Assembly: GCF_003013715.1 (NCBI RefSeq)
Contig: NC_072815.1
Coordinates: 1,054,001 to 1,118,000, forward strand
Origin: Candidozyma auris
Taxonomy: Eukaryota > Ascomycota > Pichiomycetes > Serinales > Metschnikowiaceae
Direction of reading: 5' to 3'
Length of the DNA stretch: 64,000 nucleotides
The position numbers and the translations under genes are program-made. The notes below the pieces were generated by a model. The model had not been told where the DNA came from. It was given only the letters and a program-made list of their open reading frames with translations, and ran no database searches. Positions 1 through 64,000 of the stretch are shown here, one piece after another. Numbering within the stretch: the first letter of the stretch is position 1; every line of letters starts with the position of its first letter.

Positions 1-429
1 AAGCTAGTCTGCGACGTTTCACTGTTTATATACAAGAGCACAACGCGGGCCCTTCGAAAGGGAAAGACCACTTACACCTTGAAAGGAAGAAGAAGGATTG
101 GACTGTAATGTCTCCAACTTTTTTATTTTTTATTCTTGTCGTTTCATAATCTGCAACACATTGATATGGTTACCACTTCTCGATTACCATTTCTGTAATT
201 GAAGACACTGATAAAAGTAGGTGAGCATCGTAATGAACAATTGACTTACCAGAATGGTCCAATCAATGATTAAAGAACGCCTTTTAAAAGTTGGTTAGTG
301 CAAAAGAGGAAAGAAAAAAAAATCCCAGAACACGAAGTCTCCAAAAACCATAAAGTATCCTGAGGTCAGTCCCCAATACAAGGCGCGCTTTCAACTATAC
401 ATCGACTCCCCAACTCCAGCCCAAGAGCT
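1..429. other. Upstream region of the BUD16-like gene
   Basis: This is non-coding sequence at the window edge, with AT-rich tracts (about 115-145 and 305-330). It presumably holds the promoter of the gene starting at 430. I see no copy of the TGGCTGCGAA motif and no CACGTG site here. Confidence 0.4.
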
Positions 430-1818
430 ATGGAGGACATTGAAACAAAGCCGCTACTATCAGTATCATCTTCTGTGGTCCATGGATATGTGGGAAACAG
501 AAGCATTGTGTTCCCTCTTCAGACGCTTGGATGGGATGTGGATGCTATCAACACCACTGACTTCCTGAATCATCCCGGCTACGGCAAATTCAAGGGACGC
601 AAAGTTGAGCCTGAGAGACTAGAAGAGCTTTTTGACGGACTCAAGGACATTCAGGCGGACCAGTACAAGATGATGTTGGTGGGCTACTGCCCTACGTCCG
701 ATCTGTTGGAAGTCATCTACAATCACATTGAGCAATTGAAGTCGGCTAACCCTGAGTCGGTGGTGGTGGTGGACCCTGTTCTTGGAGACAACGGTAAGCT
801 CTACGTTTCAGCAGAATGCGTGCCCGTACATAAGAGGTTTTGGAGGAAAGGGCTTGTTGATTTGGCCACACCCAATCAGTTCGAGTTGGAGCTTCTCACT
901 GGCATGAAGGTCGATAGTTGGCAAGCCGCTGCCCAAGCTCTTCGCATGGTTGATGCTTTATACGACGTTCCCAACGTTGTACTCCTGTCGGTGGTAATCA
1001 ATGGCGTCATGGCCGCTGTGGGGTACTCTCGTGAGTCGTATTTCTCCACTGAGGAACCTCTCAAGGAAAATAATCGCCCTAACACGAAGGATAGCCCGTC
1101 TTCCAAGGAATATACTCCACCCAAGAAGAATGCTTCACCTCTTCCTGAGGAGGATGGAACCTCCTTACCCAAGGAAAAGGAAGCCTCCTTACCCAAAGAG
1201 GACATGGGTAAGAAGGACCCAGGGTGTCTTAAAAAACCCATGAATGCGTACATTTTCTTTTGTATGGATCGGAGAAGGGCAAACCCCGATGTGAGATACA
1301 GTGCAAACATGTTAGGTGAAATGTGGAAAGCTGCCAGCCATGAAGAAATGAAGCCATTTGAGAAATTGGCCGCTGCTGACAGACATAGGTATTATAAGGC
1401 AAAAACTGAATGCCTGGGTGTATCTATAGTGGAGATTGACGAGATTGGCTGTTCCTTCAACGGGTGTGGAGATGTCTTCTCCGCCTTGTTGGCTCACGAG
1501 TTCTACGAGAACGACAAGAAGCTCACTGGAGAAGTGATTTCTTCTGTGATGGCCAAAATGAGCAAAATTCTTCGCATCAGCTACGAGTTGGAGAAGAGGA
1601 AGACAGGTAAGGAGCCTACCCACGTAAGGGACATTGCCCTTGTTGCCCTGCGCCATGTATTTACTGAGAGAGACGTCGGTGCCGAAAATGCACAACCCGA
1701 CATACACTCTTTCAAAATCAAATTGGAATCTGGCTTGGATGAAGAGCTAGCCGATGCTGTGAAAAGCGAAGAGATTTTGAAGGGCGTTGCTGGGATCAAA
1801 TTAGAACCCTCCGCCTGA
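430..1818 (+). CDS. BUD16: Pyridoxal kinase (BUD16 type) with an internal HMG box
   Basis: Pyridoxal kinase phosphorylates pyridoxal, pyridoxine and pyridoxamine with ATP in the vitamin B6 salvage pathway. Family motifs are visible: HGYVGNRS near the N terminus, DPVLGDNG at 115-122, TPNQFELELLTG at 147-158 and the anion-hole/catalytic segment NGCGD at 344-348 (usually GTGD; Cys replaces Thr, Asp348 is kept). The protein has 462 aa; the family is typically about 300. The extra length is one block between about residues 205 and 328. It holds a charged Pro/Lys/Glu linker with an 8-codon repeat, then a clear HMG box at 268-327 (KKPMNAYIFFCMDRRRANP, followed by GEMWKA and a basic third helix ending YYKAKTE). 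The kinase fold resumes at CLGVSIVEIDEIG. The insert sits in the loop just before the GxGD helix, which in this fold covers ATP. The frame is open throughout and the ATG at 430 precedes the first motif. Whether the kinase remains active is unknown. Confidence 0.85.
   Translation: MEDIETKPLLSVSSSVVHGYVGNRSIVFPLQTLGWDVDAINTTDFLNHPGYGKFKGRKVEPERLEELFDGLKDIQADQYKMMLVGYCPTSDLLEVIYNHIEQLKSANPESVVVVDPVLGDNGKLYVSAECVPVHKRFWRKGLVDLATPNQFELELLTGMKVDSWQAAAQALRMVDALYDVPNVVLLSVVINGVMAAVGYSRESYFSTEEPLKENNRPNTKDSPSSKEYTPPKKNASPLPEEDGTSLPKEKEASLPKEDMGKKDPGCLKKPMNAYIFFCMDRRRANPDVRYSANMLGEMWKAASHEEMKPFEKLAAADRHRYYKAKTECLGVSIVEIDEIGCSFNGCGDVFSALLAHEFYENDKKLTGEVISSVMAKMSKILRISYELEKRKTGKEPTHVRDIALVALRHVFTERDVGAENAQPDIHSFKIKLESGLDEELADAVKSEEILKGVAGIKLEPSA
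1160..1207 (+). repeat. 24-nt tandem repeat in the BUD16 insert
   Basis: The 13-mer cctccttacccaa occurs at 1160-1172 and again at 1184-1196, 24 nt apart. It encodes two copies of an 8-residue unit of the form (T/A)SLPKE(K/D). It lies in the linker just before the HMG box. Confidence 0.8.
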
Positions 1819-1823
1819 AGGGA

Positions 1824-1833
1824 TTCGCAGCCA
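1824..1833 (-). promoter_or_regulatory. TGGCTGCGAA motif copy 1
   Basis: Exact TTCGCAGCCA on the plus strand, 5 nt after the BUD16 stop and about 250 bp upstream of the ATG15 start. See the finding on this motif. Confidence 0.6.
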
Positions 1834-2083
1834 GGTTCCATTCAAATACTGACATTGTGAGAATTTTAAAGGGTTCTAGATTAAATAAACATTTCAACGG
1901 TGGAAATCGATCGTGAATCGATCTGAAAAAATATCTTCACTTTACTCTGGTATGTCCATTTCTCCGAATTTTCTCTCTCTGCAACTCTTAAGTTACTATC
2001 TTCCTCCACCTTTAAGTGTGACTTCCATGTGCACTCCGATAAGATCAAACCCAACTTCTACTCTCTCCCTTATCACCACAAGA

Positions 2084-3790
2084 ATGTTAGAGAAACAACC
2101 ACTACGCCAGCGGAACACTCAAAAGACTTATGTGTTCCTTATTTTTTCGTCATTATTTGCCTTATCCATCTATAGCATCGTGCAAGCATGGGTTCCCTTT
2201 TGGATTTTGGGACCCAAGATAGATCAACAGTCAGAGCCACCTTCTACACACCTGGCTTCACTGGGCCGGTCAACCAAGTTTCAACTAAAACATGTTTTTC
2301 ACCACGGAACAGGAAGGTACAACCGTGTACATCGTCGTTTAGACATCACTCCTGAGTTCTTAAGCACGCATGAGAACACCCTTGAGGAGCTCACGGAGGC
2401 GATTTACGCCCAGGGAAATGAGCACGTAGATTCAAATAGCGCCGACTCCGTCATGTCTCAGGTAGGCATATCTCGAGCTTTCGGGGGCCAAAATCCATGG
2501 AGTGCCGAATTAGAGATTCGTTCTTCGGAGAGACCAGCTCGGTTGAGGAGGCTCAAAGAACGACACACACCGGGGTTTCTAGATAGCTACTTACGGTATG
2601 CGATAGAGGTCAAAGGAGACCCAAAAAAGCTAGATGGCATAGGGCTTGAATGGGAGCCCGAAGAGGACGTTTTGTTGCCTGACATCGAAGACAAGGACTC
2701 CGTGGTAGCCCTTGCCCTCATCTCATCAAATGCATATGTGAGGCTACCCTTGAGCGATGACGAGAAGAAGAAGCTGGACTGGATCGATGTGGGCGATCCT
2801 TGGGATGTAGATGAGGAACACCCAGATATCAATTTTGGGTGGCTCGAGGACGGGCTTCGAGGGCACGTTTTCGTTAGTAACGACTCCAAGACCGTCGTGA
2901 TTGGCATTAAAGGCACGTCTGGTGCTGGTCTTCCAGGAGGTGGGTCTGACGAAACAGGCGGAAACGATAAGATCAACGACAATTTGCTCTTCCTGTGCTG
3001 TTGCGCTAGGGTAGGCTACATGTGGACCACAGTGTGTGACTGCTACGAGAAGACATACACATGTAACCAGGATTGTCTTGAGAAGGAGCTTTTGAGACAG
3101 GATAGATACTACCAGGCTACGTTGGAATTGTACAGAAATGTGACGAAGTTGTACCCTCCAGAAACTACTGATATATGGGTGACGGGCCACTCGCTTGGAG
3201 GGGCGCTAGCATCGCTTCTTGGTAGGACTTACGGCTTGCCTGCTGTTGCATTTGAGTCGCCAGGAGAGATGCTTGCAACCAAAAGACTACATCTACCTCA
3301 AGCTCCAGGGCTTCCTCGGCACATGGAGCACATTTGGCATTTTGGGAACACTGCCGATCCGATCTTCATGGGAGTGTGCAACGGCGCCTCATCCTCATGC
3401 TCCGTGGCGGGTTATGCCATGGAGACCGCCTGCCATACGGGCAAAATATGTGTCTACGACGTGGTGACCGACTTGGGGTGGCACGTGAACTTGTTGAATC
3501 ATCGTATCCACACGGTGATTGACGACATCATTCTCAAGTACAACGAAACAGCCAAATGCGTGGACCAGCCGCCATGTCGAGACTGCTTCAATTGGCGGTT
3601 TGTCAGTAAAGATGACACAGAACCCGACGAGCCCAAGTTGCCTCATCCACTCAAGTCCAAGCCAAGTAGCCTGAGTGTAGCGAAGCCTACGAGCACATCT
3701 TCAAGCAAACCTACAGAAACAGACAAGCCCAAGAGGTGTTTGGAGAGAACATGGTACGGATGGTGTAAGAAGTGGGAGGGCGAAGAGTAA
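2084..3790 (+). CDS. ATG15: Vacuolar/MVB lipase Atg15
   Basis: Atg15 is the lipase that breaks down autophagic and Cvt body membranes inside the vacuole, reaching it through the multivesicular body pathway. From the ATG at 2084 the protein is 568 aa, with one N-terminal membrane segment (about residues 15-33, YVFLIFSSLFALSIYSIV) acting as a signal anchor. The class-3 lipase nucleophile elbow is VTGHSLGG, with Ser370. A cysteine-rich stretch (about 300-330) and a Ser/Thr/Lys-rich C-terminal tail follow family architecture. The open frame extends upstream to 1913 but begins with GTG. ATGs at 1952 and 2027 are alternative starts; I chose 2084 because it places the anchor near the N terminus as in relatives. 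Confidence 0.88.
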   Translation: MLEKQPLRQRNTQKTYVFLIFSSLFALSIYSIVQAWVPFWILGPKIDQQSEPPSTHLASLGRSTKFQLKHVFHHGTGRYNRVHRRLDITPEFLSTHENTLEELTEAIYAQGNEHVDSNSADSVMSQVGISRAFGGQNPWSAELEIRSSERPARLRRLKERHTPGFLDSYLRYAIEVKGDPKKLDGIGLEWEPEEDVLLPDIEDKDSVVALALISSNAYVRLPLSDDEKKKLDWIDVGDPWDVDEEHPDINFGWLEDGLRGHVFVSNDSKTVVIGIKGTSGAGLPGGGSDETGGNDKINDNLLFLCCCARVGYMWTTVCDCYEKTYTCNQDCLEKELLRQDRYYQATLELYRNVTKLYPPETTDIWVTGHSLGGALASLLGRTYGLPAVAFESPGEMLATKRLHLPQAPGLPRHMEHIWHFGNTADPIFMGVCNGASSSCSVAGYAMETACHTGKICVYDVVTDLGWHVNLLNHRIHTVIDDIILKYNETAKCVDQPPCRDCFNWRFVSKDDTEPDEPKLPHPLKSKPSSLSVAKPTSTSSSKPTETDKPKRCLERTWYGWCKKWEGEE

Positions 3791-5063
3791 CTGAGAAAGT
3801 GGTGATGGAGTTGGAGCGGTAAGCCACTCCAGGTATTCATTGATTTTTCCTAAAGCGGCGTAAATGTGTTGCGCAAGCAACAAGGCGTCACTTGTAAAAG
3901 CCATCCATGAATAGTTGCGAAATGCGCCAGTGGCACAGAATGCAAATGACGGGATAGAAGCCTTCCTCGCGATGTGACGTAATGGGTAATGTCCAAACAA
4001 TGCTTCGGTGACCACGGAAAATTATCCCTCTGGGAGTTCTCTGATGTGCCCTCACGAACCCTCACTCACATGAAGATGGCTCCTTGATAGCTCCTTGAAG
4101 CTTTGCCCCAGGCCTCGCGGCGTGACATTTGCCCGGCCCCTTTGGAGTCCGCAGCATGGCAATGCGTGCCCCAGTGCATGGAAAGCTGCTATCAAAAAGG
4201 TGGTGAACGGCTGCGAAACACTAGCAATCTAAAACCGTTGATCTTAAAGCGGAGTGGGCCAACGAAATTGATAGATGAGGGATTGAGCGCTGAAAAATTC
4301 AGGTTATTCGGTTTTTCAGGACTTTCCTAAAACGTTACAAATGACTCCTTGCGCTTGGCGGAAGAGAAGTCTTCAGAGCAAGGCTTCTATGAGTTCGCGC
4401 CACAAAGAAGAGTGCAAAAGAAGATGATAAAAAAAATCGGTGACCTGCCTGTTTAGGCGTCAGATGTTTTGACGCATTAAGAAAAATTTCAGCCCCATTA
4501 GGTTGATTGCCAAACATTCTTCCTGCACAATCACCCTACCCTTGCTAGCCGCCGAGGTTGCAAAACAAGCAGAGGTAGGTGAAATTGATGGAAGCCGAAC
4601 AGTTCAAGGTGACAAAAATGACAAAACTTGTTTCCGTGGGGAGAAAATGTTACGATCAGCGACTCTGTTGGCCCCTTTTCCTTGGCTTGGCCTTGTGGTC
4701 ACTTTTAGCAACAAATGCATTGCGCACTGGGGCCTGTGGGTTGTTCTACTGCTGGGGCTCGCTTCGCTGCAGGACAACGCTTGTCAAGTCATTCCAAGAG
4801 GGCTTTCTTTGCCGGGCACTTAAATACTTTCTCGCATCACCCATTTGCTACTACTTTGCTTTTTTTTCCAAAGAACTAATAGTATCTTCATTTGAGCGAT
4901 CTGAACTTCGTTTGGCCCATCAATTGAAAAAGTAAAGGCTCAGTACTGTTCTATCCGTTCCCCCCCTGGCCTTGGTTATTCAAATAGCAACCAAACACAT
5001 CTCATCAAATAAACAGAAACACCCTTTCGTTTTCCCCATCAACGACACTTTCCAAACTCCAAA
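3791..5063. other. Intergenic region upstream of SUR7
   Basis: This 1.27-kb gap contains only short unsupported open frames. It carries one motif variant (CGGCTGCGAA at 4208) and TATA-like sequence (cacttaaatactt, near 4815). No RNA gene was recognised. Confidence 0.4.
4208..4217 (+). promoter_or_regulatory. TGGCTGCGAA motif, one-mismatch copy
   Basis: CGGCTGCGAA, with C for T at position 1, about 850 bp upstream of SUR7. The 9-bp core GGCTGCGAA is intact. Confidence 0.45.
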
Positions 5064-5888
5064 ATGCTCAGAGCTAGCGGCACTTTCGTCAACCTCTTTT
5101 TGTTAGCCGGTACCACCCTTTTGTTGATCTTTATTGTCTTGGCTGGCTCCGTCAACCATTTCCCATTCAACAGATTCGAATGGCTTAGAGCCGATACTTC
5201 TCAAATTGAGGGTGCTTACGGCGAGTCCAAGTGGTTTTTCTGGGGTGTTTGTGATGCAAGCAACCTTTCCAATTGTATGACCGGTCCTGCCTACCCAATC
5301 TCTCCTAACAGGAACTTTGGCACTGAGCAAGGTGTCCCAAGCGATTTCATCAACGATGACTCCACCTTCTTCTACTTGTCGAGATTTGCCTTTGCTTTCC
5401 TCATCATTGGTTTTATCTTCACTGCTCTTGCCTTCATTGTCGACATGGCTGGCTTCTGCTTTGACTTCATTGAGAGAATTGTTATCATTTTGGTCACCCT
5501 AGCTCTCTTCTTTATTGCTGGCTTTGCTGCTTTCCAGACCTCCGTGGCTGTGTTGGCAAGAAACGCTTTTAAGGACGAGAACTTGAGTGCCAAGCTTGGT
5601 GTCAAGGGTTTCGCTATAATGTGGACGGCAGTGGCTTGTTTAGCTATCATTTGGTTCATCACTTGTGCCAACAACATTGCCACCTCCTACAAGAAGCACA
5701 TTGAAAATGTCCGCGGTAGCGAAGGAGGCTACTACCCTCAGGGTCCACAGGACGGCGGCGAGCTCGCTGACGACTCCTCATTCACCAGATCGGTGCCTGT
5801 GGAGAAGGACGCCAACGCTGGCAGCGGTGGTATCCGTTTTTTCAGAATCAAGAGAAACCAGAAGCCCTCCGATGAAGAGAGCGTTTAA
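5064..5888 (+). CDS. SUR7: Sur7/eisosome family tetraspan membrane protein
   Basis: Sur7-family proteins mark MCC/eisosome furrows of the plasma membrane and affect endocytosis, wall organisation and sphingolipid balance. The 274-aa product has four predicted membrane spans (about 8-28, 106-126, 137-156, 183-203). The first external loop carries the family signature region W-x-x-G-x-C (WGVC, Cys63) with a second Cys at 71 (NLSNC). The C-terminal tail is cytosolic, rich in Gly, Asp and Ser. The ATG at 5064 is in good context (CAAAATG), followed directly by span 1. Orthology to SUR7 rather than the paralogue FMP45 is an inference from the first 70 residues. Confidence 0.82.
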   Translation: MLRASGTFVNLFLLAGTTLLLIFIVLAGSVNHFPFNRFEWLRADTSQIEGAYGESKWFFWGVCDASNLSNCMTGPAYPISPNRNFGTEQGVPSDFINDDSTFFYLSRFAFAFLIIGFIFTALAFIVDMAGFCFDFIERIVIILVTLALFFIAGFAAFQTSVAVLARNAFKDENLSAKLGVKGFAIMWTAVACLAIIWFITCANNIATSYKKHIENVRGSEGGYYPQGPQDGGELADDSSFTRSVPVEKDANAGSGGIRFFRIKRNQKPSDEESV

Positions 5889-6164
5889 TTAAGTCGAAAG
5901 AGTCTCTTTTTCGCTTTCCCACCTCCTTCATCATCAGGGTGACCTCGATAAGCATTGTCGGCCACTGCTGGCACCATGTGATTTGCTGATTTTGATACCG
6001 TATGTGTAATATACAAGTAATTGATCTTCAGTGTAAGTGATAGAGGAGAGTAGTTTAGGAGAATTAGGGTACGGCTGCATATGCACCATGACGAGAAGTG
6101 TAAATCTGAGGTACTCTAGAGGCGTTTATTTAAGCCTTGATACTGAGAGTTAAATTAATAAACT

Positions 6165-6214
6165 AAAAAAAAAAAAAAGAAAGAAAAGAAAAAAAAAAAA
6201 TATATATATATATA
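6165..6214. repeat. Poly(A)-rich and (TA)7 low-complexity tract
   Basis: A purine run of nearly all A (6165-6200) is followed directly by seven TA dinucleotides (6201-6214). It lies about 280 bp past the SUR7 stop. Such tracts are nucleosome-excluding in yeasts. Confidence 0.8.
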
Positions 6215-6657
6215 GTGATCATTGGATGGTGAACAAGTCGTGTTGATTTTTGAATGCTGTATCAGTTCTGTGAACAATCTGAGTGACCGTGAAAATCTAC
6301 CAAAAAGTCGTGAACAGATCGAGGGTGGGGATACCCAAATTTTGCAAATGTGTGATATTAAAGATGACATGAATTGGTAGGATAAACAGCTGATCTCTTT
6401 GCCCGACGATATGTCAGTCAGTAGTGAAGTCATTCAAGTATCCATGGACAAACTGTCGCAGTAAGTTCTAACAGAGTGAGACCTACAACCCTAATACCCA
6501 GAAACCGTAAAGTTGAAGACAATATCCGTTGCGAGGTCGACATTGCGGCCTCAAAAATTCAAGGAGGCGCTCTTTAACGACGTCACACACTTTGTAATTT
6601 TTTCTTCTGATGAAGGTTCCTTTGAAATATTCAAGATAAATATCAACGGAGTATCTT

Positions 6658-6667
6658 TTCGCAGCCA
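6658..6667 (-). promoter_or_regulatory. TGGCTGCGAA motif copy 2
   Basis: Exact copy in the long gap upstream of the kinase gene, about 1.8 kb from its ATG. Confidence 0.6.
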
Positions 6668-7673
6668 CCGCCCTCGTGGTACATAACAACACAACCTGCG
6701 ACTAAGTTTGATGCTTTGGATTGTTTTTCTCGCTTCTTTTGCTGCTTTACGTATACTTGTCTGATCGTTCTTGAAGAACCTTAGCGTAGGCTCGCCTGGA
6801 TGAGGTGCGTTAGTGTGAGGCACGGGCGGGATCCGGCGCTGCGATCAAGTCACCATGATGTAAACTATCACTATGAATATCTTCATGTCACCGGGACGTG
6901 GGAACAGATAAGAAGAAAAGGATGAAAGGAAAAGGTAAAAAGAAGTCAGAAATAGAACTTCTATGAAGAAACAAAGAGCTTAGAAGTGTACGGTCGGAGT
7001 GTCTCTGGTTTGTAAGACCTTTTTGACACTGTGTACCAAGATATGGCGACTTATCTCCTCCCAAAGACAATGTCAGGCAGCTTGAAGTGTAGAACAAAAA
7101 AAGGAAAGGCATAACAGGGTGCAACTAGGCAACCGATGAGGCCTTGATTCTGTTCAACAACCTGCAAATTACTGGAGGGCGCCTCCGTTTACAGGCAGGC
7201 CGTTGTGCAAACGAAAGAAAGTCAATAACGTCGAAATGAATCAAGAGAATACAAGCTGATGTAAGCGCTGGATTCGATTTGTTGTCTTCAACAAATTGAC
7301 GAGGTATTCAGCATCCATGAACTAGGCTCGGTCTTCCAAGCAGCTACAAGAACAACTATAAAAAAATTATTCTGAGTCCATTCCCTCTCTCAGTAAAGTC
7401 CCTAGTGTTCGACAGCAAAGCGTGTATAATAATGGCGTCATATTCACCCAGCTTTTAACCTGGAGACTTTTGCAGCTATTATCAGTAGCAGGTACAATGC
7501 ATGGTTCTTCATCTACAATCATCGGCCGACAAAGGGTCTAAAAAAGAGAGCCAAAGAATCACCAGTAGACTCCTTTTCAGAAAAGAACGGCCCGTGTGGC
7601 TCTTCAAAATGTTATCCGCTAGTATATTTCCAACTCCAAGGCGCTGTCCACTTAACTTTCTTCGATGGGCGTT

Positions 7674-7683
7674 TTCGCAGCCA
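7674..7683 (-). promoter_or_regulatory. TGGCTGCGAA motif copy 3
   Basis: Exact copy about 780 bp upstream of the kinase ATG; the extended plus-strand context is GTTTTCGCAGCCACT. Confidence 0.6.
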
Positions 7684-8463
7684 CTGGCTCAAAAGAGGAA
7701 GGCACAACAAAACCCATCAGCACCGGCGAATGACCATGATCCGAAAAGTTACCTCCAAAACCCCCACCACTCAGCCAAAGAAACACCGTTTCTGGCGACT
7801 TGCATGGTTGTGGAATCTGTACTTAGTGGACCCTGTTCGATGCGGATTATTGCTGCCCCTGGCCGACGTAGTGAGGAGGCGACGAGAAAATAAAAAGAAA
7901 AGAATGTCTGCCGGCCTCAATTGATGCCTCCCTCATGGTCCCAACACTAATTAATCAGAAACAAAAGCAGTCAATTGCCATAGTAAACGCGGATATTCGC
8001 CCCACTTCTCTTTTTTTCCAAGTAATCATTACCCTTTACCTAATTTTTTCATTTTGAGGCTGCTTCTTCTATCGACTCGCCTTTTTTTCCTCTGTCGTTA
8101 TCGCTCTCAATCACCAGGGCACTCTTAAAATTCCTTCTCCTCCCCCCAGTGCGATTTCCCCAGACGGTCGGCCCCACCTGCTCCGCAAGACCTGGGGAAA
8201 CGCCCACAGGAATTTCTTGTAAAAAAAAAGGATCTAAGGCAAATTTACCTTTTTCTCGAGCTCCCGCTTGCCTAAACGAGCGGGACCACGGAGCCGTATT
8301 TCTTTTCTGCCTCTTCTTCTCCCCTATAATTCTTCCTCCCTCGATGTTCCATCCTCGCCCGTCCTGTACTACACAATCGCAATAAAGTCGGCCCAAAAGA
8401 ACCTTGTCTGCTTCTCTTCTTCCCTCCACCCTCTCCTAACCCGCCCAAGTGTTGTGTCTGGAA

Positions 8464-10767
8464 ATGACCGAGAAACATCACTTGAAGCACCTTTTTCACA
8501 GGGAAAAGACTCCCAAGGCCGAACGGACCTCCTCCCATCATGGCCTTCTGAAGCTCTTCCACAAGAGAGACCGCAGCCCGGAGGGTCTGGAAAAGACCTC
8601 CACCACGACCCCAAGCACACCCCTGGGGCCGTCTTCCGAGCTGAATGTGTCGAGAACACCGTCTGTGTTTTCGATGAAGCGGTCGGATACAAACGCTCTT
8701 CGAGAGAGACCGCAGGCGCCGCCCCCAGTCAATAGACCAGTCAAGAGAGCTGAGACGTTTGCCCACGCTCCTCTGCCCAAGTTGGGCTTAAGCAAGAAGA
8801 AATCGTTCAATGGGAACGTTGCAAGCGGGTTTGTTGCACCGCCTCACCATGACAAGATCAAGTACAATCCATATGGCTTGATCAAGAACCCGCTGGACCA
8901 GGTGCCTCATCTGGCCTCTTTCTACTTGAAAGGTGGGCCTGAATCGGACGTCAAAGTGCCTGCTAACCCGGTGGCCAACCCCAACGACTACTTGCCCAAC
9001 GAAATGCATGAGAATCACGTCAACTTCTTGGACGATTTCGAGTTTGAGACTGACGTCCACAAGCTCGGCGATGGTGGATCGGCAGAGGTACGCATTGTAC
9101 AATTGGCCACTAACAAAAAGAAGCTTTATGCATTGAAGAAGCTCTCAATGTTCCGCCACGAGTCTGATGAAGAATTTTATGATCGCTCTTCGAAAGAATA
9201 CATCATCTCTCGCAAGGCATCTGATCTGAGACATGTGGTATACAGTTTGGCTCTCTTAAGGCTACAGTCACAAGGCACTATCACTAGAGGATGGGGAATC
9301 GTCATGGAGTACTGTCGGGGTGGCGACCTTTTTAGTCAGATTGTCAAGCCTGGTTGGAAAAGGTCCCCCATGGTAGAGAAGTTTTGCATATTCAAACAGA
9401 TTGCATATGGCCTCAAGTATCTCCATGATCATGACATAGTACATCGGGACATGAAGCCAGAAAACATTTTGTTGGACTCCAACGGCGTGGCGAAGCTTTG
9501 TGATTTTGGCGTGAGTGATTATGGCCACGAGGACCCTCAAAACTTCGACTCTCCGCTTAAGAGGTTCACCACATACGTTGGTTCTCCCCCATACTCCCCT
9601 CCAGAAGTGATGAAGCTCAAGGACGCTAGCCATTCCGAGAAGGCGTCTCTTGCGTACGATGGGTTTAAGATGGATGCGTGGGGGCTCGGGATGCTTCTCT
9701 TTTGCATAGTTTACGCCGGCGTCCCCTTCCAGCAATCCTCCCTTCACGATCACCAATTTAGAGACTACAAGTTCAACAGAGATAGGTTTTGCTCCGATCA
9801 CCCGCTGTTCAAGACCAACGCTGATTACGCTAGGGGTCCAGGGTCGAAATTTAAGTGGGCTGCAAGATTTGAAAGCAATGGCGCGGCTAGGGTAGCTTGG
9901 AAGCTCTGTGATCCTAGTGTCAAAACCAGATACGATTTAGACGTTTTGTTTAATGACCCGTGGTTACAAGGCTTGGAAATGTGCATTTATGAACACCCCG
10001 ACCAAAATGTTAATCATATAATCCACGGTAACGGCGCTACATCATCATCTAATTCATCAGTTTACGCCCCCTCAGGAGCTCCATCAAGAAAGAATACGTC
10101 ATACGGCCAGATTGAAGACGAAGGTAACCTACATACCCCATTCAGGAGCATGTTGGACATGCCCAGCTTGCAACAAGCCAACGCCGATGATACCTCGTCA
10201 GTAAAGTCAAGCTCGCTGTTGCTGCATTCAAAGGTAAATGAGGAGAAAGTTCTCAAGAACAGAGGCAGCAGTGATGCTTCGCTCCATACATTATCTTCAG
10301 CTGGATCGAGCAGCGGTAAGCTCAAATCAATGTGCGATGTAGGCATTGATAAGAATACCTTACCGAGAGTCGCTGAAGCCGAACATGAAGACGGGAAGAC
10401 CACACTACCGGCAGTACATGAAGGAAGTGAGTCTCATGAAGAGAACAATGGCACAGCGAATGGGGATGCTCAGGCGGATGCCAGTAATGAGCTACAGGAC
10501 TGCTTGGATCAAACAGAAAAGTTGACCCTCAATGAGGGAGAGTCTAGATTGGCCGTGAACGGTGAAAGCGAAGATGGAAAGGGCAGACATGAGTCAACTG
10601 CCTCTTGTGTTACAGGTGAAGAGAATGAACCGGCCAACTTCCTCAAGGAGAAAGTGCTTTACGATAGCGACGACTTGAAGATAGACAGCAACGGATTTTG
10701 CGAATTGGGTTACAGGATTAGGAAACACCACCACCTTGATATCAGTGCAGCGAAATCGAAGAGGTGA
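8464..10767 (+). CDS. Ser/Thr protein kinase of the SAT4(HAL4)/HRK1 group
   Basis: Kinases of this fungal group regulate plasma-membrane ion transport (Trk potassium uptake, Pma1 activation). The 767-aa protein has a basic, low-complexity N-terminal half with the [11 protein letters not shown] segment typical of the group. The kinase domain follows: Gly-rich loop near 202, invariant Lys225 (ALKK), catalytic HRDMKPEN with Asp329, DFG with Asp347, and the extended SPPYSPPEV activation segment. A lobe insert with [14 protein letters not shown] and RVAWKLCDP is also characteristic of this group. The C-terminal 230 residues are acidic and disordered-looking. The open frame begins at 8449 with GTG; the first ATG is 8464. 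Assignment to SAT4 versus HRK1 is not resolved. Confidence 0.8.
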
Positions 10768-10892
10768 TGGCGAACATGACATATAGACCATAGGCTAATG
10801 AACCGCGCCTAAGGAGTTATCTTTTGTAGTCTACAATTGTAGTCGATGATTATTGTGTATTCGTTACGTCAACCCAGATTATACAGAAAAAC

Positions 10893-11552
10893 TTAGGCCT
10901 CCAAAGCAACTCTACCCTTGGGGTTGGTGACCTTGACACCCAAAGACTTGGCCTTGGTGACAATCTCGACTCTGTTCTTGGAAGAGACGTTGTGGGCAAT
11001 CTCAGCAGCGTGGGTCTTGTTGTGCATCAACAAGGCATCCAAGTCCTGAGTGTTTCTAACCAAGTAAACCTTGTAACCAGATGGGTTCAAGTACTTGGTC
11101 TTCTTGTTGGAACCGTAACCAATGTTTGGCTGACGGATGGTGCCTCTGAATCTTCTTCTGACACACGAGTCGATACCCTTCTGCTTTCTCCAGTTCTCGG
11201 CAACTCTCTTGTATCTGTCAGAGTGATGTCTCTTGAACTTCTTGGTGTACTTCTTAACAATCTTGACAGAGGACACTACTTGTTAGTATAATGATAAAAG
11301 GGAGTTTGAAGGGGGATGTGAACGAAGCTGAGGCTTATATTGAATTTGTGATGGAAAATTTGATGCTCTCGAGTTTCCATTGTACATCACACATCTTGGG
11401 AATCTTCATAAATGGTGAAATCGATGGGGTGAAAAATTCATCGTAATGGGGGATCACAAATTGGACATAAAAGATTTTGACTTCAGTTTCGTTTCGTTCG
11501 ATTCAAACAGCCAGCATGGACCTCTTCAACAAGGGTTTTCCAATTACATACT
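10893..11552 (-). CDS. RPL32: 60S ribosomal protein L32 (eL32), spliced
   Basis: eL32 is a component of the large ribosomal subunit. Exon 2 (11275-10893) encodes [19 protein letters not shown] through [11 protein letters not shown] and is full length relative to the family (127 aa against about 130). There is no in-frame ATG in the exon. Upstream on the minus strand lie TACTAAC (11288-11282) and TAG (ending 11276); the next base pair is TG. The only good donor, GTATGT, starts at 11551, and the base before it is A (exon end AAAA at 11552). Splicing therefore creates ATG as A^TG and gives mRNA context CCAAAAUGUCC. The intron is 276 nt. Coding exon 1 is thus a single nucleotide; the rest of exon 1 is 5' UTR. 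This gene converges on the kinase gene 125 bp away. Confidence 0.88.
11276..11551 (-). other. RPL32: RPL32 intron splitting the start codon
   Basis: Donor GTATGT (11551-11546), branch TACTAAC (11288-11282), then AAGTAG to the 3' splice site. Length 276 nt. Confidence 0.8.
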
Positions 11553-11715
11553 TTTGGCAGTGTTGTCAGTAAGCTGTAGAAAAGGAGGGCCTAAGTCGGT
11601 AGGTTATTAAAATTTTTCCCTGGGCATCCTGCGCGAGGACCGGTAGAGGATTGAGCGACTATGAGAAGAAAGTGGTCTATGTGCAGGTGGCGGGCCTTCT
11701 ATATCATGAGGTTTC

Positions 11716-11736
11716 AGCCCTAAATAATTGCACGTG
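11716..11736. promoter_or_regulatory. Tbf1-like and Cbf1-like sites upstream of RPL32
   Basis: AGCCCTAA at 11716-11723 fits the Tbf1 consensus ARCCCTAA, and CACGTGAC at 11731-11738 fits a Cbf1 box. Paired Tbf1 and Cbf1 sites are known at ribosomal protein promoters in Candida albicans. They sit about 165-185 bp upstream of the RPL32 donor exon. Confidence 0.65.
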
Positions 11737-11772
11737 ACACAACGTATTTTAGTGAAGCTTTTGGAATGGCGG

Positions 11773-11782
11773 TGGCTGCGAA
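11773..11782 (+). promoter_or_regulatory. TGGCTGCGAA motif copy 4
   Basis: Exact copy about 220 bp upstream of RPL32 exon 1, next to the Tbf1/Cbf1-like pair. Confidence 0.6.
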
Positions 11783-12262
11783 ACGGGTCAAGTGGGCACC
11801 AAAAGGGCCCATTATCGATGTGCTCCACATGTTGACTGAAATTCTTCAGTTAGTCAAAATCTAAATAGAGGTAAGTGTTACTCTAGAGTCGGTTGCGTGT
11901 GCTGGTATCAAAATTTTTTTCTACAGTTGTGCTTGGTAGTATCAGTTCTCCTTGTGTCATGAAGGGTATGTGTGATGGTGGGACTCTTAGGCTTTATCAA
12001 TGTATAGGCATGTGTATGTCTGCTTTGAGTATAGTTCACCCACACAATCAGGAGACGCCTTTGTGTCTTATACGATATTCATAGGTACCGAGATATATGA
12101 AGCTGCAGACAATTGCAAGCCTCAGTAGATTCATAGAGTCAGCGAAATGAAACTCAAGCATCATATGAAGGATATAAAGGAATATCCAGAAGGTTGGATG
12201 TCCTTTGAAATGCAGAGTGTTCTGTAGTGCTCGATACCAAGTAACATGCACGGCGGGCTCGA

Positions 12263-12272
12263 TGGCTGCGAA
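12263..12272 (+). promoter_or_regulatory. TGGCTGCGAA motif copy 5
   Basis: Exact copy in the same divergent gap, about 920 bp upstream of FMP27. Confidence 0.6.
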
Positions 12273-13187
12273 TTTCCAGTCCCCGACACTTTCCACAACT
12301 GATCGAAGGCTCAAAACACGCAAAGAAATTCAAAAACTACCATCAGGTAAAAACCTCCAAAATTTTAGGAAAGCAATGGGTCTTCACCTGTTGGGTCCCT
12401 GTGTGGCCCCTGTTGTGCCCAAGTGAGACATCACACGACCGATTCTGGCCAAGCCCACCAAATCTTAAAGTTAGTCGAGGAAAAGGGGCTCTTGACAGCA
12501 CATCGCTGAAGTACTAAGGGCTCTACTGTCTCATTCGAAGAGATAATCCAGTTGCTATATTAATGAAAGGCGGCTGCCTCGTCATGTTGTTCAAGCGAAG
12601 GGTCTCTGCGATGGACCATTGTTAAGCCTTGCACAGTGTAACTGTGCTTCTGAAGGGCAAATACCATGATCAAAACAGGAAAGTTACCTATGAGCTCTGA
12701 AAAAAGCAATCGGAAACTTGGGCTCATTTTTCGGTTTTGTCTGACCCAAAATCTTAAATTCTTCTCTTCCCCATCTCCACTACCTCGTAATAGTCTGCCA
12801 TATTCCTGCGCAACTTTACACTTTTACATATGCACGAGCCTTTAGCGAGAAACCACTCTGGTGAGAGTTAGCCAGGCAACTTGCTGAAAAGCAGCAATCC
12901 AATTTCTCAGTCCCACTTTGTGATTCATGCTTGTTCTCCTGGTCCATTCTTCCTGATTCGACTCTTGCACATTCCCAACTTTTTCTTTCCATTCCTATTC
13001 ATCTCTCTTGCTTGCTGCCAAACAGGGCTGATAGTAAACATCTGCCTCTCTGCACACTGCATGCTCTAAAAGTGTCTCCGAACAGAAACTCTACACATTT
13101 ATCAAGCCCCAACACATCCTCCCGAGATCTTACATTTACAAGCTCTCCCTCGCTCACCGTTCATATTCACTTCCCCATTTTACGTAA

Positions 13188-16100
13188 ATGCACTCGCTTG
13201 TTCACTGGGCCGGCGTTGCAGCGTGTTTGTGGGTTGCTGGCTGGCTTCTAGTGTACTGGCTCACGGGGAGCTGGTTGGGCTACATTAGCATCAATAACGG
13301 GGTATCGTTTAATCATGTTTGTTTGAAGCTGAGCAGACTCAAAGTTTACGCTGGCTCCGTACGGTTCCGTCTATGGGGGAACTCAAAACGGATGATAATC
13401 ACAGACTTGCGGGTGGAAATTCTCCCGAACCAAGATAACGGTAAGACGAAAAGGACGACTCTGCAGTCGAAAGGTAGTCCACTTGACAGCTCAGAGCCAA
13501 TTTCGATTTTTCCAAGGAGATTTCACTGGTTCTTTAGATTTCTTCTATGGCACTTCCCCACAGTCGACGTGGAGCTCAAGCTGTCGCAATTGGTGCTTTC
13601 ACGAGACTTAGTGGAACTCGAGAGGGCTCATTTGGTCTTAAAAAAGCAGACAAACGCTCACAGGAAGAAATCTTTGTATCTTGCGCTCGACGTGGCTTGC
13701 CAAAACATCTTGTCGTCGCCGCAGCTGGCTGCCTCAAAGGTGCCTCCGTTATCCATAGGAACGATCAATGTCCAGGCTAAAACAACCGTGAGTCCTTCAG
13801 ACGGGGTGGTCAACGATACGATAGTTCAGCTATTTTTGGACAATCTGGAGGTTGGAGCGTTTCAGATCCTCAGACACCTCTTCCAAGAGGACAAGGAGGA
13901 TGCACCTTCGCCGGCTACTGAATCCAAAGCCATCTCCAGAGAACAGCAGCTTCAAAAGTCAGTGGATAAGCTCACGCGTATCCATCAAAGGATCTCTCTG
14001 ACGTTCAAGGAGGTCTCTTTCAATATCAGCAACTCTCGCATATTAGGGATCCCATGTATCCCCACTTCTTCTACGTGTGATTTGGAAGAATACTTCTCTC
14101 ATGTTGATCCATCGCTATCTTTCACTATATCAGTGAAATCCTTGGCTGTCCAGGCTTCCCATCTAGCTAATACCGCTGCAGGATTCATGGCCCTTTTTAA
14201 TAACAAACTCGACAGGCCTATTCATTTGACCACATCTGCTGTACTTTTACAGATGTTTTTTGTTACGAGAAAATTTGATGAAACTACAAAGCTGTGGCAC
14301 TCCGATGTCGACGAGTTCCTCAACATACCTAATCTAGGGTTCTCCCTCAAGACTAACTTCCTCGATCACTTGGCAAAAGGATACGGATTCAAAGACTGTA
14401 CGATGGAGCTCTACTCCTCCGTTAGCAATCCTGTCTTAGACCTCAGCGTCAGTCAGATAGCCTTGCTTTCATATAATCGTATCTTGGCACAGAAGGTGAT
14501 GATTCTTCGGAAGCTCGCCAAAACACAACACCAGAGAACTCCTTCTGTCGGCACTCCACCTGGGGATGATCTTGACGACCAATCTCGTTCCAACTCTGAC
14601 TCCAGTCCTGAGACCCCTGTGGCTCACAGATTTGACACTCCTTACGACTCGACTAAGCACCCACCCACCACTCTTTTGGATAAGGCTGTCAGCCTACTTA
14701 ATGAATACTACCCCCAGATTGGCATAAAGATCACAGTTGAACAGCCACAGTATGTTATTCGTCTGGATGGCGAGCAAGTCAAGTTGGTAGACATCTCTTA
14801 TTCATTAATGTATTTTCATTTGCTTACAACAGCAAAGAACGATTACGATGCCAACTGCCATGTGCTTCATCCGTGTCTTAAGTTCTCTAGAAAGGTTGAT
14901 ATTCCTAGAGCTGATGAAAATCCACGTATAAGCGAAGAAGTGATTGGGTGTAATAATGCAGAGCTCAGGTTCCACGTTTTAAAGAACCTTCGTCTAAAAG
15001 TTTCAGGTTTAGTCGAGAATACCTTCGTCAACCTAGGTAAACCTGACGTGCTTAATGGACTCAATGAAATTATCACTAGTGTGACGAAGATCACATTCTT
15101 GAACTTACGCAATGGTTCGGTTAATCAGTTTTTAAATAATCGTCTAGTCGAAAATTTTGGGAGTGAGCCTTCAAAGAAGTCACATCGATCCAAGAATGAC
15201 AAGCGTTTTACAATGAGCAAATTCTACAGAACCTTGCCATCTTGGTTCGTATCTGCGAAGTTCGAAGTAAATGGTCTTCAAGCAGTGCTTGGGTCTACTT
15301 CACCACTTTTACCTCCAGAGCTCATTGCTGAATTATCAAAGAAGTCTACAGCTTTCATGACCGACTCAGAGCAACTAATCGAGCTAAAGATTCTCCATCA
15401 CCACATGGAGATCATCAACGAAGATGTCTCACTCATGAAAAATCGTCACGAATATAGTAGCTCAGAATCACTGGAGACACTTGCCCTTTCTACTGAGGGC
15501 TCTCTATTTTGGAAGGTACTGGCGGGCCTCAGAGGGCTCTCCCTTCATGCAAAGAAAAAGGCTACCAGAAGTTCCCCTTTGCTCACGGTTAATGAGTTTG
15601 GTGCATCGATTGCCGCTTTGAGACTTGATGAGGGGAACGAAATGATTGTTGATTCTAAGATTGACGAAATTGGAGGCTCAGTCGATAGAAAGAAAGTATT
15701 CACGATTCTTGGGCTGATACATTTAATTTTACAGACCATTGTCTTTCCGGTGAAAGAGATAAAAGCTGAAATAAGGAAGGACTTGGAACAATTCCAGAGG
15801 CATGAAAGGAGAGGAAGTTTTGTGGAGGAAGGTGGAGTTGTGAGATTCCAATTCAGTCTCGGCAAAATCAATTATCTTGCCAAGCTTTCAGACGAGTTCA
15901 AACTTCGTTTACAGGCATTTGGCGCAAACTTTACATCCAGAAACAATGTCTTTGATTCGAACGTTAACTTCATTCGTCTTTTGGCAGATTCGCCTCATCA
16001 CAAGAATTTGTGGTGCAGACTTGCATGCGTTGACTCCATCACCATCAAGCTTAATGACCCACAGGAAGATGAGAATATCATGATTTATTCATCTCATGTA

Positions 16101-19100
16101 CGCTTCTTCCAACCGAATTCATTTGTTGTTTATAAGCTTTTCGATAATATCTCTATCTTCATGAAGATTATCAAGCACCTTGTGAAATGCCTTAACTCGG
16201 AAAAGAAGAGTACAGTTGTATTCCCTACTGAGTCTCCTCCACTCAAGGTGCCAAATGTGAGATTCTGTGCAACAAATTTGACATACCTTATGGAAGACGA
16301 TCCTTTTGAAGTTGAGCTTGGCTTGCAATTTCAATTGGGCTTGGTTGAGCAGAGAAAGCGAATGGACATGCTTTCTGCTTTAGAAGAGAAAGTCAAGCAA
16401 ATGAAGTTGACGGAAGAAGAATTTGATCAAGCTCTTTGCCGAGTACGTTCTACGATTTCCGATCTGTGGATCAGGAAAGTCAGGGCTTACAAAGACTCCT
16501 TGACCAGGGAAATTGAGGAAAACAACAGGTATATTGTTGGCAATGAGCTTGATATCCCAGAGAGTGATAATGACAGAATCGTTGGGTATCCCTTCGTTCC
16601 ACCACTATTGAAAATTGTGATGTCAGACCTTGATATCCTCATAAAGTCTCCAGAATTCCCAATCTCGGAAATCTCCCAATATATCCATGATGTCGGTCAA
16701 GGTGTTCCCAAAGACACGAAATACAACCTCATGCTTCCAACTTACATCGATATGCACGTCAACGAGTTGAGAATGCACCTTAGAGACTATCCTCTTCCCT
16801 TGCTCCATTTGCCTAGAGCGTTGGATGCTAAAGGAAGAGGAAGAGCTTTAATGATGAAGGGTCATCTTGTCATTGGCGAAGCACTCTGCCTCGAAAAGGA
16901 ACATTTGAGGCAAATGGAGGTTCAGTTGAGCGATCCTTCGAGTGACTTGAACAATGATCTTCACAAGTATGACCATCTCACCATCAACAAATCCTTGAGT
17001 TCTGTGAAGATCTATACCGATATGGACGTCCAATTTGACTCGAATGGTCCCTGTCGTTTTGTTTGGGGTCAAGCTTACCAGTTTGGCATTCAACAAGTTA
17101 TGTTGAACTTCGACTCGTTTTCTAAACCTCCTGTGGACCCGTCAAATAAACTTGGTTTCTGGGATAAGTTGCGTATGCTTCTTCATGGGAAATTTTCAAT
17201 TCGAGCACAAGGATCCACTCAAGTCGAGGTTGCATTTAAGGGTGGAAGAGACCCGTACGATCTCTTCCCTCAGTCTGCTGGGTTTATTCTCTCTTTCAAG
17301 GATGAAGTGATTTGGAGAATCAATCATCATGACGACTCCTTGAGATTCTTCGATATCCTGGCCAAGACAGTTTCTTGGTATGTGCCAAATTACTTAGCTG
17401 CTCCCTTAATGTCATGGACAAGGGACAGCTCGAAGTCTATTTTTCTCCCCGATTTCCACCAAATGATCAATACGGTGCATGGTTATTATTTGTTGAGAAC
17501 CCGTAGCCATCCAACTTCCGAGGATGCTGAAAACCCTAACATTAATATTGAAGAGAAGATGGCAATCCAGTTGAGCGGTGGAATTCGGTATGTCGTCGGT
17601 TTTCTCCTACAAAGGCAGTCTTCTGATGGAGGAGTGACAAATGACTGTGTTCCCCACTATGATATTGTACCGTTCAATCCAGAATACACTTCTGAAGACC
17701 ACGATACGTATAAGTATTTCAGAAGTATTAAGCTACATATGACCATGTCGTTGGCTGCACATACAGATGACAGTTATAACACAATTCATTTGAGTCCTGG
17801 AACATTTAACATATTCTTCAAGTGGTGGAGCATGTTCCAAGGTAACATGATGCTCCCGATCAGAAAGGGAATTGTCTTTGGCGAAAAGAAGGCAAGCCCG
17901 AAGTTCTCTCAGCACTTATTTCTGAATAAGTTTTTGTTCAATGTCAGAAATTTATTCATCAGTCACATTTATCGTGGTGACTACTTTGATCAGGACGAGG
18001 ATTACGTTGAGTGTTTTGGTCTAAGAGCTCGCGTCAAAGACTTCACCGTTGATTTGCATCAGGAAAAAGAGGAACGTATCTCATTACACAAGTCTTCTGG
18101 TAAAGAAATCAAAGCTTTGAAAATGATTATGAAGCTAGGCGAAGTTAGTCTATCTGAGATCGATATGCGTCTGATGCATGCAAAGATCTTTAAGGATGTC
18201 TATCACCCAGGCCTGAAGAAGCATGGGCACTGCAAGGTCAAGATTTTTGACAATAACCGCCAGTGGTTCGATCCTAGAGACTTCCATGAGGCCTTCATTT
18301 CAAAAAGAGTAGAAACATTCAAGCTCGTTGAAGTTCACCCAATGGCATACTCTGAAAGGTTTTCATACATTAAGGATACTACCAATATATCACCAGGACG
18401 GAAAGATGAATCAGATAGAACTCATGACTGCAAGTTAAACATGCAAGACATCCACAGCCCACAGATCAATGTGCTCAAGCGAAGGCTTGCTGATTTGGAG
18501 CTGGTAAGTCCGCGAGATAGAGACAGTGACATCAAAAGAAGAATCAGTGCTTTGAAGGTTTTCATCAGGAAAGTCAACGAAGAAAAAGAGCATACGAGCA
18601 GACGACAGAGTGTTCAAGAAAACGTTAAGAAGAAAGAACATTTTCAGAACCGTTTTATTGTGACCTCAATGCTTTTTAAATGGAACGTGAAGATTCGAGA
18701 CATTTTCATCAAGTACTTATTATTCGCCCAGATGAAAGCCAAATCACGCAAGTTGCTTTCGTATGAGTTTGTCAGCATGTTGGAGAAAATTGTCAATAAC
18801 GAAGACGGCCGCTCGGACCGATTCTCCATAGTTTCGTCATCCGTTGGCGGGGAATCAGTGAGAGATAGGAAACTCAGTCAGACACTGATGGGTGTTGGTA
18901 GCTCCCAAGAACGCTTAGACAATTTTGATGCTATCCTAAGAGATGTCGCAGGCGATGAGAAGATAGCAGAAGATTACAAGATCGAGGTCATTGGTGTGCA
19001 AATTCAGTTCCATACAGAAGAGGTCATGGACACTGTTTCAATCTTATCGGCACCATTGTTAGAACTGAAGATACTCTCAGTTCTTCCTAAGAGTGATAAT

Positions 19101-20915
19101 CCTTTGGTCATAAATACCACAGTTCCTGAAAGGAGGCACGGTGTCTTGCTTCACGAAGCAAGTGTGTCTGTGCTCGAGAGGAAAGACGTGGAGCATGGAC
19201 ATAGCATATTGGAGGCAAATCCCTACGGCAGTATCTCCAACTGGCCACCTTGGCTTGGTGCAGAGACTTGCAAGGACAGTTCACTCATTAATAAGACGTT
19301 CTTGCCAATTGAGCGAATGTCGGTGATGATTACATACGATAAGGTCATGTCAGTCAACGAGGATAAGTCTGAGGACGAAATCGAAAGAAATGCTGATGAC
19401 AAAACTTTGGAAGAGCAGGCAGACTCCTCGCAAAATAAGCTTCGCGTGGATATACCGAAGGTGATGATCACATCTACTTCGAAGCAGTATCTTGCACTTT
19501 ACGCTACTGCTCTTAACTTGTTTCACTACTCCGACCCACTCACAAGTCAACTCAAAGAAAAGCTTTCGAAACTCAATTTCCAAACGGAGTTCGAAGACTA
19601 TCATGCAATGCACCAACGTTTGGTGAATCTACATTGTTATCTGATGACGCTCGGAACTTTATTAAGGGGCTACGGTTACAGACACGAGTATCTAGAGAAT
19701 GAGGAGCTCAACCAGTTCCTATTCCTCAATTCTGAGCTGGACGATACAATTAACGAAATTATGTTCACGGTGGAAGCGTTGCTTATGCGGGATGCCTTCA
19801 ATGACTCGTCCAGACAGACCGTCGCTGATTGGATTATCGGTACGGACGAGATTGTTCTTCACATGTTACAAGATGACAAGCAACCGATTTTGGACCTAAG
19901 AATTGAGGGCGGGACGTGTAAGAGAGTGTTGATGGATGACAATTCGAACGACAACAGAGTGCAGATCAAGAACATTCAGGGTAACAACTTGGTGAGGGGT
20001 GCGCCGTACAAACGATTTGTTGAGCCAGTGTATCCACCCGATGAAGATGATCTCATCACTGTCGATTGGTCAATGCAAAAGCCTATTGGTGGGATCAAGA
20101 TAATTGAGAACTTTGAGATCAAATCTAGGCCGTTGAAAATTAGAGTTGACGAGGTGACTGGAAGACAATTGATGCAATTTATCTTCCAGACAGACAAAGA
20201 GAGTGAGATAGAGAAGAGTACTTTGATCAAGATGAATAATGACTTGAAGAACAAGGACGACAAGGATGAGAAAGAAGACGATGAAGCGAACAAAGAAAAC
20301 AACGAGGACATTGACGACGACGCACTATCAGAGCAGGCGTCTCTCACGAGTACGACTGCCATTTCAGAGAAAGATACGAGGCTTGCTGTCTCACGAACAA
20401 AGACCAAAACAGTCAAAAAGAAAAGTTCTATGAAAGAGTCATCATTTTCTAGCGGAGATATGGGAGACTTTGAAGAAGACGTTGGCAAGATGATTGAAAG
20501 ATCAAAAAAGTATTTTAGTGTTACTAATATGAACTTTCAGCCCTTTGAAGTGATGATATCTTTGAAGCTCAAACGAGGATTTAGAAGATTGTTGAACGTA
20601 ACCGACTTCACTTTGCAGCTTCCGGGCTTTCACGTTGAAAAGGAGCTCTTGTCGATGTTGGACGTTGTGGAGATGATGAAATCAATGTTGATCAAATCAC
20701 TCTTTTCACATAGTGGTCAGCTCTTGAAGAACATGATGAAGACCAGTCGGCACAATCGCAAAAAAGACCGTTATTTGCGCAAAGAAGCTGAACGGATTCA
20801 AACTCAAACAAAGGACGGGACACACGTCTCCGGGTACCAAATTCAAGACAATCTGGGTTCAGATATCCCCTACAAAACTACTGAGGAACTTGTGCAAGGC
20901 CAAGTGAGGGCGTGA
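13188..20915 (+). CDS. FMP27: Bridge-like lipid transfer protein Fmp27/Hobbit
   Basis: Fmp27 (Hobbit family, metazoan BLTP2) is a very long repeating-beta-groove protein thought to carry bulk lipid between membranes at ER-plasma membrane contacts. The 2575-aa product starts with an N-terminal ER anchor (about residues 12-32, CLWVAGWLLVYWLTGSWLGY). It is followed by beta-rich sequence and the family GFWDK motif at 1323-1327. The C-terminal third includes conserved FVEPVYPPDEDDLITVDW and a Lys/Asp/Glu-rich low-complexity region (about 2345-2390) before the final Apt1-like part. The family is usually about 2500-2600 aa, so this looks complete. The ATG at 13188 is the first in frame and directly precedes the anchor. 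Confidence 0.93.
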   Translation: MHSLVHWAGVAACLWVAGWLLVYWLTGSWLGYISINNGVSFNHVCLKLSRLKVYAGSVRFRLWGNSKRMIITDLRVEILPNQDNGKTKRTTLQSKGSPLDSSEPISIFPRRFHWFFRFLLWHFPTVDVELKLSQLVLSRDLVELERAHLVLKKQTNAHRKKSLYLALDVACQNILSSPQLAASKVPPLSIGTINVQAKTTVSPSDGVVNDTIVQLFLDNLEVGAFQILRHLFQEDKEDAPSPATESKAISREQQLQKSVDKLTRIHQRISLTFKEVSFNISNSRILGIPCIPTSSTCDLEEYFSHVDPSLSFTISVKSLAVQASHLANTAAGFMALFNNKLDRPIHLTTSAVLLQMFFVTRKFDETTKLWHSDVDEFLNIPNLGFSLKTNFLDHLAKGYGFKDCTMELYSSVSNPVLDLSVSQIALLSYNRILAQKVMILRKLAKTQHQRTPSVGTPPGDDLDDQSRSNSDSSPETPVAHRFDTPYDSTKHPPTTLLDKAVSLLNEYYPQIGIKITVEQPQYVIRLDGEQVKLVDISYSLMYFHLLTTAKNDYDANCHVLHPCLKFSRKVDIPRADENPRISEEVIGCNNAELRFHVLKNLRLKVSGLVENTFVNLGKPDVLNGLNEIITSVTKITFLNLRNGSVNQFLNNRLVENFGSEPSKKSHRSKNDKRFTMSKFYRTLPSWFVSAKFEVNGLQAVLGSTSPLLPPELIAELSKKSTAFMTDSEQLIELKILHHHMEIINEDVSLMKNRHEYSSSESLETLALSTEGSLFWKVLAGLRGLSLHAKKKATRSSPLLTVNEFGASIAALRLDEGNEMIVDSKIDEIGGSVDRKKVFTILGLIHLILQTIVFPVKEIKAEIRKDLEQFQRHERRGSFVEEGGVVRFQFSLGKINYLAKLSDEFKLRLQAFGANFTSRNNVFDSNVNFIRLLADSPHHKNLWCRLACVDSITIKLNDPQEDENIMIYSSHVRFFQPNSFVVYKLFDNISIFMKIIKHLVKCLNSEKKSTVVFPTESPPLKVPNVRFCATNLTYLMEDDPFEVELGLQFQLGLVEQRKRMDMLSALEEKVKQMKLTEEEFDQALCRVRSTISDLWIRKVRAYKDSLTREIEENNRYIVGNELDIPESDNDRIVGYPFVPPLLKIVMSDLDILIKSPEFPISEISQYIHDVGQGVPKDTKYNLMLPTYIDMHVNELRMHLRDYPLPLLHLPRALDAKGRGRALMMKGHLVIGEALCLEKEHLRQMEVQLSDPSSDLNNDLHKYDHLTINKSLSSVKIYTDMDVQFDSNGPCRFVWGQAYQFGIQQVMLNFDSFSKPPVDPSNKLGFWDKLRMLLHGKFSIRAQGSTQVEVAFKGGRDPYDLFPQSAGFILSFKDEVIWRINHHDDSLRFFDILAKTVSWYVPNYLAAPLMSWTRDSSKSIFLPDFHQMINTVHGYYLLRTRSHPTSEDAENPNINIEEKMAIQLSGGIRYVVGFLLQRQSSDGGVTNDCVPHYDIVPFNPEYTSEDHDTYKYFRSIKLHMTMSLAAHTDDSYNTIHLSPGTFNIFFKWWSMFQGNMMLPIRKGIVFGEKKASPKFSQHLFLNKFLFNVRNLFISHIYRGDYFDQDEDYVECFGLRARVKDFTVDLHQEKEERISLHKSSGKEIKALKMIMKLGEVSLSEIDMRLMHAKIFKDVYHPGLKKHGHCKVKIFDNNRQWFDPRDFHEAFISKRVETFKLVEVHPMAYSERFSYIKDTTNISPGRKDESDRTHDCKLNMQDIHSPQINVLKRRLADLELVSPRDRDSDIKRRISALKVFIRKVNEEKEHTSRRQSVQENVKKKEHFQNRFIVTSMLFKWNVKIRDIFIKYLLFAQMKAKSRKLLSYEFVSMLEKIVNNEDGRSDRFSIVSSSVGGESVRDRKLSQTLMGVGSSQERLDNFDAILRDVAGDEKIAEDYKIEVIGVQIQFHTEEVMDTVSILSAPLLELKILSVLPKSDNPLVINTTVPERRHGVLLHEASVSVLERKDVEHGHSILEANPYGSISNWPPWLGAETCKDSSLINKTFLPIERMSVMITYDKVMSVNEDKSEDEIERNADDKTLEEQADSSQNKLRVDIPKVMITSTSKQYLALYATALNLFHYSDPLTSQLKEKLSKLNFQTEFEDYHAMHQRLVNLHCYLMTLGTLLRGYGYRHEYLENEELNQFLFLNSELDDTINEIMFTVEALLMRDAFNDSSRQTVADWIIGTDEIVLHMLQDDKQPILDLRIEGGTCKRVLMDDNSNDNRVQIKNIQGNNLVRGAPYKRFVEPVYPPDEDDLITVDWSMQKPIGGIKIIENFEIKSRPLKIRVDEVTGRQLMQFIFQTDKESEIEKSTLIKMNNDLKNKDDKDEKEDDEANKENNEDIDDDALSEQASLTSTTAISEKDTRLAVSRTKTKTVKKKSSMKESSFSSGDMGDFEEDVGKMIERSKKYFSVTNMNFQPFEVMISLKLKRGFRRLLNVTDFTLQLPGFHVEKELLSMLDVVEMMKSMLIKSLFSHSGQLLKNMMKTSRHNRKKDRYLRKEAERIQTQTKDGTHVSGYQIQDNLGSDIPYKTTEELVQGQVRA

Positions 20916-20975
20916 CCCAGACAAACATTCCATCATTAACATTTCATTATATATGTACGCATTCACCACAGCTTG

Positions 20976-21571
20976 TCATACATGCTGTCTCTTGACATCA
21001 TGATGAGCCGCCTGTTTCTTTCTCTTCCTTCTGTTCTCCTCGTTCTCACTCATATCATCGCCTCTCATTAGCGTCAGCTGGTCGCTGATGGCCAAGTCGG
21101 CCGTGTTGAAGCCCGGAATCCCGCTCACAGGCGTCTTCTCGAACTTCAAGGCGTTGCCTAACATCTCGGCGTCTAGCTCCCGAATAAGGTCTGGCTGCTG
21201 GCTCAAGTTCGGGTCGAGAAGAGCAGCTGGGACTGGTTTGGCCGGAGGGATCTGGTGTTTCCCAGGAAGATCCTGGATGTGGTTTTTATAGGACTTCCGT
21301 AGCTTGACACCTTTGGACCCGTCGGGTTTCGTGCGTTCCAACGACTTCGCTATGGGCTCCAATCCATAGAGCTTGAGAAGGTTATCTAGTGGTGATGGTT
21401 TTGGCGAGGAATATTGCGCTGGGAATTAGTACTTGATGCAAATGTCCTTTGAGAATTGTACATACCATTTGTGTCGATGAGGTAATAGCTGTCTCTGCCT
21501 TCGGCGATGGGCTCAGTCATGAGAGTAGAGGTTGTAGAAGGAGTGGTAGTTGAGACAGAATGTGCATGCAT
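20976..21571 (-). CDS. ROX3: Mediator subunit Med19/Rox3, spliced
   Basis: Rox3/Med19 belongs to the Mediator head-middle module and links activators and repressors to RNA polymerase II. Two exons join as 21571-21466 and 21418-20976, giving 182 aa. Exon 1 ends ...YYLIDTN plus one base; exon 2 continues QYSSPKPSPLDNLLKLYG, then the conserved block ARTKPDG-type segment (LERTKPDGSKGVKLRKSYK) typical of Med19. The basic C-terminal tail (NRRKRKKQ) also fits. The start is uncertain: an in-frame ATG at 21625 would add 18 hydrophobic residues and later ATGs exist; 21571 is my choice. It converges on FMP27 with only 60 bp between the stops. Confidence 0.85.
21419..21465 (-). other. ROX3: ROX3 intron
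   Basis: A 47-nt intron with donor GTATGT at 21465-21460, branch TACTAAT, then TCCCAG. Removing it joins the two frames into one Med19 protein. Confidence 0.85.
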
Positions 21572-21856
21572 TTGTACAGTAGTAAGCGAGCACACTAGGA
21601 CAAGCGAAATGGCTGCAAAAAACATCCTACACTACAAATGTCCCCATCTACAGTGTCCCCATCTACAGTGTCTTCATCGTTTTCTTGATTAGTAGCATCG
21701 ACAGGAAGCAAGCCACGGGATTAAACTGACGCCCGTGCATTCGCAAGGCAGCCAGGAGGCTCGTGCCAGCTCGTCTATAGTGCCCGTAGCAGCAGTCATA
21801 ATATACACTAGAGCCATCCAAGAGGAGGATGCATTTTCTACCACCCTTGGGGCCCC

Positions 21857-23142
21857 TTACTTGCCCACAACGTTCCACGCGTTATCTTTCTTCTCGCCCA
21901 ACTGCACACCGGCCACCTTCTCCTCGAGCCCGGTCTCCTTCTGCTCCTCGTCGCCGTTGCCCTCGTCGTCTAGGGACAAGACGTCGTACAAGGACTTCTG
22001 CGGCCCGCTCTCCTCCTTCTTGCTCTTTGGCGCCGCGTCCTTCTTCTTTTCTTCTCTGTCTTTCCTCAACCCGCTCCCTCTCGCAGAGCTCCAGTCCAAG
22101 TCGTCCTCCTTGGGCTTTCTGCGAGCCTGTCTCTCGCGTGGAGGCAATGGGCCTGTCGAAGACCGCGCAGCCGACCAGTCCAACTCAGGCTCCTCTCTTC
22201 TGGGTTTCCTCTCCCTGGCGGGCAATGGCCCCAGGGCGTTGCGCGCGCTGCTCCAGTCCAACTCGGGCTCCTCCCTTCTTGGTTTTCTCTCTCTGGGCTC
22301 TCTGGGAGGCAACCCGCCCGAGGCAGACCGCGCCGCGCCCCAGTCCAATTCTGGTTCCTCTCTCCTGGGGCCTCTGGGCCCACGCTCTCTGCCGGCGCCA
22401 AACCCGCTGCCACGCTCGCTGCCAACAGCTGGGCCTGACGATCTGGCGGCGCCCCAGTCCAAGTCGACTTCTTCGCGCTCGCCTCTTCTGCCTCCAGATG
22501 GTGGGCCTCGGGCCAGTCTCCAGTCCAAGTCGAACACATCGGCTTTCTGTGGGGCGGCAACGTTCACGTACATTTTTCTGCCGTTGAACTCCGACATGGT
22601 CAAGTTCAACGCTTCTTCCAACGCGGCTCTCTCACTGAAGGTGACAAACGCAAACCCTTTGATGCGGCCCGTCATGTTGTCCATGGGCAACTTCACCTCT
22701 TGCACAATGTCTCTGGCTTGCAACCTGTCTTCAAAAAAACGGGCCAACGCTCCTTCGGTGGCGTCGTACGGCAAGTTTCCTACACGAGCCTTGTAAGGAG
22801 GAGCGTCTGGAATGGGGATCTCCTCTCTTTCTCTTCTGGGGTACTGTTCTGCAAACTCGTTGGCTCTCTGGCTCACGGGAGCGGCCGTCGACGATGTGGG
22901 CACGCCGATCGACGACATGTCGACCTCTGCGTCGGCCCACGAGCCGCCTCCGACGGACTCGTCGTTCAAAAAGGACCCAAGGTCCATCTTCCTAACATTT
23001 TTCTTTGGTGCTGATGGTTAGTCGCTGAGGGCTTTGGGGGGGCTTCAAATAGGCATGTATATGTTGTATCAAGCCGCTTCTATCGATCAAATTAAATTTC
23101 TGGCCCATTTGTGCCCTTCGTGTTCGGTTTGTACATACGCAT
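21857..23142 (-). CDS. TIF3: Translation initiation factor eIF4B (Tif3), spliced
   Basis: Tif3 stimulates eIF4A helicase and 48S assembly on structured mRNAs. Exons are 23142-23139 (just ATG plus C) and 23010-21857, giving 385 aa. The spliced N terminus reads MPPKKNVRKMDLGSFLND, which matches the family start; without splicing the protein would begin at the internal Met of KMDLGSF. An RRM follows at about 75-155 (RVGNLPYDAT, KGFAFVTF). Then come six (D/E)LDWxxAR repeats (about 170-300), the fungal eIF4B repeat that binds the 40S head. The tail is charged. Long open frames on the opposite strand across the repeats reflect repeat composition, not genes. Confidence 0.92.
23011..23138 (-). other. 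TIF3: TIF3 intron
   Basis: A 128-nt intron after the fourth coding base. Donor GTATGT at 23138-23133, branch GACTAAC at 23023-23017, then CATCAG. Confidence 0.85.
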
Positions 23143-23503
23143 GATGCTTGGTTGTATCAGGAGTATTGAAATTTTCAGAAAATTTTTTTACTGATTTTGA
23201 GAACCCATCTTTTTTTTTCGCGCAGTAGAACTACATCACCATCATAATCCGTAAGATTACAACGCCATACAACGCCATCTTCTACGGACCCCTGAAGGGA
23301 CCAATGTTCGTATTCTGTTTCATATACACGGTAGTACTTCGCAGGTTGCTTTAAGTATTTGTGGCAGCTAAAGATAGATTATCTGCTTAATTAGTCTCTC
23401 CCTTGAATGGCTGCGAAATACATGTAGCCTGGTGTGCGAGATCGCATTCTCGGCTGCCAAGGCGTCGTTCATATTTCTCTCCGATTAAAATCATAGTTTC
23501 ACT
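23143..23503. other. Gap upstream of TIF3, downstream of the RING gene
   Basis: This is the TIF3 promoter region. One exact TGGCTGCGAA copy lies at 23408-23417, about 265 bp upstream of the TIF3 ATG. Confidence 0.45.
23408..23417 (+). promoter_or_regulatory. TGGCTGCGAA motif copy 6
   Basis: Exact copy about 265 bp upstream of the TIF3 ATG. Confidence 0.6.
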
Positions 23504-25333
23504 TCATACTCTTCTCTCGACAACTTCTCGAGCAGTCTCACTAAGATCCTCGGGTTGTTCCCCACCGTTCGCATTGTGATATATGCTGTTGCTGGTTTCG
23601 TGGGATGTCCGTCTGGAAGGAGTGGTGTGGATTGAGTGGATCTGCTCCATTTGTACTGGCTCGGGGACTGAAACTGAATGCTCTTCATCCTGCTGTTCCT
23701 GTCGGCCCTGGCCATCGGTTTCTTGTTGACCCCCACTTTGACCTTCTTGAGCCTGCTCGTTGTTGGCATTCTGCTCAACGTGCGGCAAATGCTCCACCCT
23801 GAAGTCTTCACTCACATTATCTCTGCCCTCTCGGGCCTGCTCAGCCTGCTCTCTTGAATATAGGGTAATAACTGCCCAATTGAACATGTCCTCTTTACTG
23901 ATGCCCATGAGCTTCCAAAAGAGCCGCTTCATGCAATTGGAGAATTTCTTATTTGCAATGTTTCGTGCAGCAACCTCGAGATCAAGTGTCTCTTGGCCTC
24001 TTAAAATGGCATTTGCCCTTTCTGAAAGCGGTATTAGCTCGTTGAGAAGCGCTCTGAGGTTGGGATCGTTTCTAAGGAGATCGTAATCAATGGTGATTTC
24101 TTCTTCAGTATTGGTAGTGGTGGCATTCCCTTCCTCTTGTGTATTGGTGGTTGTAGGTGCCTCGGCCAAATCGATTTCTTGGGGCTGTGAAGGGTCTTCG
24201 GACCTGAGCTCATTGTCGTCATTGGCAGCATCACGCTCAGATGAAGCCGCCTGACCAGCATTCGGCTCCGAATTTGCCCTTGCCCGCTCGATAACATTGC
24301 TAAGGGTGGTTGTACCATTAATCCTCGAGTTCTCCGTGTAGTAGTCCCTTTTGCAGATGGGGCAACATGCTCTTCGCCGTGTGAGCCAGGGATCCACACA
24401 CTCAGCGTGGAAAACGTGCCCACAAATTAATCCTCGGACAATATCTTCTGACTCGTAAGAGTCCAAGCAAATAGCACAGCTACCAGAGTCGAAATGCAAA
24501 TCTCCCTTCACGTTGGAGGTTGCCGCCAGCGAAGAGGCCTCTAAATCGGGATGAGTATGGTCGTCGCCAGCAGGCAGGGAACACAACCTGCGAAGCTCAA
24601 TCACTTCAAAATCGCCCTGCTCGCCAGACACCGATGTAGCGTTCATCATCTTCTCAGAGTCTCCATTGACGTCCATGCGAACTGAGGTAATATCGTCTTC
24701 AGTATCACCGCCCGCATGGAGCCATTCGCCATACGAAGTTTTTGGGAAAAGCGTTTCCACTTGAGCAATAGTGAGCTTCTTCATTTTTGAATAGCGGCCT
24801 CTTCTACGGCGCCTTCTGCGGCGCCCGCCGGTCCCATGAAACGCTTCTAGCCCTTCTATCGCCGAAAGGTACCTACGTTCAAAAAAATCGTCTCGAAAAA
24901 AGTGGTTGTTTCGTAGGTAATTCAAGTACCAGTCAAGCTCCCTGTCAGACGGGGAATGGGACAAGGCGACTCTATCGGGGCCGACGCTGGCAGTGAACAT
25001 CATGCCGTGGTGAGCGACAGGGTAAATGTGGAGGCCATACCGAGACCTTACAAAGTACCTCATGGTGAAAAACACAAACACAAATGCTATGGCCACACCC
25101 ACAGACATGGCCAAAAAGAATAGCACCGTGGACGGCGTGTTACCGACAAAAGACGACGACACGTCTGTGGTAGCTGGAGTGGACGAGGAAGCTGACGCAG
25201 AAGGCGACGCCAGCGAGGTGGGCAGCAGGGGCACCATCATGTGTGAAGCCAGCGCTGAAGGCAAGTGTTGCAAAGTAGACATGGCAGCCATAAAGGACTC
25301 AAGAGCTCCACCGCTGATGTGGACCACTGACAT
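23504..25333 (-). CDS. Single-span membrane RING-H2 protein, likely E3 ubiquitin ligase
   Basis: From the ATG at 25333 the protein is 609 aa. A Ser/Ala/Thr-rich N-terminal region is followed by one membrane span at about 69-93 ([20 protein letters not shown]). A run of eight arginines comes at 171-178, then a RING-H2 finger from Cys286 to Cys327 ([28 protein letters not shown]). The 280-residue C-terminal part is acidic and Gln/Asn-rich. This layout (lumenal N terminus, span, cytosolic RING) matches fungal membrane-bound RING-H2 E3 ligases; the substrate and compartment cannot be told from sequence. The frame extends to 25459 only through a GTG codon. Gene-level orthology was not recognised. 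Confidence 0.75.
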
Positions 25334-26344
25334 GGACAGGCCGACAGAGATGGTGGTTTTTCGTTTAACAGAAGACCATGGACAAGTCCAAGGAGCGCTT
25401 ATGCGTTTTGAGAATATGGAATAAGTGTGTGTTCGGTGACGGCCGTTTTGACTCGACACAAGCCTGGAATTATGATAAGAAGATAAGCGAGGGCGGTGAA
25501 GGAGGATTGTGGATGGAAGCTCTCAGGGCGGAAAAAGATGATAGCCAACGGTCTAGGGTGCAGCTTCTGCAAAGGATAAAAGTCTGAGTGACTATGATTT
25601 CTTCAGCTGGCAGATTATGTGGGGAACAAGGGACAGTGGCTCCTGAACAGTGAGTAGGCCGGGTGCGAACGGCGTGATGGTACACAAATTGAAGGAGAGA
25701 GGGTCGGGAAAAGGAGGAGGAGGAGGAGGAGAGGAAGGCATAGAAAAATGAAGGTGGCACGAAGAGAGTCAATGAATGCAAATTATGTTGAAGCAAGAAT
25801 GGTGTGGTAAAATCGAGCTACTGATTCTGACGACGACGTCATTTCAGATGAGGACAGCTATTGAGAGTGTCATTGAGTGTTGAGCAGAAGTGGCTAGTTC
25901 TTTGGGGCTCGCTGAGGTGGGCGGGAGGGCTGCGACAATGTCGTGGCTGCCTCAGCAAAGGTCGAGTGAATTCGGCGACAGCTGACTTTTTGCAAATGAA
26001 AGTAGCATGGCTGTGATGCTGAGAGCATGTAGAATAATGCTATATTGTTTATTTCTACGATGCTGTTCACTTTGTGCAAATGACGGTATGAGCCATTGAC
26101 TGACCAAGGCACGACATTTGTGTCGAGGCCCTCTCCCGTCGTCCCCCGCGACATTTTGCAACCATTTCCTCTATCCCACGCAGTGTCGTGCTTCCCCCTT
26201 GAATCATCAAAACTTAGATCTGGATAAAAGACCTCACTCAGTGCTGTTATTTGGCCGTCATTTAGCCAGCACTTCCTCTTTGGGCCTGCGTCGTGATCGC
26301 CTGTCAAAATTTAGCCCTGTGCATTGTCCCTTGAGGGGTGTCTC

Positions 26345-26354
26345 TGGTTGCGAA
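26345..26354 (+). promoter_or_regulatory. TGGCTGCGAA motif, one-mismatch copy
   Basis: TGGTTGCGAA, about 190 bp from an exact copy and in the same orientation. Confidence 0.3.
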
Positions 26355-26540
26355 AGGCGGACCCCTCCCCACAGAGTGACAAGGTCATTTTGGTCACTAT
26401 GGCGTTAGCATTTTGTGAATGCTTTGGGAAGGAAGTTTGTGTATGCTCCAAGAGGATCTGGTGGTGCATGGGAAACGCATTATAGGTTGTGAGAGAGCTC
26501 TTAGCCCGGCTTTTAAAGAGTGCTCCAAATGCGCTCCCAA

Positions 26541-26550
26541 TGGCTGCGAA
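26541..26550 (+). promoter_or_regulatory. TGGCTGCGAA motif copy 7
   Basis: Exact copy about 1.2 kb upstream of the RING gene and about 170 bp past the HYP2 stop. Confidence 0.6.
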
Positions 26551-26722
26551 TCGGATTCAGCCGAGCAACCTGAAACAGTTACCTCTTGAACGGCTGGCTC
26601 ATCTGCTTGCGTCAACCGACATTTATACTCAATGGCATCTACGCTCACTACAGGTAAAAGCTCACTCATTAAGTAAGCATTCCACTACATTCGTGTCATC
26701 ACTGCATGTATTCATTGTACAT

Positions 26723-27320
26723 TTAGTTGCCCTTTGGAGCCTCCTTGTGGGAAATGGCAGCCTCCTCGCCCATGGCAGAGATGACAGAGATGATCAAGTC
26801 CTTGCCCTCGTCGAAGTCGGCCTGGATCTTGTCACCAACCTCGCCCTCAGGCACCTTGACATCGTCCTTGGTGTCACCGTCAGCGGTCATCAAGGACAAG
26901 AAACCGTCGTCAATGTCCAACAACTGGTAGTCCTGTCTGGTGACGTTTGGCACCTCCATGTTGTGGGTCGATGGAGACAAATCCTCCAACTTCTTGCCGG
27001 TGAAAATGTCAATGGCAACCAAGTGCACCTTGGCGTGGCCGTGCTTACCGGTCTTGGAGGTGGACATGTCGACAATCTTACAAGGTCTGCCCTTGATGAC
27101 AACGTGACCGTTCTTTCTCAACGCAGAACACTGCATTGGGTAGGTCAAGGCGGCACCAGCGTCAGCGGTCTCAAAGGTGTGCTACCTGTTAGTATAAGTT
27201 GGAATGGAGAACATGGTGAAAAGTGGATTCTGGAACGGAAAACACGTCACCGTAGTTTGCTGCACTTCACGAGAGCTGCTCATTATTTTTTCAGTGGTTA
27301 CATACTTCTTCGTCAGCCAT
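26723..27320 (-). CDS. HYP2: Translation factor eIF5A (hypusine-containing), spliced
   Basis: eIF5A relieves ribosome stalling, notably at polyproline, and aids termination. Exon 1 (27320-27306) encodes MADEE; exon 2 (27181-26723) continues HTFETADAG. The total is 157 aa, the normal family length. The hypusination loop [12 protein letters not shown] is intact, with the modified lysine at residue 51. The SH3-like and OB-fold parts follow ([31 protein letters not shown]). A conserved yeast N terminus is produced only if the intron is removed. A CACGTG box lies about 525 bp upstream. Confidence 0.96.
27182..27305 (-). other. HYP2: HYP2 intron
   Basis: A 124-nt intron after codon 5. Donor GTATGT at 27305-27300, branch TACTAAC at 27194-27188, then AGGTAG. 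Confidence 0.92.
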
Positions 27321-28190
27321 AGTTGATTTGGAGATGTGGTGGAAAAGAAAGAAGAAGAAGAAATTCCAATCGATGTATTTTTTTTTTTTCCGCAGTCGTT
27401 GGATGCCCACAGGAAAAATAGGGAATCCTGGGTGCAAATCGCATATTGAGACGAACGATGAGACTACAAAAGGGCTGAGATTTTTTATTTGAAGAGTGAG
27501 AAAAATATTAGATCAAGTAGATGCTGGGGATCAGGTACATGTTTTCGAATTATCTCTTTTCATTTCTGAAGCCTTAATATTCTTCAGTCTTCTTCATCGT
27601 TGGTTACCCGGATTGCTTGGGAGGCCCGAGAGACAGCGTTCACCAACCACTAATTCCTGTACTTTTGCCATGGTAGATGAGAAAAACGCCAGTCGTGGTT
27701 GGATACACTGTGCAGGTCACGACAGGCGAATGGACGCCAATGGCTGCAACGCTATCCGTCAGCAAGAAAGTATTGGATTGGATGGTGACTTGATGAAGTC
27801 TTTGGATTTGTCGAGTCCCCCTTACGGAGATGTAATTCAGTCACGTGATATGACTACTTGAAATTATCGCCTACGAGGCTCGATCTAACCTACAGGATAC
27901 ACATATCGGGCTTCATCTGAGATGCCAATTATACTTTATAGGAACAATATTTCAGCCTAATGAAACTAGAGCTTTCTCTTTCTCTCTCCTTTTATTTGAA
28001 ATGGTATCAACGTTACCTCACTGTATGAAGGACACCATTTTAGTTTCCTTGGCTTGACCGTGAATATAGTACACTTATGTGAGAAGGTTTTCCTGAACTG
28101 AATTAGACTGGTGGGGGATAATGGTCGTGTGTCTTGATCGCGATCACACTTACAGTGATATTAGACCTCCACTTTCTCAGCATTGGCTCC
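27321..28190. other. Gap between HYP2 and the IOC4-like gene
   Basis: This 870-bp gap contains the HYP2 promoter and the IOC4-like 3' end. A CACGTGAT box lies at 27842-27849. A 121-codon open frame (27496-27861) is not supported by anything I recognise. Confidence 0.4.
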
Positions 28191-29402
28191 TCACAGCTTT
28201 TCTTTCCCGGATGCCGCTTCGTCAGGCTCCTCAGGAGCCTGGCTGCTGAGACGTGATTCTAGCTTAGCCTGTTTCTCGAGCTTGAGGCTCTCGATGTACT
28301 CATTCCACTTTTCTAAGAGCTCATTGCACTTCTCGTGCAATTTGAAGCTGTCATTATACGCAAGGTCCTCATCTTTGAGAATGCACTTGAGAACCTTGTG
28401 GATCTTGGTTTCCCTCAAGAGTTCTACGTTCATTGGGAAATCCGCAAGTCGATGCAAGATCAATCTGGCTACCAGCAATTCATCGACTGTAGGAGGTGGG
28501 AACTGTTTGGGGTCCTTAGGAGTGACTGGCTGGTTTCTTTGAATGAGTGATCGTTGTAGCTTGATCCGGCACAACCACAACTGATGCTGTCGATCCTTCT
28601 CCGACAATGGTTTTGGAGATGCTGAACGTCCATCACGGGTGCTCCCAGCGCCGCTTCCATTAGTCTCGTCTGTGACTGAGGAGTTTGAAACGATACGTTT
28701 GTTGGGACCCTTGCTCGAATTACCACGAGTTCGTTTTCGAGACCTTATGGACTCAGTATCTTCCTCCGACTCCTTCTCATCCTCGATAGCGTCTGTTTCC
28801 AGGGCGCTTTGTGCATTGCCATTGCCGTTACGAGTACTTCGCAACCCTCCTCGTCTTCGTGACCTTGTTGAGGCCTTGGTATCGGAATCCAGAATTTGAG
28901 ATTCGTCCTCTTCACCCGCTTCTTCTCCCTCGTCTTCCTGATCATTATTGCCCTCATTATTCTCATCGACTTCCTCCTCTCCATCAGACCCTTCTTCCTC
29001 ATCCTCATCATTATCGACCCCTTTATTTTGCGCAGCAAGTTCTTCCATAAACGCGTCGAATTCTAAACCCTTCGCTGCAATGTACGCTTCAGCAACGTTG
29101 TTAGTACGCCCAGTCTTCTTCTTGGCTTTGGTTTTGAGCTTGTCCTTTGGCACCTTTGATAAGTAGGTATCGAGCTTGGCAGGCGTTAGATGCTCCAAGC
29201 TCTTCTCGTTCATCCAATTGAAGTCTCCATCAGGTATGAATATGACACAAGTGTTAGTAGTCTTCTTTTTCGCCTTCATAATAGCCGGTGGTATCATATC
29301 AGGAGGCATCACGAAGGAGGGCCAAGCAGGAAACCCCGTCATTTTTGATAGGACCATCGATCTCGGCTCAAACTCTATCTTGGAGCCTTTCTTCGGAGGC
29401 AT
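28191..29402 (-). CDS. IOC4: PWWP-domain chromatin protein, Ioc4-like
   Basis: Ioc4 is the PWWP subunit of the Isw1b remodeller and binds H3K36-methylated nucleosomes over transcribed genes. The 403-aa product begins with a PWWP domain (about 10-90): LSKMTGFPAWPSFVMPPDMI, then CVIFIPDGDFNWM. A long acidic Asp/Glu/Asn stretch and an Arg/Ser-rich region (about 120-260) follow. The C terminus holds a helical domain (about 270-385, HQLWLCRIKLQRSL, LADFPMNVELLRETKIHKVLK) resembling LEDGF/TFIIS-N-type bundles. That combination also fits other PWWP readers, so the name is moderately secure. The ATG is 29402; the frame reaches 29405 only via GTG. Confidence 0.68.
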   Translation of the reverse strand: MPPKKGSKIEFEPRSMVLSKMTGFPAWPSFVMPPDMIPPAIMKAKKKTTNTCVIFIPDGDFNWMNEKSLEHLTPAKLDTYLSKVPKDKLKTKAKKKTGRTNNVAEAYIAAKGLEFDAFMEELAAQNKGVDNDEDEEEGSDGEEEVDENNEGNNDQEDEGEEAGEEDESQILDSDTKASTRSRRRGGLRSTRNGNGNAQSALETDAIEDEKESEEDTESIRSRKRTRGNSSKGPNKRIVSNSSVTDETNGSGAGSTRDGRSASPKPLSEKDRQHQLWLCRIKLQRSLIQRNQPVTPKDPKQFPPPTVDELLVARLILHRLADFPMNVELLRETKIHKVLKCILKDEDLAYNDSFKLHEKCNELLEKWNEYIESLKLEKQAKLESRLSSQAPEEPDEAASGKEKL

Positions 29403-31111
29403 CACGACTTATGTAAAGAATAATCTGGCGTGCAATTGAGATATCGAAGAGTCAGCCAGGGATTGTAGATGGAGCCAGCCCCTATGTTGAGCAATCAAGT
29501 GTGCTTATAAACTGGCGTAGATGAGTGCCAGAATGGACTAACACGTTTGATGAGGAAGCCACAAAAAGTATTAAAGACCTCAAGGAAATTCAAGACCGCA
29601 CCCGCGTTGAATTGGTGAATTAAAGTGGTGTGTCAGCTTCTCCGCGTAGTGAGGTTCTACACTTGGCAGGTGTTGATGTTTGATTAAAGTTGTTGGAGGT
29701 GTCCCTGTTGAGTTTAAGACATAAACCCAGCGCTACAGACAAGATGGGTCGGGCACGACACTTCCAGGTCCGGGAAAATGGCCCCTTTTCTACACCTTTC
29801 CGTGATGGCGAATCAGAATTTGGATGAATCGGTTTTTGGCTTTTCTGAATTTACTCTATGCGTATACTTTTTAGAATTGACGTTTTTGTGGTTGTTGGAG
29901 AAGCCGAGGATGTGGGGACCCTCGCATAGTTGCTAACGAGCTGGGTTGGTGAACCTTAGGGCAAGCATTCAGATTTTGTAGATATTGACTTCAAAGCGAA
30001 TAAACATTAGCAGCTAATTTCGAGCTGTGGTCTATACTTAAAATGAGGGTTCGTTGTGTTGATGGTCGCTAAATGCACTGTCCGCTGTTGTACTGTAAGA
30101 GCACTATTCGCAGCCAAATGGAACTGGCCCGTATTCGGGCAAGTGAAAGGTATAGCGAGTTGCACTAAAGACTCGTGAGGCTTATTATCTTCAGAATTCT
30201 CAAGGCAAGTGAGCGTATTCAATGAATATTTGCTTTCACGAACTTTGTGAACATCTTCTTTGGCAAGTAAGACAACTCTCACTTCCACCAATCATTGAAG
30301 TACAACCAGCGCTTGTCAAAAGGAGATGCTTCAGTAGATTACTTTTTGTATTGTTCTTCTTCATTCTGACTTTGATCATCTAGCTCAACTATATGGCTTG
30401 ATGTAGTCAACAGATTTGCATCGGAGGTCTTCTGTCTGAGCACGGTGCATCTATCCCCAAACAAAGTCGGAATACAGCCATATATGATTATTCTCGATGT
30501 GAAATGCACTAGAAGAGATCAAGGAGAAGAAAGTAAAGGACCTTGGAATTTCGTCATTCCAGCAGTGATAGTGTAACGGTTGGCTGCAAAATTCGCTGTC
30601 TCACATCACCATTACATCTGTTTGTCACAAGCAATTCAGCCAAAGCTGTACTCGTATCACTAATGATCTCAATGGTAAATGAGAAGCATCATTTTGAGAG
30701 AAAAATCAAATTGCTGTTTTTTCAATGGCCATCCTCTTCTTTCCCTGTCCTTAGCGCATGCATGAGCCTTTACAAATATTCCTCGAGCTAGCACATACCG
30801 AGCGAAATGCAAACTTCCCCCAAAAAAACCAAAGAAGCACAATACTATTAAAAAATCAGCAGATCCAATTTATACACGACCCCATTGACTAATAGCATCA
30901 ATCTTTACACATCTTCAGTAAAAAACCATCCCTTGGGCAACTTGTACCTTCCCTGGGACATGCTACTGCACTTGTGCTTTTCCTCACTCATTTTTCTATC
31001 CATATTCAATTCTTTTTGCACCCACCTCCACCGTACCCAAATTTCTACTACATAGGGTTACGACCCAACCTTCTGCTATCACCATATAAATATCCCACAA
31101 GGTTTCCGGCA
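29403..31111. other. Divergent intergenic region upstream of two chromatin-type genes
   Basis: This 1.7-kb gap holds one exact TGGCTGCGAA-type copy at 30107. Short open frames show no recognisable family. The 200 bp before 31112 are AC/CT-rich, as expected for a yeast 5' UTR. Confidence 0.4.
30107..30116 (-). promoter_or_regulatory. TGGCTGCGAA motif copy 8
   Basis: Exact copy about 700 bp from the IOC4-like ATG and about 1 kb from the ATG at 31112. Confidence 0.6.
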
Positions 31112-33226
31112 ATGCCCTCGATCAAGAGACCCCTTCAGGAGCAGTTGCCCACGCCAGAGGAATTAGCTAGGGTGTTCAAGAAACCCAGCCCTTCCAAGGC
31201 TTCTCAGCCAAGAACGATGGCGCCATTGCCTTCACCTCAGAGCGATAACGATAGAGAATTAGATGCTCCAATAAGACACTCGGTGCCGCCAGCGATGATG
31301 CCCGTGGTCTATCCACCGTATACATTCCAGGATTTTTTTTCTGACTTACCTACTGTCTCGGATGAGGAGGCCTTGCAAAGAAAGGCCCAGGTCAACCAGA
31401 TAATGCACAGGTTTCCTCCACCAATGCAACCAATTATTCCGAATGAGCAAGTAGTGGCGGACGGTGGAATTATCGTACCTTTCATTTTTCCTCCTGTGCC
31501 GCCTCTTCAACCCGATTACCATTTAAATGATACTATACTAAAACCTTCGAGTAAGCGAGGCACAATTGAACCTCAGGCTCCACAAGAGAATGAACTTTTT
31601 TCAGAACCATATGGGCCCCAGACGGCTGGTGATAAGAGACTAGGCATGGAAAATAACACCATTTGGCCCCTGATCCCTCCACTACCGTTCCCACCTCCAA
31701 ATTACATGCCTTACCCTCTCAGCGCTCAAAAGGCTCCTTTGACCCCACATGAGGTTTTTGAAGAGTGGCTTGAAGCCCTGGAACACTTGCCCAGGGTTGA
31801 TATGGTTGTAGCAAGTGCTGCTGGCTCGATAGTAGATATTCGCAGCCAATCAGAAGCATTGGGGGTCGATGTGAAAATGTTAGATAAGTGGATCAAAGGT
31901 CGCCGGCAAAAAGACACGGAGGCCAAAGAAGCTTCCAGAAGTGAGTCGGAGTCGTCGGATGTTGAGTACGAAGAATACGCTGCTTACGCGAGACAGGTCG
32001 ATACTTCAGAGACCTTGGATCCTTACGCCGAAGATAAGAAGGACCTTCTTACAGTATATTCTGATCTACGCAACAGTTATCTAACGGTAGTTGCTCTGGA
32101 TACAGCAGGCGTGACCAGATCACCAATCAGAACATACGAATGGTCATCTAAGGATATCGATCCAAGTGCTTCCGAAGATATGCCCACAACCTGGGTCATG
32201 AAGAAGGACATTGCCAGCGCTAATGGGAATTCAAAGCCAAGAAGAAGATTGGAGCTTATAGAGAGTCGCAACCATATAGAGAGATTTGCAGAGGAAAATA
32301 GAGAGCAAGTGTATGCTGCTCGAAAGAAGCAACTCCTTAACCGCTTGAGGTCACTTCAGCAAACAAGAATCTCCCTCGACGACAACAGCATATCGCTGGA
32401 AGACACTGAGTTAAAAGAATACATCCAGAAGAGAAAAAACGAACGAGACCACGAACTTCTACGCCTAAAAATATATCACAATCATGAAAAATTGAAGGCG
32501 GCCCTTTTGTTCTACCAGACATCAAACAGTACATATAAGGGTCTCAACAGGCTTGTCATAAACAAGTTGCGAAAGCTCAAGCAGTTTCTTGAGCACCAAC
32601 AACTGGTTTTCTCTGGTATATTGGCTAACGGCCTGGATGCCGAAGCCTTCAACTTGAGAAGCAAGGAAAGTGCCAACTTAATGAGTTCATTCGTCGAGCA
32701 AGACTACTCTAGTGACGTGAAACATATCTTCCGCACTGCTACGTTGAACGAGGATAAGGGGTTACCTCCTAAACCAGACCTTGAGGAAGTGAACATATCA
32801 AATTTCGATAAAGTTTTCACCAGCATAGAACATTCGCCACAGGTGCATGACTTCATGCCATTGGCCACTGAAGAAGAATTCAAGCTCATCACAGGCGATG
32901 CACCTTTGAAGATGAATGCAAAGGATCAACTTTTGAAGGGCAAAGCTGCGAGGCATCAAATTTTTCAAAGCCTGTTATATGACCGGATCACTTCAGGATC
33001 GGACTCGAACGCCTCCGACAGTGCGGCATCAGGGCCGAAAAGGCGGCCAGGAAGAAGAGCAGCCCCCAAGCCAGTGTTGGGGGAGGAGCCAAGTAAGGAG
33101 CGTAGTGAAGCTGCTCTTGTGGCAAAAATTATGAAACAATTCGTTGGACCAGCGGCTGCCAACGCTGACGAGTTGACGGAAGATCTTGATTTGATGAACG
33201 TGGAAACGAGATGGCCTGTCAGGTAA
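31112..33226 (+). CDS. Unrecognised 704-aa protein with a homeodomain-like segment
   Basis: I do not recognise this gene. Its N-terminal 220 residues are Pro-rich (PPAMMPVVYPPYTF, FPPVPPLQP). At about 210-260 there is a helical segment ending LGVDVKMLDKWIKGRRQKD, which resembles the last two helices of a homeodomain. Residues about 390-530 are charged and likely coiled coil (ENREQVYAARKKQLLNRLRS, RKNERDHELLRLK). A helical stretch STYKGLNRLVINKLRKLKQF and a basic Arg/Pro-rich C terminus (GPKRRPGRRAAPK) follow. The make-up suggests a nuclear chromatin or transcription factor; this is inference. The frame opens at 30974 with GTG; the ATG at 31112 is the first usable one. Confidence 0.75.
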   Translation: MPSIKRPLQEQLPTPEELARVFKKPSPSKASQPRTMAPLPSPQSDNDRELDAPIRHSVPPAMMPVVYPPYTFQDFFSDLPTVSDEEALQRKAQVNQIMHRFPPPMQPIIPNEQVVADGGIIVPFIFPPVPPLQPDYHLNDTILKPSSKRGTIEPQAPQENELFSEPYGPQTAGDKRLGMENNTIWPLIPPLPFPPPNYMPYPLSAQKAPLTPHEVFEEWLEALEHLPRVDMVVASAAGSIVDIRSQSEALGVDVKMLDKWIKGRRQKDTEAKEASRSESESSDVEYEEYAAYARQVDTSETLDPYAEDKKDLLTVYSDLRNSYLTVVALDTAGVTRSPIRTYEWSSKDIDPSASEDMPTTWVMKKDIASANGNSKPRRRLELIESRNHIERFAEENREQVYAARKKQLLNRLRSLQQTRISLDDNSISLEDTELKEYIQKRKNERDHELLRLKIYHNHEKLKAALLFYQTSNSTYKGLNRLVINKLRKLKQFLEHQQLVFSGILANGLDAEAFNLRSKESANLMSSFVEQDYSSDVKHIFRTATLNEDKGLPPKPDLEEVNISNFDKVFTSIEHSPQVHDFMPLATEEEFKLITGDAPLKMNAKDQLLKGKAARHQIFQSLLYDRITSGSDSNASDSAASGPKRRPGRRAAPKPVLGEEPSKERSEAALVAKIMKQFVGPAAANADELTEDLDLMNVETRWPVR
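31839..31848 (-). promoter_or_regulatory. TGGCTGCGAA motif copy 9 (inside a gene)
   Basis: Exact copy within the 704-aa coding region, encoding part of DIRSQSE. It is the only exact copy inside a gene and may be chance. Confidence 0.3.
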
Positions 33227-33407
33227 AGTGTATACTACAGACAAATGGGATATCAAGGGAATAAAGTAAAGGCGTATTATAGGACAACGTAAAATCAAAG
33301 TTGGCAGGAGAGATAAACTATAAAAAAGTTTGCCATGAAACAATCGATATTCTTAAAAGATAGGACAAACACAAGGTGAGAAGTGAATAGTTGAGGAGTT
33401 CGGCTAA

Positions 33408-34388
33408 TTAGAAATCCTCAAATTGAGAGTAGAGTCCAATGGCCACATTAGCAAGACCAATGACAATGGGGAAGCTACCCAAGCCTGAGATGAACTGGTG
33501 GTAAAGACCCAATTGAATGACAGCGTGGTTCTTCAAAGCGTGGAAGATGGTCTTGTAGCTTTCGAGAGTAGACAAAGCGCCATTCTGGAGGATAAAGTAG
33601 TAGATCAACACCTTGGCCAAGGCGAACACAAAAGGATCGTACTTGTAAAGTCTAACCACAAATGAAATGTCATCCTCTTCGTCGTCTTCGTCCTGGATGA
33701 CCACGACTCTTCTGGAGAAATTAACGTAGAAAGAAATCACCAAGGGTAACAAGACAGCGTAGATGATCCAATTTCCAAACACTGACAACACACTGAACTC
33801 CATCAAGGCAGAAAAGTCAGGGGAAGGCAAATTGCTTGATTGCAACCTTGGAATGTTGTCCTTAAACACCTGGTGGATTGAGTTGTTACGCTTGATAGGC
33901 ACAATGGGCACGTTGGTGTAAGTGAAGAAAACGGCTTCAGCTAACAATTCCAAGTAGTTCAAAGCAACCACTCTCGACAACAGTTCTCTCACGTCGTCGT
34001 TGATATCCAAGGTGGTGAGGCCAATTGAGTCTGTGAAGTCCAACACCTTGGAACGAGCGTTTTCGAAAAGGTCGATTGCTGGGTCGATCACCCACTCCTG
34101 GAAAGAAATGGGCGCTGGGGCATTGTAGTCCTTGTCCTCGTCGTCTTCAGCACCGGCAGCAGCGTGTTCCTCCTCTTCCTCTTCATCTTCGTCTTCGATC
34201 AAAGTGGCGACCTCGTCTTCGAGGCCCGCAGACTCGATCAATTCCTTTGCTTTCTCGGGCTGCTCGTCGATAAAAGACTCAATTTTTTCGAGTAACGATT
34301 GCTTCGTGTCCTTGGACCTGACCGAAATGCCGACCTTGCGAGCGACTTTAGCCAAGTCAGCTTTCTTGAACGCTTTGAATTCGGACAT
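33408..34388 (-). CDS. SAP-like N-terminal domain plus membrane protein
   Basis: The 326-aa product starts with a helix-extended-helix segment resembling a SAP/LEM-like fold (about 1-45, FKKADLAKVARKVGISVRS, KQSLLEKIESF). A very acidic stretch (about 75-105) follows. The C-terminal half has about three hydrophobic spans (WIIYAVLLPLVISFYVNF, FALAKVLIYYFILQNG, FPIVIGLANVAIGLY). This recalls fungal nuclear-periphery membrane proteins such as S. cerevisiae Gtt3, but I cannot confirm the relation. The start ATG is 34388; the frame extends to 34490 through a GTG. Confidence 0.7.
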   Translation of the reverse strand: MSEFKAFKKADLAKVARKVGISVRSKDTKQSLLEKIESFIDEQPEKAKELIESAGLEDEVATLIEDEDEEEEEEHAAAGAEDDEDKDYNAPAPISFQEWVIDPAIDLFENARSKVLDFTDSIGLTTLDINDDVRELLSRVVALNYLELLAEAVFFTYTNVPIVPIKRNNSIHQVFKDNIPRLQSSNLPSPDFSALMEFSVLSVFGNWIIYAVLLPLVISFYVNFSRRVVVIQDEDDEEDDISFVVRLYKYDPFVFALAKVLIYYFILQNGALSTLESYKTIFHALKNHAVIQLGLYHQFISGLGSFPIVIGLANVAIGLYSQFEDF

Positions 34389-35126
34389 GGTGGGATTGGC
34401 TATAAAAAAAGAAAAGTACGTGGAAGTGTGTGTTTTGCACAGATGTTTGGCGCACTGTGAGGTTGTTGATGGAGGATGAACCCGTGACACTGGAAGAAGA
34501 AAAAAAAAAAAAATATACCAAAAAAATAGATATATACAAGAAACTTATTTAAGCAAGCGAAACCCGTGGCTTTTTTTCGACCACGATTTTACCCAACGAG
34601 CCTGCTGTTTTGGGCTGCTCTTGTTTACTTCCCGGTCTGTTTACCTTCTGCCTCTTTGAGCGCGCTTCACCGTTGGACGTGAGAGCGTTGTTTACAATGG
34701 CACTGAGAGAGCAATGAGAGAGTGTGAGAAATTTGGAGAGAGACAATGAGAGACAACGAAAGGTGCGGTAAGGGTGTCGTTTGCAACCGTAGACGAGAAG
34801 GCGCTGGACAAAAAACACCTTGATTGAGAACAAACGAAGAGAAAGTGAAGCCTCTGATGAATTTGCGTAGTAATGGTTGCTGAAGACGGCAACTACTTGG
34901 TTGCGAGAAGTTGTGCAAGGTATAGTATTTTTGGTAAAGAGGACTAAGATGTTTAACAGGCAGTGGACGTAAGGAGGGTGGAGTGAGGGAGATACAAAGG
35001 GCTTTTTACTTAGGGAAGTCACGTATGGAGTTTGTCGAAGATTGCAGAGTAGTAGACTTTGTTTCGTGAAACAGCTTGCCTGATTACTGAGTATACTGAT
35101 TCTTGAGAATCGAGCCTGGTTGCAAA

Positions 35127-35136
35127 TTCGCAGCCG
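35127..35136 (-). promoter_or_regulatory. TGGCTGCGAA motif, one-mismatch copy
   Basis: TTCGCAGCCG on the plus strand; the 9-bp core is intact. It lies about 740 bp upstream of the SAP-like gene. Confidence 0.45.
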
Positions 35137-36658
35137 CTCTTTGGGCGACCTCAGTGATTGAAAAGAGCACTTTTTGACCATTGATTACACGTCTGATGAT
35201 GTTTGATGCATCTCGAGGGACAGGATTGGCATAAACCAAGGAAACATTTTTCAAGGCAAACTTTGTTAATATTTTTTAGGTGCTCTCTCAAAGAAAAGAA
35301 GTGGCACGCAGTTGAATCGGTAATATTCCAGCTTTAATGTTAGTCGAAGCGGGCTCCATATATCAGAAGTGATGGTCACAATAGAGTCAAGGTAGAGAAT
35401 ACGGAGACTTCAGATAAGAACAGAAGCCTCGAAATTTACGCTCCTAGAGGCGTAGTGACTGACTAAAGTAAATAGACGGTTCCTTGAATGCGGATACAGT
35501 GTCTCACGGTTTCTTGATTTCGATGTTAACACAATCTGAATCTCAGCTTTGGATGGTTATTTTAACCGTTGGTTCACTAAGCTTCTTCCAACAAGGCCGT
35601 GGCCATCAAGTAGTGGAATCGATTCTCGTTCACACCCATTTCTTAAGAATTTTTTCAAATGTAAGTTTCATAGAAAGTGACCGTCATCGAATAAGTGGCT
35701 GCTGAGTTCCGTCTCAGAATCCCTTTATTCGCTCCAGGCGAGTTGATGACTGACATCATTAGAAGGCTACAAGTCTCTGCAAACTGCAAGGTATGGAAAC
35801 AAAAGGTTTCTCTCAGTGAGCAAATGAGACAGACACTTATTTCCATCGCTCGGCAGGCTGAGGAGTTACCTCATGCTTTTATTGCTCAAGCTCATGTATT
35901 TACGACCATGCCTGGTGAAGTTGTCAGAGGTAGAGACGTAAGCGAAATGCGACTTATTTCTCTTGCATGCAATGGAAGCCACACAAATGTGTCAAAATTC
36001 CGGTGATGGGTTAAAAATTCGAGTTTGCCGAATCAGACAAAGAGCTCGGTTCTTAACGTTGAAAGATGAGAATTTGGAATTTCCACGGCCACATTCTTAG
36101 TCATTTATCATTGTGAAAGCGTTGTGGTGAAAATGACCTCGTCATGATGCGTAGACGGGAATCACTAGGTACACGCAGTTAGTTCGATTTGTTGTTTGCT
36201 AAATATTTTTCATATAAAGTTTCTCAGTTGGCTGTGATATTGTGAGTGGTCTTTGATGCTTCCGTGAGGTGCTAGAATCTCTGTACAACGGCTGCAAGTG
36301 CAATTAGGACAATAAAATACACTAGAATTGTCTTATGAAACCTAAGCAATAAAATGTAAAAGTCTTCTTTGTAACCAGAGAAATCTTAATCAAAATGGGT
36401 TGAAATATCCTTTCCCAGTTTACGAGTACACATTTGGTCTTCAAGGTGGGATCCATCCTCGCTAACCGAGTGAAGCCAACAGAAACAAAAAAAAAGGAAA
36501 AGAAAAGAGAAAAAAAAAGAAAAATAACGAGAATCACTTATAACTGGCTAATGTTTACCTTTAACGCCATGAATGTGAATCAAATTTAAATTAATCTTTG
36601 CCTTCGTCATGTCTTTCTCCATCTTCCAGTAAAATCTGCTGCCTCTAGGTTGCTGCAT

Positions 36659-36668
36659 TTCGCAGCCA
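36659..36668 (-). promoter_or_regulatory. TGGCTGCGAA motif copy 10
   Basis: Exact copy about 320 bp upstream of MIP1; the extended reverse-strand context is GAATGGCTGCGAAAT. Confidence 0.6.
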
Positions 36669-36817
36669 TTCCTAAATAACACCAATGAAGACACCGAGGA
36701 TTTAAGAAAATTGTTTTAGAGTAATCCTGGACGTGTTCCAAAATACTTCAGCAAACCAGTTAAACTCTATTATTTCAAATTGTCCAGCCAGCAGTCAGTC
36801 ACCCTGGATCTCCTTGT

Positions 36818-36837
36818 GCACGTGATCAGTCACGTGC
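36818..36837. promoter_or_regulatory. Inverted double CACGTG element upstream of MIP1
   Basis: Two 8-bp arms, GCACGTGA and TCACGTGC, flank a 4-bp spacer TCAG. The two CACGTG cores start 12 bp apart (36819, 36831). It lies about 150 bp before the MIP1 ATG and fits two Cbf1 sites. Confidence 0.7.
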
Positions 36838-36985
36838 GTATTTATGTTTTCCTCATTTCTGTGATATCTTATTGTTCTCATCTTTCCCTATTTAGATCTC
36901 TGATTACAGTCATTACCTATCAATTACATTGCTCAAACCATTTTCAACCATCTACATCATAATATCATAGACTTTGCGAGCCATT

Positions 36986-39900
36986 ATGATTAGGGCACCG
37001 CTTCTAAAACGGTTGACCCGACATATTCACGCTGGCAGACTGCTACGAAAGCCTGCTAGTGGCAAAGAATCCCCCAGGGTAAACCAATTGGGTATTCAAT
37101 ACTTATCCCAAGATGTTCACAGAAAGGTTTTTCCTAAGAATCCACCAAACGCGTATAAGAAGGTGGAGAACGAGGAGCTTCTCGAGTTGACGAAGCAGCA
37201 TCTACAGCATAACAAGCTTCTAGGAAAGAAAACCAACATCTCTGAGCCCATATCAATACCCAATTTGCCTGAATTGGTGGGTAAGAGCTCGCTTGACGAG
37301 CACTTCACGAGAATTGGGTTTGAATCTTCCCAACCTTACTTGCGCATGGCCGAAACGCTATTCAGTAGAGATACAAACCTACCGAAGCGGCCTGCCAAAT
37401 GGGAGCTTACAAGCGGCTGGACTCGGTATGCTCCTGACAAAAAACCAGAGAAAGTGGAGTTTCCTCTTGAAAATGAACTTGTTTTCGACGTCGAGGTAAT
37501 GTATAAAAAGTCTCCCTACGCCGTCTTATGTACAGCTGTTTCACCCAAGGCCTGGTATGGCTGGGTCTCACCTGTACTCACCAGTAAAACAAAAAACTGG
37601 AACCATTTGATACCCTTTAACACACAAAATGACGAAAAGTTACTTGTCGGTTACAACGTCAGCTATGATAGAGCACGTATTCTTGAGGAATACAACATCA
37701 AGGAGTCAAAAGCATTTTTCCTAGATGCAATGGCACTTCATATAGCCTTAAGTGGCATCTGCTCTCAACAGCGACCGACCTGGGTGAAGCATAAGAAACA
37801 CAAAGTTGCCTTGGAATCACTGGAAAATGCTGACACCGACAATGAGAGCTCTGAATCACAAAATGCAGACGCAGATGGTGAAGTGTCCATGACGGATGTT
37901 GCCAAGGAACTAATGGAAGATCCATGGCTCGACAAAGGAGCAACAAACTCTTTGGCAAATGTTGCTGAATTTCATTGTGGAATAAAACTAGAAAAAGACA
38001 TCAGAGATCTATTTGCCACAGAGGATAAGGCACTCATTATTGAAAGTTTTCAATCGCTCATGGACTATTGTGCCCTGGACGTCAGTGCCACATATAGTGT
38101 TGGCAAGAAGCTCTTTCCCGAGTTCAGAGAAAGAAACCCCCATCCCGTCTCTTTCGCAGCGCTCAAACAATTAGGCAAGCTTTTTTTGCCAACGACAAAA
38201 AAGTGGGATGCCTACTTGAAAAGTGCAGAGAGTCTCTATGAGAGAAATCGTAATCAAGTCAGTGATATCTTGCAAGAAAGAGCAAACGAGCTAGTTCGCT
38301 ACATAACCGAGAATGATGAGAGTCTCAAGCCTGACACTGAAAATGACCCTTGGCTTAAGCAGCTTAATTGGACCTTGAAGAAAGAGCGTCTACGAAAGGA
38401 TGGAACTCCTGTTGCGAATCAGGCTTACTTAACGGGTTACCCTGAATGGTACAGAGAGTTGTTCAAAACATCCGTGGTAGACAATGGCGAGAAAACAAGG
38501 AACATGAATATCACTGTCCGAACTCGCATAACTCCTTTAATTCTACGTCTAAAGTGGGAGGGCTATCCATTGATCTGGACAGACACCGCTGGATGGTGCT
38601 TCAAGGTTCCATATGATGAGGATATCATCAATTCCATGCTTGCAAAGAACTATACGAAGGCACGCTTAAGCCCCAAAGAGGCTGAACAAATGCTCCCAGA
38701 ACTTCGTGATGATGGAGTGTTTGAACTATTCAAGGTACCTCACCCTGATGGCCCACGTAAACGCTGCACGATAATCATGTCACGCAGCTACTTGCGCTAC
38801 TTCGATAGTGGTGTGCTAACATCTGAGTACGATTACGCCACAGAAATTCTCAATCTTAATGCTGCAGCTTCCTACTGGATAGGAAACAGAGCACGTATAT
38901 CAGATCAATTTGTGGTGTACAACGATCCTAATGGTGCGAGCAACAACTTCTTGAAGACGAAGAAAGAAAGCAAAGAACATCCAGAGATGGGGATGATACT
39001 TCCCAAACTTTGCACCATGGGTACTATTACGAGGCGTGCAACAGAAAACACTTGGCTCACTGCCTCCAACAGCAAGGCTAACAGAATAGGTTCAGAACTT
39101 AAGGCCATGATCGAGGCACCAAAAGGATATGCTTTTGTTGGGGCAGATGTTGACTCAGAAGAGCTTTGGATCGCTTCATTGATTGGCGACTCCATGTTTC
39201 GTATTCATGGTGGCACTTCGCTAGGGTGGATGTGCTTAGAAGGCGACAAGTCCGAGAAGACAGATTTGCATTCTAGAACAGCCGAGATTATGGGAATTCT
39301 GAGGAACGACGCTAAAATTTTTAATTATGGAAGAATCTACGGCGCCGGAGTTAAGTTTGCAACTCGTCTTTTGAAGCAATGCAACGTCAACTTGTCCGAC
39401 GAGCAAGCCGAAAAGCTCGCATCAGCTTTGTACGAGCAAACGAAAGGTCAAACAAGCTCTTCAAAGATTTTTCAGCGGAGAGTGTACCATGGTGGAACTG
39501 AGTCTGTCATGTTTAATGCACTCGAAGCTATTGCATACCAAGAGCGTCCGAGGACCCCAGCATTGGGTGCATCAATTACGGATGCATTGACACAGAGGTA
39601 TCTCAACAAAAACAACTACTTGACATCAAGAATCAATTGGACGATTCAAAGCAGCGGGGTGGACTACTTGCACTTGCTTATCATCTCTATGGAGTATCTC
39701 TTGAAACGTTATAAGGTTGATGCTCGTCTCATGATTACAGTTCACGATGAAGTTCGATACATGGCCAAGGAGGAAGATAAATTGAAATGTGCACTTTTGC
39801 TTCAGATTGCTAATCTCTGGACCCGAGCGATGTTCTGCGAGCAGCTCAACATACTTGAGCTTCCACAGTCATGTGCCTTCTTTTCTGAAGTCGACATCGA

Positions 39901-40816
39901 TCACGTATTGAGGAAAGAAGTATCGCTCGATTGCGTGACTCCGTCTCATCCGACTGCAATACCGCCAGGGAAATCATATGATATGATTTCATTACTCAGA
40001 GCTATCAATTCAGAGGAGGTCTTGAAAGCCAAGGCTACTCCTCTCAAAAGCGCTAGGGATTTACAGTACTCTAATAGAGAACCTGTGATTAATTCTCTTC
40101 AAGGCGATGAACTGGAGAATTTGCGAATCGCAAAACTCAGACTCCAAAATTCCATAGATAAAGATGACTGGAGATGTAACGTTGCCATCTTCAATAAATT
40201 GGAGAGAGAAGAGAAGAGGAGACTTACTAAACCTACACTGCCCGCCTTATCAGGAAAACCCACAAGAAGGCGGAAAATAGACGATGATCCTGATTTGAGT
40301 AAGGACGGAAGTGCAAGCATCAAAGAGGAGATACAAAATGCATCAGTTTTAAAAAAGTCTAGAGCGCCAAAGAGTCAATTTCCTTTTAAACGGGTTGCTG
40401 TCAAGAAAACAAACAGCAGCCTTCCTCGCTCTACACAAGCTAGCACGACGAGCAGTTCGCTGGCATTGCCAATTCAAAAAAATGTCAGCTTTGGTCAGGC
40501 GAAGGCTTCGGCAGGCTCACGGTATGTTTCAACGTCCTACTACTCAACATTTGATGGTGGCCTCAGTGGTTTCTACGGAAGCAAACGTGCTTACAACAAG
40601 GGTACGAAGAAAGAACAGGGCAACCTTGCCCTCAAGTTCCCAAAGCAGAGTTTGGGTGCTTTCAAGAGATCCTTCATTACGAGTTGTCTTCACTCGACCA
40701 GACTCTGGTCTTCTATTGACGATCACAATTTTGAGCGACCGAAAAAGCTTCGACACGAGTTGGAAAGCAAGGTGAGACCCCAGAAACCCAAGGAGATTTT
40801 TCGACGACGATGCTAA
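36986..40816 (+). CDS. MIP1: Mitochondrial DNA polymerase gamma
   Basis: Mip1 replicates mitochondrial DNA. The 1276-aa product begins with a basic, hydroxylated presequence-like region (MIRAPLLKRLTRHIHAGRLLR). The 3'-5' exonuclease motif I is VFDVEV with Asp168 and Glu170; motif II lies at NVSYDRARI. The family-A polymerase motifs are A (ADVDSEELW, Asp721 and Asp723), B (RNDAKIFNYGRIYGAG) and C (VHDEV, His920-Asp921-Glu922). About 350 residues follow motif C; they are basic and low-complexity near the end, matching the C-terminal extension of fungal Mip1. The start is ATG 36986; the upstream 12 nt are open only through TTG. Confidence 0.95.
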   Translation: MIRAPLLKRLTRHIHAGRLLRKPASGKESPRVNQLGIQYLSQDVHRKVFPKNPPNAYKKVENEELLELTKQHLQHNKLLGKKTNISEPISIPNLPELVGKSSLDEHFTRIGFESSQPYLRMAETLFSRDTNLPKRPAKWELTSGWTRYAPDKKPEKVEFPLENELVFDVEVMYKKSPYAVLCTAVSPKAWYGWVSPVLTSKTKNWNHLIPFNTQNDEKLLVGYNVSYDRARILEEYNIKESKAFFLDAMALHIALSGICSQQRPTWVKHKKHKVALESLENADTDNESSESQNADADGEVSMTDVAKELMEDPWLDKGATNSLANVAEFHCGIKLEKDIRDLFATEDKALIIESFQSLMDYCALDVSATYSVGKKLFPEFRERNPHPVSFAALKQLGKLFLPTTKKWDAYLKSAESLYERNRNQVSDILQERANELVRYITENDESLKPDTENDPWLKQLNWTLKKERLRKDGTPVANQAYLTGYPEWYRELFKTSVVDNGEKTRNMNITVRTRITPLILRLKWEGYPLIWTDTAGWCFKVPYDEDIINSMLAKNYTKARLSPKEAEQMLPELRDDGVFELFKVPHPDGPRKRCTIIMSRSYLRYFDSGVLTSEYDYATEILNLNAAASYWIGNRARISDQFVVYNDPNGASNNFLKTKKESKEHPEMGMILPKLCTMGTITRRATENTWLTASNSKANRIGSELKAMIEAPKGYAFVGADVDSEELWIASLIGDSMFRIHGGTSLGWMCLEGDKSEKTDLHSRTAEIMGILRNDAKIFNYGRIYGAGVKFATRLLKQCNVNLSDEQAEKLASALYEQTKGQTSSSKIFQRRVYHGGTESVMFNALEAIAYQERPRTPALGASITDALTQRYLNKNNYLTSRINWTIQSSGVDYLHLLIISMEYLLKRYKVDARLMITVHDEVRYMAKEEDKLKCALLLQIANLWTRAMFCEQLNILELPQSCAFFSEVDIDHVLRKEVSLDCVTPSHPTAIPPGKSYDMISLLRAINSEEVLKAKATPLKSARDLQYSNREPVINSLQGDELENLRIAKLRLQNSIDKDDWRCNVAIFNKLEREEKRRLTKPTLPALSGKPTRRRKIDDDPDLSKDGSASIKEEIQNASVLKKSRAPKSQFPFKRVAVKKTNSSLPRSTQASTTSSSLALPIQKNVSFGQAKASAGSRYVSTSYYSTFDGGLSGFYGSKRAYNKGTKKEQGNLALKFPKQSLGAFKRSFITSCLHSTRLWSSIDDHNFERPKKLRHELESKVRPQKPKEIFRRRC

Positions 40817-41307
40817 GATCTTTCTGAAGCGATGGGTATATGCGTTATTGCTATCTTGCTTGTCATTTCTGGATCGAGCGAACTTATCGGTCACATCACA
40901 ATCAGCTCTGCAAGTGCAGCACGCCCACTATAATTGATTTGTTTTTATTGAGGCTCTTTGGATGCATCACTTGATTTCAAGGATGCTCCCTACTTTAGCT
41001 TCTAATTACGAATCATTGATTTATTGTGCTGAAGTGAGTTTGTGGAAGACGTTCCCTCGAGCACTGCTCCTCCGCCACAGAGGTCACCAACCCGAAAACA
41101 TTACGATTGCCGATACTAAAGATTCCAGACTGTCTAAACGTCCTTTTTTAGGATTACTTGCATCGCACCATGGCTCTTCGCCATAAATGTACAATAGGAT
41201 AAATACTGTATAAATGTAGTTATAGCGAGATCTGGGCGACATCTCCACCAACTCTTAGCCAGCATAAATTACACCATCATTTCATTACAAAGCATTCTAG
41301 TTCTACC
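40817..41307. other. Gap between MIP1 and PCC1
   Basis: This 490-bp gap contains no recognised feature. It should hold the MIP1 3' end and PCC1 promoter; a TATA-like ctgtataaatgtag lies near 41208. Confidence 0.35.
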
Positions 41308-41586
41308 ATGCTAGATCACATTGTAACTCTAGACGTGCCGTTTGAAACGGAGACCCAAGCGGAAATCGCCATGAAGACCATGTCTGTGGATCCTATCTTG
41401 AAGAAAAACGAGATAACCGTCCACTACTCGATCCAAAACAACTTGCTTACTTGTAAATTTGCTGGTATCAGCGACAGGGTGATTCGTGTTGCCGTGAGCA
41501 GTGCCATAGATAATATCAAGACCATCATTGAATGTATGGAAGAGTTTGACGGCAAGGAGAAGACCATCTTTACCAACGACGAGTAA
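41308..41586 (+). CDS. PCC1: KEOPS/EKC complex subunit Pcc1
   Basis: Pcc1 is the small dimerising subunit of the KEOPS (EKC) complex that makes the t6A modification on ANN-decoding tRNAs and affects telomeres and transcription. The 92-aa product covers the whole Pcc1 fold: DVPFETETQAEIAMKTMSVDP, then VHYSIQNNLLTCKF and the conserved helix RVAVSSAIDNIKTIIE. Length and position of the start match the family (about 88 aa in S. cerevisiae). No intron is visible here. Confidence 0.9.
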   Translation: MLDHIVTLDVPFETETQAEIAMKTMSVDPILKKNEITVHYSIQNNLLTCKFAGISDRVIRVAVSSAIDNIKTIIECMEEFDGKEKTIFTNDE

Positions 41587-42270
41587 AGATTCGGGAGAGT
41601 TGTTGATGGTTGTCGACAAATCCTACAAAACACATAAAAAGATAAGCCTATTTTTGATGTTTAATCTGGCAGTAATGCTCCTTCCAGTCAATGTATCCTT
41701 CATTAAAATGGGACCAAGAGTTGACTACTTGAAGGCCGAAGCTGAGTACTCAGGGATTTTGATGCAGTCACTTCTACGGGTTCAGATTACGACAAAGCCA
41801 TGCACCGCTGCAATTCATGGGTGCATTCTGACGACGACTTTCATATGGACGTTATCGGGAACCGGAGTCATTGAGTTGTACTGGTTTCATCCCAGAAGGT
41901 TCATACAAACTTTCTTTTTGCACACTTCCGAATCTGAATCGAACCTTTTTCTACTGTAAATATCTGCTATATTCACCAAGGTGGTATAGCAATTCCTCAT
42001 AAGGACTCCTATGCTTTCACAGTATACTAGAGCTAGCACATACACATAATATGACAAGGTTGGGGGTGGGGCGCATGTGTTGATCAGAAGCATCTCATAA
42101 GTATTCTTCAATTTGATTCATGACCGCCCCATTCATCTTGCTACGTATTCTATATATCGCTATCATTTTACCTAAACAATCCCTCCCTTCAGTACTAAGC
42201 GTGCACATCGCGAAGTTACTAGGCTCAAACACCTAAAGCCATCCCTCCATCCAAAACCACAATCCATGTT
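41587..42270. other. Gap between PCC1 and the methyltransferase gene
   Basis: This 684-bp gap has only unsupported short open frames. A two-codon open frame (ATG TTA TGA, 42266-42274) abuts and overlaps the downstream start. Confidence 0.35.
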
Positions 42271-44091
42271 ATGAAGACTCGTGGGATTGCAGCAGTGAAC
42301 TTCACAAACAGGAGGCTGCTCTTTCAGCGATTAAAGAAGCCATTCAAAGAAGAAGATTCTGGGAAGCACCATGAGTATTCAATCAGACCCGACACTTTTG
42401 CATTCAAAGTAAGCAGTGATAGGCTGAACCAGACGATTGGAGCGACGCACCCACTACAAAAGGATCTGGCCAGTGAGTCATCCTTGAACCTTCTCGAGTA
42501 TATCTACAAAAATGCTACAAATTACCCATTCAAGAACCACAGTCCGCAGGATGTGTTCAACAGATACCCACTCACGAATGCGGCAAAGATGGGGCGTCTT
42601 AAGACGAGGCCACGGAAAGCGAAGATGCTAGTATCTGACTTCATTGAGGATTCTCTATATAACCCCAGCTATGGCTACTTTTCGCAAGAGGTGGAGATTT
42701 TTCACAATGACAAGCCGTTTAATTACAATGAGATCCAAGACGTGGACGAGTTCATGGAGGTGTGGAAGAAGGCATACTCGAAGTATGACGAGCTAAACAC
42801 AGATGCAAATAACGTGAGAAACGAACGAAAAATGGAGTCTCCGCCGTCGACTGCAAAGGCTACATCTTCCGGTAAAGCACTCATCTCGTCTAAGGATATG
42901 AGGGCATCTCCCACGTCGAAGTTTGCTAGAGCTGCTCAAACTGTCCACAGGCAAGATTTAGTCGCTGCTGGGGGCCTCTCAGAAACAAAAAGATCTCATC
43001 AGCTTTGGCATACACCTACAGAACTCTTCTCCCCACACTACGGTGAAGCTTTGGCCCGCTACATTGTGGTCAATTACAAGCTCAATGGCCACTATCCGTA
43101 TGACGATCTTTTAATTTACGAGATGGGCGGTGGTAACGGAACCCTCATGTGCAATATTTTGAACTTCATCAAGCAGAACGAGCCTGACATTTACAATCGT
43201 ACGCAATACAAAATCATTGAGATCTCCGACCAGTTGGCTCTAAAACAGTACTCGCAAGCACTTGGCCAGAAGCTTCTTTCTCAGGGACTAGATCAGAAGA
43301 AAGTGCAAATCATCAATAAATCCATCTTCAAGTGGGACAAAGTGATTCATGACCCGTGTTTCTTCATTGCCTTGGAAGTGTTCGACAATTTTGCTCATGA
43401 CCTTGTTCGTTACGACATCACCACTGGCCAGCCCCATCAGGGCTACGTCTTGGTAGACGACGCTGGTGATTTCTATGAGTTCTTTACACCCGAGTTGACT
43501 CATTATACTGAGGCTTATTTGGGCTTAAGGGAGAATGGGAGGTTCCCTGTTTTAGCCCAAAGTAAGACAATGGCAGGTAAATTGATGCTGCTTAAATCTG
43601 CGTTGCCCTTTGTTAACGATGGCAGTGTTCATCCATTGCTACACTCAAATTTCAAAATGTCTATTAAGGACAAACTACTACCATTCAAGGATCACCTCAC
43701 TCCGGGAGAGTTCATCCCCACTAGACTTCTACAATTCTTCCAGATCCTTAAGCACAGATTTCCTAATCATACGCTCATTAGCTCCGATTTCAACGCTTTG
43801 CCTAATACCATCAACGGCCACTATAATGCTCCAGTCGTGCAAACTGTGATAAAAGACAGAATGGTAGACGTTTCGACATACATGGTGCACCAAGGGTTCT
43901 TTGATATCATGTTTCCTACAGACTTTGCTTTAGCCAGTGAAATGTACAAGCAAATCACCGGCAAGTTGGCAAGAGTAGAGCTGCATAAGGAATTCTTACT
44001 GCAATGGGCTGATGTGGACGCTGTCACAACGTTGAAGGGAGAAAATCCCATGTTAGATTTTTACAAAAATGTCAGCTTCATGGTAAGCTAG
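42271..44091 (+). CDS. NDUFAF7/MidA-type SAM-dependent methyltransferase, probably mitochondrial
   Basis: Members of this family methylate an arginine of a complex I subunit and assist complex I assembly in mitochondria. The 606-aa product has a basic N terminus suitable for import. Family blocks are PRKAKMLVSDFIEDSLYNPSYGYF, LWHTPTELFSPHYGEALARY, the SAM-binding glycine loop IYEMGGGNGTL (about 284-295) and FIALEVFDNFAHD (about 370). The C terminus ends with a conserved segment including FDIMFPTDFA. It is longer than the bacterial and animal proteins (about 400-440 aa), partly through a Ser/Lys-rich insert near 170-235. A minimal upstream open frame overlaps its ATG. Complex I presence in this yeast is expected for the CTG clade. 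Confidence 0.8.
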   Translation: MKTRGIAAVNFTNRRLLFQRLKKPFKEEDSGKHHEYSIRPDTFAFKVSSDRLNQTIGATHPLQKDLASESSLNLLEYIYKNATNYPFKNHSPQDVFNRYPLTNAAKMGRLKTRPRKAKMLVSDFIEDSLYNPSYGYFSQEVEIFHNDKPFNYNEIQDVDEFMEVWKKAYSKYDELNTDANNVRNERKMESPPSTAKATSSGKALISSKDMRASPTSKFARAAQTVHRQDLVAAGGLSETKRSHQLWHTPTELFSPHYGEALARYIVVNYKLNGHYPYDDLLIYEMGGGNGTLMCNILNFIKQNEPDIYNRTQYKIIEISDQLALKQYSQALGQKLLSQGLDQKKVQIINKSIFKWDKVIHDPCFFIALEVFDNFAHDLVRYDITTGQPHQGYVLVDDAGDFYEFFTPELTHYTEAYLGLRENGRFPVLAQSKTMAGKLMLLKSALPFVNDGSVHPLLHSNFKMSIKDKLLPFKDHLTPGEFIPTRLLQFFQILKHRFPNHTLISSDFNALPNTINGHYNAPVVQTVIKDRMVDVSTYMVHQGFFDIMFPTDFALASEMYKQITGKLARVELHKEFLLQWADVDAVTTLKGENPMLDFYKNVSFMVS

Positions 44092-44170
44092 GGCCCATTC
44101 GTATTTGTATATATTGAACAAATAAACTAACCTGTACAACGCCGTTGGAGAAAAGCCAATGCTGGTCAAC

Positions 44171-46027
44171 TCAGAGGGAGATGCCTGCAAAGTTAGAGAA
44201 AAGCGCTAGCGTCTTCTCTAGCCCGTTTTGTGCTGCCATCATGGCCACTGTACTGAGTGATTTAATCGCGTGAATGTACGAATTGAACCAGGCTAGGATA
44301 TCATTGAAAAACTCCGATTTGGTGAAATTCACCAAGCTATCAACAATAGCATGAGACCAGCCCACAATCTTATTGTTGATAACATCCGTGTAATTTGCGA
44401 ATTTGTCTAATGACTTTGAGCTCACATTGTAGACCGCACTATCTTGAACAGGCGACACCGTTAGCCTTGCCACTATCTTTTCACAAGCCATCGACCAATA
44501 CCTCTTTGAGGAGTCGTAGAGATTCACTATCAAAACTGTTGCAGCACCGCTGGCAACAGTTACGCCCACACCAAGCCCCATCGAGAAGCTGCAGACTATC
44601 CACACATTTTTTGACGTCACGAATGACCAGATCCATGAGTCGTCTCCTCTCTGACCGTCAATGCGCTTGAGATGAAGATCTTTTTCGGCAGCAGACCTCT
44701 TCCTTAGACCCAAGAGGCGTTTTGCAACACGGAAAAGCTCAACAAAGTTGTGCAAATCCGAAGAGAGTCGCAAAGGGTCAGTATTTGTGAAGCTTTGAGA
44801 CAACTGCAACTCCGAGCGAATCTGACGTTCGATGCCTTTGTAGTCCCGCTTACAAGGGCGCACTAGACTGTCGTACACGGAGTTGGAAGCAGCGGAGTTG
44901 CCAACTTCAGCAACATTAACATCATCAGGGAACGTGGGAGGAGGATCATTCCTGTTATATTTGCGCTTCCTCGCCTCGAATTCCCTAGCGTACTTACCAC
45001 CTGAGGAGTCGAAAAGCTCGTCGTCCACAAAAGACTTGAACCGAACGAGAAGTGACTCGCTGCACAAGGATGGTGCCTTCCAGATCTGGAACGGTCTCCA
45101 TGAGCTGATAATGTCGACAAGATTAATGAAGTAATTTGTAGTGATGACGTTTATGATGGTAAGCTTTGGGAGGTCAGCATCGTGAACATTTTGTGCGGCA
45201 GATGCCAACACCTCTGGGATCACCATAGTACCGTCATTGACCACAAACACCAAATCGGACGACCTGAGCAAGGAAGTATCAAGTTTCATGGTGGTGCTGG
45301 ACAACACCAAATGGGTGATTTGCAATCTCAGCATGAGAGAGTCGAAACTCTTGCGTAGAAACGCAGTGAGCTTTGAGGACTGCTGTTTCATAGTAGTGCT
45401 CGCCGACGTGACAATGGTAAGACGGTACCGATTCTGATTATCAGACAAAGAAATCTTGGGCATGATGAACGAGGACGACAGATGCAGCGGCAAGTCGACG
45501 CGTTTTGTGGAATGAGCGTCGTTAGCGGTCAAGGTGGAGTCGTCGTCGTTGAAGTGAGCCAAAGGACAGGAGCCGTATTTCTTGGGCAACTCCGTCACCA
45601 CCTCGTGGATGTCCTCTTCACCAGACTCCTCATCTGTCTCAAACACCATCACTGCCGAGGAAGAATTGTGCTTGCTGGGCACAAGCACCATCGACTCCTC
45701 GCCTTCCTCGGAGGTATTGGACAAAATCAGCGACAGAGCCGGTCTGTTGACGGAAGCAGGCGAGGCCCCACCACTAGAACGCACAGAAGACGAGATATGC
45801 ACCAGCCTGGCCGCCACGGAGTCTGGCGGAAGATGGATGTTCAGCCACAGAGAGAAGGTCGAGGTGAGTCTCAGGTCCATGGGGTTGGGCAAGGGAGGCA
45901 GCGTGGGGATGTTCACGTCTAAGTCTGGATTGTTCAAAGCATCGTACACGGAGGAGTGGGACTCCAAAAGTTTCCCTAGGGACGAGGCCTCCAGGGGTTT
46001 CTTTGCCAGAACCAGGAGCGTATCCAT
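44171..46027 (-). CDS. ATG32: Mitophagy receptor Atg32
   Basis: Atg32 sits in the mitochondrial outer membrane and recruits Atg8 and Atg11 for mitophagy. The 618-aa product has family layout: a cytosolic N-terminal region, an SFIMPKISLSD block at 186-196 that opens the pseudoreceiver domain, one membrane span near 480-502 (WIVCSFSMGLGVGVTVASGA), and about 113 residues in the intermembrane space. A candidate Atg8-interacting motif, W61-L-N-I64, lies in the N-terminal region where other Atg32 proteins have W-Q-x-I. An acidic Ser/Glu stretch (about 128-142) resembles the phospho-regulated Atg11-binding area. It converges on the methyltransferase gene with 79 bp between stops. Assignment rests on architecture plus the MPKxSL block. 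Confidence 0.68.
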   Translation of the reverse strand: MDTLLVLAKKPLEASSLGKLLESHSSVYDALNNPDLDVNIPTLPPLPNPMDLRLTSTFSLWLNIHLPPDSVAARLVHISSSVRSSGGASPASVNRPALSLILSNTSEEGEESMVLVPSKHNSSSAVMVFETDEESGEEDIHEVVTELPKKYGSCPLAHFNDDDSTLTANDAHSTKRVDLPLHLSSSFIMPKISLSDNQNRYRLTIVTSASTTMKQQSSKLTAFLRKSFDSLMLRLQITHLVLSSTTMKLDTSLLRSSDLVFVVNDGTMVIPEVLASAAQNVHDADLPKLTIINVITTNYFINLVDIISSWRPFQIWKAPSLCSESLLVRFKSFVDDELFDSSGGKYAREFEARKRKYNRNDPPPTFPDDVNVAEVGNSAASNSVYDSLVRPCKRDYKGIERQIRSELQLSQSFTNTDPLRLSSDLHNFVELFRVAKRLLGLRKRSAAEKDLHLKRIDGQRGDDSWIWSFVTSKNVWIVCSFSMGLGVGVTVASGAATVLIVNLYDSSKRYWSMACEKIVARLTVSPVQDSAVYNVSSKSLDKFANYTDVINNKIVGWSHAIVDSLVNFTKSEFFNDILAWFNSYIHAIKSLSTVAMMAAQNGLEKTLALFSNFAGISL

Positions 46028-48175
46028 GATATGATGACGATAAGATGACGATTAGAAGAAGCCGATAAGCGATGCGAGTTGAAGACGGTTGAGCGAGCAA
46101 GCAAGCAGAAGGTGGGATTGCTGACTATATGGAATAAGGTCTTGAACCACGTATACTCGTGAACTTTTTTTTTTCTGGATTTGCCTCTTACTTAAAGAGC
46201 ACTTGGAGATGTTGCTAACAAACGGTGGGGAGAGCGATAAGGAGCACGCGCCTACACAGGTCTATGCGCCTGAGGGGAGTCCGAGACAGGGTCAAGAAAC
46301 ACAAAGGACTGGACATGAGTACCGAGTTCAGGGTGAAGTATTAGAATCTCCAAGAAGTTGGTTTGAAGTTACCTGTTTTGCTTGCTTCACCTTTTAAATT
46401 GATCCATTCTTTACCTACGATTTATGGGATCTATTTTCCCGTCGGTGTGGCGTTTTGCACCCGTCATGCTCCTTCTGGTATAAAAGTGCTCACTTGGTCC
46501 AGGGAGTGACATAACCCTGAGGAGAGAGGCAGAGCGTAAAGCATAGACGACACAAAAGTAGAGGTGACTTTTTGGCGCCGTTTTTGGGCAATACGTCGAT
46601 TTTAAAGTTGATTAGGAGGATTAGTATGCGCTTTTTTATACATCTTTCGAGTATTTATCACGTTTGCTTGACTAAAGTTATAGGATCCCTTGAATGGTAC
46701 TGTAGAGACCTCTTGTACCGAATTCGGCTAGGACTTTTCGCAGCCACTCACACAAGAAGGGAGACGAAGTATATGTGCTTTTGAAACTAGACCATATTTT
46801 CCGTGTCTGTTTTTTTTTTTTTATTATATAGATTCAGGGTGTATCTAATGGGTATTGTCGATATCATTGCAAAAGGCGTTTCTAGCTTTGAAAGGTGAGG
46901 AAAGTTTGCTTCCATCCGTTTGGTGAGATTCTACCATGTTTGAAGGGTGAGGGGTGAATTACCCAGGGTAAGCTCACCATTCAGCATATTAGTGGCAAAA
47001 ATTCAGGGTTTTTCACCCCGACTATGCACTTGTGCCAATATCAAGAGCGTTGTGGCCCGAGGCGGACCATGTACGAATGCTTATGTTCAAGAGCCGTACA
47101 CTCAGGAGAGAAGCGCTTACACAAAACAGAATTTTCGGATTGACCCCCAGTGTATGAGCAGCCGTACTGGCGAATATGCTTGAGTGGTGGTTCGATGTGG
47201 TCTTAGAATTCTTTGATCTTAGTTTATTTGAGTTTGGCTTCACTTGTTAGTCGTGTGCTACATTGATTAATCGTGAGGTGGACATAATAGCCTGAGAATC
47301 GTTGAGTCAATCATATAGTTGGGATTTTATGCATGAAACGAACCTAAACCATACGTTTGTGCATGAATGGTAGGGTAATGCATTTTAATAGATGGAACGA
47401 ACTGGCCGAGAAGAAAAGAATAAGGTAGACTTTCTATGGTGTAGGCGCAAAGCGTCAATGTTCAATTTAGGATGTAATTTTCCTTCAGCTGACTTCTGCC
47501 AAAATTATTATTGCTTTAAGAAGCAAGTTTATTGAAGTCTTCTTCATCAACCATCGTATAGCTCATTCGAAGCCAGAGACCTATGCTACAATTAATCCGT
47601 GTCTGACCTCAAGCAATCAAAGTATTTAGTATTAATTTAGAGCAATTTCTCCTTGCTATAGCTCTAAGTGAATCAGCTTAGATCAATTGAGCGGCAGGCA
47701 ACGCTCGTAGCCATTAAGCGGAGACTGTTTAGTATGTGTACTGTGGTAGAGTAAGTAAAAATGATGAGGATGTAAACGGAAAACAAAACAAAACAAAAAA
47801 ATAAGAACCGATAACAGGAATTGATCAACATACATAGATAAGGAAAGATAGAATTAATCTTATGCGAGAAATGAGAGAATTATATCTATCCGGACGATGT
47901 TACTCAACCTAGAGTGGCTACTCCAGAATAGGCAACCACCACAGAGTCACTGGAAGACCCAACATTCTCCCACCCTACTAGAACAGCTAACCTCAACGAA
48001 TCTCGATCTCCATGACCATAGAATACGCCATCAGCGGAAACCCACCAACTTTTCCCGTCTCGTTTTCTCCCATCCCAGATCTCCTAAACACTCAACACAT
48101 CTACATGCACCGCACTGCCTACTACTGCGCGGTTCCTACACTCGCCTGTTGATCTCCACCAACTACTTCTCCTCC
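46028..48175. other. Divergent intergenic region ATG32 / NIPA-type gene
   Basis: This 2.15-kb gap has one exact TGGCTGCGAA copy (46737), a poly(T) run (about 46811-46822) and AT-rich sequence. An ATG at 47897 is in frame with the NIPA gene, but the 93 codons between look non-conserved. No RNA gene was recognised. Confidence 0.4.
46737..46746 (-). promoter_or_regulatory. TGGCTGCGAA motif copy 11
   Basis: Exact copy about 710 bp upstream of ATG32. Confidence 0.6.
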
Positions 48176-49270
48176 ATGGTCGACGACAAGTACATAGGGC
48201 TCGCGCTTGCGATGCTGTCGTCGTTGGCGATCGGCACATCGTTCATTATCACGAAAAAAGGCCTTATGGACACCTCAAAGCGCTCGGGTACAGATAACTC
48301 GCAGGGGCATCAATACTTGCAAAACCCAATATGGTGGGCTGGTATCATCACCATGGCGATTGGCGAGGTGGCCAACTTTGCAGCGTACACTTTTGCCCCG
48401 GCCATTTTGGTGACTCCCTTGGGGGCGCTTTCCGTGATCATTGGCGCGGTGTTGGCGGCCATCTTCTTGAAAGAGGAGTTGGGGGTGCTAGGCAGAATGG
48501 GATGTGCCATTTGCCTCATGGGCTCCGTGATCATCGTGTTGCACGCTCCTCCAGACAAGGAAATCGAGACTGTGGACGAGATCTTAAACTATGCTACCCA
48601 GCCTGGGTTCTTGTTTTATGCGTTTATCGTAACCGCCTACTCGTTGTTTATGATCTACAAGATAGTGCCAAAATATGGCCACACCAACCCAATGATTTAC
48701 ATCTCAATATGCTCCTCTGTTGGTTCGATCTCCGTCATGTCCATAAAGGCTTTTGGTATTGCCCTCAAGTTGACGTTTGCGGGCAACAACCAGTTCACTC
48801 ACTTGTCCACCTACGTGTTCGTGGGCGTTGTGGCCTTGTGCATCCTCACCCAAATGAACTACTTCAACAAGGCGCTTGACCAGTTTGACACATCCATCGT
48901 GAACCCTCTCTACTACGTGACGTTTACAACGTGTACGTTGGTGGCTTCTTTCATCTTGTTCAAGGGCTTTAACACCACGTCTGCTGTGAACGTGATTTCT
49001 CTCTTGATAGGGTTCTTGGTGATTTTCTCAGGCGTATACCTTCTTAACATCTCTAGAAAGGACAACGAAGGCTTAGATAAGGAGATCTTTGGAGTCCACA
49101 CAGGCAAGGACATCGGACCCATGGATAACGGCGTGGGTGGCTTTTCATCGATGCGTAGGTCGATGCAGATGAACCGTGGTGACTATGAGGCTGAAGAGAC
49201 GCTAGGATTACGCCGCTTTGACTCGTTTGAGTTGGGTTCTGACGAGGAGATCGATGCTCACAGACGATAG
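48176..49270 (+). CDS. NIPA-family (DUF803) membrane transporter
   Basis: NIPA-family proteins are magnesium-transporter-like members of the drug/metabolite transporter fold. The 364-aa product has about nine hydrophobic spans. Family blocks are IGTSFIITKKGLMD near the N terminus, WWAGIITMAIGEVANFAAYTFAPAILVTPLGALSV, LGRMGCAICLMGSVIIVLHAP and NPLYYVTFTTCTLVASFILFKG. An acidic C-terminal tail follows. Codon 14 is CTG where relatives have serine in the first span (pattern xSSSxxIGTSF), so the codon is probably read as Ser. I chose the ATG at 48176 because conserved sequence starts there; an in-frame ATG at 47897 would add 93 low-complexity residues. Confidence 0.85.
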   Translation: MVDDKYIGLALAMLSSLAIGTSFIITKKGLMDTSKRSGTDNSQGHQYLQNPIWWAGIITMAIGEVANFAAYTFAPAILVTPLGALSVIIGAVLAAIFLKEELGVLGRMGCAICLMGSVIIVLHAPPDKEIETVDEILNYATQPGFLFYAFIVTAYSLFMIYKIVPKYGHTNPMIYISICSSVGSISVMSIKAFGIALKLTFAGNNQFTHLSTYVFVGVVALCILTQMNYFNKALDQFDTSIVNPLYYVTFTTCTLVASFILFKGFNTTSAVNVISLLIGFLVIFSGVYLLNISRKDNEGLDKEIFGVHTGKDIGPMDNGVGGFSSMRRSMQMNRGDYEAEETLGLRRFDSFELGSDEEIDAHRR

Positions 49271-49529
49271 CCCCAAGGTCATACACCACCGTCGCTCCCT
49301 GCATTAACCAACACTCGCTTCAAGTACAAGGGACACAAAGCACCGCCGAACAGCCTTTCAGCTAATGAGAGCAACTACTAGCCTCATTCTTCAGGCCCCT
49401 TGGCACTGGCCATGTCATGGTATGTAGCTATATGCCAGCACTCTGTGCAGTCTATCAGTAGTAAGTGAGTAGAAAGCTTGAGTTTCGCATATAACCACTT
49501 TAACCTTCAACCCACAATTGACAAATCTA

Positions 49530-52500
49530 ATGGGGTCCGGCTTATCCTTGTTGGCTCCCCAGGCCCACACGGTGGCTCTACGAGCTTACGTTGATGTTCT
49601 ACCAGGGTTCATCTTCCTTGATGTCATGAATGACAGTCGTTTTCTCAAAACGATCAAAGCCTACGATACCGTCAACCAAACCTTAGTTGTTGTGAAGGTG
49701 TTCATCAAGCCCCCAGCGGTCGGTGTAAAACTCCAAGACGCAGCCGAGCTTTTGGGAAAAGAGGCACAGATGCTAGCAACACATCCGAATGTTCAGTCAT
49801 GCCACAGGTTCATCGAGACTGACCTGGCTGGTTACATGGTCAGACAACTCGTCAAGTCGAACTTGTATGATCGACTCTCGTTACGCCCGTTCCTAACGCC
49901 CATTGAAAAACACTGGATTGCTTTCCAGCTTTTGAAAACTTTGCAATTGCTCCATGACGACTTACACATCTGCCATGGGGATATCAAGACAGAAAACTTA
50001 CTTATATCTTCGTCGAGCTGGCTCACACTCACAGATTTTTCCCAGCACATTAAGCCAGTGTATTTGCAGGGAGACAACCCTAGTGAATTCGTTTTCTATT
50101 TCGATAGTTCTAACAGGCGCACGTGTTATGTGGCTCCGGAACGGTTCTACCTGAAGGAGGAGGCGCCTCGAAAGGACGCGAAGCTCTTGAGTTCAATGGA
50201 TCTATTTTCGGCTGGCTGTGCAATTGCAGAGCTTTATAATGACGGAGAACCCACGTTCACGCTCTCCGACTTGTACAAGTACAAGAAAGGTGAGCTAGAA
50301 ACTAATATCTCGGGAATTCAAGATTTGCATGTGCGTGAGTTGGTGAAAAACCTAATAAACATAGAACCAAAGAAACGGTCACTGGCACGAGATCTATTAG
50401 AGGAGTATAGGGGCTCACTTTTTCCTTCGTTCTTCTACGAATATTTGTATGGCGAGATGTGTGATTTGAACAACTCAGAATTGTTTGAAGTGCCCCTGAA
50501 TAACGAGTTCATTTCCCCCAGTGACTTGAGAATTGAAAGGATCTACAACTCGTTCGATCGCATCATTGAGGCATTCGACTTTTCCTACAGCGCTGATGAT
50601 TCTCGGCTCCGAGACACTGGCCCGCTTCTAAGACTTAATTTAAAGGGACTCCCTCGAAACTATACAATAAGAAGAAGAAATGGAAAGACAAAAGATGGCG
50701 CTCTTATCGTATTAAACACTGTGTGCTCCCTAATGGGGACTCTTAAGAGACCCGAAAACAAAATCAAAGCTTGTGAACTTATCTTGGCAATTTCGGAGCA
50801 TATAAGTGATGAGGCTAAACTCGATAGGTCTATACCCTACATTTGCAGTCTCATTGATGAATTCTTAGAAGAATCAGCATACTCCTCATCAACTTTTGCA
50901 ATTAATGATGATAACAATTTTCCTCCGTATACGCATCTTTCCACGAGAATCCCCTGTGTTGCCTTAGTGGCCGCAACAAACTTACTTGAAACATGCCTGT
51001 CGGTGAACGCCATCAATGCACATCTTTTCACTGAGTACATCTCGCCACTACTCAAAAATATAGCGTTCTTGAATTCTCCTCATAAGGAGGAGGTCAGGTA
51101 TTTACGCATAACGCTTGCTGCATGCCTACCATACTTAGCTAAAGTCTCTGAGAGCTTTGCCCTGAACGCTCGCAACTATCACAACGCTACTTCACCTTAC
51201 CTTGCGGAAAATGGAGGGATATCGACGAGGTCAAGAATAGACAGTGAAACACCCAAATCAAGGTCTTTGATAGATATCAAAGATCTCACAGAGGCTTTGC
51301 TAACTGATCCGGACAATTCAGTCCGTATTGGATTGGTGCATGAGATCCTTCCGCTTTGTGAGTACTTTGGTCCTGACAAAACTAATGACTTAATTCTCCC
51401 TCATTTGATAACATACCTCAATGATCCAAGCTATCAGTTGAGGCTTGCATTTCTTGGCTCAATAACTCAAATTGGGCCCTTTATTGGGGCCTTGTCCTTT
51501 GAACAGTACTTACTTCCTCTTCTTTTCCAAACTTTGGGTGACCATGAGCATTTTGTTGTGTTGAAGATTCTCGAAATATTCCACCATTTTTTGAAAGAAA
51601 GGCTCATAAATCCCTCTTCAGAGTTCAATGCATTATCAGTTTATAAAGAAATCCTTTCAAACTGCATACCCTTATTGTTGCAACCAAATGAGTGGATCAG
51701 ACAATCCGTGCTCAACATCATTCTTGTCGTCAGTGACAATCTTCTGAACGCGGATAGATTTTGCTTCTTGTATCCCATTATTAAGTCATATTTATCCTAC
51801 GACGTCTCTGTCATCAGCTGGCAGACACTCTATCCGTGTGTGACCAATGCTCTCCTGAGACAGGTCTACGAGACAGCACTTACTTGGTCCACAAATGCAT
51901 CCTCCAAATCGCTCTTTTGGAAACAAACAAAGTTTTCGGCATTCCATCAAGTGAATGGGAGAAAAAAATTGGTCTCCTACACGAAGGATATCGGTAAATC
52001 AGTATATGTTCCTCATTCAACTGCGAGCTCGATTGGAGGAAATGCGAGATCCCCGGAAATCTCATTATCGTCAGAGGACAAACAGTGGATTCTTAAGCTC
52101 AAGTCAGTTGGAATGGATGATAGAGATTTATGGAAAGTATTTACCTTGAAAGATCATTTTATCAGCTATCACAGATCAAAGTTGCATGCTTCAGGAAACA
52201 GCAGTGGTGAATATGACATGGCATCGAGGGTGAATGTTCCACCTATAAACGTATTCTTCGACATTTGTTTCAAGACTGAAGCTATCGACAGCAATGCTAA
52301 AAGGATCGAAACCACGACAACAAGTCGAATGAAGGACACTGGTAGTTTTCAGTCGACTAATGAAGGAAAGGGCCTTCATTTCGCTGCTCTGAAAGCCAAG
52401 GCCTCTGCTCTGACTATAGCCGCCAACGTACTTGGTGAGCTAGAAACCAGTCACGCAGACGGTGTCCTACCCAAGTCTCGCCATCACCATCATGTTCACT

Positions 52501-53975
52501 CGACGACTCAAAACTCGAATCTGATTCATAGAGTGTATGGAGCCGGATCTTCAAGTGTGATTTCCGCTACTATGCGTCATAACTATGAGGAGCCAAATCC
52601 ACACGTGCTTAACTACCTACACAACATATCTTTTGATCCTACTATCGATGATTTCCATGATTTTGGATCACTCATTCGCATTGGAAGTGACTCGTCCTAC
52701 AACTTATCTGAATTGAAGATCAGAGGCACATTAGTCACACAGGTGAACGCCAAAAGTGACCCTAGCTCGCAAGAGATTATAAGTAAGATTGCCATCTGCC
52801 CTACCTCAGAATTTTTCGTGACGGGCTCAGAGGATGGTAAACTCAAAATTTGGGATATCACGAAATTAGACAAGAACTTCATGTCGAAGAGTCCCAGCAT
52901 CAGCACTGATCTCAAAAGTGCTGTCACTGATATTGTATTTTTGCCTCATCGCTTTGTTTTCGCTGTTGGTACAAATGACGGTAACATCCATTTATATCGT
53001 TTGCTTGTCACGAGGAATAAGAACAAGAAGATCACAAAATATGCGAAGCTCTACAAGAATCGTATGTTCAGTATGAAAGATGGCTTCGCTGTCAAGATCC
53101 AGTTTGCAAGTACTCAGGTCAAGTCGCTCTGTATTGCTATTACAAGTACCTGCAAGATCATTGCCTTTGACATCATTACCCTGGAGATATATTTCGACCT
53201 ACAAAATCCATTAATTCATGGTGTTCCATCAGCGATTATTGTTGCCAAAAACGCAACGTGGACTCTTGTGGGAACAAGTGACGGCGTGTTGTGCTTGTGG
53301 GATCTTCGTTTTGATGCCCTTGTTCGCTCTTGGAGGGTCACTCTTGACGCTATTGTGCAAAAGAACGCAATCAAGAAGCTCATGGTCATACCAGCCAGCT
53401 CGAGACTTACCGAAAAAACATCTAGTCACACATATTTTGCGATGATCGGTGGGCTGAACGAGGCGGACACAACTATCTGGGAGATTCCATCCTTCGAGTG
53501 TCGTGAAGTTTATACTGCTGATACGGAGAGCCCACAGATCAAGAAATATGCTCTTCAAGAGATCAAGCTGCAAAAAGACATCGATTTGAATGAGCTTTTC
53601 GCTGATTTTGCTCTTCACCTTGAGAAGCCGATCGACGCTAGTCCTATTACCCTCGACTACGTACATAGAAGTGGCGCACATCCACACAATGACGGATATT
53701 TCATCCAAACGACCAGTGATAATCGTGTACTTGTGTGGGATTTGGAGGATATCAAGGCTTCTGTGCTGGTTTTTGATAAAGATCACACCTTCAGCAAGAC
53801 AAAGGTGAATTCGAGACTCAGCGTTGCACACGAACAGAGTACAGGGCAGGGTAGAAAGAAACAAGCATTGAACATTCCACGTTACGATGCCATCACAGGG
53901 CTCGCTGTGATACAAAGAGCACCACCGATGATAGTGGCGGTGGAAAGAAACGGCACCATCAGTATCTACAGGTGA
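49530..53975 (+). CDS. VPS15: Vps15 regulatory kinase of the Vps34 PI3-kinase complex
   Basis: Vps15 anchors and activates the Vps34 phosphatidylinositol 3-kinase for vacuolar sorting and autophagy. From the ATG at 49530 the 1481-aa protein begins MGSGLSL; Gly2 fits N-myristoylation, as known for Vps15. The kinase domain carries SRFLKTIKAYD, VVKVF with the ATP-binding Lys, and the unusual catalytic loop CHGDIKTEN with Asp151. HEAT-type helical repeats occupy about 400-800 (for example DPDNSVRIGLVHEILPLCEYFG). WD repeats form the C terminus (for example FFVTGSEDGKLKIWDI). The frame extends four codons upstream through TTG, which is not used here. Confidence 0.95.
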   Translation: MGSGLSLLAPQAHTVALRAYVDVLPGFIFLDVMNDSRFLKTIKAYDTVNQTLVVVKVFIKPPAVGVKLQDAAELLGKEAQMLATHPNVQSCHRFIETDLAGYMVRQLVKSNLYDRLSLRPFLTPIEKHWIAFQLLKTLQLLHDDLHICHGDIKTENLLISSSSWLTLTDFSQHIKPVYLQGDNPSEFVFYFDSSNRRTCYVAPERFYLKEEAPRKDAKLLSSMDLFSAGCAIAELYNDGEPTFTLSDLYKYKKGELETNISGIQDLHVRELVKNLINIEPKKRSLARDLLEEYRGSLFPSFFYEYLYGEMCDLNNSELFEVPLNNEFISPSDLRIERIYNSFDRIIEAFDFSYSADDSRLRDTGPLLRLNLKGLPRNYTIRRRNGKTKDGALIVLNTVCSLMGTLKRPENKIKACELILAISEHISDEAKLDRSIPYICSLIDEFLEESAYSSSTFAINDDNNFPPYTHLSTRIPCVALVAATNLLETCLSVNAINAHLFTEYISPLLKNIAFLNSPHKEEVRYLRITLAACLPYLAKVSESFALNARNYHNATSPYLAENGGISTRSRIDSETPKSRSLIDIKDLTEALLTDPDNSVRIGLVHEILPLCEYFGPDKTNDLILPHLITYLNDPSYQLRLAFLGSITQIGPFIGALSFEQYLLPLLFQTLGDHEHFVVLKILEIFHHFLKERLINPSSEFNALSVYKEILSNCIPLLLQPNEWIRQSVLNIILVVSDNLLNADRFCFLYPIIKSYLSYDVSVISWQTLYPCVTNALLRQVYETALTWSTNASSKSLFWKQTKFSAFHQVNGRKKLVSYTKDIGKSVYVPHSTASSIGGNARSPEISLSSEDKQWILKLKSVGMDDRDLWKVFTLKDHFISYHRSKLHASGNSSGEYDMASRVNVPPINVFFDICFKTEAIDSNAKRIETTTTSRMKDTGSFQSTNEGKGLHFAALKAKASALTIAANVLGELETSHADGVLPKSRHHHHVHSTTQNSNLIHRVYGAGSSSVISATMRHNYEEPNPHVLNYLHNISFDPTIDDFHDFGSLIRIGSDSSYNLSELKIRGTLVTQVNAKSDPSSQEIISKIAICPTSEFFVTGSEDGKLKIWDITKLDKNFMSKSPSISTDLKSAVTDIVFLPHRFVFAVGTNDGNIHLYRLLVTRNKNKKITKYAKLYKNRMFSMKDGFAVKIQFASTQVKSLCIAITSTCKIIAFDIITLEIYFDLQNPLIHGVPSAIIVAKNATWTLVGTSDGVLCLWDLRFDALVRSWRVTLDAIVQKNAIKKLMVIPASSRLTEKTSSHTYFAMIGGLNEADTTIWEIPSFECREVYTADTESPQIKKYALQEIKLQKDIDLNELFADFALHLEKPIDASPITLDYVHRSGAHPHNDGYFIQTTSDNRVLVWDLEDIKASVLVFDKDHTFSKTKVNSRLSVAHEQSTGQGRKKQALNIPRYDAITGLAVIQRAPPMIVAVERNGTISIYR

Positions 53976-54167
53976 GACAAATTTGTAAGAAATATTTCTC
54001 CGAGGTGCTGAGTATGTTGTGCGCAAATGTCATGCAGAAAACGATCGTTCCACACGATGGAGTTTTAGCACAGACTGCATCAACTTCACAGTTCTTTGTT
54101 GCGAATGCTCATCAGTTTCCGTTTATCGATTTTGCGCTCCATATCATAACCAGAGGTTTTTTGCAGC

Positions 54168-54668
54168 ATGCCCTTCGACGACACTCTCGGAATGCAGATC
54201 GCCTTGGAAGAGGCTCAAAGAAGTAAGTTAATTGTCTCAGCTTATAGTTCGAATTCTCACTAACTTTCAGGCTTTGAGACCGGCGGAGTTCCCATCGGAG
54301 GTGCTCTTATTCATGAGGATGGCACCATTTTGAGCAGGGGCCACAACCAGAGGTTCCAGAAAGATTCTGCCACATTGCACGGAGAAATAGACACCTTAGA
54401 GAAAGCCGGTCGTTTACCTGGTAGCGTCTACAAGAAATGCACCATGTATACGACGTTGTCGCCGTGTGATATGTGCTCCGGAGCGTGTATTTTATACGGG
54501 GTGAAGAGAGTTGTCATTGGCGAGAACGAGAACTTTGTTGGTGCCGAAGAGTTGCTTCGTCTGAAGGGCATCGAGGTTGTCGTGATGGACGACTCCAAGT
54601 GCAAAGAGTTGATGAAACGCTTCATCACCGAACGCCCTTCTGACTGGAACGAAGACATTGGGGTGTGA
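54168..54668 (+). CDS. FCY1: Cytosine deaminase, spliced
   Basis: Fcy1 deaminates cytosine to uracil in pyrimidine salvage and also converts 5-fluorocytosine to 5-fluorouracil. Exons are 54168-54222 and 54271-54668, giving 150 aa that begin MPFDDTLGMQIALEEAQR. Zinc-site motifs are complete: LHGEIDTLE (His and catalytic Glu) and SPCDMCSG (two Cys). The C-terminal ERPSDWNEDIG also matches the family. Without splicing, the frame would start only at the internal Met of a later exon and lack the first helix. Loss of this gene is a known route to 5-fluorocytosine resistance in Candida-type yeasts. Confidence 0.94.
54223..54270 (+). other. FCY1: FCY1 intron
   Basis: A 48-nt intron with donor GTAAGT, branch CACTAAC (54258-54264), then TTTCAG. 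It splits a serine codon (A^GC). Confidence 0.9.
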
Positions 54669-54940
54669 TACTCATCGAGCACTTGGCCTTCTCGCTGCCC
54701 CTCTGAAAAAAAGAATCACAGGTACAATTGACTACTTGCATGGTGTGTGACAGGAAAGAATATAAATATGCACACAAATAGAGTAATCATCAAATTTTGT
54801 TTTGTAGTGTTGTCTCCATCTCTCTCCACTTTCTCTCAGGCATTGGGAGCGAAACCTACCTGCAGTACATAGCAGCTTGCCTCACTCAGTATCTGCGTCT
54901 CTTTTATTTCTTCAAATCTACCTCAACCGCTGTTTCTCCC

Positions 54941-56012
54941 ATGGACAGCATTGCTGAGAGTATTTATACGGAGATCCCCGCTCCCGAGGAACTCAATGAC
55001 ACGCCGTCGCTTTTGACGGTAATTTTCGAGCTCACGCCGCGCAGCTGGTACTCGCTACGAGAGAAAGTCACCATCCAAGAAACTGTCAAGACGGTTTTGG
55101 TCTTCATGAACGCACACCTCTCTCTTAACAACAGCAACCAGGTAGCGTTTATTTTGTCGCTGCCTCTTGGCTCGGAGATTCTACACCCCAGCGTGGAATC
55201 TGACGAGAATGAGAAAGGTCTCCATGGTTCGCAGGAGAATGCCCTTCTTATCAACGAGGGCATGTACCGAAACTTTCGTATAGTTGACGAGGTGGTGATG
55301 AGGAAGCTTAATTATGCTCTAGAAAAAATCTCGACAAATCTTTCCGAGTCAGAAAAGAAAGTCTCCACCGTTGCTGGAGCTTTGCTGCGAGCGCTCACCT
55401 ACACCAATAGACTCTTACACTTAGACCAATCGATCTCGACCACAACAGCGTCAGCGATCAACTCAACGGCATCGACGATGAACACGCTGGGCACAGGCTC
55501 GTCGACCAACATGTCAGCAACCTCGATGCACGCACGAGTGCTTGTGGTGACCCCAAACGATACCTACGAGCTGAACTACATTGCCATCATGAATTCGATT
55601 TTCGCGGCGCAAAGATGAAAGTGCCCATTGACGTGGCCAAGTTGGGCGGCAACCAGGCTCCTTACTTGCAGCAGGCGGCAGATGCCACCAACGGGGTGTA
55701 TTTGCACATCAAGGAGCCCCGAGGGTTGATTCAGGTGCTCTCGACAGCGTACTTCTTAGAGCCTTCTCTACGGTCGATTGTGATTCTTCCGACCAACTCA
55801 AATGTCAATTACAAAGCAAGCTGCTTCATCACGGGGAAACCGGTGGACATTGGCTTTGTGTGCTCGGTGTGTCTTTGTATCATGAGCGTACTACCCGAGC
55901 TGGGCAACTGTCCAGCATGCCAGTCAAGTTCGACGAGAGTTTCCTAGAAGCTCGAAGAGGACCGGTGATTGCACGGAAGAAGAAAAAATCGATAATGGGA
56001 CGGGCGATGTAA
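54941..56012 (+). CDS. TFB4: TFIIH subunit Tfb4 (p34), spread over three reading frames
   Basis: Tfb4 is the vWA-domain subunit of core TFIIH, used in transcription initiation and nucleotide excision repair. The first frame (54941-55618) encodes MDSIAESIYTEIP through IMNSIFAAQR and covers the vWA first half. It stops at TGA 55616-55618. The second frame (55615-55947) starts with ATG, overlapping the stop as ATGA. It continues MKVPIDVAKLGG exactly where the family continues, and carries the C-terminal zinc ligands CSVC and CPAC. A third frame (from 55923 to TAA 56012) encodes VKFDESFLEARRGPVIARKK and a Lys-rich tail typical of family ends. Each step is minus one. No splice site explains either break. 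The cause could be assembly errors, true decay or frameshifted or reinitiated translation; the gene is normally essential. Confidence 0.72.
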
Positions 56013-56927
56013 ACAGTCAGACTCCTACGCCAGCTGCCGAGGTCGCAGACGCTCTGGGACCGTCTTAAAAAATGATGGAGCACAAAGCCCCTGTTGTGAC
56101 GTGCATGGAGCTACATTTTGAGAGCCACAGTCAGAGTGACACATGCATCTATTGGTTGATCTCGACTATCACGTAGCCTTTGGAAGTACGTGCAGTAAAC
56201 AATTTTTGCAAACCAATATAAGTGTTGAAGGTTGCGAGAAGAGGTGTCGAGCGGAGCTAGCATGACATTGAGCTCCGGGGGCTCGTTGCCTTGCAACTCT
56301 CTCCACCATCAGTTTTTTTGTTAATTACATTTTGTGATTTCGGGGTTTGAGTATAGGGCTTGGTGCAGAAGTCTTGAAACTAGTATACTTGGGGCAATTT
56401 GGCGCAATTCAACTCGAACTTGATTTTTGGCGGCAACTTGTAAAGCAACATTTCTATCCCAGTCTGAGATTGGCGCCGCATATGCAAAATGAGCTTCGCC
56501 TTTGCGTTTCTTATTACAATAAGAACATATCAAGGTGAAAATTTGAAAGTTCTTTCACCAATGCCGGCGCCTCGTGATAAGATAAGAGCCCTTCCTCAGT
56601 CAAGCTTGCTCTTCCCTCAAATTCGTAAATTCTTGCTTTCTTCTCCTCTTCTGGGCCAGAGGGTCCACCGTTTTGCAACCTTCTCATCTTAGCTTCGTAA
56701 AATAGTTTCGCTCCAAAATAAAAAAAAATAACATCATTGAGTTACAATTGACCTTATGAAGAGAATGCCCTGGACTTTCGGAGGCCTCACCTGCCCCACC
56801 CACAGATAAGTCCACCACAGTAATTTACTGCATTTGTGTTATCTATTCAGCTGTGCGCATGATTGCATGAGAACATAAAAAAGGGCTGATATTCCTCACG
56901 TTCCATTAATTGATAAGGTTTTTTAAG

Positions 56928-57110
56928 ATGGGCTTTGCTATAAAATTCCTCAATCTTGCTTCGCTTAGTTTCACGAAAGGTGGCCCGTCCGACATGGAAC
57001 TGTTTCAGGCTGCTCAAAAGAAGTATGAAGAAGATAGATCGAATTGTGATGATGCTAGGCATAAGATATTCAAGTTGGGAAAAGTTTTTGAATTCTCGTA
57101 TCAGTCATGA
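56928..57110 (+). CDS. Possible small protein, 60 aa
   Basis: This is a short ATG-initiated frame. It begins with a hydrophobic stretch (MGFAIKFLNLASLSF), then an amphipathic charged helix-like part (ELFQAAQKKYEEDRSN). Composition is protein-like but I recognise no family. It may be chance. Confidence 0.2.
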   Translation: MGFAIKFLNLASLSFTKGGPSDMELFQAAQKKYEEDRSNCDDARHKIFKLGKVFEFSYQS

Positions 57111-57857
57111 ATTGAGTATTTTAAACAGCGACGGTAGGCGATGAGAATTTATCACTTGTTATTGAGTGTTTTTCCATCATCTCTAGGGTGTTCCTGCAGC
57201 AATCAATAAATGCCAACAAAACTCATGAAACGTAGGTCGACAATGGAGTTATATATAGCAAGGAATATATGGAACGATTCGTCCTTTGGAAGATTACTCC
57301 AAATCTTGATCAGGTTCAGAGGAATCACAAAGCGTAGAAGGTCTTGATCAAATTAAATGGGGCGCTTAATCTCCAATGACTGACGTATCGTATCCCCTCT
57401 GAGCCACACTTATACGATGTAATCCACGGGGCCCTATTGATCAGCGTGATTGAGCTTGGAAGGCAGTCAGCTTAATGGCATTTTCCCCGTTGGTATTTTG
57501 ATAAACCTTTCAGCTTTAGCACTAGCATCTCGCAAATCTTTGTGGGACGACACATGCTTATAGAAGCCAAGTTGGTTATTATCAATGTGGTCATTGTGAC
57601 ACTTGATACTTGGTTCAAGAGTATTCGCGATAGTTGGCTTGGTAATTGCAGCAATAGAGTCATTGAACTCCTCGGTTTTTTGCACAATAAGAGCTTCTTC
57701 GACAACCTGTTCTGGAGTATGTGACCACTCGATCCTGTCTGACCGAAGGATAGTTCCTCAAAAGAGTCAATCATGTATGTTCTGCATGGTTTACCATACC
57801 TGCGACTTTATCTTAATCGAAGTTGGGTGAAATCGGCAACAATACTACAAAATAACT

Positions 57858-57867
57858 TTTGCAGCCA
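57858..57867 (-). promoter_or_regulatory. TGGCTGCGAA motif, one-mismatch copy
   Basis: TTTGCAGCCA on the plus strand, 2 bp before the CACGTG palindrome and 70 bp upstream of the Brr1-like ATG. Confidence 0.3.
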
Positions 57868-57869
57868 GC

Positions 57870-57891
57870 GGCACGTGATCGATCACGTGCC
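57870..57891. promoter_or_regulatory. Perfect 22-bp palindrome with two CACGTG boxes
   Basis: Each 11-bp arm is GGCACGTGATC and its complement. CACGTG cores start 12 bp apart (57872, 57884). It lies 45 bp upstream of the Brr1-like ATG and fits two Cbf1 sites. Confidence 0.75.
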
Positions 57892-57936
57892 TCCATCGAG
57901 ACAATTTGGTTCACGGCCTTAACCGTGGTCCTCAGA

Positions 57937-58683
57937 ATGGTCTCCGACAGGAAAAGACAGAAGGTTGAGGAAGCGCAATATACGCAAGGCCCCCTCGACG
58001 ATTCTTTTGGTCAGCATCGTGCGTTCCCCCTCGATGTGCTACCAGAAGATGGTGACAGTGCGAAAGTGTTCCAGTACCTAAAGTCTGTGAGAGAGGAGGC
58101 AGAGGCCGATCAACCCTTTTATTATGTGAGAAGAGAAGAGACGCAGAAGATTGCACAGCCAACTGAAACAGAGTCAATTGTCCCACTAGAGACGGTCGAT
58201 GAAATCATCAAGACGTTTGAGCAGGCGAAGACTGCCAGGGACGAGCGACTAAGGAAGGAAGACGAGGAGGCGGATGAAATGAGCTACGCAGTACCCGAGA
58301 CGGCTGCCGAATGGAGAAAGAAGTTGTTTACCGAATCACCAGATCCTGTATTTCTAGAGTTTCTCGAACACACCACTATTATCAAACTCGTGGTGTATTA
58401 CACAAAGTGGCTTCTGATGAGCATGCCTGAGGAACTAGGCCAGTGGATCTTCACGACATTGCTTCGGCTTGATCACGAGCTAGATCACAAGGAAATGGCC
58501 ATTGTGCGAGATTTGGGCAAGAAGGCGCTCAAGATCCGCGAGAAGTTGGCTGGTGCCGACGATGCTTCCAAGACCTCACAACACATTGTAGACATGACAA
58601 TTGCAATAGTGGGAGTTCACTTCAGACAACGAGACCTCCTCAGGCAGGATGCAGCCAATGAAGAAAAGGTCTCAGGAAGCTAG
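57937..58683 (+). CDS. Brr1/Gemin2 (SIP1)-like snRNP assembly protein
   Basis: Gemin2/Brr1 proteins act in spliceosomal snRNP biogenesis by holding Sm proteins. The 248-aa product begins with basic MVSDRKRQKVEE, then the segment FPLDVLPEDGDSAKVFQYLK with charged helices. It ends with a helical domain (about 145-235, LEFLEHTTIIKLVVYYTKWL, QWIFTTLLRLDHELDHKEM, RDLGKKALKIREKL) in the style of the Gemin2 helical bundle. The match is by pattern only and the S. cerevisiae protein is longer (about 340 aa). The ATG is 57937; the frame opens at 57859 with TTG. The double CACGTG palindrome lies directly upstream. Confidence 0.6.
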   Translation: MVSDRKRQKVEEAQYTQGPLDDSFGQHRAFPLDVLPEDGDSAKVFQYLKSVREEAEADQPFYYVRREETQKIAQPTETESIVPLETVDEIIKTFEQAKTARDERLRKEDEEADEMSYAVPETAAEWRKKLFTESPDPVFLEFLEHTTIIKLVVYYTKWLLMSMPEELGQWIFTTLLRLDHELDHKEMAIVRDLGKKALKIREKLAGADDASKTSQHIVDMTIAIVGVHFRQRDLLRQDAANEEKVSGS

Positions 58684-59009
58684 CCCACCATCAACGCGAA
58701 GGCACAATACATTGCATCGCTGCTCCTTTGATGTTGCAGCATTAGTTCTAAATTGCGTTAGTGAGCATACATCGACACCACTAAATTATTCCACCACTAC
58801 TACCCCACTATTCAACACCACCCAATGATTTTTCAACCAAATTCTACAACCGTCAGCACCATCAACCAAGCACCAACAAGTAGATTTAATCCAGATAATA
58901 TCAACTAGTTCTCTTCTTCAGCAGGTCGCATCCAGATGTCCTGTGCGCGCTAACACAACTGGCTGAGTATTTCACCCACCTCAATTCACCAGCCTCATTA
59001 ACCACCACC
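58684..59009. other. Gap upstream of the Asterix-like gene
   Basis: This 326-bp promoter-type region is rich in CAC/ACC trinucleotides. No specific element was recognised. Confidence 0.35.
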
Positions 59010-59425
59010 ATGTCCCGCAAGAGAGAAGACTTGGTCGTTCCGTATGTCCATCTTGGCCCATACTTTTGTGACTCATACTAACCTCCAGTTACCACCACTT
59101 TCCAGCTAAGCCAAGAGCCGAGGTTGGAAGCATGATATCCCAGACCCTTCCCATGGCGGCCATGTTCATGAGAAACAAGATCATGTCTTGGTCAGCCTTG
59201 TTTTTGGCGATCCAGTCGTACTTGTCTGAGCCAATCAACAAGCCTCAGGACGATTCGCAGGCGGGCTCGCAGCCTCCGTTGTTGCGGGTGGTGTTTGCGT
59301 TGGTTTCTTTGCTGACGTGCTACCTTGACATTTTCTTCCCCAGCACCAACCCAGCGATCAAGAAAAGCGCAATTGCACAGGTTAGCGAGACTGTCTCTTC
59401 TGTGGTGTCTGAGGCCACCAGCTAG
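59010..59425 (+). CDS. Asterix (UPF0139) family ER membrane protein, spliced
   Basis: Asterix (human WDR83OS) works with CCDC47 in the ER as the PAT complex, an intramembrane chaperone for polytopic proteins. Exons 59010-59041 and 59089-59425 give 122 aa. The spliced N terminus reads MSRKREDLVVP then YHHFPAKPRAEVGSMISQ, followed by MAAMFMRNKIMSWSALFLAIQSYLS (first span) and LLRVVFALVSLLTCYLDIFF (second span). These correspond to the small two-to-three-span family with a short cytosolic basic N terminus. The unspliced frame starts only at 59132 and lacks the conserved N terminus. Confidence 0.78.
59042..59088 (+). other. Asterix-like gene intron
   Basis: A 47-nt intron with donor GTATGT, branch TACTAAC (59076-59082), then CTCCAG. 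It splits a proline codon (CC^T). Confidence 0.9.
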
Positions 59426-59489
59426 TTGCTCTTTTTGTTGATTAAATCTACTAATACATATATTACAGATATTACCGTTGTCGTCATCA

Positions 59490-61169
59490 CTATTCGTACC
59501 CGTTCCACTGGAGCACCACACTCTCGCTGCCTTTGTAGCAGACGGTGAGGAGCTCATCTTTACTGGACCATGCAAGATCACAGATGCCCACGTTCTCGGC
59601 GTCGGCTTGCTCTTTGAACATGTAGATTCCAAGACATCGTAGCCCTGACGAGGTGCCCCGATACCGTTTCGCCACTACGTCCCAGATAGTAACGTTTCCC
59701 GTGTCATCACCTATCGCTAGGAATCGTGCATCGTGGGAGAGGGCGCTGGCGAATATTAGTGGATTACTGGTGTCGATGGGGGCCTCCTCGGCGAACTGGT
59801 AGCTGTCTGGGCTCTTGAAAATATTAGTGCTTTTGATGACTTCTCCAGTGAATGCATCCCATATGTTGATTACGCCCTCCATGGACACAGATACCAATTC
59901 GTTACCTTGAACATCCTGTGGTCCTGTGAGCCAGTGAAGCCCAATTATGGGTGCCGTATGATAACTCACTTCTTCCTCCTTTTCCTGGGTGCTATTGAGC
60001 TCCAATGCGTCGCGTGATGACAGACTGTTCCATACTTTAATTGCGTAGTCAACGTCTGACGCCGACGCGAGAAGCTTCGACACAGGGTTGAATGTGAGGT
60101 TGGAGATATGGTGAAGGTGACCAGCGACAACGCCCACGGTGACAACAGACTCCGGCGAACCAAATGGTGCCTGCGGGTTGACTGAATTTATCTTGATGGC
60201 GTTTTTGAACGTCGCCAAAGCGAACTTGTTCTCGCTGACCCAGCTTGCCTCTGGAACTAGAGTAGTGCCTTCATGGCCCCGAAGCTCTTGTATTGGCGTA
60301 AGATTCACACCATCCCATATCCGAACAGTGCCAGAGACATCGACTGTAAGGACAAACTGACCAAGTGGACTCCATAGAACAGAGTGTAGAGGCACAGCGG
60401 CCTTGTTCGCATCCACTGGAGTATTTACAATATTTTTGAGTTTCCCGTCGGGGGTCCAGGCTCTTATCTCGCCATTTGTACCAGCAGTAAGTATCATAGT
60501 ACCCTGAGGCGACCACAGCACCGTTGTTATCTCGTTGGGGGTGGGAGTATTTTCTCCAGTGAAGAGAGGAGGTATATTTAGCGTGACTGCTTCCGCAATG
60601 ATTCCATTATCTAGCGCTAGTATCTTGGCGGTGGAGTCGTCGCAGCCATATGCTAGCACTGAGGTCATCGGATGGTACTCTGCCGCCAAAGAGCTGGAGA
60701 AATTTGTTAATGGAGTTAAGGTCTTCGTTGAGAACTCAATTACAACTGGCTCATTCTCCTCTTCTTGTGATTCGTGTTGATCTTGTGCATCGTTTGTGCC
60801 ATTCTTGTTCTTTTCGCCATCCATATCAACATCTTTGGATCCATTGGACTCATCTTTCTTTAGCGTAAATCGCAGTGAGTCCTTTTCCAGGTTGTTCTCA
60901 CGGTTCTGATAATCTTTTAATATGGCATTCACAAGAGATATATTCTCGTTCTTCATCTCTGCGGCGTCTTCCACAAATGTGTATAGTATCCCCTTCTGTA
61001 CTAGATTGACCAAGCAGCCTGGCTCTATCGAGTCTATGATTTTGTTCTTGTCGTGCTCGTATTCAAGGCACTGAGAGCTCTGCTGTAGGGCGTACGCGGC
61101 CAAGTCGTACCCACTTTCCTGGAGATACCTCCATATGAGGTAGTTGAGTTCAAGACTCGTGAGAGACAT
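59490..61169 (-). CDS. SIF2: Sif2/TBL1-like WD40 subunit of the Set3 histone deacetylase complex
   Basis: Sif2 is the LisH and WD40 scaffold of the Set3C deacetylase complex, the yeast relative of TBL1 in NCoR/SMRT. From the ATG at 61169 the 559-aa protein begins MSLTSLELNYLIWRYLQESG, a LisH motif. A short linker with charged residues (about 115-150) follows. The beta-propeller spans about 160-555 (for example LWSPQGTMILTAGTNGEIRAW, LWSPLGQFVLTVDVSGTVRIWDG, LAIGDDTGNVTIWDV). The frame extends upstream to 61418, but that part lacks the family N terminus. Confidence 0.87.
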   Translation of the reverse strand: MSLTSLELNYLIWRYLQESGYDLAAYALQQSSQCLEYEHDKNKIIDSIEPGCLVNLVQKGILYTFVEDAAEMKNENISLVNAILKDYQNRENNLEKDSLRFTLKKDESNGSKDVDMDGEKNKNGTNDAQDQHESQEEENEPVVIEFSTKTLTPLTNFSSSLAAEYHPMTSVLAYGCDDSTAKILALDNGIIAEAVTLNIPPLFTGENTPTPNEITTVLWSPQGTMILTAGTNGEIRAWTPDGKLKNIVNTPVDANKAAVPLHSVLWSPLGQFVLTVDVSGTVRIWDGVNLTPIQELRGHEGTTLVPEASWVSENKFALATFKNAIKINSVNPQAPFGSPESVVTVGVVAGHLHHISNLTFNPVSKLLASASDVDYAIKVWNSLSSRDALELNSTQEKEEEVSYHTAPIIGLHWLTGPQDVQGNELVSVSMEGVINIWDAFTGEVIKSTNIFKSPDSYQFAEEAPIDTSNPLIFASALSHDARFLAIGDDTGNVTIWDVVAKRYRGTSSGLRCLGIYMFKEQADAENVGICDLAWSSKDELLTVCYKGSESVVLQWNGYE

Positions 61170-61711
61170 AACCAGTGGTGGAAAAAGCGTAGAGTAGTTA
61201 GAGGTGAAAGTTTGACATGAGTGCTGGTTGATGCAGGAGCCAGCCAGGTTGGACATCACAACTGGGTCAAGTACATAGATAATTTCGAGCTGAAAACACA
61301 CAAATTTTGGCATCCAGAAATCAAAAAAAGCCCATTTGTATTTTAGATTAAGACAAAACAGTTTTTTTATTGCGTCGATTGTATATTTTTGGCTGCCATT
61401 TTTGCAATTTTTCTTCACACTAACTAGATTTGCGAAATTCCAGTAACTAGTTCTCTAAGAGCTTTGACAAATAATAAGTTGCCGTCTAGTAGAGCACAAC
61501 GCCAAAAGTGCTTTCATGATTTTTAACTGTCAATTCTATACCACAAATCCACACGAAAAATGTTATTTTGAGATTAATCCCTTCAAATTATACTTCTCTT
61601 CTCTAACTATACTGTCTCTCCCCGGGGTGTCTCTTGAGGATCGCACGCCCCTACCTCACCTCCACTATCTACACGATTTACTGTACAGCTAGCATTCCTC
61701 GATTGGCTAAC
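61170..61711. other. Divergent promoter region SIF2 / EXO84
   Basis: This 542-bp shared promoter is AT-rich in the middle (61320-61420). A TGGCTGCCAT at 61391-61400 only partly resembles the recurring motif. No other element was recognised. Confidence 0.4.
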
Positions 61712-63964
61712 ATGGATACGAAGCTGAACAGGAAGAGTAGGGCTCCATGGCAATCAGGAGCGCCTGCTAAGGCAACAAAATCAGCCAATCCGTATGCCAA
61801 TGCCAATTTGAAACAAGGGAAAGTCGAGTCTGAGCCGTATGCTAACACGCTACAGGTGCCGAAGACAGCTGCCTCAAGCAGAAGACACAACCGGAGAATG
61901 TCGATTCAGCAGTCGGCAGCGGTGCCATTCGATCCATCGATGCCACCAACTCTGGGACAGTCAATGTATAGAACTGCGACAAACAATTCAGAAACTACCC
62001 TGATACGAAGCTTTGCGACGAACCGAAGGAGATCCAATGAGGATGACATTGTCCAAGTCATCAAGACGGAATTGCGTGACAAGGACGTCACCGTGATCGA
62101 CGATTTTTACAAGTCCTTATTGACACAGAAGGCCTCGTTGGACGAAGACATCAAGAGCAGAATTAACACCAACCAGAAGAACATATTGCAATTGACTGAC
62201 GATTTGCGTCTCACCCAGGAGGAGTTGTTTTCACTACGCGTTCTGACAAAAGAACTCTATCAAATATTGGCTGACTTTGCCGAGGCAGCAGAAAGGAGAA
62301 TTGCTTTGGAGAAAGAGGGCCCCCGAATGAGCGATTCCCATGTCTTCAATGGCCACTCCCATCCAAACGGGCAGCAGGCGCCCAATAAGAGAAAGGATAG
62401 GCTGTCAGTGTTGCTTTTGCAAAAAATGTGGGCCACAGAGTTACAGTCTCTATTCAAGCATGTAGACGGAGCTCAAAAGTTTGTCCAAGCGATTCCAGGT
62501 AGACACGTGTTGGCAGAAAGTGGTAGATGGCATGAAATTAATGTGGGTACTTGGAAGGCAAGCAGACTGATTCACTTGTTCTTGCTTAATGATTTGGTTA
62601 TGATAGCTACCCGGAAGCTGTCTCAAGAAGGAAGTTCAAAGCGCCTTCAGGCCATTTATTGTTGGCCATTACAAAATGTTGAGATAGCTGAAATCAAGGC
62701 ACCAAGTCAAGTGTCTAGTAAGGAGGGCTCCAGAGTACATGTAATCAATCTTCGAGCACCTTCATTCAGTTACGTCTATCAAACTGATAGATATGATCAC
62801 TTCTCACGGGTCATGAATGCTTACCAAAAGGGCAAGGCAGAGCTCGCTCAGAAAAATCGCATCATAGAAGAGGAACAACGAACTCCAAGAGCCAGCGGAG
62901 AGTTTGCCTTAAACAGCAGCACTACAAGCCTTCACGAAGAGAACGCAGAGCTGCGACATTTACGTGAATCTCTACGCTCGTCTGGTATCCATGGACACTC
63001 GCGCAGTGGGTCAACTGAGGATGTTGGATTCAATCGTCGGTCGAGCGGCCAAAGACAAAGCAATGACGTGATATTGCAAGATATTTCAGCTAGAGTACAT
63101 TCCAGGAACAGGTCTCATGATTACAACAAAGAAGGCGGAATCAAAAAGCCGGGCTCCGATAGGCTGCCGCATAGGCTATTCATAGAGCTAAAGAATGCAG
63201 AGGATAAGCTTGATGAAGTTGATGTTGACTTGGCTCACAACAATTACGCTCAGGCAACTCAGCTTATGATGGTGATTGATCAGAAGGTAGCCAATATTGT
63301 GATGAGGATAGCGGGAATTCAGGCAAAAGAACAGGATGGCTCCTTAGAGGAATTAAGAATACTTGTTGATGTTGTAAAATTGAAGCTAAGCAACAGACGC
63401 TATCAGGTTCAACAGAATCTTCAATTTGATTTGCAACACAACATTCTGACTTACGATACTGATACGATTTCTGAAATTCTTAGCTACTACCACCAGTTTG
63501 GTATGCAAGGGGAAGGTATTAATGCTATCCTTGAAGCTCTTTCCTCACATTTGTCCAAGACGGTAGGCAAGCTTGTATCTAGCGCCCATGGGTCGACAAA
63601 GGTTGACATTATAAATTACATTGCCAACTTGACAATAGTTTATACCCTGATCATTCGCCGGGCTTTGCAGATTTACAGCGATTGTATTGAAGGGTTACTT
63701 CACAACTCTAAACTGGGAAGCATAGACTCCAGTGGGTTTATTACATGGTGCGTATCCGAAATGACACAATTAGTGGACATCATCAAGAAGCACGCGGAAG
63801 AGACACTTCTAATTAAAGAAGATAAAGTGTGGTACGTCAAGGACGAAAAGCACTACAAAGAGCTTGTTGCAATCATACGACCACAGCTTAACTCTTTGAA
63901 ACGTGAGGGACTCAATGTTGACTATCTCTTTGACAACATCATAAATTGTCGGCCAAAATTCTAG
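61712..63964 (+). CDS. EXO84: Exocyst subunit Exo84
   Basis: Exo84 is one of eight exocyst subunits that tether secretory vesicles to the plasma membrane. From the ATG at 61712 the 750-aa protein has a basic, Ser/Asn-rich N terminus and a coiled-coil segment (about 115-200, DFYKSLLTQKASLDEDIKSR, LRLTQEELFSLRVLTKEL). A PH-like domain occupies about 250-370 (ESGRWHEINVGTWKASRLIH, LFLLNDLVMIATRKL). The C-terminal helical rods (about 500-750) match the family. It is somewhat close in length to S. cerevisiae Exo84 (753 aa). The frame extends 26 codons upstream via TTG. Confidence 0.92.
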   Translation: MDTKLNRKSRAPWQSGAPAKATKSANPYANANLKQGKVESEPYANTLQVPKTAASSRRHNRRMSIQQSAAVPFDPSMPPTLGQSMYRTATNNSETTLIRSFATNRRRSNEDDIVQVIKTELRDKDVTVIDDFYKSLLTQKASLDEDIKSRINTNQKNILQLTDDLRLTQEELFSLRVLTKELYQILADFAEAAERRIALEKEGPRMSDSHVFNGHSHPNGQQAPNKRKDRLSVLLLQKMWATELQSLFKHVDGAQKFVQAIPGRHVLAESGRWHEINVGTWKASRLIHLFLLNDLVMIATRKLSQEGSSKRLQAIYCWPLQNVEIAEIKAPSQVSSKEGSRVHVINLRAPSFSYVYQTDRYDHFSRVMNAYQKGKAELAQKNRIIEEEQRTPRASGEFALNSSTTSLHEENAELRHLRESLRSSGIHGHSRSGSTEDVGFNRRSSGQRQSNDVILQDISARVHSRNRSHDYNKEGGIKKPGSDRLPHRLFIELKNAEDKLDEVDVDLAHNNYAQATQLMMVIDQKVANIVMRIAGIQAKEQDGSLEELRILVDVVKLKLSNRRYQVQQNLQFDLQHNILTYDTDTISEILSYYHQFGMQGEGINAILEALSSHLSKTVGKLVSSAHGSTKVDIINYIANLTIVYTLIIRRALQIYSDCIEGLLHNSKLGSIDSSGFITWCVSEMTQLVDIIKKHAEETLLIKEDKVWYVKDEKHYKELVAIIRPQLNSLKREGLNVDYLFDNIINCRPKF

Positions 63965-64000
63965 CATATCTATAAAAGGCAGTCAATGCAATAAATAAAA

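Follow-up and report, generated by a model that had tools for sequence, protein, structure and literature searches.

We found an HMG box nested inside the reading frame of a Bud17-type kinase gene in the window, by which we mean the whole 64,000-nucleotide stretch of DNA that was analyzed. The kinase and the box are each known; their fusion has so far been seen in one genome. Our preferred reading is that an NHP6-like box was inserted into a Bud17-type kinase whose activity is likely kept, with predicted DNA binding lacking strong sequence preference and acting as a chromatin tether. We put the probability of this reading at roughly 0.5.

The kinase frame and its place in the family

An earlier reading of the letters alone (the original prediction) had rightly recognized a CTG-clade origin. 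Published ITS2 primers for C. auris (PMC11323724) have no exact match in the genome and pair with its rDNA locus at 1 and 3 mismatches, so the yeast is probably a different Candidozyma-type species. Translated with the CTG=Ser code (yeast table 12), the gene is one open frame of 462 aa (Table 1), and its translation start is backed by orthologue N termini (MEDIETKPLLSVSS in the window gene and MENIDTKSLLSVSS in the homologue P0004). The protein passed the NCBIfam cutoff for TIGR00687 pyridoxal kinase (169 bits versus 144.5). With Pfam, PF08543 scored 26.4 versus a gathering score of 27, the aligned part covering only residues 62 to 189, before the insert; the insert-free P0001 and P0004 scored over the gathering score. 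In a PDB sequence search, residues 9 to 186 matched solved pyridoxal kinases (E of 5.6e-43 for the best chain), and the match resumed at residues 334 to 394, weakly and by itself without significance. D348 corresponds to Asp235 of human PDXK, whose role is described in PMC3412620. The window row departs at 1 of 57 near-invariant kinase columns, and 78 of the 122 rows, this one included, depart at one at most. A full-length structure model built with 114 of the 120 homologues predicted a complete ribokinase-like fold.

A protein search with residues 1 to 200 gave 365 homologues at E values up to 0.001, of which 120 listed ones were used. The best among the matches listed were from Candidozyma haemuli (69%, 304 aa) and C. 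duobushaemuli (63%, 295 aa), and several further matches among those listed carried the name BUD17. A tree of the kinase part was built from 55 rows, namely, 53 of the 120 homologues, the window row minus its insert, and the genome's own paralogue. The window row was sister to five of these listed homologue sequences, the six-member set being supported at 100/100, and its end branch was somewhat long (0.45 versus a median of 0.32). The second gene of the family, an insert-free 321-aa ORF at C1:624250, joined a Bud16 row. Because the window row groups with Bud17 and the paralogue groups with Bud16, the window gene is, on sequence grounds, a BUD17 orthologue, one of two genes of the family found in the genome, the other being an insert-free Bud16-type gene. 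In its available part, PMC12299217 concerns Bud16 only.

The pyridoxal kinase label given originally calls for caution, in view of the position on the Bud17 branch, the separate Bud16-type kinase in the genome, and one ligand-contacting residue. At residue 49 (574 to 576), the position of PDXK Thr47, the window protein has Pro, in common with 109 of the 120 homologues; Bud17-type sequences have Pro here (109) and Bud16-type sequences have Thr (11). As judged from this alignment, Pro is a mark of the Bud17 subfamily, and it questions the label. At site 13, 57 of the 120 homologues have Leu and others have Ser or Gln; Leu there probably reflects CTG codons read by the standard code in the source. 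The neighbors of the gene in the window are a class 3 lipase (1952 to 3790), presumably Atg15-like, a SUR7/PalI family protein (5064 to 5888), and a Hobbit/FMP27 family giant protein (13188 to 20915).

Table 1. Features of the nested kinase gene, with positions in the window
Feature	Residues	Positions	Strand	Evidence or remark
Whole gene, Bud17-type kinase with nested HMG box	462 aa	430..1818	+	Table 12 translation; Pfam, TIGR00687, tree
Kinase part 1	1-203	430..1038	+	Orthologue alignment; pLDDT of 87-98 in each block of ten residues from 1 to 200
TPNQFE motif	147-152	868..885	+	N149 and E152 columns invariant in 120/120 homologues
GTGAGT hexamer, splice-donor-like, at 5' edge of insert		1031..1036	+	In-frame acceptors fail to restore normal loop
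Pro/Lys/Glu-rich linker	204-258	1039..1203	+	Low confidence; pLDDT <50 at 222-270
Exact 13-base repeat (1160, 1184) in linker, coding for repeated SLPKE		1160..1196	+	Found by script
HMG box plus basic N-terminal flank resembling that of NHP6	259-326 (Pfam core 268-326)	1204..1407	+	Pfam, PDB sequence search, alignment, models
Kinase part 2, starting again at second hairpin strand	331-410	1420..1659	+	Alignment; pLDDT 95-98 per block over 331-410
GCGD catalytic motif	345-348	1462..1473	+	Both G and D invariant in 120/120 homologues
C-terminal tail	411-462	1660..1815	+	Mostly unseen in 17 aligned homologues

The inserted segment

Relative to the orthologues, the insert measures about 125 residues (about 203 to 330). 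It had been assigned to the loop before GxGD; the alignment refines this to the loop ahead of the strand that leads to GCGD. From the GYS strand to DEIG, this loop has 139 residues in the window gene versus a median of 15 (range, 11 to 46) in 121 other rows. Each of those rows (120 homologues and the paralogue) fills at most 10 of the 110 insert columns, these being predicted proteins, in which an insert called as an intron in a relative would stay hidden. The simplest history, given the alignment and the tree, would be a gain on the window's lineage. Since loops of 29 to 46 residues occur at the same site in P0080, P0081, P0086, and P0087, the site is tolerant of added length. A search of the protein database with residues 255 to 335 gave one candidate and none at E values up to 0.001, a weak negative because the method needs shared five-letter words. 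A DNA search of the genome recovered the insert itself and no second copy; a recent NHP6 duplication or a mobile copy was rejected on this result.

According to the model, the linker is probably disordered from about residue 222. Tandem-repeat tools found nothing, and the single 13-base repeat came from a script instead; this repeat suggests that the linker grew through small duplications. The box may lie over the active site, as suggested earlier, but the roughly 50 low-confidence residues on its N-terminal side could let it move.

That an HMG box is nested in the kinase frame was confirmed by the Pfam and TIGR00687 matches together. PF00505 (HMG_box) matched at 37.3 bits versus a cutoff of 25.4 (E of 3.9e-9), whereas PF09011 (HMG_box_2) stayed just below its gathering score (21.2 versus 22.4); the box is therefore filed under PF00505. 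NHP6A matched residues 259 to 325 in the PDB sequence search (E of 5.9e-10), and the structure model predicted the three-helix L-shaped fold. The hydrophobic wedge positions and the basic flank are retained. The box is shortened, with about six residues fewer than NHP6 or HMGB, and its PF00505 score is weak next to those of the other HMG boxes in the genome. In a comparison of box classes (NHP6/HMGB versus SOX/ROX1), it was nearest in sequence to NHP6, yet its PMNAY motif has Asn, which we take to be typical of the sequence-specific class. We infer from the best sequence match that the box derives from an NHP6-type gene, and the models suggest that the kinase and the box fold independently. 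The genome's NHP6 frame at L001 (G000:C4:745480-748683) is directly preceded by TACTAACAAACAG; an intron therefore seems to lie close to the start of NHP6.

The coding score was best in the gene's own frame for both the linker (0.365 bits per codon) and the box (0.168), with a 16-ORF mean of 0.229; one reverse frame was also positive in the linker (0.181). In an alignment of 70 codons that ends slightly past the box, the insert differed from NHP6 by 0.29, 0.40, and 0.63 at codon positions 1, 2, and 3, respectively. In neutral simulations that assign all change to the insert's branch, 0 of 2,000 retained as much protein identity as was observed (43%) at a DNA identity of 56%, and 95.65% acquired a stop. 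These comparisons favor constraint on the HMG lineage since its split from NHP6, perhaps before capture.

They also bear on the main rival to our reading, that the insert is a neutral passenger: an HMG-coding fragment would have landed in a tolerant loop of a second kinase copy, and the protein would be made and may fold, the box having no DNA role in the cell. The length tolerance of the site, the second kinase of the family in the genome, the absence of the insert from the 120 homologues examined, the somewhat long end branch, and the shortened, weakly scoring box all agree with such a history. However, the box retains its hydrophobic wedge positions and its basic flank, the frame is open, and the codon-position bias and the simulation favor constraint, even if perhaps from before the capture. 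We regard a passenger as a possibility to be taken seriously but not as a probable one.

Splicing, assembly, and the state of the kinase

We consider it very unlikely that the block is missing from the mature protein, through either an in-frame intron or an assembly join. The perfect donor-like hexamer at 1031 invites the former: taken together, the four donor-like hexamers that were counted turn up about once per 1,700 coding bases in the window (17 in 29,100). The sequence was scanned for in-frame GT-AG pairs between positions 985 and 1475, of at least 60 bases, that keep an open frame with both flanks. This gave 64 pairs, 12 of them with a loop of 9 to 46 residues and a donor match of at least 3, so such pairs are common in the gene. 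The pair at 1031 to 1429 is in frame (399 bases), but its product would have a 6-residue loop, below all 121 other rows, and would lose the second hairpin strand. The pair at 1038 to 1388 would give a 22-residue loop, inside the range of the relatives, but its donor is GTATTT and only 9 bases lie between the branch-like A and the AG. TACTAAC is absent from the gene, and the nearest branch-like site before these acceptors is TGCTGAC; the genome's own NHP6 frame, by contrast, has a canonical TACTAAC...CAG acceptor ahead of it. An intron of 59 or 64 bases ending after CCCTAAC near 1079, worked out by hand, would shift the frame. Furthermore, the linker and box score best in the gene's frame, in which the HMG box reads. 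The original prediction had named splicing of the block and a join of two genes as findings that would overturn it; the scan gave no credible in-frame intron, and the genome DNA search gave no second copy of the insert. The hexamer could be a relic of the capture of the piece.

Least probable of all, in our view, is that the protein is now mainly DNA binding or regulatory, with a kinase fold that is dead or nonmetabolic: the Bud16-type enzyme could cover B6 salvage, Pro replaces Thr47, and the tail has no counterpart in 17 aligned homologues, but GCGD is kept, the near-invariant columns are almost intact (1 of 57 departs), and Pro is common to insert-free relatives and is therefore not decay.

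Discussion

In the reading that we prefer, an NHP6-like HMG box would have entered the loop just before the GCGD of a BUD17-type gene. The site probably tolerated this, because loop length already varies between yeasts, and the presence of a second kinase copy would have made the change less risky. The kinase is predicted to stay active, its signatures being complete on both sides of the insert. The box would act as an arm on a long flexible linker, lending the enzyme nonspecific affinity for DNA, and once bound, it would tether the enzyme to chromatin.

The C-terminal tail holds three psi-K-x-E (SUMO-consensus-like) motifs (IKLE, VKSE, and IKLE at residues 430, 444, and 456); 4 of 20,000 shuffles of the tail had three, for a motif that was picked after looking. 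Noticed post hoc, these motifs are compatible with nuclear life. A stronger proposal is that the kinase has turned chromatin bound in one yeast lineage, with the box docking on DNA, the tail and its SUMO-like motifs helping to hold it, DNA binding gating the kinase, and local cofactor output becoming chromatin dependent. Gating is suggested by the attachment of the box to the hairpin beside the ATP-binding loop. We think this proposal unlikely as a whole. Pyridoxal kinase has been reported to be linked to genome integrity (PMC3961173 and PMC6775053). The chromatin-kinase reading connects with this link, PLP synthesis by Bud17 being putative.

The gene matters as a DNA-binding domain inside a metabolic-type enzyme that shows no visible damage. 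It is a natural domain insertion seen on a single branch, and it can be compared with sisters that lack the insert. Should the box bind DNA, the gene would allow the relocation of a cofactor-type kinase to chromatin to be put to the test. Domain fusion usually takes place at protein ends. Among titles and the opening parts of abstracts on pyridoxal kinase with an HMG box, BUD16/BUD17, and nested domains, this arrangement was undescribed.

Compared with known systems, the window gene shares its tree position, GxGD, HPGYG pocket, and N terminus with the putative pyridoxal kinase Bud17 of Saccharomycotina (e.g., Candidozyma haemuli P0001 and Diutina Bud17 P0063). The 120 homologues examined have a loop of 11 to 46 residues and no HMG box, whereas the window gene has 139 residues and a C-terminal tail. 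The box itself resembles the non-sequence-specific NHP6 and HMGB proteins (1cg7 and HMGB1 box B) in its basic flank (KKDP) and in all three helices, which contain AYxFF (helix 1), LGExWKA (helix 2), and AAAD or AxAD together with RY (helix 3). NHP6, however, is a small standalone protein, and the window box is nested in an enzyme, shorter, and has Asn in PMNAY. Plasmodium falciparum PdxK (6su9; 497 aa) is likewise a pyridoxal kinase with much added sequence; window residues 110 to 176 match residues 313 to 374 of 6su9, and its extra sequence therefore lies earlier in the chain than that of the window protein. Chromatin enzymes with an HMG box in the same chain include NSD2, KMT2C/D, and PMS1. 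In these, the box belongs to a set of several domains within a chromatin protein, whereas in the window protein it is nested in the fold of a small-molecule kinase.
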